From the IMG/VR virus record IMGVR_UViG_3300031753_000019, positions 1 to 41,894 of that record: DNA of 41,894 nt; one strand, given 5' to 3'. Position numbers and translations under genes: made by a program. The DNA is from a virus. How positions within the stretch are numbered: position 1 is the stretch's first letter; the number at the start of each line of letters is the position of its first letter. Of this stretch, positions 1-41,894 are shown piece by piece. The notes beneath the pieces are model-generated. The model was given only the letters and a program-made list of their open reading frames with translations, searched no databases and was not told the origin of the DNA.

Positions 1-307
1 AAATAAAAAGCTTTCCTGGCTCTGGATTACCGGCAAGAACCCAAGAAAAACGATGTGCCCTTACATTTCGACCCCCAACCGAAAAGAGGCCATAACCCCA
101 AGAGTGTCTAGCGCCGGTCCAAACCCAGCATCCATCGCCTTTTTCGACATTTTCCCAAAATCTTTTCGTTACTTCTTCTTTGGACCTTCTGTGAGTCCAG
201 TAACATTTGACCGAGCAGAATTTTCCTTCGCCCACGGAAAAGGGGAAGAACTTGCGACCACATTCTAAGCATTTTTGTGCAATCGGGCTTCTGTGCTCTC
301 TGTACAT
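1..307 (-). CDS. HNH homing-type endonuclease, N-terminal part (cut by window start)
   Basis: Reading leftward from the ATG at 305-307 gives 102 open codons that run off base 1. Residues 13-36 form a zinc-finger-like knot (CLECG, then KFCSVKC). Residues about 51-100 match the start of the HNH_3-type nuclease fold (RFWENV, GDGCWVWTGA, GYGLFSVGGR, VRAHRFSW), ending at PGKLFI. The expected next block, a CHHCDNP-like metal site and HLFLGT, is absent here, but the matching C-terminal part lies at 41666-41893 on the same strand. HNH nucleases of this kind nick or cut DNA and often behave as selfish intergenic genes in phages. Its 5' end overlaps the 5' end of the rightward tail gene that starts at 252. 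Confidence 0.85.
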   Translation of the reverse strand, partial: MYREHRSPIAQKCLECGRKFFPFSVGEGKFCSVKCYWTHRRSKEEVTKRFWENVEKGDGCWVWTGARHSWGYGLFSVGGRNVRAHRFSWVLAGNPEPGKLFI

Positions 308-1517
308 GGTACTACCAAGTTTAGCACAAGTTCCCGTATCTGTGGGACCAGAGCCGCAGACGCAATTTCTAGATATGTCTGGCGCTCCTTTAGCAGGAGG
401 AATCGTTTGTACTTATCAAAGTGGTACATCTACTCCTTTAGCAACATATACGGATGGAACCGGAAGCACCCCGAATAGCAATCCCGTTGTACTGGACTCT
501 TCAGGACGCGCTAGCATTTGGTGGCAAGCGGTAGCCTACAAAGTCGTTTTGGCAGGCGGAGGCACATGCGCATCACCAAGTAATCTGCAATGGACAGTTG
601 ATAAATTTTCTGTGGGTCTATTCGCTGCGGGCAACAATACTTGGTCTGGCACAAATGTTTTTAATGGAACGACTACATTCAATGGGACCACGAATATAAC
701 TAACGGTGGTAGCTTTAACGGCTCCTTCAGTGGGAACCCAACCCTGACTGGAGCGGTGACCTTCTCCGGGAGCCTATCGGTATCGCAGCTTCAAGTCACG
801 GTCGCAACTGGCACACCTCCGCTCGTCGTAACAAGCACGACAGTGGTCCCGAACCTCAACATCGAAGTTGTGAACGGCGTGGCTTATCCGGCTTCCCCGA
901 GTCTGCATTCCGTCCCGGTCATCACTTCCTCGAACGTCGCAACGTATAAGGTTCTGCCTGACTGCAGCGCGGCAGGCCAGACACTTCAGTTCACGCAATC
1001 GACAAACACATTCAGTTGCGGAGTCGCTTCGCCGGGAGCCGTGAACTGCCCTGTGACGATGGCAGGATATTCGCTGAACTTCACGGCTTCGACATGGACC
1101 TGCAACGAGGTGATCCCTCCGGTGCTGAAAAAAGGCAGCGCGGGAGGAAATTATGACAGCGCATCTGGTTCTTTCGTCGATGTGGACACGACGAATCTGA
1201 AATATGTGGTCACGATTCCGACAGGCTCGAATCTGGTCATTCATGCCGACGGGGTAATCAATGCTCCGGCAATCGGTACCTCAGTCACAACTTATGTGGC
1301 AATCGCCGATGGCGGAAGTCAATTGCAGCAAGAACTGATGCAGGACAGTAATGGAGACCCGAGCCAAACGCCGTTCAGTATGACTTGGGTCATTGCCGGG
1401 GATGGGATGTCGCACTCGATCACCTTGCAATACAAGAAGGGCGGCGGTAGCGCTTCGGATGCGATCCTCAATAATACCGCCGGAATGGTTCCGACGATGT
1501 TGTTCACTCTGCAATGA
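252..1517 (+). CDS. Tail fibre-like protein with Sec signal peptide
   Basis: About 421 residues if translation starts at the TTG at 252, which follows AAGGGGAAG with good spacing; a later ATG is at 306. The TTG start gives a short basic n-region, a hydrophobic stretch and an SLAQ cleavage motif, a typical Sec signal peptide. Residues about 36-93 resemble the N-terminal domain common in podovirus tail fibres (QFLDMSGAPLAGG, GTSTPLATYTD, NPVVLDSSGRASIWW). The middle is Ser/Thr/Gly/Asn-rich, as in beta-stranded fibres (NTWSGTNVFNGTTTFNGTTN), and the end is unassigned. It is the first of four adjacent signal-bearing tail genes. The most likely role is receptor binding or virion decoration; the function of the signal is unknown. 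Confidence 0.75.
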   Translation: MRPHSKHFCAIGLLCSLYMVLPSLAQVPVSVGPEPQTQFLDMSGAPLAGGIVCTYQSGTSTPLATYTDGTGSTPNSNPVVLDSSGRASIWWQAVAYKVVLAGGGTCASPSNLQWTVDKFSVGLFAAGNNTWSGTNVFNGTTTFNGTTNITNGGSFNGSFSGNPTLTGAVTFSGSLSVSQLQVTVATGTPPLVVTSTTVVPNLNIEVVNGVAYPASPSLHSVPVITSSNVATYKVLPDCSAAGQTLQFTQSTNTFSCGVASPGAVNCPVTMAGYSLNFTASTWTCNEVIPPVLKKGSAGGNYDSASGSFVDVDTTNLKYVVTIPTGSNLVIHADGVINAPAIGTSVTTYVAIADGGSQLQQELMQDSNGDPSQTPFSMTWVIAGDGMSHSITLQYKKGGGSASDAILNNTAGMVPTMLFTLQ

Positions 1518-1528
1518 GAAAGGATGCT

Positions 1529-3211
1529 ATGAAGAAATTCCTGTTTCTAATCTTCGCGCTGTTGATGCTGTCGGCCCGGCTTCCGGCGCAAAACCGGGTC
1601 ACGGCCACTCTGAGCGCGGCCGCTGCCAACTGCTTGACGACAAACGTATGTCAGGCTTTGGCGACTCCGAACATGGGATCGGTAACATTCACCGTCAGTG
1701 CGAATGCCAGCGGTAATACAATCCAATTCGAGGCCAGTGCCAATTTCGGTCCTGGAGTCACAACTCCGACGTGGGTGGCCTTGAACGCAACGCCATCCAA
1801 TAGCACGACCGCAGCCACTTCGACAACCAGCACGGGAACATGGCAGGCAAACATCGGGGCCTATACAGCAGTTCGGCTTCGAATGTCCACCCTCGCTGGT
1901 GGAACCACAACCGTGACGATCAGCACCTCTCCCGTCTCCGCTCGTTCGGGCGGAGGCGGAGGAGGGGCGGGAACGGTGACAAGCGTGGCGACCACTTCCC
2001 CGATCACCGGGGGAACGATCACCACGACCGGAACAATTGCATGCGCTACGTGCGTCACTTCGGCAGCCTCGCTTACAAGCAATGCGGTGGTGATTGGCGG
2101 AGGCAGTCAGGCGAGTTCGACAATTTCGGCGGATACGACAACGACTCATGCTCTATTTGCCACTGCCGGGGCACCTGCATTCCGCGCACTTGCGTCCGGC
2201 GATTTGCCTGCGATTGCCATTCCCGCCGTTGTTTCAAGTGCGACCTCGGGCGGCTTCCCATGTTTCGATAGCGCAACGGACATGAACACGACCGCCGCGA
2301 TCGGCGCAGGTGTACTCCTTAAGGGCGGTGGGGCTGGGGCATGCGGAGCGGCATCATCGGTAACAGACAACGGTACGACGGTCGCAACGACAGAGCCGTT
2401 CAACACAACGAACACGGCAAATTCCTATGAAGTGAACGGCACGGGAATAATCAAATTTCCAAACGGTGATCTTTCCAGCACTGCGGTCGGCGATGGTGTC
2501 CTGAATGCTCTAACAACAGCAAACAACGGCCAGTCTACCTGTGTAGGGCGCTCCAGTTGCGCCTCCGAAACTTCTACGATAGGCAATGCGATCACGGCGC
2601 TAGGCTATTTGGCTCTAAATGCTGCGACGGGCACAAATGATGTCGGTATCGGGGCCAGCACAGCAAACGCATCGGCAGCGGACAATAATGAAATTGAGTT
2701 GGGCAATAGCGTTACCGGCGCTGGATCGAATACCGCGACCATCGGAAACGTCAGCGTGACAGATGCATATTTTGGTAGTTCAACCGCAGCAGCAATTGCT
2801 CATGCCTCAGCTGTGAAATTGGGAGGAGGTAACGCATTCGGTTCATTCGTGAACTATGCAACTGCGGCATGCGAAACAACTTTTGCCGCTACCACTGTTT
2901 CGGGAGGCGCGACGACCACCACGGGGCTTAATTGCCTGCCAGCTAACTCAATCATTGATGCAGTGGTTTACCGAATCACTACGACCATCACTACAGCCGT
3001 GAGTTTTACGATTGGAGATGCAGGGTCAGCGACTAGGTATTGTGGGACGCAATCGACTTTGACATCAGGGACCACTGGAACATGCACGGCACAAGGCTAT
3101 TATCTCAATACGTCTGCTGCTGGGGTGGTCTTTACTCCGAATACGACTCCTGGAGCAGGAGCGATTCGGCTGATCGTCTACTATCACACATGGACTGCAC
3201 CGACTTCTTAG
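1529..3211 (+). CDS. Tail fibre-like protein with Sec signal peptide and shared C-terminal domain
   Basis: 560 residues from the ATG at 1529, chosen because AAAGGA sits six bases upstream; an in-frame ATG at 1514 overlaps the previous stop. Residues 1-22 are a clear signal peptide (MKKFLFLIFALLML then PAQN). After a Gly-rich hinge (about residues 137-145) comes the Thr/Gly-rich pattern usual in prophage fibres (TVTSVATTSPITGG, TAGAPAFRALASGDLP) and a repeat-like stretch (ALNAATGTNDVGIGAST). Residues about 444-560 form a domain that recurs at the end of the 1248-residue protein at 4004. Likely a trimeric fibre or adhesin. Host receptor unknown. Confidence 0.75.
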   Translation: MKKFLFLIFALLMLSARLPAQNRVTATLSAAAANCLTTNVCQALATPNMGSVTFTVSANASGNTIQFEASANFGPGVTTPTWVALNATPSNSTTAATSTTSTGTWQANIGAYTAVRLRMSTLAGGTTTVTISTSPVSARSGGGGGGAGTVTSVATTSPITGGTITTTGTIACATCVTSAASLTSNAVVIGGGSQASSTISADTTTTHALFATAGAPAFRALASGDLPAIAIPAVVSSATSGGFPCFDSATDMNTTAAIGAGVLLKGGGAGACGAASSVTDNGTTVATTEPFNTTNTANSYEVNGTGIIKFPNGDLSSTAVGDGVLNALTTANNGQSTCVGRSSCASETSTIGNAITALGYLALNAATGTNDVGIGASTANASAADNNEIELGNSVTGAGSNTATIGNVSVTDAYFGSSTAAAIAHASAVKLGGGNAFGSFVNYATAACETTFAATTVSGGATTTTGLNCLPANSIIDAVVYRITTTITTAVSFTIGDAGSATRYCGTQSTLTSGTTGTCTAQGYYLNTSAAGVVFTPNTTPGAGAIRLIVYYHTWTAPTS

Positions 3212-3221
3212 GAGTCATCCG

Positions 3222-4001
3222 ATGAATTGGCGATCATTTTCTTCTGGCATATTAGGCGGAATATTCGCTTTCGCCACTTTGACATTCCCGATCATGCGGG
3301 CGCAATCCCCTTGGACCTCTTCGGTGACTCCTCCGGGTGGACTCACATTGATTATCAGCGGTTCATGTCCGGCAGGTACAGTCGAAGTGACATCGCTCAA
3401 TGGAGCGTTTCCTTATGGCACTCTTGCCGCGAATGGGGATGTCGGGACGACAGGCGGATCGAACACGATCACGCCGGCCGGGACAAATGGGACTGTTTCT
3501 TTTACCCCTGTCGGAACTGTAGCAGCACCGACCTTTACGGGGTCATCCGGTACTGTCCCGGCAGAAACGATTTCATGGCCTGCGGGTGTGCCAACGTTCG
3601 CTGGTAATGCGCTCGCTACTCACACACACACCGTCACACCAACGGGAACAAATGGAACAGCAACTGTGGCGACCACTTCTGGCAGTTTGGCCGGCACGAG
3701 TAGCGGCGCATTCTCGAAGGTGGGCGGATCATCGCCAGGTAGTTCATTCACCGTGCCAGCTGAGACATTCACCGGAACGTCGGATACCACAAGCGCCGTA
3801 AGTGCAGGCACACCGGCAGGAACAATCGCATGGCCCGCTGGCGTTCCCACAAATGGCACGGCCAGCTTCACCCCTTCGGGAACGAATTCAGCTCCGGCAT
3901 TTACTGGCACCGGAGGCACAATACCGGCAGAGACATGGACAGGTACGCAATTCGATAATCGGAGCGCCTTCGTGAAAGTGATTTTCTGCCAAAAGACCTG
4001 A
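3222..4001 (+). CDS. Repeat-rich tail collar/fibre-type protein with signal peptide
   Basis: 259 residues. Residues 1-28 form a signal peptide (hydrophobic ILGGIFAFATLTF, cleavage near MRAQS). The body is built of imperfect repeats: GTNGT, PAET (about four copies), FTGxxGT and two copies of WPAGVPT around residues 118 and 207. The end, FDNRSAFVKVIFCQK, is the ending commonly seen in phage tail-collar proteins (NRPAFVKVIFC type), which supports a virion role. It starts 11 bases after the previous stop. No enzyme motif was seen. The short repeats suggest recombination-driven length variation, as expected of a host-range determinant. Confidence 0.7.
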   Translation: MNWRSFSSGILGGIFAFATLTFPIMRAQSPWTSSVTPPGGLTLIISGSCPAGTVEVTSLNGAFPYGTLAANGDVGTTGGSNTITPAGTNGTVSFTPVGTVAAPTFTGSSGTVPAETISWPAGVPTFAGNALATHTHTVTPTGTNGTATVATTSGSLAGTSSGAFSKVGGSSPGSSFTVPAETFTGTSDTTSAVSAGTPAGTIAWPAGVPTNGTASFTPSGTNSAPAFTGTGGTIPAETWTGTQFDNRSAFVKVIFCQKT

Positions 4002-4003
4002 CT

Positions 4004-7000
4004 ATGAGCAAAAAATTATGGCTGCTCTTTGGATTCATAATCTGGTTTCTCATCGGCTGCCCGAAAATAGCGGCTCAGACCACGGTAAACGGCAATGTTA
4101 CCGACGCAGGCAGTCAAGCATGGTTCGGAGGCACTTGGAGCGTTAAGCTGATCCCTCTTCCCGGAAATCCTACTCCATCGCAATATTTCATTGGTGGAAG
4201 TTCTACGGTTGTTCCGAATCAAAGCGTCAGCGGAAATCTCGATGCGAGCGCAAATTTCACTCAGGTTCTCTATCCGAACACGCAGATCAGCCCCGAAAAG
4301 TCCACTTGGCAATTCATTGTCTGCCCACAAGCCACAGCAGCATGCTTTACTCAGAATATCCAGATTCCTCCTAGCCCGGTTTTCGCTCTGAACTTCGTCC
4401 CGCCCGCCATTTCGGTTGATATGAGTAACACAATCGGACCTCGCTGGGCTGCCTATGCAGACGCCGAAGCTGCAAATGCCAAACCGGGTCAATACTATTG
4501 GAATGTGACGAACAATGATGCTCGAATCTGCCAAACATCACCCTGTTCTGGAGCGAATTGGGTCAATTTTGGAGGTGCGGCTAGCAACCCATGCGTCACA
4601 ACAGCGAATGCCGTTCAATATAATCAATCCAATTCTTTCGGATGCGCTCAAGGGATAACGACACCTGATGGAAACAGTCTGACAATCAAAGGTCCGGACC
4701 CTTACGTTGATGTCAATGCTACTGGTGCCCGCGCCGTGGCAGCTAGTTTCGGGACGACCGCTTCATGCTCTGGAACGACTTCTATTTCGGTTGCGTCGGC
4801 GACAGGATTCGTAAAAGGCGATGGCATTGTGGTGTATGGCTGCGGAGCAAGCGAAACAATGTCTACCCCGAGCGCACCAACCGTGACGCCGGGAGTGACG
4901 AATACCCTGACCGTGCCGGATGCGGTACTTACGACGGACACGTCAGGATCAACGATATACCTTTACAAGATCGTGAGTCGTGATAAATTCGGGGGACTGA
5001 CGCTGCCGAGCAATGCGACGACGATCACGAATGGGCCCGCGACGCTTGGCGAAAATCAGTTGACGGTCAGTACGCTGTCACTATCCGGAAACACACTGAC
5101 CGTCGTGATGAGTGCCACAGAAGTACTAAAAGCTGGGGAACTCATTCATATCATTGGAACAACTAATGAAGTCTTTCACCTCTGGGCTACTATCACATCC
5201 ATTACCAACGGTACAACCTTCGTCATCAACAATTTCCCTATCTACTCCGCAGGGGGAATTAGCGCCACCGGTGGAACGCTCACCTACTACACCGGGAATC
5301 AGTTAACGTGGACGAATAGTGGTACGACGCCCTGGCAAACGATAGTGTGCGCTTCTCGTCCAGCCGACTCAGGAGCGTATCATGTAATTGGGTTAACGTG
5401 GCCCGTGAACACTGCTACGGCGTACGGTTCCAATACAACATTTACGGACTGGGGTGCAACCCTTACATCAAAACCACGATTGCCTTCGTATATCGCCGAT
5501 TCCATTTGCACGGCTGTTTCTGCGACAAACGATTACCTCTCGACAACGATCACGAATATATCCGGAAATACATTTACCCTTGCAAATACAGCTTCTCAAA
5601 CAGCTTCTGGACAGACAGCCCTTCAAGACTCTGCGCCTGGAATTACAGCAGCTTTCACGTATGCGGCGGTTGCAAATATAAGTCCTGTTCTAATCTCCGC
5701 ACCACCAGGATCAGGCATCTATTTCATTAATTCATTCCTCGACTTATCGTCATTCTCCAATATCCCCTTACGCCAAGAAGGTTCCATTCAACTTGATGAA
5801 ACCATGATCCCGCCCAGCCGATGGACTGGCATAACGGCGGGACACACTTCATCACCGAGCAATTATGGCTTGAGCGTGGTAAATGTGGGGGTCAACGGGG
5901 CATGGCCTGCCATCTATACGAACAATAACACACCGCTCATGGAGAACCTCAGTTTCCAGAACGCAGGAAATCAAGCGTTGCTTGTTTTCCTCGACGGTGG
6001 TGGTGGTCAAATTCAGGGCGGAATTCTAGATAAACTAGTGCTTGTAACTGGGAGTTCTCCCAATGATTATACGGGGATGGGTCTCGTCATTCGTGCCGCT
6101 CCGTTCTTCCAGTCCATTAAAAATATAGTCTTTTTGAACGGTCCAGGTAATGGTGGTGGAAACGCAGATACCACTTGGACGCCTGAGTTGTATTTCGCTC
6201 GGAATAACAGCGGAAGCGGAGTATTGGGTGTCAATTATGACAAACTCGATAACCTTCAATTCAACGGACGAACATTCTATGCTGTTGATGGTGGTCCGTA
6301 CGAGATTCATAATGTTTATACCCAAGGAAACATTCTTCCCACCGTGGTTTTACAGGAGGTAACAGGAAATAGCGTTCCGACAGTGACATTGACGGGCATC
6401 CTAACAAATGATACTTCCGGGGAAGCGATCTTAGCTCTACTTGGCGGGGCAAGTGGCTCCGTTCATTTAGAAGGCGTATCTGGTTTGAGTGCGGCAGGTG
6501 GGGGCGCTGGTGTTCCTCCGCAACTAACAGGCAATGCCCCGCGTTCAATTTTCTATCTCAACGATACGGGAAGCCTCGTGGGACCAGGGGCCGGAGCGGG
6601 ACAAAGTAATTCCACTCCTATAGACGCGTTGCGTAATTCGATTCAATTCGACTCACAGAGTTACTATGCGAACGACTATCAAGATACAACGGTCTTTAAC
6701 TCTAATCGCGCCATTCAGCAGAACGCTGGTCCTGTTTCCAGTAACAGTGGGATGTTCGTACCTCTCGCAACACCGGTCCTCTCTGTGCCAACGCCGAGTG
6801 CGGGAGGATCAATTCCAGATGGCGCACACATCTGGTGTGTAAACGCAGTCGGGTTTAGCGGCGGTTGGAGCAAATCTTCATGCCAGTCGTTTACCACAGT
6901 CGGAACGAATCAAACACTTGCATTCAGTTGGACTGCCGTATCAGGTGCCGCATCCTATGTCCTCTCCAAGGATCAGACGCAATGCCTTCCTGATGCGAAT

Positions 7001-7750
7001 GCTACTTGCGGTACATTTACGACGGCAGCAGGAACTACGACGTTCACCTATTCCGGTGCAGGATCAACTAATGGAATTCCGACAGCGAAGACAGCGGCTG
7101 GGGATGGCTCGAATGGTTTCAACTCAAAAGGTCTCTTTGGATTCCAATTCTCTTGCCCAGAGACAACCGCTCCAACTGGTGTAGCAACCTTTGATCTTCT
7201 CTACTGCGATTCGACAGCCCATGCGATGAAGGAAATCAAGGGAGCCGGATCGGCAAGCCAAGTTGCCACATATGCCGACTTCGCTTCGCCTCCTGCCATA
7301 GGTAATACTACACCGTCGAGCGTCAACGCCACCACGTTAACCGCAAATGACACAGGGCCATTCGGGGGCGCTGCGACGATTACTCCGGTAGCTTGCGAAA
7401 CCTCTTTTGCGGCGACTACTGTAAACACCGGAAGTGCTACCACGACAACGGGGCTATCCTGTGTCCCGGCGAACGCTATGATTTTCGATGTCGTCTATCG
7501 GATCACGACGACGATCACGACTGCCGCTAGTTTTACTATCGGGATTTCAGGATCGACTTCGAAGTTCTGTTCAACACAATCCACACTAACCGCTGGAACG
7601 ACTGGTCATTGCAACCTTCAAGTGAATGCCGGTGCAGCCGAAAGCGGATCATCTGCCGTTCCAGTTGTAGTGACATTCAACACGACCCCAGGCGCGGGGG
7701 CGATGCGTATTGAGGTCATTGCGCTAACGACCATTCCGCCGACTTCGTGA
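4004..7750 (+). CDS. Large tailspike/adhesin with beta-helix-like centre and signal peptide
   Basis: 1248 residues, the longest gene here. Residues 1-25 are a signal peptide (LLFGFIIWFLIGCPKIAAQ). The N-terminal part has the pattern of other fibre proteins from such phages (PGQYYWNVTNNDARICQT, NAVQYNQ). Residues about 565-800 read like a right-handed beta-helix of the pectate-lyase type (PLMENLSFQNAG, GGGGQIQGGILDKLVLV, FQSIKNIVFLNG). Residues about 920-1020 look like a fibronectin-III-type module (SFTTVGTNQTLAFSWTAVSG). Residues about 1125-1248 repeat the C-terminal domain of the protein at 1529. A depolymerising or receptor-binding tailspike is the best guess; no catalytic residues can be assigned by eye. 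Confidence 0.75.
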   Translation: MSKKLWLLFGFIIWFLIGCPKIAAQTTVNGNVTDAGSQAWFGGTWSVKLIPLPGNPTPSQYFIGGSSTVVPNQSVSGNLDASANFTQVLYPNTQISPEKSTWQFIVCPQATAACFTQNIQIPPSPVFALNFVPPAISVDMSNTIGPRWAAYADAEAANAKPGQYYWNVTNNDARICQTSPCSGANWVNFGGAASNPCVTTANAVQYNQSNSFGCAQGITTPDGNSLTIKGPDPYVDVNATGARAVAASFGTTASCSGTTSISVASATGFVKGDGIVVYGCGASETMSTPSAPTVTPGVTNTLTVPDAVLTTDTSGSTIYLYKIVSRDKFGGLTLPSNATTITNGPATLGENQLTVSTLSLSGNTLTVVMSATEVLKAGELIHIIGTTNEVFHLWATITSITNGTTFVINNFPIYSAGGISATGGTLTYYTGNQLTWTNSGTTPWQTIVCASRPADSGAYHVIGLTWPVNTATAYGSNTTFTDWGATLTSKPRLPSYIADSICTAVSATNDYLSTTITNISGNTFTLANTASQTASGQTALQDSAPGITAAFTYAAVANISPVLISAPPGSGIYFINSFLDLSSFSNIPLRQEGSIQLDETMIPPSRWTGITAGHTSSPSNYGLSVVNVGVNGAWPAIYTNNNTPLMENLSFQNAGNQALLVFLDGGGGQIQGGILDKLVLVTGSSPNDYTGMGLVIRAAPFFQSIKNIVFLNGPGNGGGNADTTWTPELYFARNNSGSGVLGVNYDKLDNLQFNGRTFYAVDGGPYEIHNVYTQGNILPTVVLQEVTGNSVPTVTLTGILTNDTSGEAILALLGGASGSVHLEGVSGLSAAGGGAGVPPQLTGNAPRSIFYLNDTGSLVGPGAGAGQSNSTPIDALRNSIQFDSQSYYANDYQDTTVFNSNRAIQQNAGPVSSNSGMFVPLATPVLSVPTPSAGGSIPDGAHIWCVNAVGFSGGWSKSSCQSFTTVGTNQTLAFSWTAVSGAASYVLSKDQTQCLPDANATCGTFTTAAGTTTFTYSGAGSTNGIPTAKTAAGDGSNGFNSKGLFGFQFSCPETTAPTGVATFDLLYCDSTAHAMKEIKGAGSASQVATYADFASPPAIGNTTPSSVNATTLTANDTGPFGGAATITPVACETSFAATTVNTGSATTTTGLSCVPANAMIFDVVYRITTTITTAASFTIGISGSTSKFCSTQSTLTAGTTGHCNLQVNAGAAESGSSAVPVVVTFNTTPGAGAMRIEVIALTTIPPTS

Positions 7751-7812
7751 GGATTATTCGATGCGCCGAATCGGAATCGCCTGTATCAACGCCACATTAG
7801 TCCGGGGGGCCA

Positions 7813-8043
7813 ATGCGGGGAAAATGCTGCATGCCGAAGTGTGGGGAGGAAGGAACTCATCGTCACAAATCGCTCGCGGATGGAAAAGAGTATTGGTTGT
7901 GCTGCAATCACCATGAAGTCATGGACGAACTGGAAAAGGAAGTTCTGAAGCGTTGGAACGACGAGTGTCAGGAATCACTCAATAAGCTGAACGAATTCAT
8001 GGACCGACTGCTTCGAAGGTATGCGAGCCTTCCGGCGACATGA
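7813..8043 (+). CDS. Small zinc-binding protein
   Basis: 76 residues. The N-terminal half has paired metal ligands (CCMPKC, then H18-H20, then LCCNHH), so a small zinc knuckle is likely. The second half is a charged helix (DELEKEVLKRWNDECQ). A run of G just before the ATG could act as ribosome site. Its end overlaps the next start (ATGA-type), placing it in the lysis-region operon. Function not recognised. Confidence 0.6.
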   Translation: MRGKCCMPKCGEEGTHRHKSLADGKEYWLCCNHHEVMDELEKEVLKRWNDECQESLNKLNEFMDRLLRRYASLPAT

Positions 8044-8282
8044 CCGATGCGCTCACGCTCAAGGATTGGGTTGGCGCGATCTTTTTCGCGGGTATCTTAT
8101 ACGCAATGTTCCGGCAGCTTAGAAGAGACGTGAACGGCATTGGAAGTAAAATGAGAAACGACGAAGGCCGAGCCGAGCGCCGATGGAAGCATATGATCGC
8201 TACCCAGATTGAGACCTCGGCAACTCTGGAGGAAGCAAAACAGCACGCCAAACTGCTTCGAGAAGATGCCTGGAGGGACTAG
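8040..8282 (+). CDS. Small membrane protein, holin/spanin candidate
   Basis: 80 residues with one hydrophobic segment at about residues 10-24 (VGAIFFAGILYAMF) followed by a basic and charged helical tail (RQLRRDVNGIG, RAERRWKHM). An N-terminal anchor with a long cytoplasmic or periplasmic helix fits a class III-type holin or an Rz-like protein. It lies four genes before the endolysin. The role is inferred from position and topology only. Confidence 0.55.
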   Translation: MTDALTLKDWVGAIFFAGILYAMFRQLRRDVNGIGSKMRNDEGRAERRWKHMIATQIETSATLEEAKQHAKLLREDAWRD

Positions 8283-8400
8283 TCGCGGCGAGTGGCTTGT
8301 GAATGGTCTTGCACTGGCAATTCGATATTGTGCAGCCGCGTTTGCCGTGAGCATCGGCCAGATGGTAGCAGTCCGGGCAAAGATTGGCACAGTGGAGCAT
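8200..8400 (-). CDS. Possible antisense zinc-ribbon protein
   Basis: A leftward frame starting at the ATG at 8398-8400 begins with a striking metal-binding pattern: CANLCPDC, then ADAHG, then GCTISNCQC. It resembles the C-x2-C, H, C-x3-C-x-C small zinc proteins common in phages. No Shine-Dalgarno sequence is visible, and the rest of the frame lies opposite the lysis gene at 8040, so the C-terminal part looks like shadow coding. It competes with the rightward frame at 8266. Only one of the two is likely real. Confidence 0.3.
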   Translation of the reverse strand: MLHCANLCPDCYHLADAHGKRGCTISNCQCKTIHKPLAATSPSRHLLEAVWRAVLLPPELPRSQSG

Positions 8401-8481
8401 GACGGTAAGGATAGGATAATCCGAGAAACGGAACTGTTCAATTTTAGACATTCTGTATTTTCGGTAGGGAATAGACCCTAG
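8266..8481 (+). CDS. Small membrane protein, doubtful
   Basis: 71 residues from the ATG at 8266, which overlaps the end of the previous gene. Residues 9-34 are hydrophobic (WLVNGLALAIRYCAAAFAV) and could be one membrane span. The remainder is polar. It would fill the gap between 8282 and 8493 in the lysis cluster, and a second holin-like protein would be normal there. The opposite strand carries a Cys-rich frame over the same bases, so confidence is low. Confidence 0.35.
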   Translation: MPGGTSRGEWLVNGLALAIRYCAAAFAVSIGQMVAVRAKIGTVEHDGKDRIIRETELFNFRHSVFSVGNRP

Positions 8482-8492
8482 GAGAGATTGAG

Positions 8493-8891
8493 ATGCAAAT
8501 TCCAACGATCCAGGTAATTCCGACACAGCCGCAAGTCGATACGGCTGTCCTTTTGTCGATTGTCGTCCAGTTCATCAGCCAATTGAAGGCGAACGGTTTG
8601 ACTGCCGGAGTCATCCAGGCCATGAAAAGCAGCAAGTGGTCAATGTTCTCGTGGATCAATGCCGAGACGCCGCATGTCGCTCGCGCTCTTGGCACTGTCG
8701 GGGCTGTCGCTACGGCAGTCGGCATCAACGCCACTTTCCATGGCGGAACTTTGATTATTAGCGGGATAACGGCCTATGCCATCGTTCATGGACTGTGGAA
8801 CATCGCGCAGAACTACCTGATGCAGCACGCTTGGTACAAGGTGATCTTCCAATCCATGTTCCCGGCAGCCCCAGCCCCTGTAAAGCCGTGA
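8493..8891 (+). CDS. Hydrophobic small protein, holin-type candidate
   Basis: 132 residues behind a clear ribosome site (AGGAGAG six bases before the ATG). Residues about 17-35 and 67-106 are hydrophobic (LGTVGAVATAVGINATF, GTLIISGITAYAIVHGLW), giving two or three possible membrane segments. The C-terminus ends in a Pro/Ala run. It lies between other small membrane proteins and the endolysin, which suggests a holin or anti-holin. Not recognised as a named family. Confidence 0.6.
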   Translation: MQIPTIQVIPTQPQVDTAVLLSIVVQFISQLKANGLTAGVIQAMKSSKWSMFSWINAETPHVARALGTVGAVATAVGINATFHGGTLIISGITAYAIVHGLWNIAQNYLMQHAWYKVIFQSMFPAAPAPVKP

Positions 8892-8902
8892 ATGGGTGAA
8901 TT

Positions 8903-9091
8903 GTGCGAACAGGAAACTCAGATCACGAACGGTGGGACAACTCACCTTCAAGAACCGAAGGCCCGAAGAAACCATCTCCCGATTATGAGCAAGAGATTCG
9001 GGGAGAGAAGATTCGTGTCATCCTCTGGCTACTCGCGGCTGCCGGGTTTGTGATTCTCGGGATCATGTATCGGCACGGCTGGAGACCGTAG
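8903..9091 (+). CDS. Single-span membrane protein next to endolysin
   Basis: 62 residues using the GTG at 8903. It has a charged N-terminal half (PSPDYEQEIRGEKIR), one transmembrane helix near residues 41-56 (VILWLLAAAGFVILGI) and a short basic tail (YRHGWRP). It ends immediately before the endolysin start at 9092. An accessory lysis role is likely from position. A different frame from the ATG at 8892 lacks a membrane helix and was not preferred. Confidence 0.55.
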   Translation: MRTGNSDHERWDNSPSRTEGPKKPSPDYEQEIRGEKIRVILWLLAAAGFVILGIMYRHGWRP

Positions 9092-9511
9092 ATGGACATT
9101 TCCATGCTTCAACAAAAAGCAACTGATCTTGCTCACGCCATCAGTAAGGCTGAAGGCTTCGGAGTTCCGGGCGCATTGCCGACGCGAATCAACAATCCCG
9201 GAGACATGGAGCTTGGAGATCGAGGATGGGGCACGGAAGCGGCCAAGACTGTTTATCCGAAGGCCGACTGGAATGCCGATTTCTCGGATAAAACGGACGG
9301 CTGTTCGGCACTTCGGCGGGAATGCTTTGCGATCCTCGCCGGGGCTTCGCATTCGTTCGATCTATCGTGGAGTTTTGCACAGCTTGCCCAAGAGTGGACA
9401 GGCAATGACCATGAAGGCGATTGGTGCAATACTGTGACTGAGGAACTTGGAATATCGGCTGAAATGACCTTACGGGAATATGCAACAGGCGAAAGCTCAA
9501 TCTCAGCTTAG
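9092..9511 (+). CDS. Lysozyme-like endolysin
   Basis: 139 residues. The start resembles phage muramidase/transglycosylase-like proteins: AISKAEGFGVPGALPTR followed by INNPGDM, where Glu21 is the likely general acid. Later WSFAQLAQEWTGND and W111 CNTV fit the helical lysozyme-type fold. The expected job is cutting peptidoglycan glycan strands during lysis. It has no signal peptide, so it should need a holin, consistent with the small membrane proteins just upstream. The gene starts one base after the previous stop. Confidence 0.75.
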   Translation: MDISMLQQKATDLAHAISKAEGFGVPGALPTRINNPGDMELGDRGWGTEAAKTVYPKADWNADFSDKTDGCSALRRECFAILAGASHSFDLSWSFAQLAQEWTGNDHEGDWCNTVTEELGISAEMTLREYATGESSISA

Positions 9512-9519
9512 GAGAGCAC

Positions 9520-9879
9520 ATGTCAACCGTCACACTGACTCAGAATTTCAAGTCCACAGACGAGGGGCCGGGTATCGAATTCGTGTGCAGCATGGTCGAT
9601 GGCAGCAATAACAGCCAAGAAGTAGGGGTGAATGCAGGAAACAATACAGTTGCCTTCAACGGCTATGGGCCGAGTATCGCTACGATGTCGAATCTTTCAG
9701 ATCCTGGGAATCCGCCATCAAGCGTCACGTTCGATGTAGCTGGAACAGGAAACCTGCCCGGAAAGAATAATGCCGCATATACCGGCTCAGGTAGCTTCAC
9801 TCTTAGCTGGTCGTACAATCCGATCCTTCACCGATACGATGTCCACGCTTCGAACGGCACGATTACGCTGAACTACTGA
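9520..9879 (+). CDS. Small beta-rich protein of unknown function
   Basis: 119 residues behind GGAGAGCAC. No cysteine-rich or membrane segment. The sequence alternates polar and hydrophobic residues with many Gly, Ser and Asn (GNNTVAFNGYGPSIATMS, SGSFTLSWSYNP), suggesting an all-beta domain such as a carbohydrate-binding or decoration protein. It is the last rightward gene of the tail/lysis cluster and stops five bases before the intergenic inverted repeat. Confidence 0.6.
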   Translation: MSTVTLTQNFKSTDEGPGIEFVCSMVDGSNNSQEVGVNAGNNTVAFNGYGPSIATMSNLSDPGNPPSSVTFDVAGTGNLPGKNNAAYTGSGSFTLSWSYNPILHRYDVHASNGTITLNY

Positions 9880-9883
9880 ATTC

Positions 9884-9976
9884 TTTCGAGGCAGATATTC
9901 CACGCTCTTTCGGCGGTTGGACGTACCCGCACTTCTCTCTTATTACGCGGTTGTGGGTGAAACCCCTGCCTCGAAA
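9884..9976. terminator. Intergenic stem with internal hairpins between convergent operons
   Basis: An 11-bp perfect inverted repeat (TTTCGAGGCAG at 9884-9894, complement at 9966-9976) encloses 71 bases that can form further stems: ACCCGCA with TGTGGGT (one G-U pair), and GGGT-GAA-ACCC. It fills almost exactly the space between the rightward stop at 9879 and the leftward stop at 9979. A bidirectional terminator is the simple reading, but there is no T-run. A structured small RNA is also possible. No tRNA T-loop or anticodon arm fits. Confidence 0.5.
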
Positions 9977-9978
9977 CT

Positions 9979-10224
9979 CTAGGGCAGCGGCGTCAACTGC
10001 GGAATTTTCGTTAGGTCGATGGGTTGACCAGTCTGCGATTCGATCCGCTGGACTGCCGCTGTGACGATCTGCAAGACAAGTGAACCGAGAGCGCCTTCAG
10101 GGGCTGTGGCCGGAATCGCCGACAGGACGCTCAATGCCGTGCTCAATAGCAGCAGAATCTCGTTCAGCGTTCCGCCGACAAGCGAAACAGAAAGCGGTTG
10201 TACTGGCGTTGGCGTAGTGGACAT
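9979..10224 (-). CDS. Small hydrophobic protein, last gene of early operon
   Basis: 81 residues. Central hydrophobic region (LVGGTLNEILLLLSTALSVLSAI and LGSLVLQIVTAAVQ) between Pro/Thr-rich ends. It may be membrane-associated. Its start codon overlaps the stop of the lipoprotein gene at 10224, so the two are translationally coupled and may act together at the envelope. Not recognised beyond being a common type of small phage protein. Confidence 0.6.
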   Translation of the reverse strand: MSTTPTPVQPLSVSLVGGTLNEILLLLSTALSVLSAIPATAPEGALGSLVLQIVTAAVQRIESQTGQPIDLTKIPQLTPLP

Positions 10225-10631
10225 TACTTGCCTCCCCGAAGCGTGGTGAGTTGCGAGATTGCGTTGTTCATGGCCGCGACAGCCGAAATGAGCGCAGATT
10301 GCCCCGGCGTGCCACCTGCCTTAAGCGCCCCGTCAAAAGCCATCCATTGCGCCTGTGCGTCGTTGTAGGCCGCTACAGCCGAGTTCGTAGCCGTTCGGAT
10401 CGTGGGCATGGCCGAAGCTGGAAACTTTCCTGCTAGATAGTCGGCCTGTACGCCCTGAATCACCACACTGGCAGCGGAAATAGCATCATATTCCTGCGAG
10501 TCGAAAACTTGAACCGCCGTTGCCGTGCCGGAGATGTAACCGCCGGCACCGGGATGTACTTTGTAATTCGCCGAAGCGCATCCACCAATTAGCCCGAGAA
10601 CGAGTACCGCAAGTACCGCGCGAATCTTCAA
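10224..10631 (-). CDS. Phage lipoprotein
   Basis: 135 residues. The start is taken as the TTG at 10629-10631 because a perfect GAGGAGGT lies three bases before it; an in-frame ATG at 10658 has no such site. The N-terminus is a lipoprotein signal (KIRAVLAVLVLGLIGGC) with lipobox LIGGC, so the mature protein should be lipid-anchored at its Cys. The rest is Ala-rich and probably helical. Possible roles are a lysis accessory or envelope exclusion factor. The pair with the next small hydrophobic protein favours an envelope function. Confidence 0.75.
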   Translation of the reverse strand: MKIRAVLAVLVLGLIGGCASANYKVHPGAGGYISGTATAVQVFDSQEYDAISAASVVIQGVQADYLAGKFPASAMPTIRTATNSAVAAYNDAQAQWMAFDGALKAGGTPGQSALISAVAAMNNAISQLTTLRGGK

Positions 10632-10632
10632 G

Positions 10633-10692
10633 TTACCTCCTCGTGATTCGGAATTCATGCCACATCCAAACGAAAAACCAGTAGAGTCTCAT
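10633..10692 (-). CDS. 19-residue leader peptide overlapping the lipoprotein ribosome site
   Basis: A tiny frame (MRLYWFFVWMWHEFRITRR) ends in AGG AGG TAA, so its last codons are the Shine-Dalgarno sequence of the lipoprotein gene, and its stop lies one base before that gene's TTG. The peptide is unusually rich in aromatic residues. It may act as a coupling leader that brings ribosomes to the TTG start. Existence is inferred from spacing only. Confidence 0.35.
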   Translation of the reverse strand: MRLYWFFVWMWHEFRITRR

Positions 10693-10717
10693 GGTCATTC
10701 ACGGTCCGGCATGGGGC

Positions 10718-10870
10718 CTAGTCGATGAACATCCACTCGGCCGCGACCAGCCGTCGGTCCGGAGTGTCCTGGATCATTTTGGCGACGCGCAGCAGGCGCG
10801 TGGTAAGCATGACGTCGACGTCCATCGAGATTTTGCGATCTTTGTCCGCGCGACCGAGCTCAATCTTCAT
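10718..10870 (-). CDS. Small hypothetical protein
   Basis: 50 residues (MKIELGRADKDRKISMDVDV to AEWMFID). Its ATG overlaps the TGA of the upstream gene (ATGA), and GGCGGTG lies just before it. Amphipathic, mixed charge, no cysteine or membrane segment. The overlap with its neighbour is the main support. Function unknown. Confidence 0.6.
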   Translation of the reverse strand: MKIELGRADKDRKISMDVDVMLTTRLLRVAKMIQDTPDRRLVAAEWMFID

Positions 10871-11103
10871 GTCACCGCCAGTAAATGATGTGGCCACGGA
10901 ACGGAAGTCGGCCGTCCCAAAACTTCATCATTTCTTGAAAGCTTGAAAACCCGGGATTCAGCGCGGCCCATCCGCAGCCGCCCCTCGCATGGATGCGTTT
11001 CGTCACAGCCACAGCCCGCGCAGATGACAGGTATTGCCGTCCCCAGCCGGTAGATTAGGATCGCTGCTCCTGAAGCAATGATGCACCACAGTACGACAAT
11101 CAC
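10867..11103 (-). CDS. Membrane-anchored small Cys-rich protein
   Basis: 78 residues from a GTG whose last two bases overlap the upstream TGA. Residues 2-19 form a membrane helix (IVVLWCIIASGAAILIYRL), followed by a zinc-type motif CAGCGCDETHPCEG, a pattern seen in many small phage and actinobacterial metal-binding proteins. The tail is basic and polar. An N-terminal anchor on a zinc knuckle is uncommon. Role unknown. Confidence 0.65.
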   Translation of the reverse strand: MIVVLWCIIASGAAILIYRLGTAIPVICAGCGCDETHPCEGRLRMGRAESRVFKLSRNDEVLGRPTSVPWPHHLLAVT

Positions 11104-11339
11104 TGGCGCTCCTTCAGAATCTTAATCTGCTGGTTGATTTCGGATAGCATGGCGTCGATCTCCTCCGCAGTCCTGTACCCGGATTCCGCATCGATAACCC
11201 AGTTCGCCATGAGGATTGAGGCTTCCACACACGCTCTGTCCCACTGGCTGGCGGCATTCAGCATGGAGGCCATCGCGTTCAGTTCCGGTACCGACATATC
11301 CGGCAACTCTCTCTTTATCACTTCGTCAGCGTGATTCAT
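11100..11339 (-). CDS. Small hypothetical protein
   Basis: 79 residues from the ATG at 11337-11339, which overlaps the upstream stop (ATGA) and follows AGGGGAAACGAAC. Mostly helical and acidic (MNHADEVIKRELPDMSVPE; SEINQQIKILKERQ). An in-frame upstream extension to 11420 would run through the upstream gene and was not used. Not recognised. Confidence 0.6.
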   Translation of the reverse strand: MNHADEVIKRELPDMSVPELNAMASMLNAASQWDRACVEASILMANWVIDAESGYRTAEEIDAMLSEINQQIKILKERQ

Positions 11340-11569
11340 GTTCGTTTCCCCTTGGGCCGACGCTTTGGGCGCGGGCCGATCTCGCGGGCGGTGAGTGGCC
11401 GCAAATTGCATGCGCCCCATTCAGCATTATTTCCATCCTTGTATCTAAAGTGATTCCCAATTTTGTAAACGTACTTTATGCGCACAAGGTAATCGCGGCT
11501 GTGTGTTCCAACGACCACCTGCCCCACTCTAAACTTCTGCCGCTGTCGGCGCTTAGGCTTGGCGGTCAT
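11336..11569 (-). CDS. Small basic hypothetical protein
   Basis: 77 residues, basic at both ends (MTAKPKRRQRQKFRVG; RPKRRPKGKRT) with a beta-like centre (VGQVVVGTHSRDYLVRIKYV). The layout suggests a small SH3-like or nucleic-acid-binding fold, but this is only an impression. Start and stop both overlap neighbours by the ATGA pattern. Confidence 0.6.
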   Translation of the reverse strand: MTAKPKRRQRQKFRVGQVVVGTHSRDYLVRIKYVYKIGNHFRYKDGNNAEWGACNLRPLTAREIGPRPKRRPKGKRT

Positions 11570-11643
11570 CGGCGCTCACTTGCGGTGCAATATCCACACC
11601 ACCAGAAGGCTAGCAGCAACATCAATAGTTGAAAGTTGCTCAT
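11566..11643 (-). CDS. 25-residue membrane peptide
   Basis: A very short frame with a hydrophobic core (FQLLMLLLAFWWCGYC) and a charged end (SERR). GGGAGAGAAGCC precedes its ATG, and its TGA overlaps the ATG of the next gene. A still shorter 14-codon frame (11640-11684) overlaps its start and may be a leader. The good ribosome site and the double overlaps suggest a real micropeptide. Confidence 0.5.
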   Translation of the reverse strand: MSNFQLLMLLLAFWWCGYCTASERR

Positions 11644-11680
11644 GGCTTCTCTCCCGCAGGCCACGAGTTCATTTTAACTT

Positions 11681-11878
11681 TCATCGCTGCTCCTCAGCCG
11701 CCTCGCGGACAAATGGCACTGCCCGGTACAGCCAGTCTGGGTTACGCTCCTGCTTTGCCTCCGCCGTGAGTTTGGCTATTTTGCCATTTGTGAAGGGAAT
11801 GTGATCTACAGACGTACGCCAGCGTTTGTTTTGTTTCGGCTTACCCTCGATGATCCAGACTCGTTTTTGATGGCTCAT
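11681..11878 (-). CDS. Small hypothetical protein ending in a repeated junction
   Basis: 65 residues, basic and polar (MSHQKRVWIIEGKPKQNKRW), no cysteines. It ends in EAAEEQR, encoded by a 23-base sequence that is repeated exactly at the end of the next upstream gene. That sequence contains the GAGGAG ribosome site for whatever follows. Start overlaps the upstream TGA. Function unknown. Confidence 0.6.
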   Translation of the reverse strand: MSHQKRVWIIEGKPKQNKRWRTSVDHIPFTNGKIAKLTAEAKQERNPDWLYRAVPFVREAAEEQR

Positions 11879-12372
11879 CGCTGCTCCTCAGCCGCCTTCA
11901 CCGCCGATGGGTCGAGGGCGACTACTCGCTTCTCGATGAACCTGACCGCCTGATTCCAGCCCGCTCCATGCAAAGGACCAATCGGACTTGGCCCCATCAT
12001 CATGCAACCGGTTATTAATTTTAGGGTTTCGGTCAGCGCCTCCCCGCGAGCCACATCGCGTTCGGCCCATAGTTCAGCGCAGAGAGAGCAGTAATTCACG
12101 CCGATGTCATCCTTGCGCATGAACATCTTCGGATGCTTCCCGCATGGCCCAATTTCGCGCTCGGCGGTGAGAGTTGATATTTTCCGCTCCGCCATTTCTT
12201 CATCGGCCTGCATCAAAGCGATTTGTTCCACCAACTCAAGGTCGCGTTCAGCAATCAGCGCCTCTTCGAGCACCGGGAGTGCGGCGGCGAGTTCGTCGGC
12301 AGCCTTGTTTAATTCTCCTTGTCCATGCCACTTCTCGACCATCTTCCTCAACGGCTCAAGCGGATCGCTCAT
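11875..12372 (-). CDS. Hypothetical protein with Cys/His cluster
   Basis: 165 residues. The N-terminal half is a long acidic helix (ALIAERDLELVEQIALMQADEEMAER in part), probably coiled coil. Near residues 75-98 there is a metal-type cluster (CGKHPKMFM, then YCSLCAELW). The C-terminal part is globular (ITGCMMMGPSPIGPLHGAGW) and ends in KAAEEQR like its downstream neighbour. Not recognised as a named family. Confidence 0.6.
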   Translation of the reverse strand: MSDPLEPLRKMVEKWHGQGELNKAADELAAALPVLEEALIAERDLELVEQIALMQADEEMAERKISTLTAEREIGPCGKHPKMFMRKDDIGVNYCSLCAELWAERDVARGEALTETLKLITGCMMMGPSPIGPLHGAGWNQAVRFIEKRVVALDPSAVKAAEEQR

Positions 12373-12382
12373 GTCGAAACTC

Positions 12383-12754
12383 CTATACAGCCCACACCGA
12401 TATGACCGTTCTCGGATTCGAAATGTCCCGATCCTTCGTCATACGCAGGTCGGTAATCTTTGCATCGGAGTCGATGATTGCCGCGTAAACCAAAGAATCC
12501 AAGGTCACTTTTGCGAAGTTGTCTAGGTCACCCTTCTGCTTCTTTCCGAGGAATATCGAGATTTCGACTCCGTAACGCTTCCACCGGATGACCAGTTTCT
12601 TTGAGTTCGCAATAGCCAGAACCAAACTCTTGAACTGCTCGGCTTCCGGGCTGACAAAATAGTGCTGACGGTTTCGAGCACGTAACAGATAGTGATTCAC
12701 CGATGGCGGCACTGCCGGAACCGAAAAGCTGATGCTGTCGGGCCTGACCTTCAC
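12383..12754 (-). CDS. rusA: RusA-family Holliday junction resolvase
   Basis: 123 residues from a GTG overlapping the upstream TGA. It carries the RusA signature: PPSVNHYL near residue 16, a basic region, then GDLDNFAKVTLDSL (the two Asp are the likely metal ligands), IIDSDAKI and the MTKD strand. RusA enzymes are homodimers that cut four-way DNA junctions symmetrically. Together with the ERF annealing protein in the same operon it would resolve recombination or replication intermediates before packaging. Length matches the family. Confidence 0.88.
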   Translation of the reverse strand: MKVRPDSISFSVPAVPPSVNHYLLRARNRQHYFVSPEAEQFKSLVLAIANSKKLVIRWKRYGVEISIFLGKKQKGDLDNFAKVTLDSLVYAAIIDSDAKITDLRMTKDRDISNPRTVISVWAV

Positions 12755-12921
12755 GCTGATTCTCTTTTCGAAAATTCTTCCAATTGTTCAATCAGCCGTT
12801 GCGTTTCTTCTTTCTTTTCCTTAAAGTCTTTTCGAAGGTCCTCAATAGCCCCAAGGTAGAGTTGCTTCTTCGTAGGCTTTGGCTTTTTGGAATCGAGAAA
12901 CTCTCGGATAGATCGCTTCAT
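12751..12921 (-). CDS. Small coiled-coil protein upstream of rusA
   Basis: 56 residues, almost entirely Lys/Glu-rich helix (MKRSIREFLDSKKPKPTKKQ; LRKDFKEKKEETQRLIEQLE). GAGG lies seven bases before its ATG, and its TGA overlaps the GTG of rusA. It may be an accessory or dimerisation partner. No known domain recognised. Confidence 0.6.
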   Translation of the reverse strand: MKRSIREFLDSKKPKPTKKQLYLGAIEDLRKDFKEKKEETQRLIEQLEEFSKRESA

Positions 12922-12929
12922 GTAATGCC

Positions 12930-13262
12930 TCAGAAGTGCATTGGCTGACCGTGTCCATCGAGCAAAATATGATGTTTCCAGCAGCGCACTGAAACCTTGT
13001 CAATCTCGTCCGACCCTTCCGACTTGCTCATGGGCGGAAAGTGCGACATCTGGAGCGGACCATGACAGTCGCTCTTGGCTCGGTCCACGCAACCTTTATC
13101 GCGCTCGAAGACTCGGTGTCGTAGCCGTTTCTTGTCCTCTCCAAACAGAACGATACGATAGCTGCCATCCATGCGGCGCAGCATAACCGAGCGGCGATCC
13201 GTGAATCGTCCATCTCCTCGGGCTTCCGCTGTGGCTGTTCGATCAAGGCTGCCGAACCTCAA
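12930..13262 (-). CDS. HNH-type nuclease
   Basis: About 110 residues if it starts at the TTG at 13260-13262, which overlaps the upstream TGA; an internal ATG at 13184 is an alternative. The C-terminal half shows an HNH/McrA-like metal fold: RHRVFERDKGCVD, DCHGPLQMSHF and VRCWKHHILLDGHG, with the Cys pairs as structural ligands and His residues as catalytic candidates. Phage HNH proteins of this size may nick DNA or assist packaging, but here it sits among recombination genes. The exact start is uncertain. Confidence 0.7.
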   Translation of the reverse strand: MRFGSLDRTATAEARGDGRFTDRRSVMLRRMDGSYRIVLFGEDKKRLRHRVFERDKGCVDRAKSDCHGPLQMSHFPPMSKSEGSDEIDKVSVRCWKHHILLDGHGQPMHF

Positions 13263-13453
13263 ACGCTTTGCTGCTGAATCTTGACCTTGCCGCATCGAAG
13301 ACATTCCTGGCGCTGCCGGATTCTGTGCCATGCGCCGACTTCTTCATCGTAAAAAGTTACCCATTTCGACCAGTCATGGAACAGCCAGCAATTGCCCCGA
13401 GGCGTCTCTTCCGAGATTTTCAGGCCCTTTTCCGAAACGATTAGCTCGCTCAT
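13259..13453 (-). CDS. Small zinc-ribbon-like protein
   Basis: 64 residues. C22, then FHDWSKW and CLRCGK near the C-terminus fit a widespread small phage zinc ribbon (C...FHxWxxW...CxxCG). ATG overlaps the upstream TGA. Such proteins are often thought to bind nucleic acid or RNA polymerase, but no target is known here. Confidence 0.65.
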   Translation of the reverse strand: MSELIVSEKGLKISEETPRGNCWLFHDWSKWVTFYDEEVGAWHRIRQRQECLRCGKVKIQQQSV

Positions 13454-13770
13454 GGAGTCGCTGCCTTCGCCCTCCCGTTCGACAGCCGTTCAAACACCTT
13501 GTCGAATTCGGGATTCACCGTAAGCCAAATCTCTTCCCGCCGAAACTCCCGCAACTCGGCAGTCAGTTGATCGACTCGACTAAGCGCGTCCCGAAGCTCG
13601 GCTTCCTTGAGGATAGTCTGCGCTCGAATCTGTTCAACGAGGGGACGCCGGATCGGAACCGATTGACTCTGCATGGCGGCCATAGCTTGCGGGTTATCTT
13701 CGATGCGGCTCGTGAGCGCCTGGAATTTCGACGCTGCTTCCTGGCCCTGCTTGCGATTGAGTATGTTCAT
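13450..13770 (-). CDS. Helical hypothetical protein
   Basis: 106 residues, rich in Glu, Gln, Arg and Ala with heptad-like spacing (QIRAQTILKEAELRDALSRV, QLTAELREFRREE), so probably coiled coil. No cysteines. Overlaps both neighbours through ATGA junctions. Function not recognised. Confidence 0.6.
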   Translation of the reverse strand: MNILNRKQGQEAASKFQALTSRIEDNPQAMAAMQSQSVPIRRPLVEQIRAQTILKEAELRDALSRVDQLTAELREFRREEIWLTVNPEFDKVFERLSNGRAKAATP

Positions 13771-14267
13771 CGGGATTTCCTCTTCTGCTTGGCTTTATTC
13801 CGCAGATAAGCCTCGGTAGCTAATTTTTTGTCGCCGATCACCTTGTCCAAAAATTCCATTGCTCCCGGATGCGTAGCCATGAGATTTTCGGCAAACTCGA
13901 CTCCGAGATCGGTTATTTGAAAGGCCGGTTTTCCGTTTTTTAGGGCGCGTCGTAAAAGGTCTTGCCCGCACATAATGTCGCAGTTGAGTATAATGCCTGA
14001 CTGTTCATCTTTGAAATATTCGTTGAAGCGGTCGATGCCCGTATCGAATACACCGTTTTTCTTGAGAATCGCCGAGATCGCTTCGATCACTGGGGCGGGC
14101 ACGTTAGTTTGAATGTGCAATTGTTCCGCGTTTTCGCCGACAAAGCAGCTAAAGATCAGGAGTAAGCCGATGGTATGCTCAATCGAGCCGCGTGCCGCTC
14201 CGACCATATCCGGCATTTCGAGCGCCTCGCAGACATCTTCGAATGTTGGAAGTTCTGTTCGCTTCAT
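13767..14267 (-). CDS. Hypothetical protein
   Basis: 166 residues, globular, mixed alpha-helical. The part around residues 37-75 (LLLIFSCFVGENAEQLHIQ; VIEAISAILKKNGVFD) could be a winged-helix-like module, followed by FQITDLGVEFAENLMATHP and a basic tail (RNKAKQKRKSR). A transcriptional or DNA-binding role is conceivable but not shown. ATG overlaps the stop of a 19-codon frame upstream. Confidence 0.6.
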   Translation of the reverse strand: MKRTELPTFEDVCEALEMPDMVGAARGSIEHTIGLLLIFSCFVGENAEQLHIQTNVPAPVIEAISAILKKNGVFDTGIDRFNEYFKDEQSGIILNCDIMCGQDLLRRALKNGKPAFQITDLGVEFAENLMATHPGAMEFLDKVIGDKKLATEAYLRNKAKQKRKSR

Positions 14268-14323
14268 CTGATGCTCTCAAGAAAATCAAGCATCGTCCTT
14301 ATCGAGATTCCACCGAACTCCAT
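14264..14323 (-). CDS. 19-residue peptide, doubtful
   Basis: A tiny frame (MEFGGISIRTMLDFLESIR) bridging the space between the genes at 14327 and 14267. Its TGA overlaps the next ATG, but no ribosome site is visible. It may be a coupling leader rather than a functional product. Confidence 0.3.
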   Translation of the reverse strand: MEFGGISIRTMLDFLESIR

Positions 14324-14326
14324 GAT

Positions 14327-14446
14327 CTATAGAGTGTCGGCTAAAATCTCAAGGCGAGTTTTGTTTTCGTCCAGACTATTGATGAGAGTAAGAGCGAATG
14401 CAAGTTTGTCGTCAACGTCATAGTCCACTACTGTCTTTTCGGCCAT
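14327..14446 (-). CDS. 39-residue hypothetical protein
   Basis: MAEKTVVDYDVDDKLAFALT-type acidic peptide ending ILADTL, behind one of the best ribosome sites in the operon (AGGAGG, six bases before ATG). Predicted helical, no cysteines. Strong initiation signals suggest it is highly expressed. Function unknown. Confidence 0.6.
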   Translation of the reverse strand: MAEKTVVDYDVDDKLAFALTLINSLDENKTRLEILADTL

Positions 14447-14493
14447 TTCGACCCTCCTAGGGGTTTCCCATTTCCGAGCGCACTCCCGAAAAC

Positions 14494-14739
14494 TCAGACC
14501 CGAAACGTATCGTCCGATTCCGTTCGTTCCATCAGGAGCATCAAACACTCCCAAGCCTGCACCCGAGGCCCGACCGCCTGCTTGAATTTCGAGTCGGCGA
14601 TGAAACTCTCTGCCGAAATCCCGTTGGCGAGCGCGAGACGCTTCATTTGCTCCATCAGCCGGTCATATATGATTTTTGGAAGCTCTTGGTGCAACTGCCT
14701 CCACAGGTCCTTTTCTTCGGGCGCGTGCTCAGTTTCCAA
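14494..14739 (-). CDS. Hypothetical protein
   Basis: 81 residues starting at a TTG one base after the upstream TAG. Helical, with LPKIIYDRLMEQMKRLALAN and AWECLMLLMERTESDD. No recognised domain. The preceding gene's last codons (GGGGGTATAGC) provide the only purine-rich ribosome site. Confidence 0.55.
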   Translation of the reverse strand: METEHAPEEKDLWRQLHQELPKIIYDRLMEQMKRLALANGISAESFIADSKFKQAVGPRVQAWECLMLLMERTESDDTFRV

Positions 14740-14740
14740 G

Positions 14741-14827
14741 CTATACCCCCACCAGCCGACCGACTTCGTGCGCCAAATCGCCCAGCGGGGCCGTCCTACG
14801 TGGCATTAAAGGCCATCCTAGAGTCAT
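14741..14827 (-). CDS. 28-residue peptide
   Basis: Short frame (MTLGWPLMPRRTAPLGDLAH start) whose ATG overlaps the TGA of the upstream zinc ribbon. It ends next to the TTG of the following gene. Supported only by the overlap pattern that is general in this operon. Confidence 0.35.
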   Translation of the reverse strand: MTLGWPLMPRRTAPLGDLAHEVGRLVGV

Positions 14828-14970
14828 TTCGATCCTTTCGGCCTAGGTTCGTTCCATTTCCGAGATTTGCAGTTCGGGCACTCCCGAGGGACTGCCGTCC
14901 GACGCTGCCATTCGTGCCCGCACTGAGAGCAAAGGCATGGCTCAACCACGAAGTTGACTTTGCCAATCAT
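14824..14970 (-). CDS. Small zinc-ribbon protein
   Basis: 48 residues with two complete CxxC knuckles: C12-L-C...CSQCGHEWQRR and ECPNCKSRKW. This CxxC/CxxC spacing with HEW and KxxKW matches small zinc ribbons found across phages and plasmids, likely binding nucleic acid or a host polymerase. The TGA overlaps the next ATG. No strong Shine-Dalgarno sequence is visible. Confidence 0.65.
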   Translation of the reverse strand: MIGKVNFVVEPCLCSQCGHEWQRRTAVPRECPNCKSRKWNEPRPKGSK

Positions 14971-15010
14971 GCGGCCATGATAATCATAGCTTCGTAAATG
15001 TCAAGGACTT

Positions 15011-15280
15011 TCAAGTGGCTTTCACGAGATCGGTGATTTCGATGGCTCTCTTGGCATCACGCTCCACAACATCAAGCGTTATCCAAAGCAAATGACAGCG
15101 CGGGCAGGTAAAAGGTAGCCATGCCGCGATCATTAGCGCCCCGCAGAAACACCGGCGTTCGATCCCCCGGAAGCCTTGACACTCATGTACCTCCGACGCA
15201 GAATGCTGACGAGTTCGGACAGCGTTGCGTATTCGGTCGATTCGGGCTTCACGTTCGGGACTTTGTGACCTTTGCCGCAT
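15011..15280 (-). CDS. Small CxC/CxxC protein, start ambiguous
   Basis: 89 residues from the ATG at 15280, which has an excellent GGAGG site; a shorter form from the ATG at 15133 would be coupled by TAATG to the gene at 15327. The zinc-type motif (RRCFCGALM, then TCPRCHLLW) needs the longer or an intermediate start to be complete. The first half overlaps another gene out of frame. A Com-like zinc ribbon is the closest pattern known to me. Confidence 0.5.
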   Translation of the reverse strand: MRQRSQSPEREARIDRIRNAVRTRQHSASEVHECQGFRGIERRCFCGALMIAAWLPFTCPRCHLLWITLDVVERDAKRAIEITDLVKAT

Positions 15281-15327
15281 CGTTTCGACCTCCGGCATCC
15301 GCACTGGCAGGTGGTCGGGCTATTCAT
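15133..15327 (-). CDS. Small Cys-rich basic protein
   Basis: 64 residues. Starts TTCQCGCRRSKRCGKGHK, a dense Cys/His/Lys cluster, then a helical part (EYATLSELVSILRRRYM). GGGAGAAA precedes the ATG, and the ATG overlaps the upstream TGA. It shares about 148 bases out of frame with the next gene. Function unknown. Confidence 0.55.
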   Translation of the reverse strand: MNSPTTCQCGCRRSKRCGKGHKVPNVKPESTEYATLSELVSILRRRYMSVKASGGSNAGVSAGR

Positions 15328-15494
15328 CGAAGTTTCTCCCGGATTCTTCGTCCTGCGGCGCGGATGCGCCGATTTTGTTCGGCCTCCGGCATTCCGATCC
15401 GCTTCCAGTATCCGAGCACAATATTCGTCAACTCTTCGGCAGCTTCCCGAAGCCGGAGTTCCCGAAGTGCCTTGCTCGGCTTCGGGCTATTCAT
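15324..15494 (-). CDS. Small helical basic protein
   Basis: 56 residues from the ATG at 15494 (MNSPKPSKALRELRLREAAE). Arg-rich C-terminus (NRRIRAAGRRIREKLR). Possibly RNA- or DNA-binding, but only composition supports this. Its ATG overlaps the TGA of a Cys/His frame that lacks its own start. Confidence 0.55.
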   Translation of the reverse strand: MNSPKPSKALRELRLREAAEELTNIVLGYWKRIGMPEAEQNRRIRAAGRRIREKLR

Positions 15495-15595
15495 GGCCGA
15501 GTACGAACTTGGCTTTGCGCCCACAGCTCATCTCTGCGCTTGGAATTCTTGTGAACTGGACAGAAATATACCGTTCTTTCGAGCCAGCCGGTGAA
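15491..15595 (-). pseudogene. Cys/His small ORF without a start codon
   Basis: The frame after a TAG at 15596-15598 reads ...WLERTVYFCPVHKNSKRRDE... and stops in an ATGA overlap with the next gene, the hallmark of real genes in this operon. FCPVHK looks like half of a zinc site. There is no ATG, GTG or TTG in this frame. Either a mutation removed the 5' part or a non-standard start is used. An alternative frame from an ATG at about 15642 gives an unconvincing 37-residue product. Confidence 0.35.
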
Positions 15596-15625
15596 CTAAT
15601 CCCAATCCGAGGCAAGAAAGCTGCC

Positions 15626-16294
15626 TCAAATTGGTAGCCATTTCTGGAATCTATCTACGCACTCGGTCAGAAACTTCATCGCCCCATCCTGCTTCTGTGC
15701 CATCGTGACGAGACTAGGGAGACCAGAGTCAATTGATTTTTGGACCTGCTCTCTCGATGCTAATGCTCCTTCGGCGTACCATTCGACGACAATAGGTTCT
15801 CCCATTTGCAGAAGTTTTCCGCCATTGCCGTCGTCGAATACACTGTAGTCTTTTGTAGTCCATAGCATTGTCACGCCAGGATTGCGAGTGATCGCAAATC
15901 CACCAACCACAGGAGAAGAATTGTTGATCTCTTCATCTGTACGGCGAATCGCTTCCGAATTACTGAGAAAAGGACAATTCCGAGCGGACCATCGCGCACA
16001 TTCAAGGTGACATGGAGGTTCGGAGCTTGTTCGATTGATGCCACACATTGGCCCAGCGACGAAGGTCATCAGGCGGCCTATGCGCTCACCGCAGACCCAA
16101 CACTTTTTGAACTTGATGGCCTGAACCCACTTGCCGCCATCCATCGCGCGAAATTCTGGCTTGCCGTCAATCCAATCCACAAACCAAGGCACGACATAGC
16201 CGCGCTCATCCACGGGAAGGTTCTGCATTCGGGACGGCAGTTTTTCGAGTTCAGGGCGTAACGCGTGAAACGGACACTTTTGTGCTGTGCTCAT
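15626..16294 (-). CDS. Conserved phage protein with zinc cluster
   Basis: 222 residues. The centre carries CWVCGERIGRLMTFVAGPMC, then PPCHLECARWSARNCPFL, a multi-Cys layout I know from many uncharacterised phage proteins. The N-terminus has CPFH, and the C-terminal third is beta-rich (EPIVVEWYAEGALASREQV). The Cys/His set probably binds two zinc ions. Function is not known. It overlaps the winged-helix gene at 16291 by four bases. Confidence 0.65.
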   Translation of the reverse strand: MSTAQKCPFHALRPELEKLPSRMQNLPVDERGYVVPWFVDWIDGKPEFRAMDGGKWVQAIKFKKCWVCGERIGRLMTFVAGPMCGINRTSSEPPCHLECARWSARNCPFLSNSEAIRRTDEEINNSSPVVGGFAITRNPGVTMLWTTKDYSVFDDGNGGKLLQMGEPIVVEWYAEGALASREQVQKSIDSGLPSLVTMAQKQDGAMKFLTECVDRFQKWLPI

Positions 16295-16956
16295 AGTCTC
16301 TTCCTTTCGGCTAGCTTCGATATTTCGGCCCAGACTTCCAGATCCGCGCAGACCGGCCCTGCCCCGACGTATAGCTCTCTCCGAACTTCCTCTTCGACCT
16401 GTAGGCGCTTTTTCTTGGCTTCGATTTGCCGGATTTGCTCACGTGAGTGAGCGCCGCGCCGCTCTTGCGCGGGTTTCTTCTTAGCTTCTGTTCTTAGTAC
16501 TACTTCTTTAAGAGTGGGCGCTGGTGTCGTCACTTTCGCCAAAGTGGCGTCTGTGGTGTCGTCACTTTCGAGAAGTGGCGTCAATATTGTCGTCACTTTT
16601 TCCACATGGTCATGGTACTTATGGATCGTCACTGGGTAATTCCCTTTTTTTCCACGGGATAGCTGTAATTCGACATAATCTTTTCGTTCGAGACTCTTAA
16701 GAATTCGTTGGCATTTGCGCAGGGACCAGCCCATGAGATGTTCAGATAGGGCGACACCTGAACCCTTCCAGACTCCGGTTCGGAAGTCCGCAAGTAACAG
16801 AACAAGGGTGAAGGCACCATACTCATCCCCTGTCATCCTTCCAGATTTTAGGTGGTCGATTATTCCGCGTCGAAGTTTTACGAAAGACGTGACTTCCTCC
16901 CGAATAGGAAGTTGGGCCGGATGATTCGGGCACCCGGCCCTCGATCCGAAAAGCAA
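16291..16956 (-). CDS. Winged-helix replication-type protein
   Basis: About 221 residues from the TTG at 16956. The conserved part begins SFVKLRRGIIDHL and continues with DEYGAFTLVLLLADFRTG, GVALSEHLMGWSLRKCQRIL and KDYVELQLSRGKKGNYPVT, a helix-turn-helix fold like that of phage O/DnaD-type replication proteins. The C-terminal half is charged and coiled (EAKKKPAQERRGAHSREQ). It would bind the phage origin or load host replication factors. A stronger ribosome site (GGGAGG) stands before an ACG at 16890, just where homologues seem to start, so the true start is open. Confidence 0.65.
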   Translation of the reverse strand: MLFGSRAGCPNHPAQLPIREEVTSFVKLRRGIIDHLKSGRMTGDEYGAFTLVLLLADFRTGVWKGSGVALSEHLMGWSLRKCQRILKSLERKDYVELQLSRGKKGNYPVTIHKYHDHVEKVTTILTPLLESDDTTDATLAKVTTPAPTLKEVVLRTEAKKKPAQERRGAHSREQIRQIEAKKKRLQVEEEVRRELYVGAGPVCADLEVWAEISKLAERKRL

Positions 16957-16982
16957 CCGCGCTGCGGGCAGCGGGCGTCCCG

Positions 16983-17012
16983 AGCATATTCATAGGCGAC
17001 CTTCCCTGTCAA
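16983..17012 (-). promoter_or_regulatory. Sigma70-type promoter for the replication-type gene
   Basis: On the minus strand TTGACA (17007-17012) is followed after 18 bases by TATGCT (16983-16988). Transcription would begin near 16976, about 20 bases before the TTG at 16956. It lies just downstream of the Dam stop codon and next to the right-hand copy of the 24-bp inverted repeat, so it would give internal expression in the early operon. Confidence 0.65.
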
Positions 17013-17022
17013 GGGGTTTTTC

Positions 17023-17046
17023 CGGGAATTATATACTTAACTTCCC
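17023..17046. repeat. 24-bp inverted repeat, copy 1
   Basis: The 24 bases (CGGGAATTATA to TTAACTTCCC) are the exact reverse complement of 17484-17507. The copy begins one base inside the TAG that ends dam and lies between that gene and the internal promoter. Each copy is itself an imperfect dyad (GGGAA...TTCCC ends), so it could also be an operator. No other copy was noticed in the window. Confidence 0.85.
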
Positions 17047-17462
17047 TACCCCCTGAAAATAACTACTGCGCTTGGAAACGGGGCCGAGTTCTTTTGACCG
17101 CCGAATTTTAAGCGCCCTCGGATGAAACGAATCTCACCTTTAACGCAATAGTCATGCCACCATGCTGTATCCGTGCGCGAAGGCAAAAGGCATACCACGG
17201 TTGCGCTTGCCAACGACGACTCGTAAGCCTTTCTAACCCAATATTTTATGGCGCGTCCATACGGCGGATTCATCCAGCAAACGCCCGTCCACTCTTGTGC
17301 TAAGCCATCCTATTTAACCCCGAACCAACGCGAGCATTTAGCGTTTTCCTCATTCGCACATACATCTGTTTCAAAAGCAAACTCGGCGTCGAGGCCGTCA
17401 AAGAAATCTTGTGGTGTCGCCCAAAGGTCGGTTTGGCTACTAAAGTGAACTGCCGTATTCAT
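17046..17462 (-). pseudogene. dam: Phage Dam-type N6-adenine methyltransferase with in-frame amber
   Basis: Reading from the ATG at 17462 gives 50 codons typical of the phage N6-adenine methyltransferase N-terminus (HFSSQTDLWATPQDFFDGL, TDVCANEENAKCSR), then TAG at 17310-17312, and in the same frame the rest of the enzyme: WMNPPYGRAI (the NPPY catalytic motif), VVCLLPSRTDTAWWHDYC and IRFIRGRLKFGG, ending at 17046. Without the amber it would be about 138 residues, normal for the family, which methylates adenine using S-adenosylmethionine. TAG is an ordinary stop elsewhere in this genome, so this is a point-mutated or suppressible gene. An ATG at 17273 could yield the C-terminal piece alone. 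Confidence 0.85.
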
Positions 17463-17463
17463 T

Positions 17464-18102
17464 TTAAGTCCTTTGTTCTCGTGGGGAAGTTAAGTATATA
17501 ATTCCCGTTTTTCCGAGTCGCGTTTCGAGAATCCGTTCCGCATATTGGGCAACGCAGTTCGCCAGCTCAGGAGGTATGGTCGCTAGCTTGGCCGCTCGCT
17601 CTTTCTTGCCGATGTAAAACTCGGGGCAAGTATTGCCTGGCCCTCCGTCCGTTCTCATTGTCCACTTCGTTTTACTGATCCCCTGCGGCATGAGAGGCGG
17701 AACTGCGTTACCCCACAACCAAAACGATCCGCAATGATGTACAGCTGGCCCGACAAAGTGCTGTGCTGCCTTCACGTTTTCCATAACGTAAGGAATTTGC
17801 GCTTCCTCAAAAATAGCTCGGACATGGTTGAACAGTTTGATCCCCAATTTTGGATAAGGCGGGTTTGGATGAAAGTGTTTCATTCCGAACAGCGCGAACT
17901 CGTCACAGGGAGTCGAAGCGCACCCGAAATCAAACTTCGATACATAGTCTGCGGTCACGTCCAGCACATTCCAAATCCACAGTTCGCAATTGTGCGGTGC
18001 TTCGGAGCGTTGAAGATCAACTCCAGTGCAGTGCCATCCCCTTGAGGCAAAGGATTTGGACCATCCCCACCGACCACAACATAAATCCAAGAGTCTCGGC
18101 AC
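17464..18102 (-). CDS. C5-cytosine DNA methyltransferase-like protein
   Basis: 212 residues from a GTG with GGGGGAG upstream. Motif I appears as LLDLCCGRWGWSKSFASRGW with GVDLQ, motif IV as CASTPCDEFA (Cys of the PC pair is the nucleophile), and motif VI as YVMENVKAAQ; GSFWLWGN follows. It is shorter than bacterial Dcm-type enzymes, as usual for phage orphan versions, and lacks an obvious large recognition domain. It probably protects phage DNA from restriction. The last dozen codons run through copy 2 of the 24-bp inverted repeat. The stop is one base from the dam start, so the two are coupled. Confidence 0.8.
   Translation of the reverse strand: MPRLLDLCCGRWGWSKSFASRGWHCTGVDLQRSEAPHNCELWIWNVLDVTADYVSKFDFGCASTPCDEFALFGMKHFHPNPPYPKLGIKLFNHVRAIFEEAQIPYVMENVKAAQHFVGPAVHHCGSFWLWGNAVPPLMPQGISKTKWTMRTDGGPGNTCPEFYIGKKERAAKLATIPPELANCVAQYAERILETRLGKTGIIYLTSPREQRT
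17484..17507. repeat. 24-bp inverted repeat, copy 2
   Basis: Reverse complement of 17023-17046, located in the last codons of the C5 methyltransferase gene (encoding GIIYLTSP) and 21 bases before the dam ATG. The two copies therefore bracket dam exactly. In one mRNA they could pair into a 24-bp stem; in DNA they could support inversion. Confidence 0.85.
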
Positions 18103-18125
18103 GTCGGCACTCCCCCTCTAAGAGA

Positions 18126-18210
18126 TTTTCCCCGAGTCGGCAGTTTCGGTAAAAAGTATTTGTCTCGGCGTTCATTGGTTTTTATATATCGGACTTTTCC
18201 CCGAGTCGGC
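18126..18210. repeat. Pair of 16-bp direct repeats upstream of the cytosine methyltransferase
   Basis: TTTTCCCCGAGTCGGC occurs at 18126-18141 and 18195-18210, 53 bases apart, within the 107-base space between the methyltransferase start (18102) and the next gene stop (18210). The space between them is AT-rich. A twin operator or recombination scar are both possible. No clear promoter was recognised there. Confidence 0.6.
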
Positions 18211-18476
18211 TAGTCGGCGAGAATTTGATGCTCGCACATACAGGCCGGGCTTCTAGCTCCAATCCTCGCGCAGTCGTCAGGATGGATTAGGAAAGTTTTC
18301 CCAGAGCAATGAATCATCTGATGCTCGATAGGCCGAACCCGTACAATCATACCGGCGCAAGCTCGCATCCGGTCATCTGGTCGCCATTTAACTGCGTGCG
18401 CGAGGCCGCCAGGAGGATTGCAATTATAAAGGCTTTCAGGCGGAGCGATCATTACCGGCTGCCAGTCATCGGTCAT
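18210..18476 (-). CDS. Small hypothetical protein with Cys residues
   Basis: 88 residues. Polar, with several cysteines (SLYNCNPPGG, MRACAG, HCSGKTFLIHPDDCARIG, PACMCEH), a spacing that suggests one or two metal sites. The HCSGKTFLIHPDDC segment is a recurring phage motif in my memory but has no known function. Ends at the first 16-bp repeat. Confidence 0.55.
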   Translation of the reverse strand: MTDDWQPVMIAPPESLYNCNPPGGLAHAVKWRPDDRMRACAGMIVRVRPIEHQMIHCSGKTFLIHPDDCARIGARSPACMCEHQILAD

Positions 18477-18497
18477 GTGCTTCCCCCATCCGAGAAT

Positions 18498-18692
18498 CTA
18501 GTCGAGCTTTCCTCCGCATCGAACTGCGTGCGCGATACCGCAAGATTCGCAGGGTCGATAAGCGTTTGCGGCGCTCGTATCCAATCCGAAACACCCACAG
18601 GCCGGAACGAGGCAATCATCGGATGGCGTTACGAGCCAAGTTTTTTGACAGATCGGACACGTACTCGTCCCGGCGTTCGGCGTTTCCGGCAT
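18498..18692 (-). CDS. Small zinc-finger-like protein
   Basis: 64 residues with CPICQ near residue 12, a middle CLVPACGCFG, and CESCG near residue 49, so probably two zinc sites. Its start region is a junction sequence repeated before three genes in this area (GCAATTCTCTCAGTCTGC on the plus strand). Nucleic-acid binding is likely from the motif only. Confidence 0.6.
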   Translation of the reverse strand: MPETPNAGTSTCPICQKTWLVTPSDDCLVPACGCFGLDTSAANAYRPCESCGIAHAVRCGGKLD

Positions 18693-18716
18693 GGCGCAAT
18701 TCTCTCAGTCTGCTAT

Positions 18717-18884
18717 TTAAGCGTCTTTTCTGGACCAAGCGGGCGGTCCATAAGCAGGATCAAGCCCTTTCGTTTGGATTGAGATGGAATAGTCGAGAAT
18801 TGGCCCGCTTTCCAGTCGCGCCAAGATCAGCGATAGGATTTCGGAGAGCGATTCTCGATTCCCCTGAATGGTTATTTCGGCCAT
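18717..18884 (-). CDS. Small hypothetical protein
   Basis: 55 residues (MAEITIQGNRESLSEILSLI start). Begins with a beta strand then an amphipathic helix, with no cysteines, ending AYGPPAWSRKDA. The start sits in the repeated GAGAGAATTGC ribosome-site cassette. Not recognised. Confidence 0.55.
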   Translation of the reverse strand: MAEITIQGNRESLSEILSLILARLESGPILDYSISIQTKGLDPAYGPPAWSRKDA

Positions 18885-18893
18885 GCAATTCTC

Positions 18894-19091
18894 TCAGTCT
18901 GCGGCATCAGTGCCGACGCTCGGTTGCTGGTCGCAAGGATGCTTCCTTCGCTCTCGGATGATCGAGCGTCGGCGCGTCAATATCTTCGACAAGTGATCGG
19001 AAATGTTATGAACCGCTCGCTCGTCTTTGGTATACATGCGCAAGATCGTCTCGATGACTTCCTTTTCGGTCTGATCGGCGATGTTCGGCAT
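18894..19091 (-). CDS. Small hypothetical protein
   Basis: 65 residues, helical and charged (MPNIADQTEKEVIETILRMY), basic in the centre (LTRRRSIIRERRK). GAAGGAG lies eight bases before its ATG, inside the third copy of the repeated junction cassette. Function unknown. Confidence 0.6.
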   Translation of the reverse strand: MPNIADQTEKEVIETILRMYTKDERAVHNISDHLSKILTRRRSIIRERRKHPCDQQPSVGTDAAD

Positions 19092-19183
19092 GGCGCAGCT
19101 CCTTCAGTCTGCGGTATCTCTCCGCGTATTCGAGTTCGAGGCTCACCGGCGCGAGGCCGAGCCAAGACCAGTAGACGCTTCAT
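19006..19183 (-). pseudogene. Small helical gene with apparent +1 frameshift
   Basis: The ATG at 19183 overlaps the upstream TGA and starts MKRLLV, but the frame then turns to nonsense. Removing one base near 19164-19165 would give MKRLLVWLGLAP followed by VSLELEYAERYRRLKELR, which looks like a real helical protein, and its start matches that of the small gene at 19561 (MKRLFIWLGLA). So the gene is frameshifted, mis-sequenced, or uses the internal GTG that begins VSLELEY. Its 3' part overlaps the gene at 18894. Confidence 0.45.
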
Positions 19184-19515
19184 TTTTTGCCTTTACCTGC
19201 CTTATAGGACACATCATCGAACCAGAGCGACATCAAGTAAGCGGCAGCAGCTTCTTTGTGCTCATGCTTTGGCTCAAAACTGCCGAGGATCGCTTTGATG
19301 TGCCGAAGAGCCTTGCGTTCGTCAATTCCCGGCTTCGGAGTGAGTTTCAATTCCGAAACGCCCTCAAAGAACCACGTTGAAATAAGGTCCTCCCACTTGC
19401 GGTCAATGTGCGCGGGAATATCCTTCATCGCGGGCATGTACTTTTCGACTATGCTAGCGGGAAAAGCGAGTGTGACATCATCGACATCCACAGGCAGCAA
19501 TTCTTTGAGAGGCAT
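19180..19515 (-). CDS. Hypothetical protein
   Basis: 111 residues. Mostly helical with Trp and Lys (MKDIPAHIDRKWEDLISTWF, FEPKHEHKEAAAAYLMSLWF) and a short basic end (KAGKGKK). GGAGCAAC precedes its ATG. No domain recognised. Its TGA overlaps the ATG of the frameshifted small gene. Confidence 0.6.
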   Translation of the reverse strand: MPLKELLPVDVDDVTLAFPASIVEKYMPAMKDIPAHIDRKWEDLISTWFFEGVSELKLTPKPGIDERKALRHIKAILGSFEPKHEHKEAAAAYLMSLWFDDVSYKAGKGKK

Positions 19516-19561
19516 GTTGCTCCTTTTCGGCGAGGCCGAGCCAGATGAAGAGACGTTTCAT
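19478..19561 (-). CDS. 27-residue peptide overlapping the next start
   Basis: Starts MKRLFIWLGLAEKEQ, with an ATG overlapping the upstream TGA, and ends in frame after passing through the ribosome site and start of the next gene. The MKRLxxWLGLA beginning recurs at 19183 in damaged form, which supports a real module. It may work as a translational leader or a tiny membrane-active peptide. Confidence 0.4.
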   Translation of the reverse strand: MKRLFIWLGLAEKEQHASQRIAACGCR

Positions 19562-19755
19562 CGAGGTTTGAACTCGGTCCAACCATCTGACATTGGATGT
19601 ACGGCCTTGATTTGGTCCATCGGGATTCGGTAGGCATGATTGCTATCGCCGCCACTGATCCAAGCGTATACGATTCCGAGAGTCTGCGTCACTCCGCAGA
19701 TTTGGAAGCGACTCTTATCGGAATATTCATGCGTCAAGACGTAGATTTCGGTCAT
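19558..19755 (-). CDS. Small hypothetical protein
   Basis: 65 residues (MTEIYVLTHEYSDKSRFQIC start), beta-strand-like N-terminus, then SGGDSNHAYRIPMDQI and WTEFKPR. GGAG occurs twelve bases upstream. A compact alpha-beta fold is likely, but no family recognised. Confidence 0.6.
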   Translation of the reverse strand: MTEIYVLTHEYSDKSRFQICGVTQTLGIVYAWISGGDSNHAYRIPMDQIKAVHPMSDGWTEFKPR

Positions 19756-19792
19756 GGTGCTTGAGACTCCTTTGACGCAGCTTTATAGAAAC

Positions 19793-20620
19793 TCACCCTT
19801 CAACGTCGATAGACAGCTTCATGCACAGTTCAATCAGACCGCGTTCATAATCCGCACTCAATCGCCAGTAAACCGACTTATCTACCTTAGATTGGAATCT
19901 CTTAGCATCCGTGTCCATGAAGTACTGTTCGAGTTGCGGGACGGCGATCATGCCCTTTACCTTCACATAATGACCATTGAATTCCTCAGGGCGCTCGATG
20001 GTGATTTTCTTCTCCGGCTCGATCTGCGAGAGCGCATCGACGGCCAACTTGCGGACCTTGGGATCATCGGAATTCGCTTTGTCGGCCAAAGTCTTGTTGA
20101 CCACCGCCTTCTGAGCCTTCTTGCCATCATCGAAGGTCGGTGCACCCTGGGCCTCCACGTCATTCCCGATAGCGAGATTGAAAATCATGATAATGGCGTA
20201 TTTGCGGCAGCCAGTCATAGCCTTATAGATTGCTTTGTCAGTACCATCATAACCGTCGCCCGGAAACACCCAAGTGTGGCATTCATTGGATTCGGTATCG
20301 GTGAGCGTCCACTCCATGAGCACTTCGGCTATATAACCTGAGCGTTCCAGGTTTCCGTTTCTACTTACTCGCTCATGCGGAGTTCGATTGCATGACTTCA
20401 GAGTGCCGGTGAGGATCAACTTATTTGTAGTCAGCAATTTGCTGACGGCAATGACCGCATCTTCGATTCTGAGATACGCGGAGCCGCCCATTTCGGTGCC
20501 GAATTTACCTTGCTTTTTGACCTTACCGACCTTCGATTGAATGTCGAGAATCTTCTGCACTAGCGATTTCGGCGTTTCGGCATTCGGGACAGCCTCTCGG
20601 GACAAGTCAGGTTCGGTCAT
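19793..20620 (-). CDS. erf: ERF-family single-strand annealing protein
   Basis: 275 residues. The N-terminal two thirds show the ERF (essential recombination function) pattern: AYLRIEDAVIAVSKLLTTN, LMEWTLTDTESNECHTWVF, then GTDKAIYKAMTGCRKYAIIM. The C-terminal third is charged and specific to this phage. ERF proteins form rings on single-stranded DNA and promote annealing, as in P22, where they circularise incoming DNA. With RusA in the same operon it forms the phage recombination set. No partner exonuclease was found. Confidence 0.85.
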   Translation of the reverse strand: MTEPDLSREAVPNAETPKSLVQKILDIQSKVGKVKKQGKFGTEMGGSAYLRIEDAVIAVSKLLTTNKLILTGTLKSCNRTPHERVSRNGNLERSGYIAEVLMEWTLTDTESNECHTWVFPGDGYDGTDKAIYKAMTGCRKYAIIMIFNLAIGNDVEAQGAPTFDDGKKAQKAVVNKTLADKANSDDPKVRKLAVDALSQIEPEKKITIERPEEFNGHYVKVKGMIAVPQLEQYFMDTDAKRFQSKVDKSVYWRLSADYERGLIELCMKLSIDVEG

Positions 20621-20822
20621 CGGGAGTCTCCTGTATTTTTCTGCCTTTCAGCATATCGCGTCTCATCTGGACCACGTACTCCATAAGGGAATCGAAAACA
20701 TCCGGGTCAAGGTAGATTGTGTTAGTTGGGCCGTGGCCGTTGTCGGTGGTGAGGCGCAGCATCCCGTTGACGTGATCGACGTAGACAGAATCGCCCAGAT
20801 AAAAAATTCTTGAAGTTTTCAT
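20607..20822 (-). CDS. Small hypothetical protein upstream of erf
   Basis: 71 residues: beta-like first half (RIFYLGDSVYVDHVNGMLRL), then a helix (VFDSLMEYVVQMRRDM). Its last codons overlap the erf start by 14 bases, so expression is coupled. Not recognised; it could be a recombination accessory by position. Confidence 0.6.
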   Translation of the reverse strand: MKTSRIFYLGDSVYVDHVNGMLRLTTDNGHGPTNTIYLDPDVFDSLMEYVVQMRRDMLKGRKIQETPDDRT

Positions 20823-21010
20823 CGTTCACGCTCCGCTTTTCGAAGATAGTCGGCGCGGTCGGCCATGCGGTCGGTATAGAGTCGCGTTGCTTCGGTGTAG
20901 AGTTCATACTGCGTGTCATCGGTTAGCGTCCAATACTTGTCAGTAGCGAAGCGTTCTACGCATAACTCCTCAAAAATCTGTTGGATAGCTTCTTTGTAGT
21001 CACTCGGCAT
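20819..21010 (-). CDS. Small helical hypothetical protein
   Basis: 63 residues, acidic and helical (MPSDYKEAIQQIFEELCVER; TRLYTDRMADRADYLRKAER). Four-base overlap with the next gene. No known motif. Confidence 0.55.
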   Translation of the reverse strand: MPSDYKEAIQQIFEELCVERFATDKYWTLTDDTQYELYTEATRLYTDRMADRADYLRKAERER

Positions 21011-21011
21011 C

Positions 21012-21191
21012 TCAGCGGTCCTCCTCTTCGTCTCGCAGGTCGGAAAGCGTCATCGGCTCGAACTTGCTACAGGCCGTATCGCTCAATTCTTGATGCGCCC
21101 AATTCGAGGCACCGCAATTTCGACATGGATGGTCCGGCTCGATGATATTGGCTTCCGATTGTCGGGCGAGGTAGTCATCATGCATGCTCAT
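21012..21191 (-). CDS. Small zinc-binding protein
   Basis: 59 residues with CRNCGASNWAHQ and a later C41, plus H9 and H21, so one metal site is plausible. Acidic tail (LRDEEEDR). Starts after AAAGGTGTC. The pattern C-x2-CG-x3-W is common in small phage zinc proteins. Function unknown. Confidence 0.6.
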   Translation of the reverse strand: MSMHDDYLARQSEANIIEPDHPCRNCGASNWAHQELSDTACSKFEPMTLSDLRDEEEDR

Positions 21192-21273
21192 GGCTTAGAC
21201 ACCTTTCGGGCGCATGGTTTCTGAGGATCAATCGTTGTTCCTCCCCATGTGCAACAGGCTTCATATGAGAATC

Positions 21274-21390
21274 TTACAGCTCAACGCATTCCCGGCAAGC
21301 CTGTATATTTTTGTCGAATCTGCCGATATGAGCATCGGGTCTATCGCAACTCCTAACTCCACAGAGGTCGCACATCGGGTGGCAGGTCAT
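21274..21390 (-). CDS. 38-residue Cys-rich peptide
   Basis: MTCHPMCDLCG, then C15, then ACRECVEL: six cysteines and two histidines in 38 residues, enough for a zinc ribbon. Its ATG overlaps the TGA of the upstream gene. A longer frame to 21645 reads through the upstream gene and is not credible. Confidence 0.6.
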   Translation of the reverse strand: MTCHPMCDLCGVRSCDRPDAHIGRFDKNIQACRECVEL

Positions 21391-21608
21391 TTGGTCTCCA
21401 ATCGCCACGAGGCCCATAGTCGAGCCTCGCGGAGCAGTGTTTTGGCTTCCTCGTCGGTGAGTGGCTTCCCGACATGCGCCTCGATCCAAGCTTTCTCTTC
21501 GGCGTGCATCGGTGGATCGGCAAACTCGGGACGGGTAAGCGGATCGACCGCTAGCTTGGCGGCTGTTCGAGACAGGCCCGAAGCGAGAGCGAAGAAGTCG
21601 GTTTTCAT
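21387..21608 (-). CDS. Small hypothetical protein
   Basis: 73 residues (MKTDFFALASGLSRTAAKLA start) with helical, Glu-rich C-terminal part (HAEEKAWIEAHVGKPLTDEE). No cysteines. AAGGGAT lies eight bases before the ATG. Not recognised. Confidence 0.55.
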   Translation of the reverse strand: MKTDFFALASGLSRTAAKLAVDPLTRPEFADPPMHAEEKAWIEAHVGKPLTDEEAKTLLREARLWASWRLETK

Positions 21609-21613
21609 CGGTT

Positions 21614-21778
21614 TTATCCCTTCTGGAGTTCGGACATTGTGTCAATGGACGGAGTAAATGGCGGTCGCTCGTTCATCACCGCGAGTTGATACGCAATTTC
21701 CTTGAGCCAGAGCAATTTGGAGTGCTCGATTGAATTCTCGGCATTCGGAACGGCGGCTTTTATCGTTTCGGAAGTCAT
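21614..21778 (-). CDS. Small hypothetical protein
   Basis: 54 residues (MTSETIKAAVPNAENSIEHS start), with a helical middle (LLWLKEIAYQLAVMNERPP). A strong GGAGGT site lies five bases before the ATG, and the ATG overlaps the upstream TGA. No known motif. Confidence 0.6.
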   Translation of the reverse strand: MTSETIKAAVPNAENSIEHSKLLWLKEIAYQLAVMNERPPFTPSIDTMSELQKG

Positions 21779-21933
21779 CTTAAACCTCCAGCTAACCAGT
21801 AGACGAGAATCCAGAGCGATCCGAGGAACAGAATCCCGCCGGCAATCCCGGCCCGGAGGCCGAGGTAGTAATCGGGATGTCGATTCGATTGAGCGCGTCG
21901 GATAATCTCTTCACAAGACAGGCGTTCGGCCAT
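21775..21933 (-). CDS. Small single-span membrane protein
   Basis: 52 residues from the ATG at 21933, behind GAGGAGAACC. Polar first half (MAERLSCEEIIRRAQSNRHP), then one membrane helix near residues 31-48 (AGGILFLGSLWILVYWLA). Topology suggests an N-in or N-out anchor for a short polar arm. Role unknown, possibly envelope modification early in infection. Confidence 0.6.
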   Translation of the reverse strand: MAERLSCEEIIRRAQSNRHPDYYLGLRAGIAGGILFLGSLWILVYWLAGGLR

Positions 21934-21944
21934 ATCGGTTCTCC

Positions 21945-22154
21945 TCACTTGGCAATTTCTACGGCTTTTCCGAGCACGATAAAGTAACTGTCGGTGGCCG
22001 GGTCGATTTGGAGCAAATACCAGCATCCATTCCATCGGACACGCTCTTGTCCATCATGACGCTTGAATATTCGGCGCGTTTCGGTTCGGCCAGAAGGAGA
22101 AGGACGCATTTCATCCCTGCGAATTTCGAAAGATGCATACAAATGTTCGGCCAT
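21945..22154 (-). CDS. Small hypothetical protein
   Basis: 69 residues (MAEHLYASFEIRRDEMRPSP start) with beta-like C-terminal part (NGCWYLLQIDPATDSYFIVL). GAGGAGAACC precedes the ATG, the same site as in the next gene. Not recognised. Confidence 0.6.
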   Translation of the reverse strand: MAEHLYASFEIRRDEMRPSPSGRTETRRIFKRHDGQERVRWNGCWYLLQIDPATDSYFIVLGKAVEIAK

Positions 22155-22181
22155 GGTTCTCCTCGATTCGAGACGCAGCCC

Positions 22182-22313
22182 CTACTTGCTGCAATTGTGG
22201 ACGTGACCGGCGCACCACGCACAAACCAATTTCTTGCAATCGCGGCAACGGAAACGTCTTGTTTTGCATTCATCCCCGCAATCTTGACAAATACGCACCT
22301 TTATTTTGAGCAT
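22182..22313 (-). CDS. 43-residue zinc-ribbon peptide
   Basis: Cys-rich: CQDCGDEC, then RCRDCKK, then CAWCAGHVHNC. Ten cysteines and two histidines in 43 residues suggest two zinc ions, B-box/RING-like in spacing. Very basic. It may bind nucleic acid or a host protein. Supported by the dense motif and by the gene-sized gap it fills. Confidence 0.65.
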   Translation of the reverse strand: MLKIKVRICQDCGDECKTRRFRCRDCKKLVCAWCAGHVHNCSK

Positions 22314-22328
22314 GTTACAGTCTCCATT

Positions 22329-22811
22329 TCATCGCATCCCGAAAAACTCAAACAACTCATTGACTGCCTCTGTGAATCCGCCAGTCAATGTTGCGATGTA
22401 CCACGATCTTTCAGCTAACCAACGTGCGGTTTCGAGGCGTCCGCGTCGAATGGTCGGGATGTAGGTTTCATCTTCGGGCATGCTCGGGAAGCCCGCGTTT
22501 AGAACTGGCAGGTCGCCAAGTCCAATTTTTCCTAAAAGCACGTCAATCAGCAGTTCCCTGCCTTTACCCGCCGATATGTCTCCATTGCCAACGAGCCTAA
22601 GAACATGATGTCCAGGCGCTCCAATCGTCAAAAGGTTTATAATCTGACAGATGGGGCATTCACCTTGACCAGCCTCATTTACATTTAATTGCTTTAGGCC
22701 AAGATGGTCAGCGCATCGGATGTAGAGCACATCCTCGATGCCATTCCAATATGCCTGTTTGGGATCGTCCCCACGTTCAAAGACCATGCTTCGATCTCGA
22801 ATCTGCCTCAT
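22329..22811 (-). CDS. Hypothetical protein with Cys pair
   Basis: 160 residues from the ATG at 22811 (GGAGCGGCGAAA upstream). Contains RCADHLGLKQLNVNEAGQGE then CPICQIINLL, a possible metal site, and a globular C-terminal half (ETARWLAERSWYIATLTGGF, NELFEFFG). A longer frame to 22964 overlaps the upstream zinc gene and is not preferred. Not recognised. Confidence 0.6.
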   Translation of the reverse strand: MRQIRDRSMVFERGDDPKQAYWNGIEDVLYIRCADHLGLKQLNVNEAGQGECPICQIINLLTIGAPGHHVLRLVGNGDISAGKGRELLIDVLLGKIGLGDLPVLNAGFPSMPEDETYIPTIRRGRLETARWLAERSWYIATLTGGFTEAVNELFEFFGMR

Positions 22812-22831
22812 TTTCGCCGCTCCGATTGATT

Positions 22832-23011
22832 TCACTTGGATGAAACCCACTGTCCCGCTATGCTTTGCCGAATGATCTCTTTTGCTTTTTTCACATTTGG
22901 ACAGCCGTGTAAATTCCAGCACTCGCGGCACATTGTCGCGTGGGGACTCATATTCGCCGCGCACAGTGGACAGCGGTCATAATCTTTGCCGACAATAGGC
23001 TCTCGTTTCAT
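22832..23011 (-). CDS. Small zinc-ribbon protein
   Basis: 59 residues with CPLCAANMSPHATMCRECW and HGCPN, a clean CxxC/CxxC ribbon, followed by a helix (KKAKEIIRQSI). The ATG is coupled to the upstream stop by TAATG. Probably nucleic-acid or protein binding. Confidence 0.65.
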   Translation of the reverse strand: MKREPIVGKDYDRCPLCAANMSPHATMCRECWNLHGCPNVKKAKEIIRQSIAGQWVSSK

Positions 23012-23304
23012 TAAATCTGATAGCGCAAATCGTTATACGTCGGATCACAACTCTTCGCGGGACAGCCTTTATTGTGGCCTATGGGACTCCCGCAATGCGG
23101 GCAGCAAGACAGAGATGGATGTTGCGATGGGAAAGTCACGCGGTCATGGTACATGACGTATCGGACTCCATCTTTCCCGAATGCTTCGCGGAGCCTTGCA
23201 AGTTTCTCCCGTGCTTCACTCCGCGATAGCCCAGATCGTAGGATAGTCTCTCGATCCAGAACATCAATTTCGACGATGTGATACGTTTTGGCTTGTTTCG
23301 ACAT
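23011..23304 (-). CDS. Hypothetical protein with C-terminal zinc ribbon
   Basis: 97 residues. The N-terminal 55 residues are an alpha-beta unit (YHIVEIDVLDRETI, SEAREKLARLREAFG), and the C-terminal part has CCPHCGSPIGHNKGCPAKSC. Reads as a small regulator with a metal-stabilised tail. GGAGATAACC precedes the ATG. Not recognised. Confidence 0.6.
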   Translation of the reverse strand: MSKQAKTYHIVEIDVLDRETILRSGLSRSEAREKLARLREAFGKDGVRYVMYHDRVTFPSQHPSLSCCPHCGSPIGHNKGCPAKSCDPTYNDLRYQI

Positions 23305-23310
23305 TTTCGG

Positions 23311-23571
23311 TTATCTCCTGTCTTTCGTATTCGGTGCTGGCGTTTTGATCTTTGCGAGGCCACCACATTTCCAGCATCGGTATCCGGCTCCGGTGCCATG
23401 CTCGCATGTTCGGGCATGATCTTTGCTACGTGGTTCTGTGCCTTCGACTTGCGGAGCAATTTCGTCAGGAATCGCTAAACCCTTGAGCCATCGAGAGAGG
23501 GGCACTTTCCCGGCGCGTTCCCGGATGAAGTCATATTCCTCATCCTGACAGAGCACTACGATCCGCTTCAT
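23311..23571 (-). CDS. Small protein with C-terminal zinc ribbon
   Basis: 86 residues. N-terminus MKRIVVLCQDEEYDFIRERA resembles an antitoxin- or ribbon-helix-helix-like unit (strand, then helix), with SRWLKGLAI; the end has CEHGTGAGYRCWKCGG. DNA binding is plausible. Overlaps the gene upstream by four bases. Confidence 0.6.
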   Translation of the reverse strand: MKRIVVLCQDEEYDFIRERAGKVPLSRWLKGLAIPDEIAPQVEGTEPRSKDHARTCEHGTGAGYRCWKCGGLAKIKTPAPNTKDRR

Positions 23572-23729
23572 CGGGAGACCTCGACTTCAAGCGCGAGGCG
23601 TTGCACGTCATCATGCGCTTCGAGAAGTTCGGTAAAGGCTTTATCAGCCTCAACTTGCAGTTCATGCCAGCGTTCGGAGCGGTAGCGTTCGATATTGCGG
23701 GCAATCTGTAGCTTTTCGGTGTTGGTCAT
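23568..23729 (-). CDS. First gene of the leftward early operon
   Basis: 53 residues, helical and charged (MTNTEKLQIARNIERYRSER; LLEAHDDVQRLALEVEVSR), a probable coiled coil. GAAGGGACA stands just before the ATG. It lies about 15 bases after the predicted start of transcription of the strong leftward promoter, so it should be the first early product. Function unknown. Confidence 0.65.
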   Translation of the reverse strand: MTNTEKLQIARNIERYRSERWHELQVEADKAFTELLEAHDDVQRLALEVEVSR

Positions 23730-23747
23730 TGTCCCTTCCATGCACAC

Positions 23748-23776
23748 AGAATAACAAAACTCTACAAAGATGTAAA
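23748..23776 (-). promoter_or_regulatory. Strong leftward early promoter
   Basis: Minus strand TTTACA (23771-23776), 17-base spacer, TATTCT (23748-23753). Close to sigma70 consensus in an AT-rich gap between divergent operons. It would drive the long leftward set of small genes from 23729 downward. Confidence 0.75.
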
Positions 23777-23778
23777 GT
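23759..23778. promoter_or_regulatory. Symmetric operator over the early promoter
   Basis: ACTcTACA-AAGA-TGTAaAGT: two 8-base half sites that are symmetric in seven positions each around a 4-base centre. It covers the -35 box and spacer of the leftward promoter, so a bound dimer would block transcription. No repressor gene was recognised, so the binder may be one of the small proteins or a host factor. Confidence 0.6.
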
Positions 23779-23825
23779 ATTGTTTAGTACTATTTTCGGT
23801 CTATTTGTTCTAGCGCAAGTTGGAT

Positions 23826-23840
23826 GGTACTCTCAGTACC
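23826..23840. promoter_or_regulatory. Dyad just upstream of the rightward operon
   Basis: GGTACT-CTC-AGTACC is a perfect 6-bp dyad with a 3-base centre, ending nine bases before the ATG at 23849. As RNA it would fold into a small hairpin over the ribosome-binding area; as DNA it could be an operator. A weak rightward promoter (TTGTTC, 17 bases, TACTCT) overlaps it. Confidence 0.45.
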
Positions 23841-23848
23841 GTGGACCG

Positions 23849-24040
23849 ATGCCCGACATTCGGATTATCGAGCGCAAGGACGCTCTCGGCTGGAAGCGGT
23901 ATGTACTCCGAGAGGGTGCACTTGTGTCGATTTCCACTAATTCTCTTGACGTGCTCGGCACTGTGGATGTACAAGCACAGTTGAACCAATCTGTTCGGCC
24001 CGACCGCTCGGGGCAGAACGAGCAGGCCAACGCGCTTTGA
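23849..24040 (+). CDS. Small hypothetical protein, first rightward gene
   Basis: 63 residues from the ATG at 23849 (MPDIRIIERKDALGWKRYVL start), beta-like with a polar end. An in-frame extension to 23729 would run back through the promoter region and was rejected. It starts the rightward late operon. Not recognised. Confidence 0.5.
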   Translation: MPDIRIIERKDALGWKRYVLREGALVSISTNSLDVLGTVDVQAQLNQSVRPDRSGQNEQANAL

Positions 24041-24216
24041 TGGAATCCCCATCCTCGAAAAAGACCCCGGAACAACGATACCTCGACCGTATTGCTCGCC
24101 TTGAACGCCTCGAAAAACTGAAAGTCCGCGGTGAAGCGCGTGGCTGGCAAGTGAAGTCGAGTGCCGGAATACCTGTTTGGCAGTGGATTCCCGGAGGCGC
24201 TTACCAACCGAGCTGA
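24040..24216 (+). CDS. Small hypothetical protein
   Basis: 58 residues (MESPSSKKTPEQRYLDRIAR start), a basic helix then WQVKSSAGIPVWQWIPGGAY. ATG overlaps the previous stop (TGATG). Its 3' end overlaps the next zinc-finger gene out of frame. Not recognised. Confidence 0.5.
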   Translation: MESPSSKKTPEQRYLDRIARLERLEKLKVRGEARGWQVKSSAGIPVWQWIPGGAYQPS

Positions 24217-24340
24217 TGAACCAACTTGCCCGCATTGTCGGCGCACATTTCCGACCTGGGAGCGAGCCAAGCTCCACGTCAAGTTCTGCAAGAAAGTCCC
24301 GCATCCTCGGAAGACCGATTATGAGCGCAAACCGAAGTAA
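24161..24340 (+). CDS. Small C2HC zinc-finger protein upstream of terminase
   Basis: 59 residues from the GTG at 24161. CPHCRRTFPTWERAKLHVKFC is a classic zinc-finger layout (C-x2-C, x12, H-x3-C), ending in a basic tail (HPRKTDYERKPK). It starts inside the previous gene in another frame. Position right before the terminase genes suggests a packaging or DNA-recognition accessory, though this is only inference. A competing frame from 24216 lacks the finger. Confidence 0.6.
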   Translation: MPEYLFGSGFPEALTNRADEPTCPHCRRTFPTWERAKLHVKFCKKVPHPRKTDYERKPK

Positions 24341-24366
24341 ACTGTCTCCTTTTCGACACAAATGAC

Positions 24367-24900
24367 ATGGATAAACGCAAAGAACGGCTGGAACGGTTCT
24401 GTCGAGCGTACATCATCGACTTTCATGGAACAAATGCCGCAATTGCAGCAGGTTACAGCCAAAAATCAGCACACGTCACCGCATCTCGATTGTTAAGCGA
24501 TGCTAAAATATGTGCTCGAATCGCCGAACTGCAAAAGAAGCAGACCGACAAGCTCGACATCACAGCCGAACGAGTACTCGGGGAACTGGCAAAGATGGCC
24601 TTCCTCGATCCGCGCAAGTTCTTCAACGCGGACGGATCCCTCAAGGCAGTGGGTGACCTTGACGATCAGACAGCAGCCAGTCTTGCGGGAATCGAGCATG
24701 AGAAGCTATTCGAGCACTTCGGCAAAGGGCAGGCCAAGGAAGTTGGAACGACCACGAAGATCAAGATTGCGGACAAGGGCATCAATCTCGAACGGCTGGG
24801 TCGGCATTTGAAACTCTTCACCGACAAGATCGAGCATTCCGGCCTTGACGGTCTTGCGGACAAACTCAATCGGGTAAGGCAGCGCAAGGCGGAAAAATGA
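24367..24900 (+). CDS. terS: Terminase small subunit
   Basis: 177 residues. The N-terminal region fits the Terminase_2 family: RLERFCRAYIIDFHGTNAAI, AAGYSQKSAHVTASRLLSD, then ARIAELQKKQTDKLD, giving a helix-turn-helix that recognises the packaging site. The rest is helical with ITAERVLGELAKMAFLDPRK, as is usual. It forms a ring that brings phage DNA to the large subunit. Its stop overlaps the small membrane gene at 24897, and terL starts 130 bases later. Confidence 0.88.
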   Translation: MDKRKERLERFCRAYIIDFHGTNAAIAAGYSQKSAHVTASRLLSDAKICARIAELQKKQTDKLDITAERVLGELAKMAFLDPRKFFNADGSLKAVGDLDDQTAASLAGIEHEKLFEHFGKGQAKEVGTTTKIKIADKGINLERLGRHLKLFTDKIEHSGLDGLADKLNRVRQRKAEK

Positions 24901-25046
24901 AACAACAATGGTGGCATGACTGGGAAGACCGACCTTTCGCAAAATTCATGGATTTCTATTGTGAGCGCATCTATCCGGCAGTGATGGCCCTAGCTTTTTT
25001 GGCCCTAATTTACGTAGGTTTTTTGGCCTATGGCACCCGACAGTAA
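24897..25046 (+). CDS. 49-residue membrane peptide between terminase genes
   Basis: ATG overlaps the terS stop. Aromatic, charged N-terminus (MKQQWWHDWEDRPFAKFMDF) and one membrane helix near residues 28-43 (AVMALAFLALIYVGFLAY). It overlaps terL by 17 bases out of frame. A membrane peptide inside a terminase pair is unusual; role unknown. Confidence 0.5.
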   Translation: MKQQWWHDWEDRPFAKFMDFYCERIYPAVMALAFLALIYVGFLAYGTRQ

Positions 25047-26502
25047 CCTACTTGACCAGATGATCGAGGAAGTCGGAGAGACGATTTTCGATCCTCTAGC
25101 CTATGCGGAGAGATTCTATCCGTGGGGAGAAGGCGCACTAGAAGGGTCGAGCGGTCCCCGCAAGTGGCAAAGAGAAATTCTGAGCTACCTGCGGGACCAC
25201 ATTGGCAACCCAGCCACGCGGTACACGCCGTGCAAGATCGCAGTCAGTTCGGGGCACGGCATCGGGAAGTCGGCGTTTATGGGCATGGTCTGCAATTGGG
25301 CCATGTCGGTGTGCGAGGACGCGAAAGGCGTAGTGACTGCCGGAAAGGGCGAACAGCTCACGACCAAGACAGTCCCGGAAATCAGCAAATGGTTCAAGCT
25401 AAGCTATAACGGGGACTGGTTCGACGTTCGGGCGACAAGCATCCGCTCTCGGGACAAAGAGCACGAACTCTCCTGGCGCACTGACTTTGTGATTTGGTCA
25501 GAGCAGAACACAGAAGCGTTTGCCGGCTTGCACAACCGGCTGAAGTTGATTCTGCTGATTTACGATGAAGCGAGCGCGATAGCCGATCCGGTGTGGGACG
25601 TATCGGAAGGAGCCCTCACCGACGAGCATACCATCATCATCTGGCTCGCATTCGGGAATCCGACCAAAAATACGGGGCGTTTTCGGGAGTGTTTCGGCAA
25701 GTTCAAGCATCGCTGGCAGACGTATCAGATCGATAGCCGGAACGTCGAAGGGACGAACAAAGAACAGATTGCCAAATGGATAGCCGACTATGGCGAAGAT
25801 TCGGACTTCGTACGTGTGCGCGTGCGGGGAGAGTTTCCTAGAGCTGGAAGCAGCCAATTTATCGGAAACGATGTTGTGGCGGCTGCTCGGTGCTATCGAG
25901 CAGTTGGGTTTGAAGCATTGCCCAAATTGCTCTCAGTTGATGTTGCCCGTTTCGGAGACGATCAGACAGTCATTGGCACGCGACAAGGACGAAAAGCAGT
26001 AATCCTGGAGAAGCTTAGAGGCAAGGATACCGTCTTTGTCGCCGAGCGGGTCATTAACTGGCAGGAGAAAGAGAAGCCCGATGCAACCATCATCGACGGA
26101 GACGGGATTGGCGCGGGAGTTGTCGATCACATCAAGTACCGAGGCTTCGGAGACCGACTATTCGAGTTTCACGGAGGACTTCCTGCTTCTGACACAGCCC
26201 AGTACTTTAATAAGCGGGCTGAGTGCTGGGGACTACTCCGGGATTGGCTTAACGCTGAAGCCGAAATACCGGACGATCCTGAACTCGCATCTGACCTTAC
26301 TAGCCCGGAATATGGGTTTTCAGCTAAGTCGCAACTTCAACTCGAACGGAAAGAGGATATGAAGAAGCGCGGACTTGCATCGCCGGACTGCGGTGATATG
26401 CTGGCGATGACGTTCGGAGTCAAGATTGCACTGCCGCCTCCAAAGCCCGAGGTTGAGATGCGGTATCCCGGCGAACGTGAGCTTTCATGGATGGCAGGAT
26501 GA
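25030..26502 (+). CDS. terL: Terminase large subunit
   Basis: 490 residues, normal for the family. Walker A is SSGHGIGKS near residue 74, Walker B is LLIYDEAS near residue 178, and the coupling region follows (WLAFGNPTKNTGRF). The C-terminal RNase H-like nuclease has SVDVARFGDDQT, IIDGDGIGAGVVD and GDMLAMTF with the acidic metal ligands. It pumps DNA through the portal and cuts it. The protein class suggests headful packaging as in P22, consistent with a circularly assembled genome. Confidence 0.93.
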   Translation: MAPDSNLLDQMIEEVGETIFDPLAYAERFYPWGEGALEGSSGPRKWQREILSYLRDHIGNPATRYTPCKIAVSSGHGIGKSAFMGMVCNWAMSVCEDAKGVVTAGKGEQLTTKTVPEISKWFKLSYNGDWFDVRATSIRSRDKEHELSWRTDFVIWSEQNTEAFAGLHNRLKLILLIYDEASAIADPVWDVSEGALTDEHTIIIWLAFGNPTKNTGRFRECFGKFKHRWQTYQIDSRNVEGTNKEQIAKWIADYGEDSDFVRVRVRGEFPRAGSSQFIGNDVVAAARCYRAVGFEALPKLLSVDVARFGDDQTVIGTRQGRKAVILEKLRGKDTVFVAERVINWQEKEKPDATIIDGDGIGAGVVDHIKYRGFGDRLFEFHGGLPASDTAQYFNKRAECWGLLRDWLNAEAEIPDDPELASDLTSPEYGFSAKSQLQLERKEDMKKRGLASPDCGDMLAMTFGVKIALPPPKPEVEMRYPGERELSWMAG

Positions 26503-26687
26503 ATCCGAATCGAATGGAATTCAGCATCGGTGACATCGTGACCTTTGGCAACGATCCGATGAAATGGAAGTGTTCGGCTGTCGAAGGTCCTCCCGGCAAG
26601 GAAAAATGGACTTTCATGCCGCTTCCCGAAAAGGAAATACAGCACGTCAACGATGTTGTTTCTTCGGCGAGTCGATGCTCTACCTGA
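26499..26687 (+). CDS. Small hypothetical protein after terL
   Basis: 62 residues from the ATG that overlaps the terL stop (ATGA). Beta-like start (MEFSIGDIVTFGNDPMKWKC) followed by PPGKEKWTFMPLPEKEI, a pattern like small SH3-type phage proteins. Overlaps the phosphatase gene by 13 bases. Not recognised. Confidence 0.55.
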   Translation: MNPNRMEFSIGDIVTFGNDPMKWKCSAVEGPPGKEKWTFMPLPEKEIQHVNDVVSSASRCST

Positions 26688-27271
26688 TCCGCCATGAAGA
26701 AACACCGCTCAACGCCGACAATCGCATCCGAGGCACAGATGATCCGCCGCTCAGCGCCAAGGGTCGAAGTCAGGCAATGGCGACAGGCAGGATGCTGAGA
26801 GGCAAGTTTGACCGGATCGTTGCCGACAGTTCGAGGCGTACACAGGAGACAGCCAAGCTCGTTGCGCCGATGCACCAGATAGAGACTGATCCAAAGCTCG
26901 CCACGCTGAATGTTGGCGAGTACAGCGGCAAGAAAGCAACACCGGAACGGGAGAAGGAATTCGATTCGAAGTACATCGACCATCCTGAAAAGAAGATACC
27001 GGGCGGCGAATCGGTGAATGAATGGCTGCCGAAGTGGAAGGACACGTACCAGAAGTATCTCGGGGAGTCGCAGCACCAGAACATAGCCTTGGTGACGCAT
27101 GGCCGACCTGTATCGGCTGCTGTGCATGGCTTTACAACTGATTCTCTCAAAGAGAAGAATGTGCCAAAGCTCGGATGTTGCGTGTTCCAGGTAGGAAATG
27201 ACGGCGTTCCGAGGAAGATGAACGTCGGAAGCGGGCCGAAGATGAACCTGTCGGCGCTAGCGAGGGCGTAA
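26675..27271 (+). CDS. Histidine phosphatase (phosphoglycerate mutase-like)
   Basis: 198 residues. All core residues of the histidine phosphatase fold are visible: LIRHEET (catalytic His and first Arg), SSRRTQET (second Arg), GEYSG with a Glu, and VTHGRPVSA (second His). Members remove phosphate from small molecules or proteins. A copy between terminase and portal genes is an auxiliary metabolic or host-modifying gene. The start at the ATG at 26675 gives the standard MLYLIRHEE beginning. Substrate cannot be told from sequence. Confidence 0.85.
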   Translation: MLYLIRHEETPLNADNRIRGTDDPPLSAKGRSQAMATGRMLRGKFDRIVADSSRRTQETAKLVAPMHQIETDPKLATLNVGEYSGKKATPEREKEFDSKYIDHPEKKIPGGESVNEWLPKWKDTYQKYLGESQHQNIALVTHGRPVSAAVHGFTTDSLKEKNVPKLGCCVFQVGNDGVPRKMNVGSGPKMNLSALARA

Positions 27272-27450
27272 TGGATTGGCAATGGAGCTATAAATATTCT
27301 GGGCACCCGCTCTATTTTGGGATTTGTTCAAACCATGAAGAGGGCACGATGTACCTCTACAATCGGTACATCACATTGGGATTCCGATGGCCGATTTCAG
27401 TTCGCATAGAACGGCCACGAAAGAAGGTTATTCATGCCCGCGTTTCTTGA
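27271..27450 (+). CDS. Small hypothetical protein
   Basis: 59 residues starting in TAATG coupling with the phosphatase. Rich in aromatic residues (WQWSYKYSGHPLYFGI) and basic at the end (RIERPRKKVIHARVS). The end overlaps the next gene by 17 bases. No known family. Confidence 0.5.
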   Translation: MDWQWSYKYSGHPLYFGICSNHEEGTMYLYNRYITLGFRWPISVRIERPRKKVIHARVS

Positions 27451-27631
27451 AAAGAAGCTCAAGTCCGAAGCGTTGAAGAAAGGCTTCACCGGGCGCAAAG
27501 CGGCTCGCTACGTCTACGGCGCGATGAATAACATGGGCGCGATGCGCGGATCGAAGGAAACCGCCAAGGGCCGGTCGATGCAGAAGAAGCACACCATGAA
27601 GCTCAGTCAACTAGCAAGGGCACATGCCTAG
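27434..27631 (+). CDS. Small basic conserved-type phage protein
   Basis: 65 residues, very basic (FLEKKLKSEALKKGFTGRKA; GRSMQKKHTMKLSQLARAHA), with ARYVYGAMNNMGAMRGSK. I recognise the style from many phages between terL and portal (KxxKxEAxKKGFTGxKAxxYVYGxMN), but no function is known. Perhaps a DNA- or scaffold-interacting protein. Confidence 0.65.
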   Translation: MPAFLEKKLKSEALKKGFTGRKAARYVYGAMNNMGAMRGSKETAKGRSMQKKHTMKLSQLARAHA

Positions 27632-27809
27632 ACATCCTCGAATCATGGATCGCGTTCGACTGATTCAGTCTATGCCTGACGAACATTTAAGGAAGTTCGA
27701 ACAGTTCTTAGACGCCGAGGCGTCGAACAGTGACGGTCCCCGATGGTACGGATTTCACGTTGCTTGGCATCAGCGCGAAGTAAAGCGGGAATGGGAGCGT
27801 CGGAAGTGA
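27624..27809 (+). CDS. Small hypothetical protein
   Basis: 61 residues (MPRHPRIMDRVRLIQSMPDE start), helical and charged, ending in HQREVKREWERRK. Its TGA overlaps the GTG of the GroES-like gene, so the two are coupled. Not recognised. Confidence 0.5.
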   Translation: MPRHPRIMDRVRLIQSMPDEHLRKFEQFLDAEASNSDGPRWYGFHVAWHQREVKREWERRK

Positions 27810-28165
27810 ACATCGAGCCTCGCAACGATTTGGTCGTCATCCAGCGCATTGACGATCCGCTCGAATCGAAGAGCGCAGGCGGCATCATCATTCCGCAGGT
27901 TGCCCAGGAGAAGGGCATCAAGGGTCGAGTGTTGGCGGTTGGGCCTGGGAAATGGGTCGAAGGTGTGAATGGCGGTCTCGTTCGGAAGCCCTTGGATGTG
28001 AAAGTCGGAGATTTGGTGCTGTTCAACTCAAAATGGTCGGAACTAGCAGGCAGTCATTATGCGGAGGACACGCCGATTCAGTTCGAGCGCGTGATTCATC
28101 TCGTCATGGAAGCGGATATCTTCTGTAAACTGAATGCCCCAAACCGAGATACAAAGAGCAACTGA
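27806..28165 (+). CDS. groES: GroES-family co-chaperonin
   Basis: 119 residues from the GTG at 27806. The Cpn10 pattern is clear: NIEPRNDLVVIQRIDDP, then the mobile-loop region KSAGGIIIPQVAQEKGIKGR, VLAVGPGKW, VGDLVLFNSKW and an end strand (IHLVMEADIF). The mobile loop with GGIIIP is what docks onto GroEL. Phage versions (as T4 gp31) adapt host GroEL to fold large capsid proteins, fitting its place just before portal and coat. The C-terminus is extended by about 12 residues and overlaps the portal start. Confidence 0.85.
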   Translation: MNIEPRNDLVVIQRIDDPLESKSAGGIIIPQVAQEKGIKGRVLAVGPGKWVEGVNGGLVRKPLDVKVGDLVLFNSKWSELAGSHYAEDTPIQFERVIHLVMEADIFCKLNAPNRDTKSN

Positions 28166-30245
28166 TCCGGTCATCGACACGGCGCTCGAACGCTTCAAGC
28201 TAGCTGCCGAAGCCGACAATGAGTGGCGACAAGAATGCCTCGATGACGCCGACTTCGCTATTGGCAAGCAGTGGCCTCTCACGATTCAGACGATTCGTGA
28301 GAAGGATGGCCGACCCTGCCTCGTCATGGATCAGCTGCAGCAGTCGATTCGCCTTGTCTGCAATCAGTATCGGCAGCAGCCTCCTTCAATCACAATCAGT
28401 CCAGTCGGAAGCGGAGCGGACGTTGAGACCGCCGACATCATTCAGGGCATCGTTCGACACATCGAGACGAATTCCGACGCTCAAGTCACCTACGAAAAGG
28501 TCCATGAGGGAATCGTTCGGACCGGCTTCCATAGCTGCCGGATACTAACCGATTACGTAGACGATGATTCTGAGGATCAGGAAATCATCATCGAATGGAT
28601 CAAGAACGCCTTCTCAGTCTACTGGCAACCTGGCGTCCCGCAAGAAAAGGCGAAATGGTGCTTCATTATCGTGGATATGCCTCGGGACAGCTACAAGGAC
28701 GAATATCCCGATTCCGACCTAGCGACATCGAGCGATTGGACGGCAACCGGCAACCAGCCGCCCGAATGGATCAACAAGGACTACATCCGAGTCGCCGAGT
28801 ATTTCGAAGTGGAGGACATAGAGCGAGGGAAAGGCAAGCGACCGGGAAAGAAAGTCATTTGGAGGAAGATCACAGCATATGAGGAACTCGATAAGCGTGA
28901 ACTCCCTGGAACGACTATACCTGTCTTCACCGCGTACGGCGACGACATTGACGTTGACGGCAAAAGGCACGTGGCTGGGCTTGTCCGTAATGCCAAAGGC
29001 CCCCAGAGACAGTACAACTACATGGTTTCTGGTGCGACTGAGGCTGTTTCTCTTGCTCCTAAAGCTCCTTGGATTGCAGCTGAAGGTCAGTTAAGCGGCC
29101 GAGAAGTGCAATGGGAGCAGTCGAATCTCCGAAACTTCGCAGTTCTCCAATACAAGCAAGTTGATGTAGCCGGAAAACCAGCGCCTCCTCCCCAACGCAA
29201 TACCGCCGAGCCTCCGATTCAAGGGCTTGCAGCAATGATCGCGCAGGCTGGAAACGACCTCAAAGCATCTCTCGGGATTTACGACCCAAGCCTCGGCCAG
29301 CGCAAAGGAGACGAATCGGGCAAGGCTATCGAGCGGTTACAAGCTCAAGGCAACATTGCCACACTCAATTACTCGGACAATATGAGCCGAATGCTTCGAA
29401 GGCTCGGCAAGTCGCTTCTCGAATGGATGCGCGTTGTTTACGATGCCCCGAGAGTGCAGCGAATCATCAATCCCGACAGCACGGTCAAGCATGTGGTGAT
29501 TCACAACGGCGAGGATCAGATTCAAGAGGCTCAGGCGCTCGCCGAACAGAACGACATCAAGAACATCTACGATGTCGGCGTCGGAAAGTACGATGTGGTG
29601 ATTTCGATTGGCCCGACCTACCAGTCAAAGCGTCAGGAGGCGGTTGCAACTCAGATGGACTTGCTCAAGGTCATGCCTCCGCAGGCCGGAGTCAATATTC
29701 TTGACCTGATTGTTCGGAACATGGACATCCCACAGGCCGATGAAATGGCCGACCGGATCAAGAAAATGCTGCCTCCGCAAATTACGCAAACGGATTCCTC
29801 CGATCCCGAACAACAGATTCAGCAACTTCAGGCTCAACTTCAACAGTTCTCGCAGCAGCATGGAATGCAAACTCAGGTTATTCAGGAACTCACCGAACAG
29901 CTCAAGACCAAGCAGGCCGAGCAGCAGGCCAAGATTCAGATTGCGCAACTCGATTCGATGACAAGGCAGAGCATCGTGAAGATGCAGGAAGCCACCAAGC
30001 TCGCCGTCGCTCAGATTAACGCCTCGAAAGATGCGAACCAGTCCTTCGCCGAAAACGAGATCGAACAATTCAAGATCATGCATGAAGGGGCGCACGACGC
30101 GGCGATGCAGGCCGAAGAACATGCGCATGAGCAACAAATGGCCGATAGCGCGGCACAGAACCAGGCACAGCAACAGCAATCGGATCAGCAATTTCAGCAG
30201 CAGCAGACCGAGAACCAGCAGGAACAGCCGACAGGAGCGCAATGA
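28134..30245 (+). CDS. P22-like portal protein
   Basis: 703 residues, near the size of P22 gp1. The N-terminal part has DADFAIGKQWP and RPCLVMDQLQQSIRLVCNQYRQQPP; the core includes RAYP-type segments such as LVRNAKGPQRQYNYMVSG; clip and stem follow (LGIYDPSLGQRKGDESGKAI). Residues from about 565 are a long Gln-rich coiled region (QQIQQLQAQLQQFSQQ), matching the helical barrel of P22 portals. The dodecamer forms the DNA channel and joins terminase to tail. Start overlaps the GroES gene by 32 bases. Confidence 0.9.
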   Translation: MPQTEIQRATDPVIDTALERFKLAAEADNEWRQECLDDADFAIGKQWPLTIQTIREKDGRPCLVMDQLQQSIRLVCNQYRQQPPSITISPVGSGADVETADIIQGIVRHIETNSDAQVTYEKVHEGIVRTGFHSCRILTDYVDDDSEDQEIIIEWIKNAFSVYWQPGVPQEKAKWCFIIVDMPRDSYKDEYPDSDLATSSDWTATGNQPPEWINKDYIRVAEYFEVEDIERGKGKRPGKKVIWRKITAYEELDKRELPGTTIPVFTAYGDDIDVDGKRHVAGLVRNAKGPQRQYNYMVSGATEAVSLAPKAPWIAAEGQLSGREVQWEQSNLRNFAVLQYKQVDVAGKPAPPPQRNTAEPPIQGLAAMIAQAGNDLKASLGIYDPSLGQRKGDESGKAIERLQAQGNIATLNYSDNMSRMLRRLGKSLLEWMRVVYDAPRVQRIINPDSTVKHVVIHNGEDQIQEAQALAEQNDIKNIYDVGVGKYDVVISIGPTYQSKRQEAVATQMDLLKVMPPQAGVNILDLIVRNMDIPQADEMADRIKKMLPPQITQTDSSDPEQQIQQLQAQLQQFSQQHGMQTQVIQELTEQLKTKQAEQQAKIQIAQLDSMTRQSIVKMQEATKLAVAQINASKDANQSFAENEIEQFKIMHEGAHDAAMQAEEHAHEQQMADSAAQNQAQQQQSDQQFQQQQTENQQEQPTGAQ

Positions 30246-31141
30246 TGGCCGAAGAGACCGCAACCGTTGAAACCAAGGAAGTACCGCTTGCCGAATCCAC
30301 GATGGCCGAATTCAAAAAGGCCCGCAACGATGGCAAGGAAGTCGCCACGCGAGAGACGATCACCGAGAAAGAGCCGGAAAAGCAGGCGACCGAAGAGAAA
30401 CCCAAGGCCAAGGGCGGCTTCCAAGCGAGGATCGACCGGCTCATCAAGCAACAGGCCGAAACGGAGCGCCAATTGACCGAAGAGCGCCGGCAGCGCGAGG
30501 AATTGCAGGCCAAAGTCAGCGGCAAGGATGTTCCGAAAACCGAACAGAAGGCCGACGCGGAGCCGAAACGCGAGGATTTCCAGACCGAAGTCGAATATGT
30601 GCGCGCTCTAACCAGCTGGGAAGTCAAGCAGAATATGAAAGCAGCCAAGGAAGCCGAAGAAAAAGAGGCTACTGCTGCCGCGAACAAGGAAGCCATCCAG
30701 AGTTACAACAAACGGGCCATCGAAGCGCAATCAAAGTACGAAGATTGGAAAGAAGTGATGGCCCAGGACATCGCCATTCCGACCATCGTCGGCGATGCCA
30801 TCATTCACACGATCAAGAACGGTCCAGATGTGGCCTATTTCCTCGGAACGCATCCGGAAATCTGCGAGGAAATGGTTTCAGTGCATCCGCTCGAAGCGGT
30901 GGCGATGGCCGTCAAGATTTCAGAGCGCCTGGAAGCTGAAGCAGGCAAGGAAACCGAAGAATCGGAAGAAACGACCGAGGAAGAGCCGGAAGCGAAGGCT
31001 ACCGAAGAGGAAAAGCCCGCTCGGAAGGCTCCGGCACCGATCAAGCCCGTATCGAGCGGCACAAGCCGGTCAACGATTCCTCTTGCTAAGGTCGACTACC
31101 AGACGTATAAAAAGCTACGCGCTCAAGGTCGCGTACAGTAA
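30242..31141 (+). CDS. Scaffolding protein
   Basis: 299 residues, highly charged and helical (Glu/Lys/Ala-rich), located between portal and coat as in P22 (gp8). N-terminal acidic and coiled part (AETERQLTEERRQREELQAK), a structured middle (KYEDWKEVMAQDIAIP, IHTIKNGPDVAYFLGTHPE) and an acidic then basic C-terminal region (EESEETTEEEPEAKATEEE; YKKLRAQGRVQ), the basic end being the usual coat-binding helix. It guides coat assembly and leaves the shell. Either ATG of ATGATG may start it. Confidence 0.8.
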   Translation: MMAEETATVETKEVPLAESTMAEFKKARNDGKEVATRETITEKEPEKQATEEKPKAKGGFQARIDRLIKQQAETERQLTEERRQREELQAKVSGKDVPKTEQKADAEPKREDFQTEVEYVRALTSWEVKQNMKAAKEAEEKEATAAANKEAIQSYNKRAIEAQSKYEDWKEVMAQDIAIPTIVGDAIIHTIKNGPDVAYFLGTHPEICEEMVSVHPLEAVAMAVKISERLEAEAGKETEESEETTEEEPEAKATEEEKPARKAPAPIKPVSSGTSRSTIPLAKVDYQTYKKLRAQGRVQ

Positions 31142-31164
31142 ACAATTTCGTGTCGTAAACCTGC

Positions 31165-31199
31165 GAGGCGAATGCCTCAATGTCGGTTCAGGCCCGACA
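31165..31199 (+). promoter_or_regulatory. Two hairpins in the coat gene leader
   Basis: The 163-base leader before the coat gene contains GAGGC-GAAT-GCCTC (31165-31178) and TGTCGG...CCGACA (31181-31199). Two close stem-loops upstream of the most abundant virion gene could stabilise or process its mRNA. No promoter box pair was convincing, and no T-run follows, so a terminator is less likely. Confidence 0.4.
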
Positions 31200-31304
31200 A
31201 CAAACCATCCGTGGGGCGAATTCTCGCTCCGTAATCCTCCTGACTCGGAAACAGGAACGGCTCTTAATCAGCGTTTCTAATTTCGAAGAAAAGGAGGAAT
31301 CCAC

Positions 31305-32522
31305 TTGAGTAATACGCTTCTAACCATCGGGATGATTACCCGTGAAACTCTACGTGTTCTCGAAAACGAGCTTACATTCACGCGGCAGATCAACCGAAGT
31401 TACGATTCGCAGTTCGCCAAGGCGGGAGCAAAGATCGGCAACGTGCTCAACGTGCGCTTGCCGGTGCGCTTCAGCTATTCGCAGGGCCAAGGTCTGATCC
31501 TTCAGGATTTGACCGAAAGCTCGGTGCCGGTGGTGCTGAACATCCAGTACCAGCGGTCCTTCGCCATTACTTCATCGGACCTTGCCCTTTCGGTGGACGA
31601 TTTCCGAAAGCGGTTCATCGACAAGGCCATGAAGAGCATGGCAAACCAGATCGACGGAGACGGTCTCTTGCTGTACAAGACCGTGAACAACGAAGTCGGC
31701 ACTCCGGGCACGGTTCCGAACACGGTGCAGACGTATCTCGATGCGGGCACGCTGCTTTCAAACGAAGCATGTCCCATCGAAGATCGCTGCCTCGTCATTT
31801 CTCCGGCGATGAATGGAACTATCGTCGGCGCATTGACCGGTCTCTTCAATCCTCAGCGCACCATTTCGAAGCAGTACACCAAGGGAATGATGTCCGAGGA
31901 TACGGTCGGCTACGACTGGTACATGGACCAGAACTGTGCGCTCCATACAGTCGGGCTACAGGGCGGCACACCAATCACGAATGGAGTTAACCAAGTCGGC
32001 GGAAGCATAATTTCCGATGGCTGGTCGAACTCTACGCAAGTGCTCAATCGCGGCGACATCATTCAGGTTGCCGGAGTGTTTGCCGTTAACCCGCAAAACT
32101 TGCAGTCGTTCAACACTCTGGCAAACTTCGTGGTCACTGCCGACACGACCTCGGATGGTTCGGGCAATGCAACAATCCCGGTTCAGATCAACGGGGCGAA
32201 CATCATCGCAACTGGCCCGTACCAGAACGTCACAGCGGCATTGCCTGATGATACGGCAATCACCGTCAACGGCGCTGCTTCGACCAAGACACAGCGCGGT
32301 CTTGCCTTCCATCCCGATGCGTTCACCTTCGCCTCTGCCGACCTGCCGCTTTATGGCGGTCTCGACATGGCGGATCGCATTGCCGACGATCAAGACCTCA
32401 AGATGTCGATGCGCGTCATTCGGGACTATGACATCAACCTGGACCGAGCACCGCTCCGCATGGACTTGCTCGGTGGCTGGGCCACGCTTTATCCGCAGTT
32501 GGCCTGCCGGATTGCGAGCTGA
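31305..32522 (+). CDS. P22-like major coat protein
   Basis: 405 residues from a TTG with AAGGAGGA upstream (P22 gp5 has 430). The N-terminal arm LLTIGMITRETLRVL and ELTFTRQINRSYD, then GAKIGNVLNVRLPVRF, is typical of the gp5 family, as is the ending DLLGGWATLYPQLACRI. The middle carries inserted loops (TADTTSDGSGNATIPVQI). The protein forms the HK97-fold icosahedral shell. Its N-terminal arm is copied in the minus-strand Tat-signal gene at 35213-35524. Confidence 0.92.
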   Translation: MSNTLLTIGMITRETLRVLENELTFTRQINRSYDSQFAKAGAKIGNVLNVRLPVRFSYSQGQGLILQDLTESSVPVVLNIQYQRSFAITSSDLALSVDDFRKRFIDKAMKSMANQIDGDGLLLYKTVNNEVGTPGTVPNTVQTYLDAGTLLSNEACPIEDRCLVISPAMNGTIVGALTGLFNPQRTISKQYTKGMMSEDTVGYDWYMDQNCALHTVGLQGGTPITNGVNQVGGSIISDGWSNSTQVLNRGDIIQVAGVFAVNPQNLQSFNTLANFVVTADTTSDGSGNATIPVQINGANIIATGPYQNVTAALPDDTAITVNGAASTKTQRGLAFHPDAFTFASADLPLYGGLDMADRIADDQDLKMSMRVIRDYDINLDRAPLRMDLLGGWATLYPQLACRIAS

Positions 32523-32531
32523 GGAGAAAAT

Positions 32532-33194
32532 ATGTCAATCACAGCTACCACACTTGCTTCCGCTTGCTCCGCTACCGACACAATCATCAACCTGACGAGC
32601 GCAACCGGCGTAACCGCGCCGAACTTCCAGACTGCGGGCGGCATTACCGTCCTGCAGATCGACCAAGAGCGCATGCTCGTCATCGCGGCACCGAACGGAA
32701 CTTTCGTTCCGGTACTCCGCGCCCAGGGCGGCACAGTTCAAGTCGCTCACGTGAATGGCGCTCGTGTAACCATCGGACTTCCGACAGATTTCAGTCCCAT
32801 CGTGGACATTCTCGGAAGTTTGATGATGAACACGCAGCAAGTCGGATCGAGGACGCAGAATGCCGTGTTTCTCAGCGGTTCGGCGGATGCAGTCCTTTCG
32901 AGCGTTCCCGGCTATTACGTCATTAAGACCGCAGGAGTGGATGCAGTAACGGTCCCGACTCCGGTTGCAGCCGACGAAGGGAACATCATCGAAATTTGGT
33001 CCGACACGGCGAATGCGCATACCGTCACCGCACCGACTACGAACTTTGCAGTCGGTGCGGCAGCCAACAAGACGGTTTGCACCTTCCCGGCACGTCCCGG
33101 AGCGGGCATCGCGCTTCGGGTGTGCAACCTGAACTATCACCTTATGTACTCAAGTGGTACGGGTACTAACTCTGGACCTGTAGTTTGGACCTAG
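32532..33194 (+). CDS. Probable capsid decoration or structural protein
   Basis: 220 residues behind GAGGAGAA. Beta-rich, Ala/Thr/Val-heavy (ATTLASACSATDTIINLTSA, TVLQIDQERMLVIAAPNG), no membrane segment. Sits right after coat and before a double hairpin. Residues 1-80 look like small phage surface domains; the C-terminal half is another beta domain (VTVPTPVAADEGNIIEIW). A decoration role is inferred from position. Confidence 0.6.
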   Translation: MSITATTLASACSATDTIINLTSATGVTAPNFQTAGGITVLQIDQERMLVIAAPNGTFVPVLRAQGGTVQVAHVNGARVTIGLPTDFSPIVDILGSLMMNTQQVGSRTQNAVFLSGSADAVLSSVPGYYVIKTAGVDAVTVPTPVAADEGNIIEIWSDTANAHTVTAPTTNFAVGAAANKTVCTFPARPGAGIALRVCNLNYHLMYSSGTGTNSGPVVWT

Positions 33195-33215
33195 AACTCT
33201 CTGACGAAGAGAAGA

Positions 33216-33257
33216 GGGGCAGCGAACATTACTGCCCCAACCCCCTGCGTCGCAGGG
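33216..33257 (+). terminator. Tandem hairpins after the capsid genes
   Basis: GGGGCAG (33216-33222) pairs with CTGCCCC (33232-33238), and CCCTGC (33243-33248) pairs with GCAGGG (33252-33257). Both lie between the stop at 33194 and the next start at 33293. No T-tract follows, so they may be a partial terminator or an mRNA processing/stability element that keeps coat mRNA high. Confidence 0.5.
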
Positions 33258-33292
33258 CATCCACAGACTAGCTTTTGGGCGAGGCTCAAAAC

Positions 33293-34279
33293 ATGCCGAT
33301 TACACAGTATGGAAGCTTCACGCAGCAAATTGCGAATCAGATCAATCAGGCTCTTAATCAGGCCGGAATCGGATTCGTGCAGGGCAACATCATCATGCTA
33401 GATCCGTTTGCCGGACTTGACTCGAACGATGGCATCAACGCTCCGGTGCAGAGTTTGCAGCGGGCGTACAACATTGGCCGACCGGGTAAGAATGATGTGA
33501 TTGCGCTGATTGGAAACGGTCTCACGACCGCGACGGCAAGGCTGAACACGACTTTCACTTGGGCTAAGAACGCTCTGCACCTTGTCGGAATGTCCTCGGG
33601 AACTCAGTTCTCTATGCGTTCCCGTATTGCGCCGTTCAGCTCTTCGACGGCGTTTACTCCATTCTTCACGATTTCCGGGAATGGCTGTCTTTTTCAGAAC
33701 GTCGAATGGTTTGACGGTTTCGGAACCGGCACCACGGCGCAAATCGGTCTGAATCTAACCGGCGAGAGAAATGTTTTCCAGAATTGCCAGATTTCAGGCA
33801 TGGGAGACAGCACAAGCGCAGGGGATGCAGGCAGCCGGTCGATTGTTATTACGGCTGGCGAAAACTATTTCCGGCATTGCGTGCTCGGTCTCGATACGAT
33901 CACTCGAACCGCTCTTAATGCCACGGTGGAATTCCAAAGTGGCGCAGCTCGAACAGTATTTGAGGATTGCACTTTCCCGGCTCTTGCAAGCACGGCTGCT
34001 GCTGCACTGGCTGTACTCGTCGCTTCGGCTTCATCCATCGACCGCATGACCATTTTCAAGCGATGCCTGTTCTACAACGTCGCCGCATTTTCGGGCGGCG
34101 CATCGGCAACGGGAGTGGCAAAGCTAGTGGCTTCAGCGGGCGGCGCGATCCTACTTCAGGATTGCACCGAGTACGGGTATACCGACTGGGGCTATGACGC
34201 GGCGAGCAAGCTGCAAATTCTTGTGAGCGGGCCGGTGCCGACATCGAGCACTAGCGGAATCGCGGTCGTCAACACCTAA
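33293..34279 (+). CDS. Beta-helix virion protein
   Basis: 328 residues from the ATG at 33293 with GCGAGG upstream; a TTG at 33275 is also in frame. Early segment DPFAGLDSNDGINAPVQSLQ is common to pectate-lyase-like phage proteins, and repeating strands follow (GNGCLFQNVEWFDG, ERNVFQNCQISGMG, AGENYFRHCVLGLD, RTVFEDCTFPA, IFKRCLFYNV), each one rung of a right-handed beta-helix. Probably a capsid fibre or spike attached to the shell. Enzyme activity cannot be judged by eye. Confidence 0.75.
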   Translation: MPITQYGSFTQQIANQINQALNQAGIGFVQGNIIMLDPFAGLDSNDGINAPVQSLQRAYNIGRPGKNDVIALIGNGLTTATARLNTTFTWAKNALHLVGMSSGTQFSMRSRIAPFSSSTAFTPFFTISGNGCLFQNVEWFDGFGTGTTAQIGLNLTGERNVFQNCQISGMGDSTSAGDAGSRSIVITAGENYFRHCVLGLDTITRTALNATVEFQSGAARTVFEDCTFPALASTAAAALAVLVASASSIDRMTIFKRCLFYNVAAFSGGASATGVAKLVASAGGAILLQDCTEYGYTDWGYDAASKLQILVSGPVPTSSTSGIAVVNT

Positions 34280-34488
34280 TGAACACTGAGGGCAATACAT
34301 ACCCTCGCGTGAAATATCACATACGCGGCGGCGGGACGATTCTTGTTGCCGATGCCGCGCAGGAGAAGGCTTTGGGGTCGGACTGGGTGGACCACAAGGC
34401 GCTGTCGCCTAACCCCCCACGACCAGCGGCCCCAGAGACACCGAAGAAGCGCGGAAGGCCGCCTCGGGTGACAGATGCGCGCACTTGA
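34279..34488 (+). CDS. Small basic protein, common phage type
   Basis: 69 residues, TAATG-coupled to the previous gene. Contains YPRVKYHIRGGG and ends with PKKRGRPPRV, an AT-hook-like basic tail seen in many small phage proteins next to virion genes. DNA contact is possible. Overlaps the gp4-like gene by 14 bases. Confidence 0.55.
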   Translation: MNTEGNTYPRVKYHIRGGGTILVADAAQEKALGSDWVDHKALSPNPPRPAAPETPKKRGRPPRVTDART

Positions 34489-35224
34489 TCTCATCTCCAG
34501 CTCGATGCGATTGATCGGCAGCTTAGCGTCCGGGGAAGTTCCGACTAGTGCGGAAGCCTCGGATGCTCTGACTGTTTTGAACCAGATGCTCGATAGTTGG
34601 GCGGCGGATCGACTGATCGTTTTCACGATCACGATTCAGGAATTCGCCCTAACGCCTAGTCAGCAAGTATATACCTATGGAGTCGGAGGAAATTTCAACG
34701 CTCCAAGACCTGCTCGAATTGACCGGGCGAGTATTGTTTCGCTCACGAATCCATCGCAGCCGCTTGAACTCCCGATTGACTACTACACGAACTGGGATTG
34801 GCAGCAGGTTCCGGTCAAAAACATTCAAACGACGCTTCCGCAAGCGGTTTATGACGATCAGGGCTATCCGCTTCGGAATTTGAGCTTCTGGCCGATCCCG
34901 ACCGTCGTGGTAAACACTCGGCTTTACGTTTGGACGGCGCTTTCATCGTTTGCTAGCCTCACGACCGACAACAGTTACCCTCCGGGGTACATCGAGGCAT
35001 TGCGGTACAACCTTGCAGTTCGGCTCATGGCCGAAATGCCTGGCGGATTCGATCCGGTCATGGCGCAAACAACGGCTCCGTTGGCTATTGAATCGCTCGC
35101 TCGGGTGAAGTCGATGAATTTGCCCCTGATCGAAGCATTCTGCGATGCGGCGCTCAATGACAAGAGTGTCCGTTACAATTACTATTCAGATACTCCTGTT
35201 GGCGGTCAAGGATCACGATGGTAA
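34475..35224 (+). CDS. gp4-like tail accessory factor (head completion)
   Basis: 249 residues. Similar in layout to the P22 gp4 family: RALDLISSSMRLIGSLASGE, EASDALTVLNQMLDSWAADR, TPSQQVYTYGVGG, then PPGYIEALRYNLAVRLMAE. Such proteins attach below the portal and close the head after packaging; P22 gp4 also has muramidase activity, but I cannot see a catalytic Glu here. It precedes the gp10-like gene, as in P22, with a minus-strand insert between. Confidence 0.85.
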   Translation: MRALDLISSSMRLIGSLASGEVPTSAEASDALTVLNQMLDSWAADRLIVFTITIQEFALTPSQQVYTYGVGGNFNAPRPARIDRASIVSLTNPSQPLELPIDYYTNWDWQQVPVKNIQTTLPQAVYDDQGYPLRNLSFWPIPTVVVNTRLYVWTALSSFASLTTDNSYPPGYIEALRYNLAVRLMAEMPGGFDPVMAQTTAPLAIESLARVKSMNLPLIEAFCDAALNDKSVRYNYYSDTPVGGQGSRW

Positions 35225-35524
35225 TGTAATGCCTGTCGGCCTACAAGGAAGGAGCGTTGCGATTTGTGGAGAATGCAAACTAAAGTCCTCGGGAAAATAT
35301 TTGGTGAACGTCAGTTCTTTTTGCAGAACTGCCAAAGCTTCCCAAGTAATCATTCCAATTGTGAGTAGTTTATTCCCGGTGATTGCTTCTGTTTCCGCGA
35401 TATTCGCAATGCGTATTTTTTGCGGGAAGGACCAGACTCTGTTGAATGGAATCACTTCTTCAACGATATTTGCGCTAACAAGAGCGCCTAGGCCGAATAG
35501 GAATCCCCGTCTTGAGACTTCCAT
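35213..35524 (-). CDS. Tat-signal protein carrying a copy of the coat N-terminal arm
   Basis: 103 residues on the strand opposite to all neighbours. Residues 4-9 are SRRGFL, the twin-arginine motif, followed by a hydrophobic stretch (FLFGLGALVSANIV). Residues about 51-76 match coat residues 3-28: NKLLTIGMIT...ELTFTK against NTLLTIGMIT...ELTFTR, 18 of 26 identical by hand count, while codon third positions mostly differ, which implies selection on protein sequence. Residues 77-103 are unassigned. It fills a 317-base gap between tail genes and has its own promoter, like a moron gene. Function may be interference with capsid assembly or an envelope-targeted decoy. Confidence 0.75.
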   Translation of the reverse strand: MEVSRRGFLFGLGALVSANIVEEVIPFNRVWSFPQKIRIANIAETEAITGNKLLTIGMITWEALAVLQKELTFTKYFPEDFSLHSPQIATLLPCRPTGITLPS

Positions 35525-35533
35525 GATCGGGGC

Positions 35534-35542
35534 AGTATAGCA
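35534..35542 (-). promoter_or_regulatory. Extended -10 promoter for the Tat/coat-arm gene
   Basis: Minus strand TGC-TATACT (TATACT at 35534-35539 with TG one base upstream) is an extended -10 element; no good -35 is seen. Transcription should start near 35527, only about three bases before the ATG at 35524, and there is no Shine-Dalgarno sequence, so the mRNA is probably leaderless. It sits over the first codon of the rightward gp10-like gene. Confidence 0.55.
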
Positions 35543-37515
35543 TGCAACCCTTCGACCTCGTAGGCCCAAGTTATACAAGCCAATCACCCAACCTAGCAGA
35601 CCAACTTACTATCGGTTGGTATGTGGAATCCTCGGAAGGTGAGGGCCAAGCGCCAGCAGCCCTGTATCCGACTCCAGGAACGGCCGTTTTCTGCGATTTG
35701 ACCGACACGCCGATTCGTGGCGAAATCACGGTCAATGACCGAACTTTCGTTGCTGCCGGTGCTCATTTCTACGAAGTGTTTTCGGATGGCACGTTCCATC
35801 TGTACGGAAACATCGTCAATGATGGAAATCTTGTGTCGATGGCCGGAGGCGCGACACAGCTTCTCGTTGCGAGCGGCGGCCAAGTCTATGTGTTCGACTT
35901 CTCGACCGGGCATATTCTTACCGCATCGCTTAATCAGGGCGGAAACAATGGCATTCTGACGAGTTCTCTCAATGTCGGCGGAACTGGCTATGCTGCCGGG
36001 GACACGTTCACAATTTCTGCGGGCGACATGAATGCTACCGGAGTGGTCGATACTGTCGGCGGCGGCGTCGTGACCGGCTATCACCTGACGAGCGTAGGAT
36101 CGAACTACTCGGTCACAACCGGAGCACCTACAACTCGTACGGGAGTGCAGCTGGGGGTAGGTGTCGGACTGACGATCAATGTACTCACTCTTGGCGGCGG
36201 CTATACGGTCAATGATACCGGTGAAGTACTCGGAACAACTCCTTCAGCTACTTACATCGTAACGACCATCGACGCAAGCGGGAACGTGACCGGATTCACG
36301 ATCACGAACGGCGGCTCTCAGTATTCTCCGTCCACAAATGTGATGACCGAGACGGCGGGAGCACAACCGGGGATTGGCGTCGGCTTTACCATCAACATTC
36401 TCACGGTCGGAACGACAAACACGTTCACCGCTCTTCCGAATGGCACTCTTCTCGGGCCAATTTCCTTTGTCGCCTATGTGGAAGGCTTTTTCATCGCGCT
36501 TCTGTCGAACTCGAATCAATTCCAATGGTCCGCGCCTCTCGATGCGACGACTTGGGACCCTATCGACACGAACAAGGTGTCGGTATTCGCCGGAAACGTG
36601 CTTTCGATGTTCGCGGATCACAATGAAATCTGGTTCTGGGGCGAGCGGCAGACGCAGCCTTATTCTCTGACCGGATCGGCAAACACATTCGACCCGATTC
36701 TCGGGGCTTTCATGGAAGCGGGAATTTTCGCGCCTCAAAGCCCGGTGCGCCTCGACAATTCCGTGTTCTGGCTTGGAGGAGATGAGCGAGGCGCGGCAAT
36801 CGTATGGCGGGCAAACGGCTATACGCCTCAGAGAGTTAGCAACCATGCTATCGAGTTTGCTTTCCAGGGCTATCTTGCGACGTACGGCTCAATCGGCGTT
36901 TCGAATGCAGTCGGCTATTCCTACCAAGATCAGGGGCATGGCTTTTACGTCTTGTACTTCCCATCCCCGAGCGCAACATGGGTCTATGACGTGGCGACTG
37001 GCATGTGGCACCAAAGAGGTTTCTGGAATGCCGGAATAGGCCAATTTCAGGCGCATCACAGCCAGTGCCATACCTTTAATTTCGGAAAGCACCTCGTCGG
37101 AGACTGGTCGAGCGGCAAAGTCTACAACATGTCGATCAACCTATACGATGATGCCGGGAATCCGATTCGCCGTGTACGTCGAACGCGGCATGCTTCTGCC
37201 GATCAGAGCTGGGTATTCCACAAGGTCCTGCAAATCTATGCCGAAACAGGTGTTGGTCCTACGCCTCCGCTCCTCGATGGAAGTGGTAATCCACGTGACC
37301 CAATGATTAATATACGTTGGAGTAATGATGGAGGCCACGTATGGAGTTCGGAGCAATCAGCCGGCATCGGACAAGTCGGTCAGTATGGCAAGCGGGTCAT
37401 GTTTCGGCGTCTCGGAAGGGCTAGGGCGCGAGTCTACGAGGTCAGCGGGTCCGATCCGGTGCCCTATCGACTGGTCGGAGCGTTTCTCGATGTAAGCGCG
37501 AGTGAGGGAGCCTAA
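35542..37515 (+). CDS. gp10-like tail hub / packaged-DNA stabilisation protein
   Basis: 657 residues. Beginning (LVGPSYTSQSPNLADQLTIG) and later blocks (FIALLSNSNQFQWSAPLDAT, EIWFWGERQTQPYSLTG, HSQCHTFNFGKHLVGDWSSG, RRVRRTRHASADQSWVFH) fit the P22 gp10 family, a beta-propeller-like hub that closes the portal channel. Residues about 136-291 are an inserted Gly-rich region of repeated units (GTGYAAGDTFTISAG, GGGYTVNDTG, NGGSQYSPS), about 150 residues longer than expected for the core. The insertion probably forms a surface-exposed beta lobe. Confidence 0.85.
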   Translation: MQPFDLVGPSYTSQSPNLADQLTIGWYVESSEGEGQAPAALYPTPGTAVFCDLTDTPIRGEITVNDRTFVAAGAHFYEVFSDGTFHLYGNIVNDGNLVSMAGGATQLLVASGGQVYVFDFSTGHILTASLNQGGNNGILTSSLNVGGTGYAAGDTFTISAGDMNATGVVDTVGGGVVTGYHLTSVGSNYSVTTGAPTTRTGVQLGVGVGLTINVLTLGGGYTVNDTGEVLGTTPSATYIVTTIDASGNVTGFTITNGGSQYSPSTNVMTETAGAQPGIGVGFTINILTVGTTNTFTALPNGTLLGPISFVAYVEGFFIALLSNSNQFQWSAPLDATTWDPIDTNKVSVFAGNVLSMFADHNEIWFWGERQTQPYSLTGSANTFDPILGAFMEAGIFAPQSPVRLDNSVFWLGGDERGAAIVWRANGYTPQRVSNHAIEFAFQGYLATYGSIGVSNAVGYSYQDQGHGFYVLYFPSPSATWVYDVATGMWHQRGFWNAGIGQFQAHHSQCHTFNFGKHLVGDWSSGKVYNMSINLYDDAGNPIRRVRRTRHASADQSWVFHKVLQIYAETGVGPTPPLLDGSGNPRDPMINIRWSNDGGHVWSSEQSAGIGQVGQYGKRVMFRRLGRARARVYEVSGSDPVPYRLVGAFLDVSASEGA

Positions 37516-37754
37516 TGGCTAACTTCGAAGCGCCTCCGATTCGCACGCCCTTCCCCGATGCTAAGCAGTGGCAGGCTTCGGGCGTGCCCGCTAGGGCATG
37601 GGTGCAATGGTTTCAGTCGATTTCGACCAAATTCACCGCACTTTTCGGCGACCCACCTGTCATCACCGGGAGCCGGGGCGGTAACGTGGCGCTTAAGAAC
37701 CTGCTTGCCGAACTCGCGGCACTCGGACTTGTGAAGGATGAAACCACGCCTTGA
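37515..37754 (+). CDS. Small tail-region protein
   Basis: 79 residues, TAATG-type coupling with the gp10-like gene. MANFEAPPIRTPFPDAKQWQ and RAWVQWFQSISTKFTALFG: a short structural protein typical of this spot in podoviruses, where P22 has gp26 and gp14. The length is too short for a tail needle. Structural role by position. Confidence 0.55.
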   Translation: MANFEAPPIRTPFPDAKQWQASGVPARAWVQWFQSISTKFTALFGDPPVITGSRGGNVALKNLLAELAALGLVKDETTP

Positions 37755-38101
37755 TTACGATTGAGCGATTGCCGGAAGAAGAGTTCTACTTGCTCAAGGA
37801 CATCGAAGAGGGATTCACTCCCGATCCGCAGCAAAGCATCGCGGTGGTCGCAAAGCAGGATGGCCGGATCATTGGAAGGATGCTGCTTGTCGGAATGGCG
37901 CATATCGAAGGAACGTGGATCGCCGATGACTTCCGAAACGGGACGATAGCGGTGCGCATGATCCGGGAAATGGAGAAGCAGGCCACCGAGACAGGGCTAA
38001 AAACGATATTCGCTTACTCGGATAGGCCGGAAATTGACGAATACATGGAACGACTCGGCTACGCTTCGACCAACATGAAAGTTTTCAGGAAGGACCTCTA
38101 G
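37751..38101 (+). CDS. GNAT-like acetyltransferase domain protein
   Basis: 116 residues from a TTG that overlaps the previous TGA. Strand-helix order resembles GNAT enzymes: IAVVAKQDGRIIGRMLLVGM, EGTWIADDFRNGTIAVRMIR (position of the acetyl-CoA loop), KTIFAYSDRPEIDEYMERLG and a final strand (KVFRKDL). The cofactor loop lacks a clear Q/RxxGxG/A, so activity is uncertain. Such proteins occur in podovirus tail operons; target unknown. Confidence 0.65.
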   Translation: MITIERLPEEEFYLLKDIEEGFTPDPQQSIAVVAKQDGRIIGRMLLVGMAHIEGTWIADDFRNGTIAVRMIREMEKQATETGLKTIFAYSDRPEIDEYMERLGYASTNMKVFRKDL

Positions 38102-38103
38102 AA

Positions 38104-38820
38104 ATGCCTATCATCGCAGGGGTTGGCAGCATCATTGGAGGGATCATTTCCGGGAATGCGGCAAATAATGCCGCGACCGCGCAGCAGCAGGCTGCCCAGC
38201 AAGCCCAGCAACTCATTGCAACGAACGCCCAGCAGGGACTTGGGATCGAGCGCGGGGCTTTACAGTCCGAACAACAGAATCTCCAACCTTATCAGCAAGC
38301 TGGAACCACCGCTCTATCGAATCTTTCCGGGATGCAGCCGTTCAGCGCACCGACTGCCGAGCAAGCAGCAGCCACTCCGGGCTATCAATTTCAGCTCACT
38401 CAGGGACTCAAGGCGCTTCAGAACTCAGCAGCGGCGCGCGGCGGACTGCTCGCAAGCGGCACAGCCAAAGCGATCAACGATTATGCGCAAGGCACAGCAG
38501 CCTCGAACTATGGGAATGTCTACAACCGGGCGTTGCAGACCTATCAGACGAATTTCGGGAATCAGATGTCGCTTGCCGGACTTGGGGCGAATGCCGCAAC
38601 GAATCTCAGCGGCCTTGAAGCCGGAAATGCCAATGCGCAGGCTGGAATTCTAGGAAGCTCGGCTGCCGAAGAAGCTCAGCAGGTCAACAATGCCGGAGCA
38701 GCGCGGGCTTCCGGCTATGCGGCACAAGGCAACATCTGGGGCAACATCATTCCGGGTGCGATCCAGTCGGGCTATGGGAACACCATACAAAGCTTAGCGA
38801 GCCTCGGCGGGGGAGGCTAG
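38104..38820 (+). CDS. DNA ejection/transfer-type internal virion protein
   Basis: 238 residues. Starts with a hydrophobic glycine-rich segment (IIAGVGSIIGGIISG), then Ala/Gln-rich helices (AATAQQQAAQQAQQ). TPGYQFQLTQGLKALQNSAA and RGGLLASGTAKAINDYAQG are hallmarks of phage DNA-transfer (p32/gp7-like) proteins. Probably packaged in the head and ejected with DNA to form a channel through the envelope. Confidence 0.75.
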   Translation: MPIIAGVGSIIGGIISGNAANNAATAQQQAAQQAQQLIATNAQQGLGIERGALQSEQQNLQPYQQAGTTALSNLSGMQPFSAPTAEQAAATPGYQFQLTQGLKALQNSAAARGGLLASGTAKAINDYAQGTAASNYGNVYNRALQTYQTNFGNQMSLAGLGANAATNLSGLEAGNANAQAGILGSSAAEEAQQVNNAGAARASGYAAQGNIWGNIIPGAIQSGYGNTIQSLASLGGGG

Positions 38821-38822
38821 TC

Positions 38823-40421
38823 ATGTCCTCGATCCCATTGGTCGCCCTTTCCGTCCGTCCGACTGCCACAGCGCCGGAATTAACTGGCCAGCAGATGCAG
38901 CTTCGTAACCTTGCGGGGCAGAATGCCATGATTCCCGGACAGCTTCAAGAACAGCAGCAACGCGTTCAATCCGGAGATATCCAACTTCAGCAGCAGCAAC
39001 AGCAGCTCAAGGATCAAAAAGCGATCACAAGCGCTTGGCAGCAGTGGGACGGGAAAGACTACAACGACCTTCCGGTACTCGTGGTGAAGAATGGCGGCTC
39101 CGGGATGGCCGCGCAGCAGGCCGTACAGCACATCCTTGACGTAAAAACCAAGGCTTCCGAGATTGCCAAGAACGATGCGGCTGCTGGAACGAGTCTCACC
39201 GACAACCAGATCAAACAGAATGACGAATATCGAGGGCGTCTCCAATCAATCATCAATGCGCCCACCGATCAAAAGCAGGCACTTTGGGATGCGGAAATCA
39301 CCAAAGAAGAGCAATCCAGGGCAGTGCAGCCAGGGCAAATGTCGCACACATATCCGGGTGACGGAACCGCTACCGCAATGGCAAATCATTTCGCCTTGGG
39401 ATCGAAGATCACCCAAGAGGCTCAGGATCAGCAAAAAGCGAATGCGGCTGACTGGAAGGAACTCCCGACGCTTGGAGTCATCGTCAACACGCGCACAAAT
39501 GAGGTTCGGACTCCAGCCGGAACGGTCATGTCGCCGCAGATGATGGAGGCTCAGTACGTCAAAAACCAGCAGCAACAGGGCCTCGGGCAGCCACTCACTC
39601 CCGATCAGCAAGCCTTCAATGGCGCTTTCGAGAAGATGAAGGCTCTTGTCCCGGCCGCACAATTCAATCTTCAGAATCAAGGCGCAACCGGCGCTCCGGG
39701 CAAGCCCTCAGCCATCGCTCAGGGACTTGCGGACGGCACAATGAAGTGGCAGGATGTGGTATCGGCCCGCACTCCGATGTCGGTGAAGCAGGCGATCCTA
39801 TCGGAAGTGAAGGGAATCAAGCCGGATTATAACTCGGGAGACTTCGCACTCGAACAGGGCGTCAAGAAGGAATTCACTTCTGGGGATGCAGCCAAGAATC
39901 TCACTGCATTTAACACCGCCATCGAGCATGCGAACCAGCTCAGCACCGCGACCGATGCGCTCGACAACGGCAATATTCGGGCGTTGAACCAGATTGGGAA
40001 CACCCTCGGATACCAGTTCGGTAGCGACAAGACAACGAATTTCAATGTCATCAAGAACGCGCTTTCAGGTGAAATTTCCAAGGTGTTCAAGGGTGGCGGC
40101 GCGACAGATGCCGAAATAGAGGCGGTTCAACAGCCATTCAGCACAGCCAATTCACCGGCGCAACTAAAAGGCGCGATCAAGACAGCCATTGCGTTGATGA
40201 ACTCGAAACGTGAAGCGTTGCAGCAGCAATATGCGTCGGGCGTGCAGGCCAAGCCGAACTTTGGAGGGGGAGCGCAAGGAGGTGGTCAAACTCAGGGCGG
40301 CGCTCCCTCCACATCCGGCATGACGCGAATCAAGGCATCGGACGGGCGACTGCACGACATTCCGAGCGGCGCGCTCGATCAAGCGAAGAAGATTGATCCA
40401 GGATTGCAGGTAATCCAGTGA
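38823..40421 (+). CDS. Large internal virion (ejection) protein
   Basis: 532 residues following the first ejection protein by two bases, as P22 gp20 and gp16 follow gp7. Gln-rich coiled start (ELTGQQMQLRNLAGQNAM, IQLQQQQQQLKDQK), helical centre, and a short C-terminal domain (MTRIKASDGRLHDIPSG) recalling phage injection proteins. It overlaps the next gene by four bases. Exact counterpart not assignable by eye. Confidence 0.65.
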   Translation: MSSIPLVALSVRPTATAPELTGQQMQLRNLAGQNAMIPGQLQEQQQRVQSGDIQLQQQQQQLKDQKAITSAWQQWDGKDYNDLPVLVVKNGGSGMAAQQAVQHILDVKTKASEIAKNDAAAGTSLTDNQIKQNDEYRGRLQSIINAPTDQKQALWDAEITKEEQSRAVQPGQMSHTYPGDGTATAMANHFALGSKITQEAQDQQKANAADWKELPTLGVIVNTRTNEVRTPAGTVMSPQMMEAQYVKNQQQQGLGQPLTPDQQAFNGAFEKMKALVPAAQFNLQNQGATGAPGKPSAIAQGLADGTMKWQDVVSARTPMSVKQAILSEVKGIKPDYNSGDFALEQGVKKEFTSGDAAKNLTAFNTAIEHANQLSTATDALDNGNIRALNQIGNTLGYQFGSDKTTNFNVIKNALSGEISKVFKGGGATDAEIEAVQQPFSTANSPAQLKGAIKTAIALMNSKREALQQQYASGVQAKPNFGGGAQGGGQTQGGAPSTSGMTRIKASDGRLHDIPSGALDQAKKIDPGLQVIQ

Positions 40422-41419
40422 GCACGACGCCGATTGATTTCTCAAGCATTGGAGGCAGGCCCGTTAGTGCGGCTCCAATCGACTTCTCATCCATCGGTGG
40501 AAAGCCGGTCGAACCGACCGCGCAGCCAGTTTCTGGAGGCACGATTGGCCCGCAAAAATCCTGGCATGATATTTTCTCCCAGAGCGCCGATGCTCCGGTT
40601 ATTTCCCAAGCTCTCGATAAACTGAGCCAAATTTCGAACTTTACGCCCGAGGGACAGCAGGATCATCCGATCCAATCGGCAATTGGACAGACAGCCGCCC
40701 GGATGAAACAAATGCTCTTCGGCGGACAGGGCGGCGGATTGAACATGCAGACCGGATTCCTGAATAATCCGGTGACGAGTTCACTTGTCGGTGGACCGGG
40801 AGAGGCTTCAGCAGCTGCAAGTGGCATAGAAAAGGCAGCCGCAGCACCAGGAGAAGCGGTGGAAGCCGTAAAGGGAGGAATTCAAGCAGTAAAAGAAGCT
40901 ATGCCTGCGGCGAAGATGGCCGCAGCGGGGCAGAAATTCCAGGAACTGAGCGGCGCAATCGGGAATCACACGGTCGCCATGACGGATCGGCTCGGAAATG
41001 CGCTCACTGATGTTAAGCAGGCGGTCGATACCGGATCGACCCTGCCATCGGTGATCAACAAATTCGTGACGCGCATCGCCGATGTCGACAAAGGGCCGCT
41101 GACTTACGATGAGGCGAGGCAATTTTACTCGAACGTCTCCGACCTTTCGGCCTCGGAACGCATGGCAGCCAAAGCCAAAGACCTCCGGGTGATTCAGGAA
41201 TTCAAGCATGCGCTGGGGGATACGATTGCCGACACTGCGGATCAGGGTGGATTACTTGCGAAGTATCAGGATGCCATGAAGGGATTCGCAACCGGGGCGC
41301 AGCGGGCACAGCAACTTGAAAATATCAAAGACAAAGCGGTCCAAGCACTCGGCCCTGCCGTCCTAGGGACTGCCGGATGGAAGGGACTGAGTTATCTCAA
41401 GAGTCTGGCCGGTCATTGA
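40418..41419 (+). CDS. Virion protein with duplicated N-terminal motif
   Basis: 333 residues. PIDFSSIGGRPV (residues 5-16) repeats as PIDFSSIGGKPV (20-31), a short tandem motif that may bind other virion parts. The rest is helical and Ala-rich (AAAASGIEKAAAA-like stretches, YDEARQFYSNVSDLSASERM), with a conserved-looking end (LGPAVLGTAGWKGLSYLKSL). Third in the ejection-protein row. Its stop overlaps the end of the convergent membrane gene by seven bases. Confidence 0.6.
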   Translation: MSTTPIDFSSIGGRPVSAAPIDFSSIGGKPVEPTAQPVSGGTIGPQKSWHDIFSQSADAPVISQALDKLSQISNFTPEGQQDHPIQSAIGQTAARMKQMLFGGQGGGLNMQTGFLNNPVTSSLVGGPGEASAAASGIEKAAAAPGEAVEAVKGGIQAVKEAMPAAKMAAAGQKFQELSGAIGNHTVAMTDRLGNALTDVKQAVDTGSTLPSVINKFVTRIADVDKGPLTYDEARQFYSNVSDLSASERMAAKAKDLRVIQEFKHALGDTIADTADQGGLLAKYQDAMKGFATGAQRAQQLENIKDKAVQALGPAVLGTAGWKGLSYLKSLAGH

Positions 41420-41595
41420 CAGAAATAGGGCCGACCATGAAAGTTTCGGCATAGGGAACTGTGATGGCCGCATGAACAGTTTGAGTCGCGCAGCGTGTAA
41501 TACAGGAAAGCGGCACCGTAAAACAGCAAAAAGACTGGGCCAAGGAACCAGCATCCGATGCCGAGCAAGGCAAGCAAACCGAGGATGAATTTCAT
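41413..41595 (-). CDS. Small membrane protein with Cys/His tail
   Basis: 60 residues from the ATG at 41595, behind AAGGAG. Two hydrophobic segments (FILGLLALLGIGCWFLGPVF, LLFYGAAFLYY), then NCSCGHHSSLCRNFHGRPYFC, a tail with five Cys and three His that could bind metal. It stands alone against the late genes with its own promoter, so it is a moron-type gene, perhaps acting in superinfection exclusion at the membrane. Confidence 0.65.
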   Translation of the reverse strand: MKFILGLLALLGIGCWFLGPVFLLFYGAAFLYYTLRDSNCSCGHHSSLCRNFHGRPYFCQ

Positions 41596-41608
41596 GGCTA
41601 ACTCCTTA

Positions 41609-41646
41609 TGTACATCCACTGTACAGCGATTCTGCGATTGGGTCAA
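41609..41646 (-). promoter_or_regulatory. Promoter with twin TGTACA operator
   Basis: Minus strand TTGACC (41641-41646), 17-base spacer, TACAGT (41618-41623). Two TGTACA palindromes at 41609-41614 and 41620-41625 are 11 bases apart, one helical turn, and cover the -10 box and start site. This is a good layout for repression of the small membrane gene at 41595. Confidence 0.65.
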
Positions 41647-41665
41647 CTACCCGTTGGTACTAGGA

Positions 41666-41893
41666 CTATATATGATTCCAAGTCTTTCTCGAAGTAATCA
41701 GGTATATGCCAGCTTGCGTCATTTTATAGCGTTCTGCTATGTCCTTTTGAAACATACCGTTAGCGTACAGTTGGCGAATTTTGAGCACATCTTCATTAGT
41801 AAGGTGCGTCCTTTCCCCGCTGGCTTCGCCGTGATGTTCGCCAGTGTGTGTCCTTCTGCCTTTGGCAAGGCAATCGAGCTGATTGTCGAGATT
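41666..41893 (-). CDS. HNH homing-type endonuclease, C-terminal part (cut by window end)
   Basis: 75 open codons enter from base 41894 and stop at TAG 41666-41668: NLDNQLDCLAKGRRTH, then GERTHLTNEDVLKIRQLYA and FQKDIAERYKMTQAGIYLI, ending SRKTWNHI. This is the tail of HNH_3-type endonucleases, with a helix-turn-helix DNA-binding unit (LTNEDVLKIRQLY...IAERY...). It continues the N-terminal part at 1-307 once the window is closed into a circle, with about 19 residues missing. Confidence 0.85.
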   Translation of the reverse strand, partial: NLDNQLDCLAKGRRTHTGEHHGEASGERTHLTNEDVLKIRQLYANGMFQKDIAERYKMTQAGIYLITSRKTWNHI

Positions 41894-41894
41894 T

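Follow-up and report, generated by a model that had tools for sequence, protein, structure and literature searches.

The stretch of DNA analysed here (the window) is the record of a P22-type phage of 41,894 bases, and it carries, antisense to the late operon, a short gene that we call P0001. The features at and around this gene are as follows:

35213–35524, minus strand: Tat-leader capsid-mimic gene P0001, 103 residues, stop codon included
35402–35524, minus strand: twin-arginine leader with the family motif IPFNRVWSFPQKI, residues 1–41 of P0001 (alignment with eight relatives; HMM)
35297–35374, minus strand: coat N-arm-like segment, residues 51–76 of P0001, identical to coat residues 3–28 at 18 of 26 positions
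31305–32522, plus strand: major capsid (coat) protein of P22 type (PF11651, phrog_283, fold), with its N-arm at 31311–31388
34475–35224, plus strand: head–tail adaptor homologue (phrog_12985), left neighbour of P0001, convergent
35542–37515, plus strand: head closure protein Hc3 (phrog_578), right neighbour of P0001, divergent
35225–35541, no strand: 317-nt insert lying exactly between the adaptor and Hc3 genes
35534–35542, minus strand: promoter-like site of extended −10 type, TGC-TATACT, which reaches into the Hc3 start codon

P0001 runs from an ATG at 35524–35522 to a stop codon at 35215–35213, and the protein is laid out as MEVSRRGFLFGLGALVSANIVEEVIPFNRVWSFPQKIRIANIAETEAITG-NKLLTIGMITWEALAVLQKELTFTKY-FPEDFSLHSPQIATLLPCRPTGITLPS. 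An earlier sequence-only reading had claimed a minus-strand frame of 103 residues that begins with SRRGFL and a hydrophobic stretch and then matches the coat N-arm at 18 of 26 residues with many synonymous differences; frame, N-terminus and identity are all as claimed, the nucleotide changes being mostly at third bases. The coat residues paired with the segment are NTLLTIGMITRETLRVLENELTFTRQ, and weaker coat similarity extends to residue 95 of P0001 (35240). P0001 scores 85 against its own coat in a Smith–Waterman alignment, compared with a mean of 29 and a maximum of 52 in 1000 shuffles; chance resemblance is ruled out by these shuffles, by control ORFs and by the comparison with other virion families given below. 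The description of the arm as taken from the phage's own coat holds as far as the lineage is concerned, but relatives' coats are closer: the best coat match of the segment is that of L004 (98, above the 85 of the own coat). Recent duplication of the own coat gene is out as the origin of P0001, as synonymous sites are saturated. The AlphaFold model of the window coat (pLDDT 79.6) matches the capsids of Sf6, P22 and CUS-3, and the window also encodes a portal (PF16510). P0001 itself gives no PF11651 match, containing the N-arm segment alone and no full-length HK97-fold coat; modelling the structure of P0001 by itself yielded nothing informative (pLDDT 36).

In the close relatives L003, L004, L005 and L007, whose coats are 81–86% identical to that of the window, the adaptor stop and the Hc3 start are separated by only 3–4 nt, and the whole records of L003–L005 contain no leader match anywhere. 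P0001 is thus an accessory gene in an otherwise conserved operon, and its proposed moron-like status is supported by this exact presence/absence insertion (317 nt vs. 3–4 nt). The gap it fills had been taken for the only large one in the late operon; it is large, but 27272–28133 is open as well. That second stretch, of ~860 nt, lies between a His-phosphatase ORF and the portal ORF, and the ORFs within it are doubtful. The histidine phosphatase superfamily gene (26564–27271; PF00300, E 6e-29), situated between terminase and portal, is also present in L007 (4114–4731). L007 additionally carries an antisense ORF resembling an HNH homing endonuclease (13129–13596, minus strand) in its late operon just before the adaptor, so antisense inserts seem to favour the late-operon stretch near the adaptor.

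The promoter-like hexamer of the window occupies the positions 15–10 nt ahead of the ATG, and the accompanying TG shares sequence with the start codon of Hc3. The extended −10 box proposed from the sequence is present; the leaderless mRNA proposed with it is better called near-leaderless, since RNA synthesis would be predicted to start at ~35527, ~3 nt before the ATG. The same arrangement recurs in the family: in 25 of 53 members a TANNNT box, often an extended −10 (TG-n-TA...T), precedes the start codon by exactly 12 nt (shuffle mean 0.7, maximum 5 in 500), and in 31 it comes within one nucleotide of that position. A promoter-like site so placed would yield leaderless or near-leaderless RNA.

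The leader has the consensus M-x-RR-[GNS]-F-[LM] ... A-I-P-[FL]-[GN]-R-V-W-S-F-P-x-x-I, in which RR, F, P, R, S, F and P are invariant in 14 members, and RR is present in all of A1. As in Tat signals, an arginine pair is combined with a moderately hydrophobic stretch at the N-terminus (SRRGFLFGLGAL in the window). TIGR01409 scores L073 at 21.9 against a cut-off of 16.7 and L078 at 16.5, just below it, and gives no match to P0001; PF10518 matches weakly (E up to 0.1) in 7 of 14 members, with P0001 below the cut-off at E 0.13. A Tat signal is a plausible identity for the family leader, whose median dN/dS is 0.27.

With full-length P0001 as query, neither IMG/VR nor 50,697 phage records yielded a homologue (coats or nothing returned), and the family surfaced only on searching with the leader motif. 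The post-leader motif RVWSFPx[KEQ]I occurs in ~35 IMG/VR contigs; an alignment search with the leader brought up 49 contigs of viral origin, plus a single Betaproteobacteria MAG contig from a set of 84,980 genome species; and a leader HMM found more than 60 ORFs in IMG/VR phages. Homologues with a conserved frame, which the sequence-only reading had called for, thus exist, all outside the cultured phage records. PF11651 is present in 22 of 34 carrier records searched, several of the remainder being short fragments. The Tat gene of the MAG contig is surrounded by P22-type late genes; a host gene picked up by phages is out as the source, given this setting and the single match in 84,980 genome species. 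P0001 matched no PHROG at E up to 1, and 14 family members gave no match to PADLOC-DB 2.0.0 at E up to 0.1; the window gene is absent from PHROGs, NCBIfam and PADLOC, and its relatives find nothing in PHROGs, NCBIfam, PADLOC and Pfam beyond Tat-signal models. In the open-licence literature we found no description of an export signal joined to capsid pieces. Tat-leader capsid mimics are apparently a widespread and undescribed phage gene family.

On contigs that hold both a Tat gene and a P22-type coat, the two are opposite in strand in 38 of 39 cases, and in most mapped contigs the Tat gene lies between adaptor and Hc3 or adjoins the adaptor, with a few after Hc3. The expectation that a Tat leader and a capsid segment would co-occur, antisense, in P22-like phages is thereby borne out; that they would always be antisense holds for these 38, but not for a second leader subfamily. 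This subfamily, WPFR[VI][FY]SFP, is found in 23 contigs, is mostly sense and lacks the −12 promoter. It includes L007, the exception among the 39, in which the Tat gene (3719–4126) is sense, directly follows terminase and encodes a C-terminal part (C-part) that resembles the C-terminus of the coat, not the N-arm. Some phages carry two Tat genes side by side (L045; and L077, with a C-terminal hairpin and an arm). A tyrosine integrase is present in 14 of 30 viral records checked, and by these counts many carriers look temperate; none was found in the window phage or its nearest relatives.

Comparison of the C-parts with reference sets for eleven late gene families identified the coat as their principal source: 26 of 57 distinct C-parts match it (z above 4.5), and each of the ten other virion gene families is matched by 0 or 1. 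In a control that used the same 12 coats for both groups, 18 of 57 C-parts vs. 2 of 300 ORFs from the same contigs match coat (p 5e-14), both matching controls being Arg-rich. About half of the C-parts have no recognisable source. Where a source is recognised, each leader carries one or two short head-protein segments, nearly always from the major capsid protein of the carrier's own type. The coat stretch kept is only ~25–55 residues, insufficient for an HK97 fold; examples are ITAESLRILKEKLVF (arm; L046), VGSTVRIRFPQRFLIRD (L062), WDDYEAAVKAERS...YLQPAARQL (L078), GDIISFASVNRVNPL (L069) and VRFIKAWDPERARMLCRLDVLFGF (L063). Two C-parts match other head parts, the adaptor (L049, z 7.1) and the portal (L045, z 5.4); weak own-genome matches of Hc3-like (L063, E 0.006) and adaptor-like (L060, E 0.003) type failed the family-wide test. 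Shared C-terminal tails such as TAAFPPDSSHTPS were not used as homology, because there the gene overlaps the 3′ end of the adaptor gene on the other strand.

In the numbering of the window coat, the P22-like C-parts correspond to ~1–63 (N-arm and base of the F/E-loop), 82–118 (start of the spine helix), 245–265 (a strand that corresponds to the P22 I-domain) and 366–402 (the C-terminal part with the P-domain hairpin), the segments being placed on P22 domains by homology with domain limits from PMC9965877. Coat residues 119–244 and 266–365 are almost free of C-part matches though about as conserved, and a detection bias towards conserved coat regions is not supported as the cause of the segment choice. 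The N-arm found in P0001 is thus just one of about five coat segments used, and other capsid types are used as well. The segments are mainly contact elements rather than A-domain core; a piece in L211, which has a WPFR leader, resembles the A-domain. Common descent may link segments of the same class, which leaves few events that are strictly independent.

The L045 gene (18312–18752 of its contig, minus strand) encodes a single Tat protein with a piece of coat spine helix followed by a portal-like piece. In L208 (7247–7558, minus strand) the C-part starts with RWVGIDWGYNDSAVYVYYVH, like a stretch of the terminase large subunit (E 0.001 against L193:5377–6861). The contig of L066 holds an ORF of 174 residues (L121:11396–11917, plus strand) with an unrelated N-terminus in place of a Tat leader, and this ORF ends in a coat C-terminal-like hairpin, AFRVIRAWDPVFGGYILRFDSVF.

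The match between segment and carrier extends beyond the P22 type. L073 has no P22 coat, and when its C-part is compared with the ORFs of that phage, it matches residues 28–71 of the major head protein encoded there (phrog_1357; E 5e-8). Within the WPFR subfamily, L199, L209 and L007 carry P22-coat pieces, while the pieces of other members (RIDLMDLKYWG, SSYPGRLS) match the major head protein of L194 (phrog_14242); the members with phrog_14242 pieces are L193, L194 and L208. In L050 the resemblance is weaker, to the phrog_371 head protein of that phage (E 0.038). The pattern recurs over at least three capsid families. P22-like C-parts fit the coat of their own phage better than random pairing predicts (p 0.0009), and yet, of 24, only 2 have that coat as their top match; it is the lineage that they resemble, and not a recent self-copy. 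The count of C-parts that exceed shuffles against any coat, 24 of 40, is slightly generous, as the shuffles used 12 coats and the observed best 36; in the comparison over eleven late gene families the two sets were equal.

Between segment and own coat, pS is 0.64–1.0 in most cases, that is, saturated, and pN is 0.15–0.49. Coat-invariant residues are kept at 73% (67/92) and variable sites at 32%, both values being inflated by alignments chosen on score. Comparisons of one Tat gene with another gave pS 0.79 and pN 0.13 over 28 codons (L075/L062) and dN/dS 0.21 over 62 codons (L049/L043): the ratio near 1 that would have marked a frame free of constraint is not what was found, and selection is purifying. 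Saturated synonymous sites together with the retention of invariant residues indicate that, where this can be measured, the mimicry is selected. In two members, sequence has also passed recently from the carrier's coat gene into the Tat gene, as 22 nt exact in L045 and 20/21 nt in L069, and compared with the coat of its phage the spine-helix segment of L045 shows dN exceeding dS. Recent transfers and constraint together suggest that the pieces have been acquired again and again, by capture or conversion, and have been kept thereafter.

We favour, as a possibility that we rate as clearly more doubtful than probable, that these proteins are membrane-targeted capsid-fragment baits that poison the head assembly of related phages. 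The sequence-only reading had proposed interference with competing capsids or a membrane-targeted decoy, and either function would be compatible with all the findings. The Tat system would bring the protein to the inner membrane, where the capsid segment would serve as bait by binding the usual partners of that piece of coat: scaffold, neighbouring coat subunits, portal or adaptor. In P22, residues of the coat N-arm and P-domain contact scaffold (PMC9965877). The partner would be removed from the assembly pool at the membrane or through Tat "hitchhiker" export, export of hitchhiking partners by Tat being described in PMC4273604, and the capsids of related superinfecting or co-infecting phages would fail. 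For antisense members, late transcription running head-on may silence the gene while the phage makes its own capsids and so prevent self-poisoning. Interference is favoured because the segments mostly touch neighbouring subunits or scaffold and because adaptor and portal pieces occur once each. The chief difficulties of this model are the sense WPFR subfamily and full export, which would remove the segment from its partners. Members of the former are mostly sense and lack the promoter, so late transcription cannot be the general means of silencing, and these phages would need another way to escape self-poisoning; and as full export would part the segment from coat and scaffold, the protein would have to act before or without full translocation. 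The window phage and its nearest relatives, in which no tyrosine integrase was found, and the C-parts of unrecognised source also tell against the model.

The main rival, unlikely when taken by itself and almost as likely as the bait, is a counter-defence decoy for capsid-sensing immunity: the capsid segment would occupy host capsid sensors without triggering them, and the Tat leader would park or export the complex. A decoy accounts for both subfamilies, as it would work equally in sense and antisense genes, and it is in keeping with turnover and re-capture and with lineage-matched fragments from several segments, which would be expected if hosts differ in their sensors. Known sensors do bind newly made major capsid protein, as in CapRel SJ46, for which escape mutations cluster in one short capsid region (PMC9712102). 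However, no sensor is known in the carrier hosts, a sensor-binding fragment might itself trigger the sensor, pieces derived from adaptor and portal would need further sensors, and the antisense position in 38 of 39 P22-like cases is left unexplained. We regard as improbable that the resemblance is a functionless by-product of a mobile promoter-plus-signal cassette that gathers late-gene pieces by illegitimate recombination. Near-identical leaders carrying different segments (L054 vs. L075), the recent nucleotide-level copies of the own coat in L045 (22 nt exact) and L069 (20/21 nt), and dN above dS in the L045 spine-helix segment all fit such a cassette; however, it would have to draw on the coat 26 times and on each of ten other late gene families 0–1 times, and it is already strained by the constraint data, namely saturated synonymous sites with coat-invariant residues kept at 73%, pS 0.79 with pN 0.13 for L075/L062 and dN/dS 0.21 for L049/L043.

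The use of head-protein contact elements that match the carrier's capsid type, and the sense L007 gene directly after terminase, would also suit a protein that aids the carrier in its own assembly: as a membrane anchor with a swapped coat arm, it would dock procapsids at the inner membrane or nucleate heads there. This is quite improbable for an accessory gene that is missing in relatives with 81–86% identical coats and that in P22-like phages stands antisense to the late operon, so that it is not co-expressed with coat. In the HK97 fold, N-arm and spine helix are largely buried in the finished capsid; most of the mimicked elements are of this kind, and capsids normally do not enter the periplasm. 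A periplasmic or lysogenic-conversion function, in which the coat likeness would serve extracytoplasmic contacts, such as those with incoming virions or with particles that have been released, is thus very improbable, even though the plausible Tat signal (one member exceeds the TIGR01409 cut-off) makes true export possible and exclusion proteins expressed from prophages exist, such as P22 SieA (PMC10883804).

Our overall reading, which we hold tentatively and at not far short of an even chance, joins baiting with elements of its main rival: a Tat cassette would be refitted repeatedly with lineage-matched capsid segments, and occasionally with portal or adaptor pieces, for a capsid-derived interference that baits rivals' assembly partners or host capsid sensors to the membrane, and that in P22-like phages would be off during the phage's own assembly by virtue of the antisense position.

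SieA is an integral membrane protein that acts on DNA delivery and is not known to carry a capsid segment. Like the P22 SieA-type exclusion proteins (PMC10883804), P0001 is a moron-like and, by prediction, membrane-targeted product of a P22-type phage. Tab, a Pseudomonas prophage protein, blocks virion assembly by acting on the tape measure protein and is silenced by anti-Tab (PMC10884400); it shares with the proposed baits the spoiling of others' virion assembly by an accessory phage protein and the need to avoid self-damage in the lytic cycle, whereas Tab concerns the tail, and P0001 is itself a head-protein fragment behind a Tat leader that would be silenced by its antisense layout. In Tha/Ith of Staphylococcus prophages, tail proteins are sensed by Tha, a HEPN RNase, whose inhibitor is encoded by an antisense partner, a layout that avoids autoimmunity (PMC11087260). 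There, too, an antisense layout ties an anti-phage gene to the life cycle and structural proteins are the recognised feature; unlike in Tha/Ith, the antisense gene here itself carries the structural-protein segment, which in P0001 comes from the PF11651 P22 coat family. Tab and Tha/Ith are the nearest mechanisms, and neither is in the same family as the Tat-leader mimics.

Capsid-derived restriction factors are familiar from animals, where Fv1 and endogenous retroviral Gag are host genes that come from retroviruses. As with these factors, a virus-derived capsid fragment would interfere with the capsids of related viruses; the Tat-leader mimics differ in that their genes belong to phages, encode a Tat leader and keep only very short segments. 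The recurrence over capsid families, together with selection for the resemblance, points to an unknown layer of conflict or control that acts on capsid proteins. If interference is the true function, the family would be a phage counterpart of capsid-derived restriction factors and would supply ready-made peptide inhibitors of head assembly; if the decoy function is true, each segment would mark a part of the capsid that is watched by host immunity.
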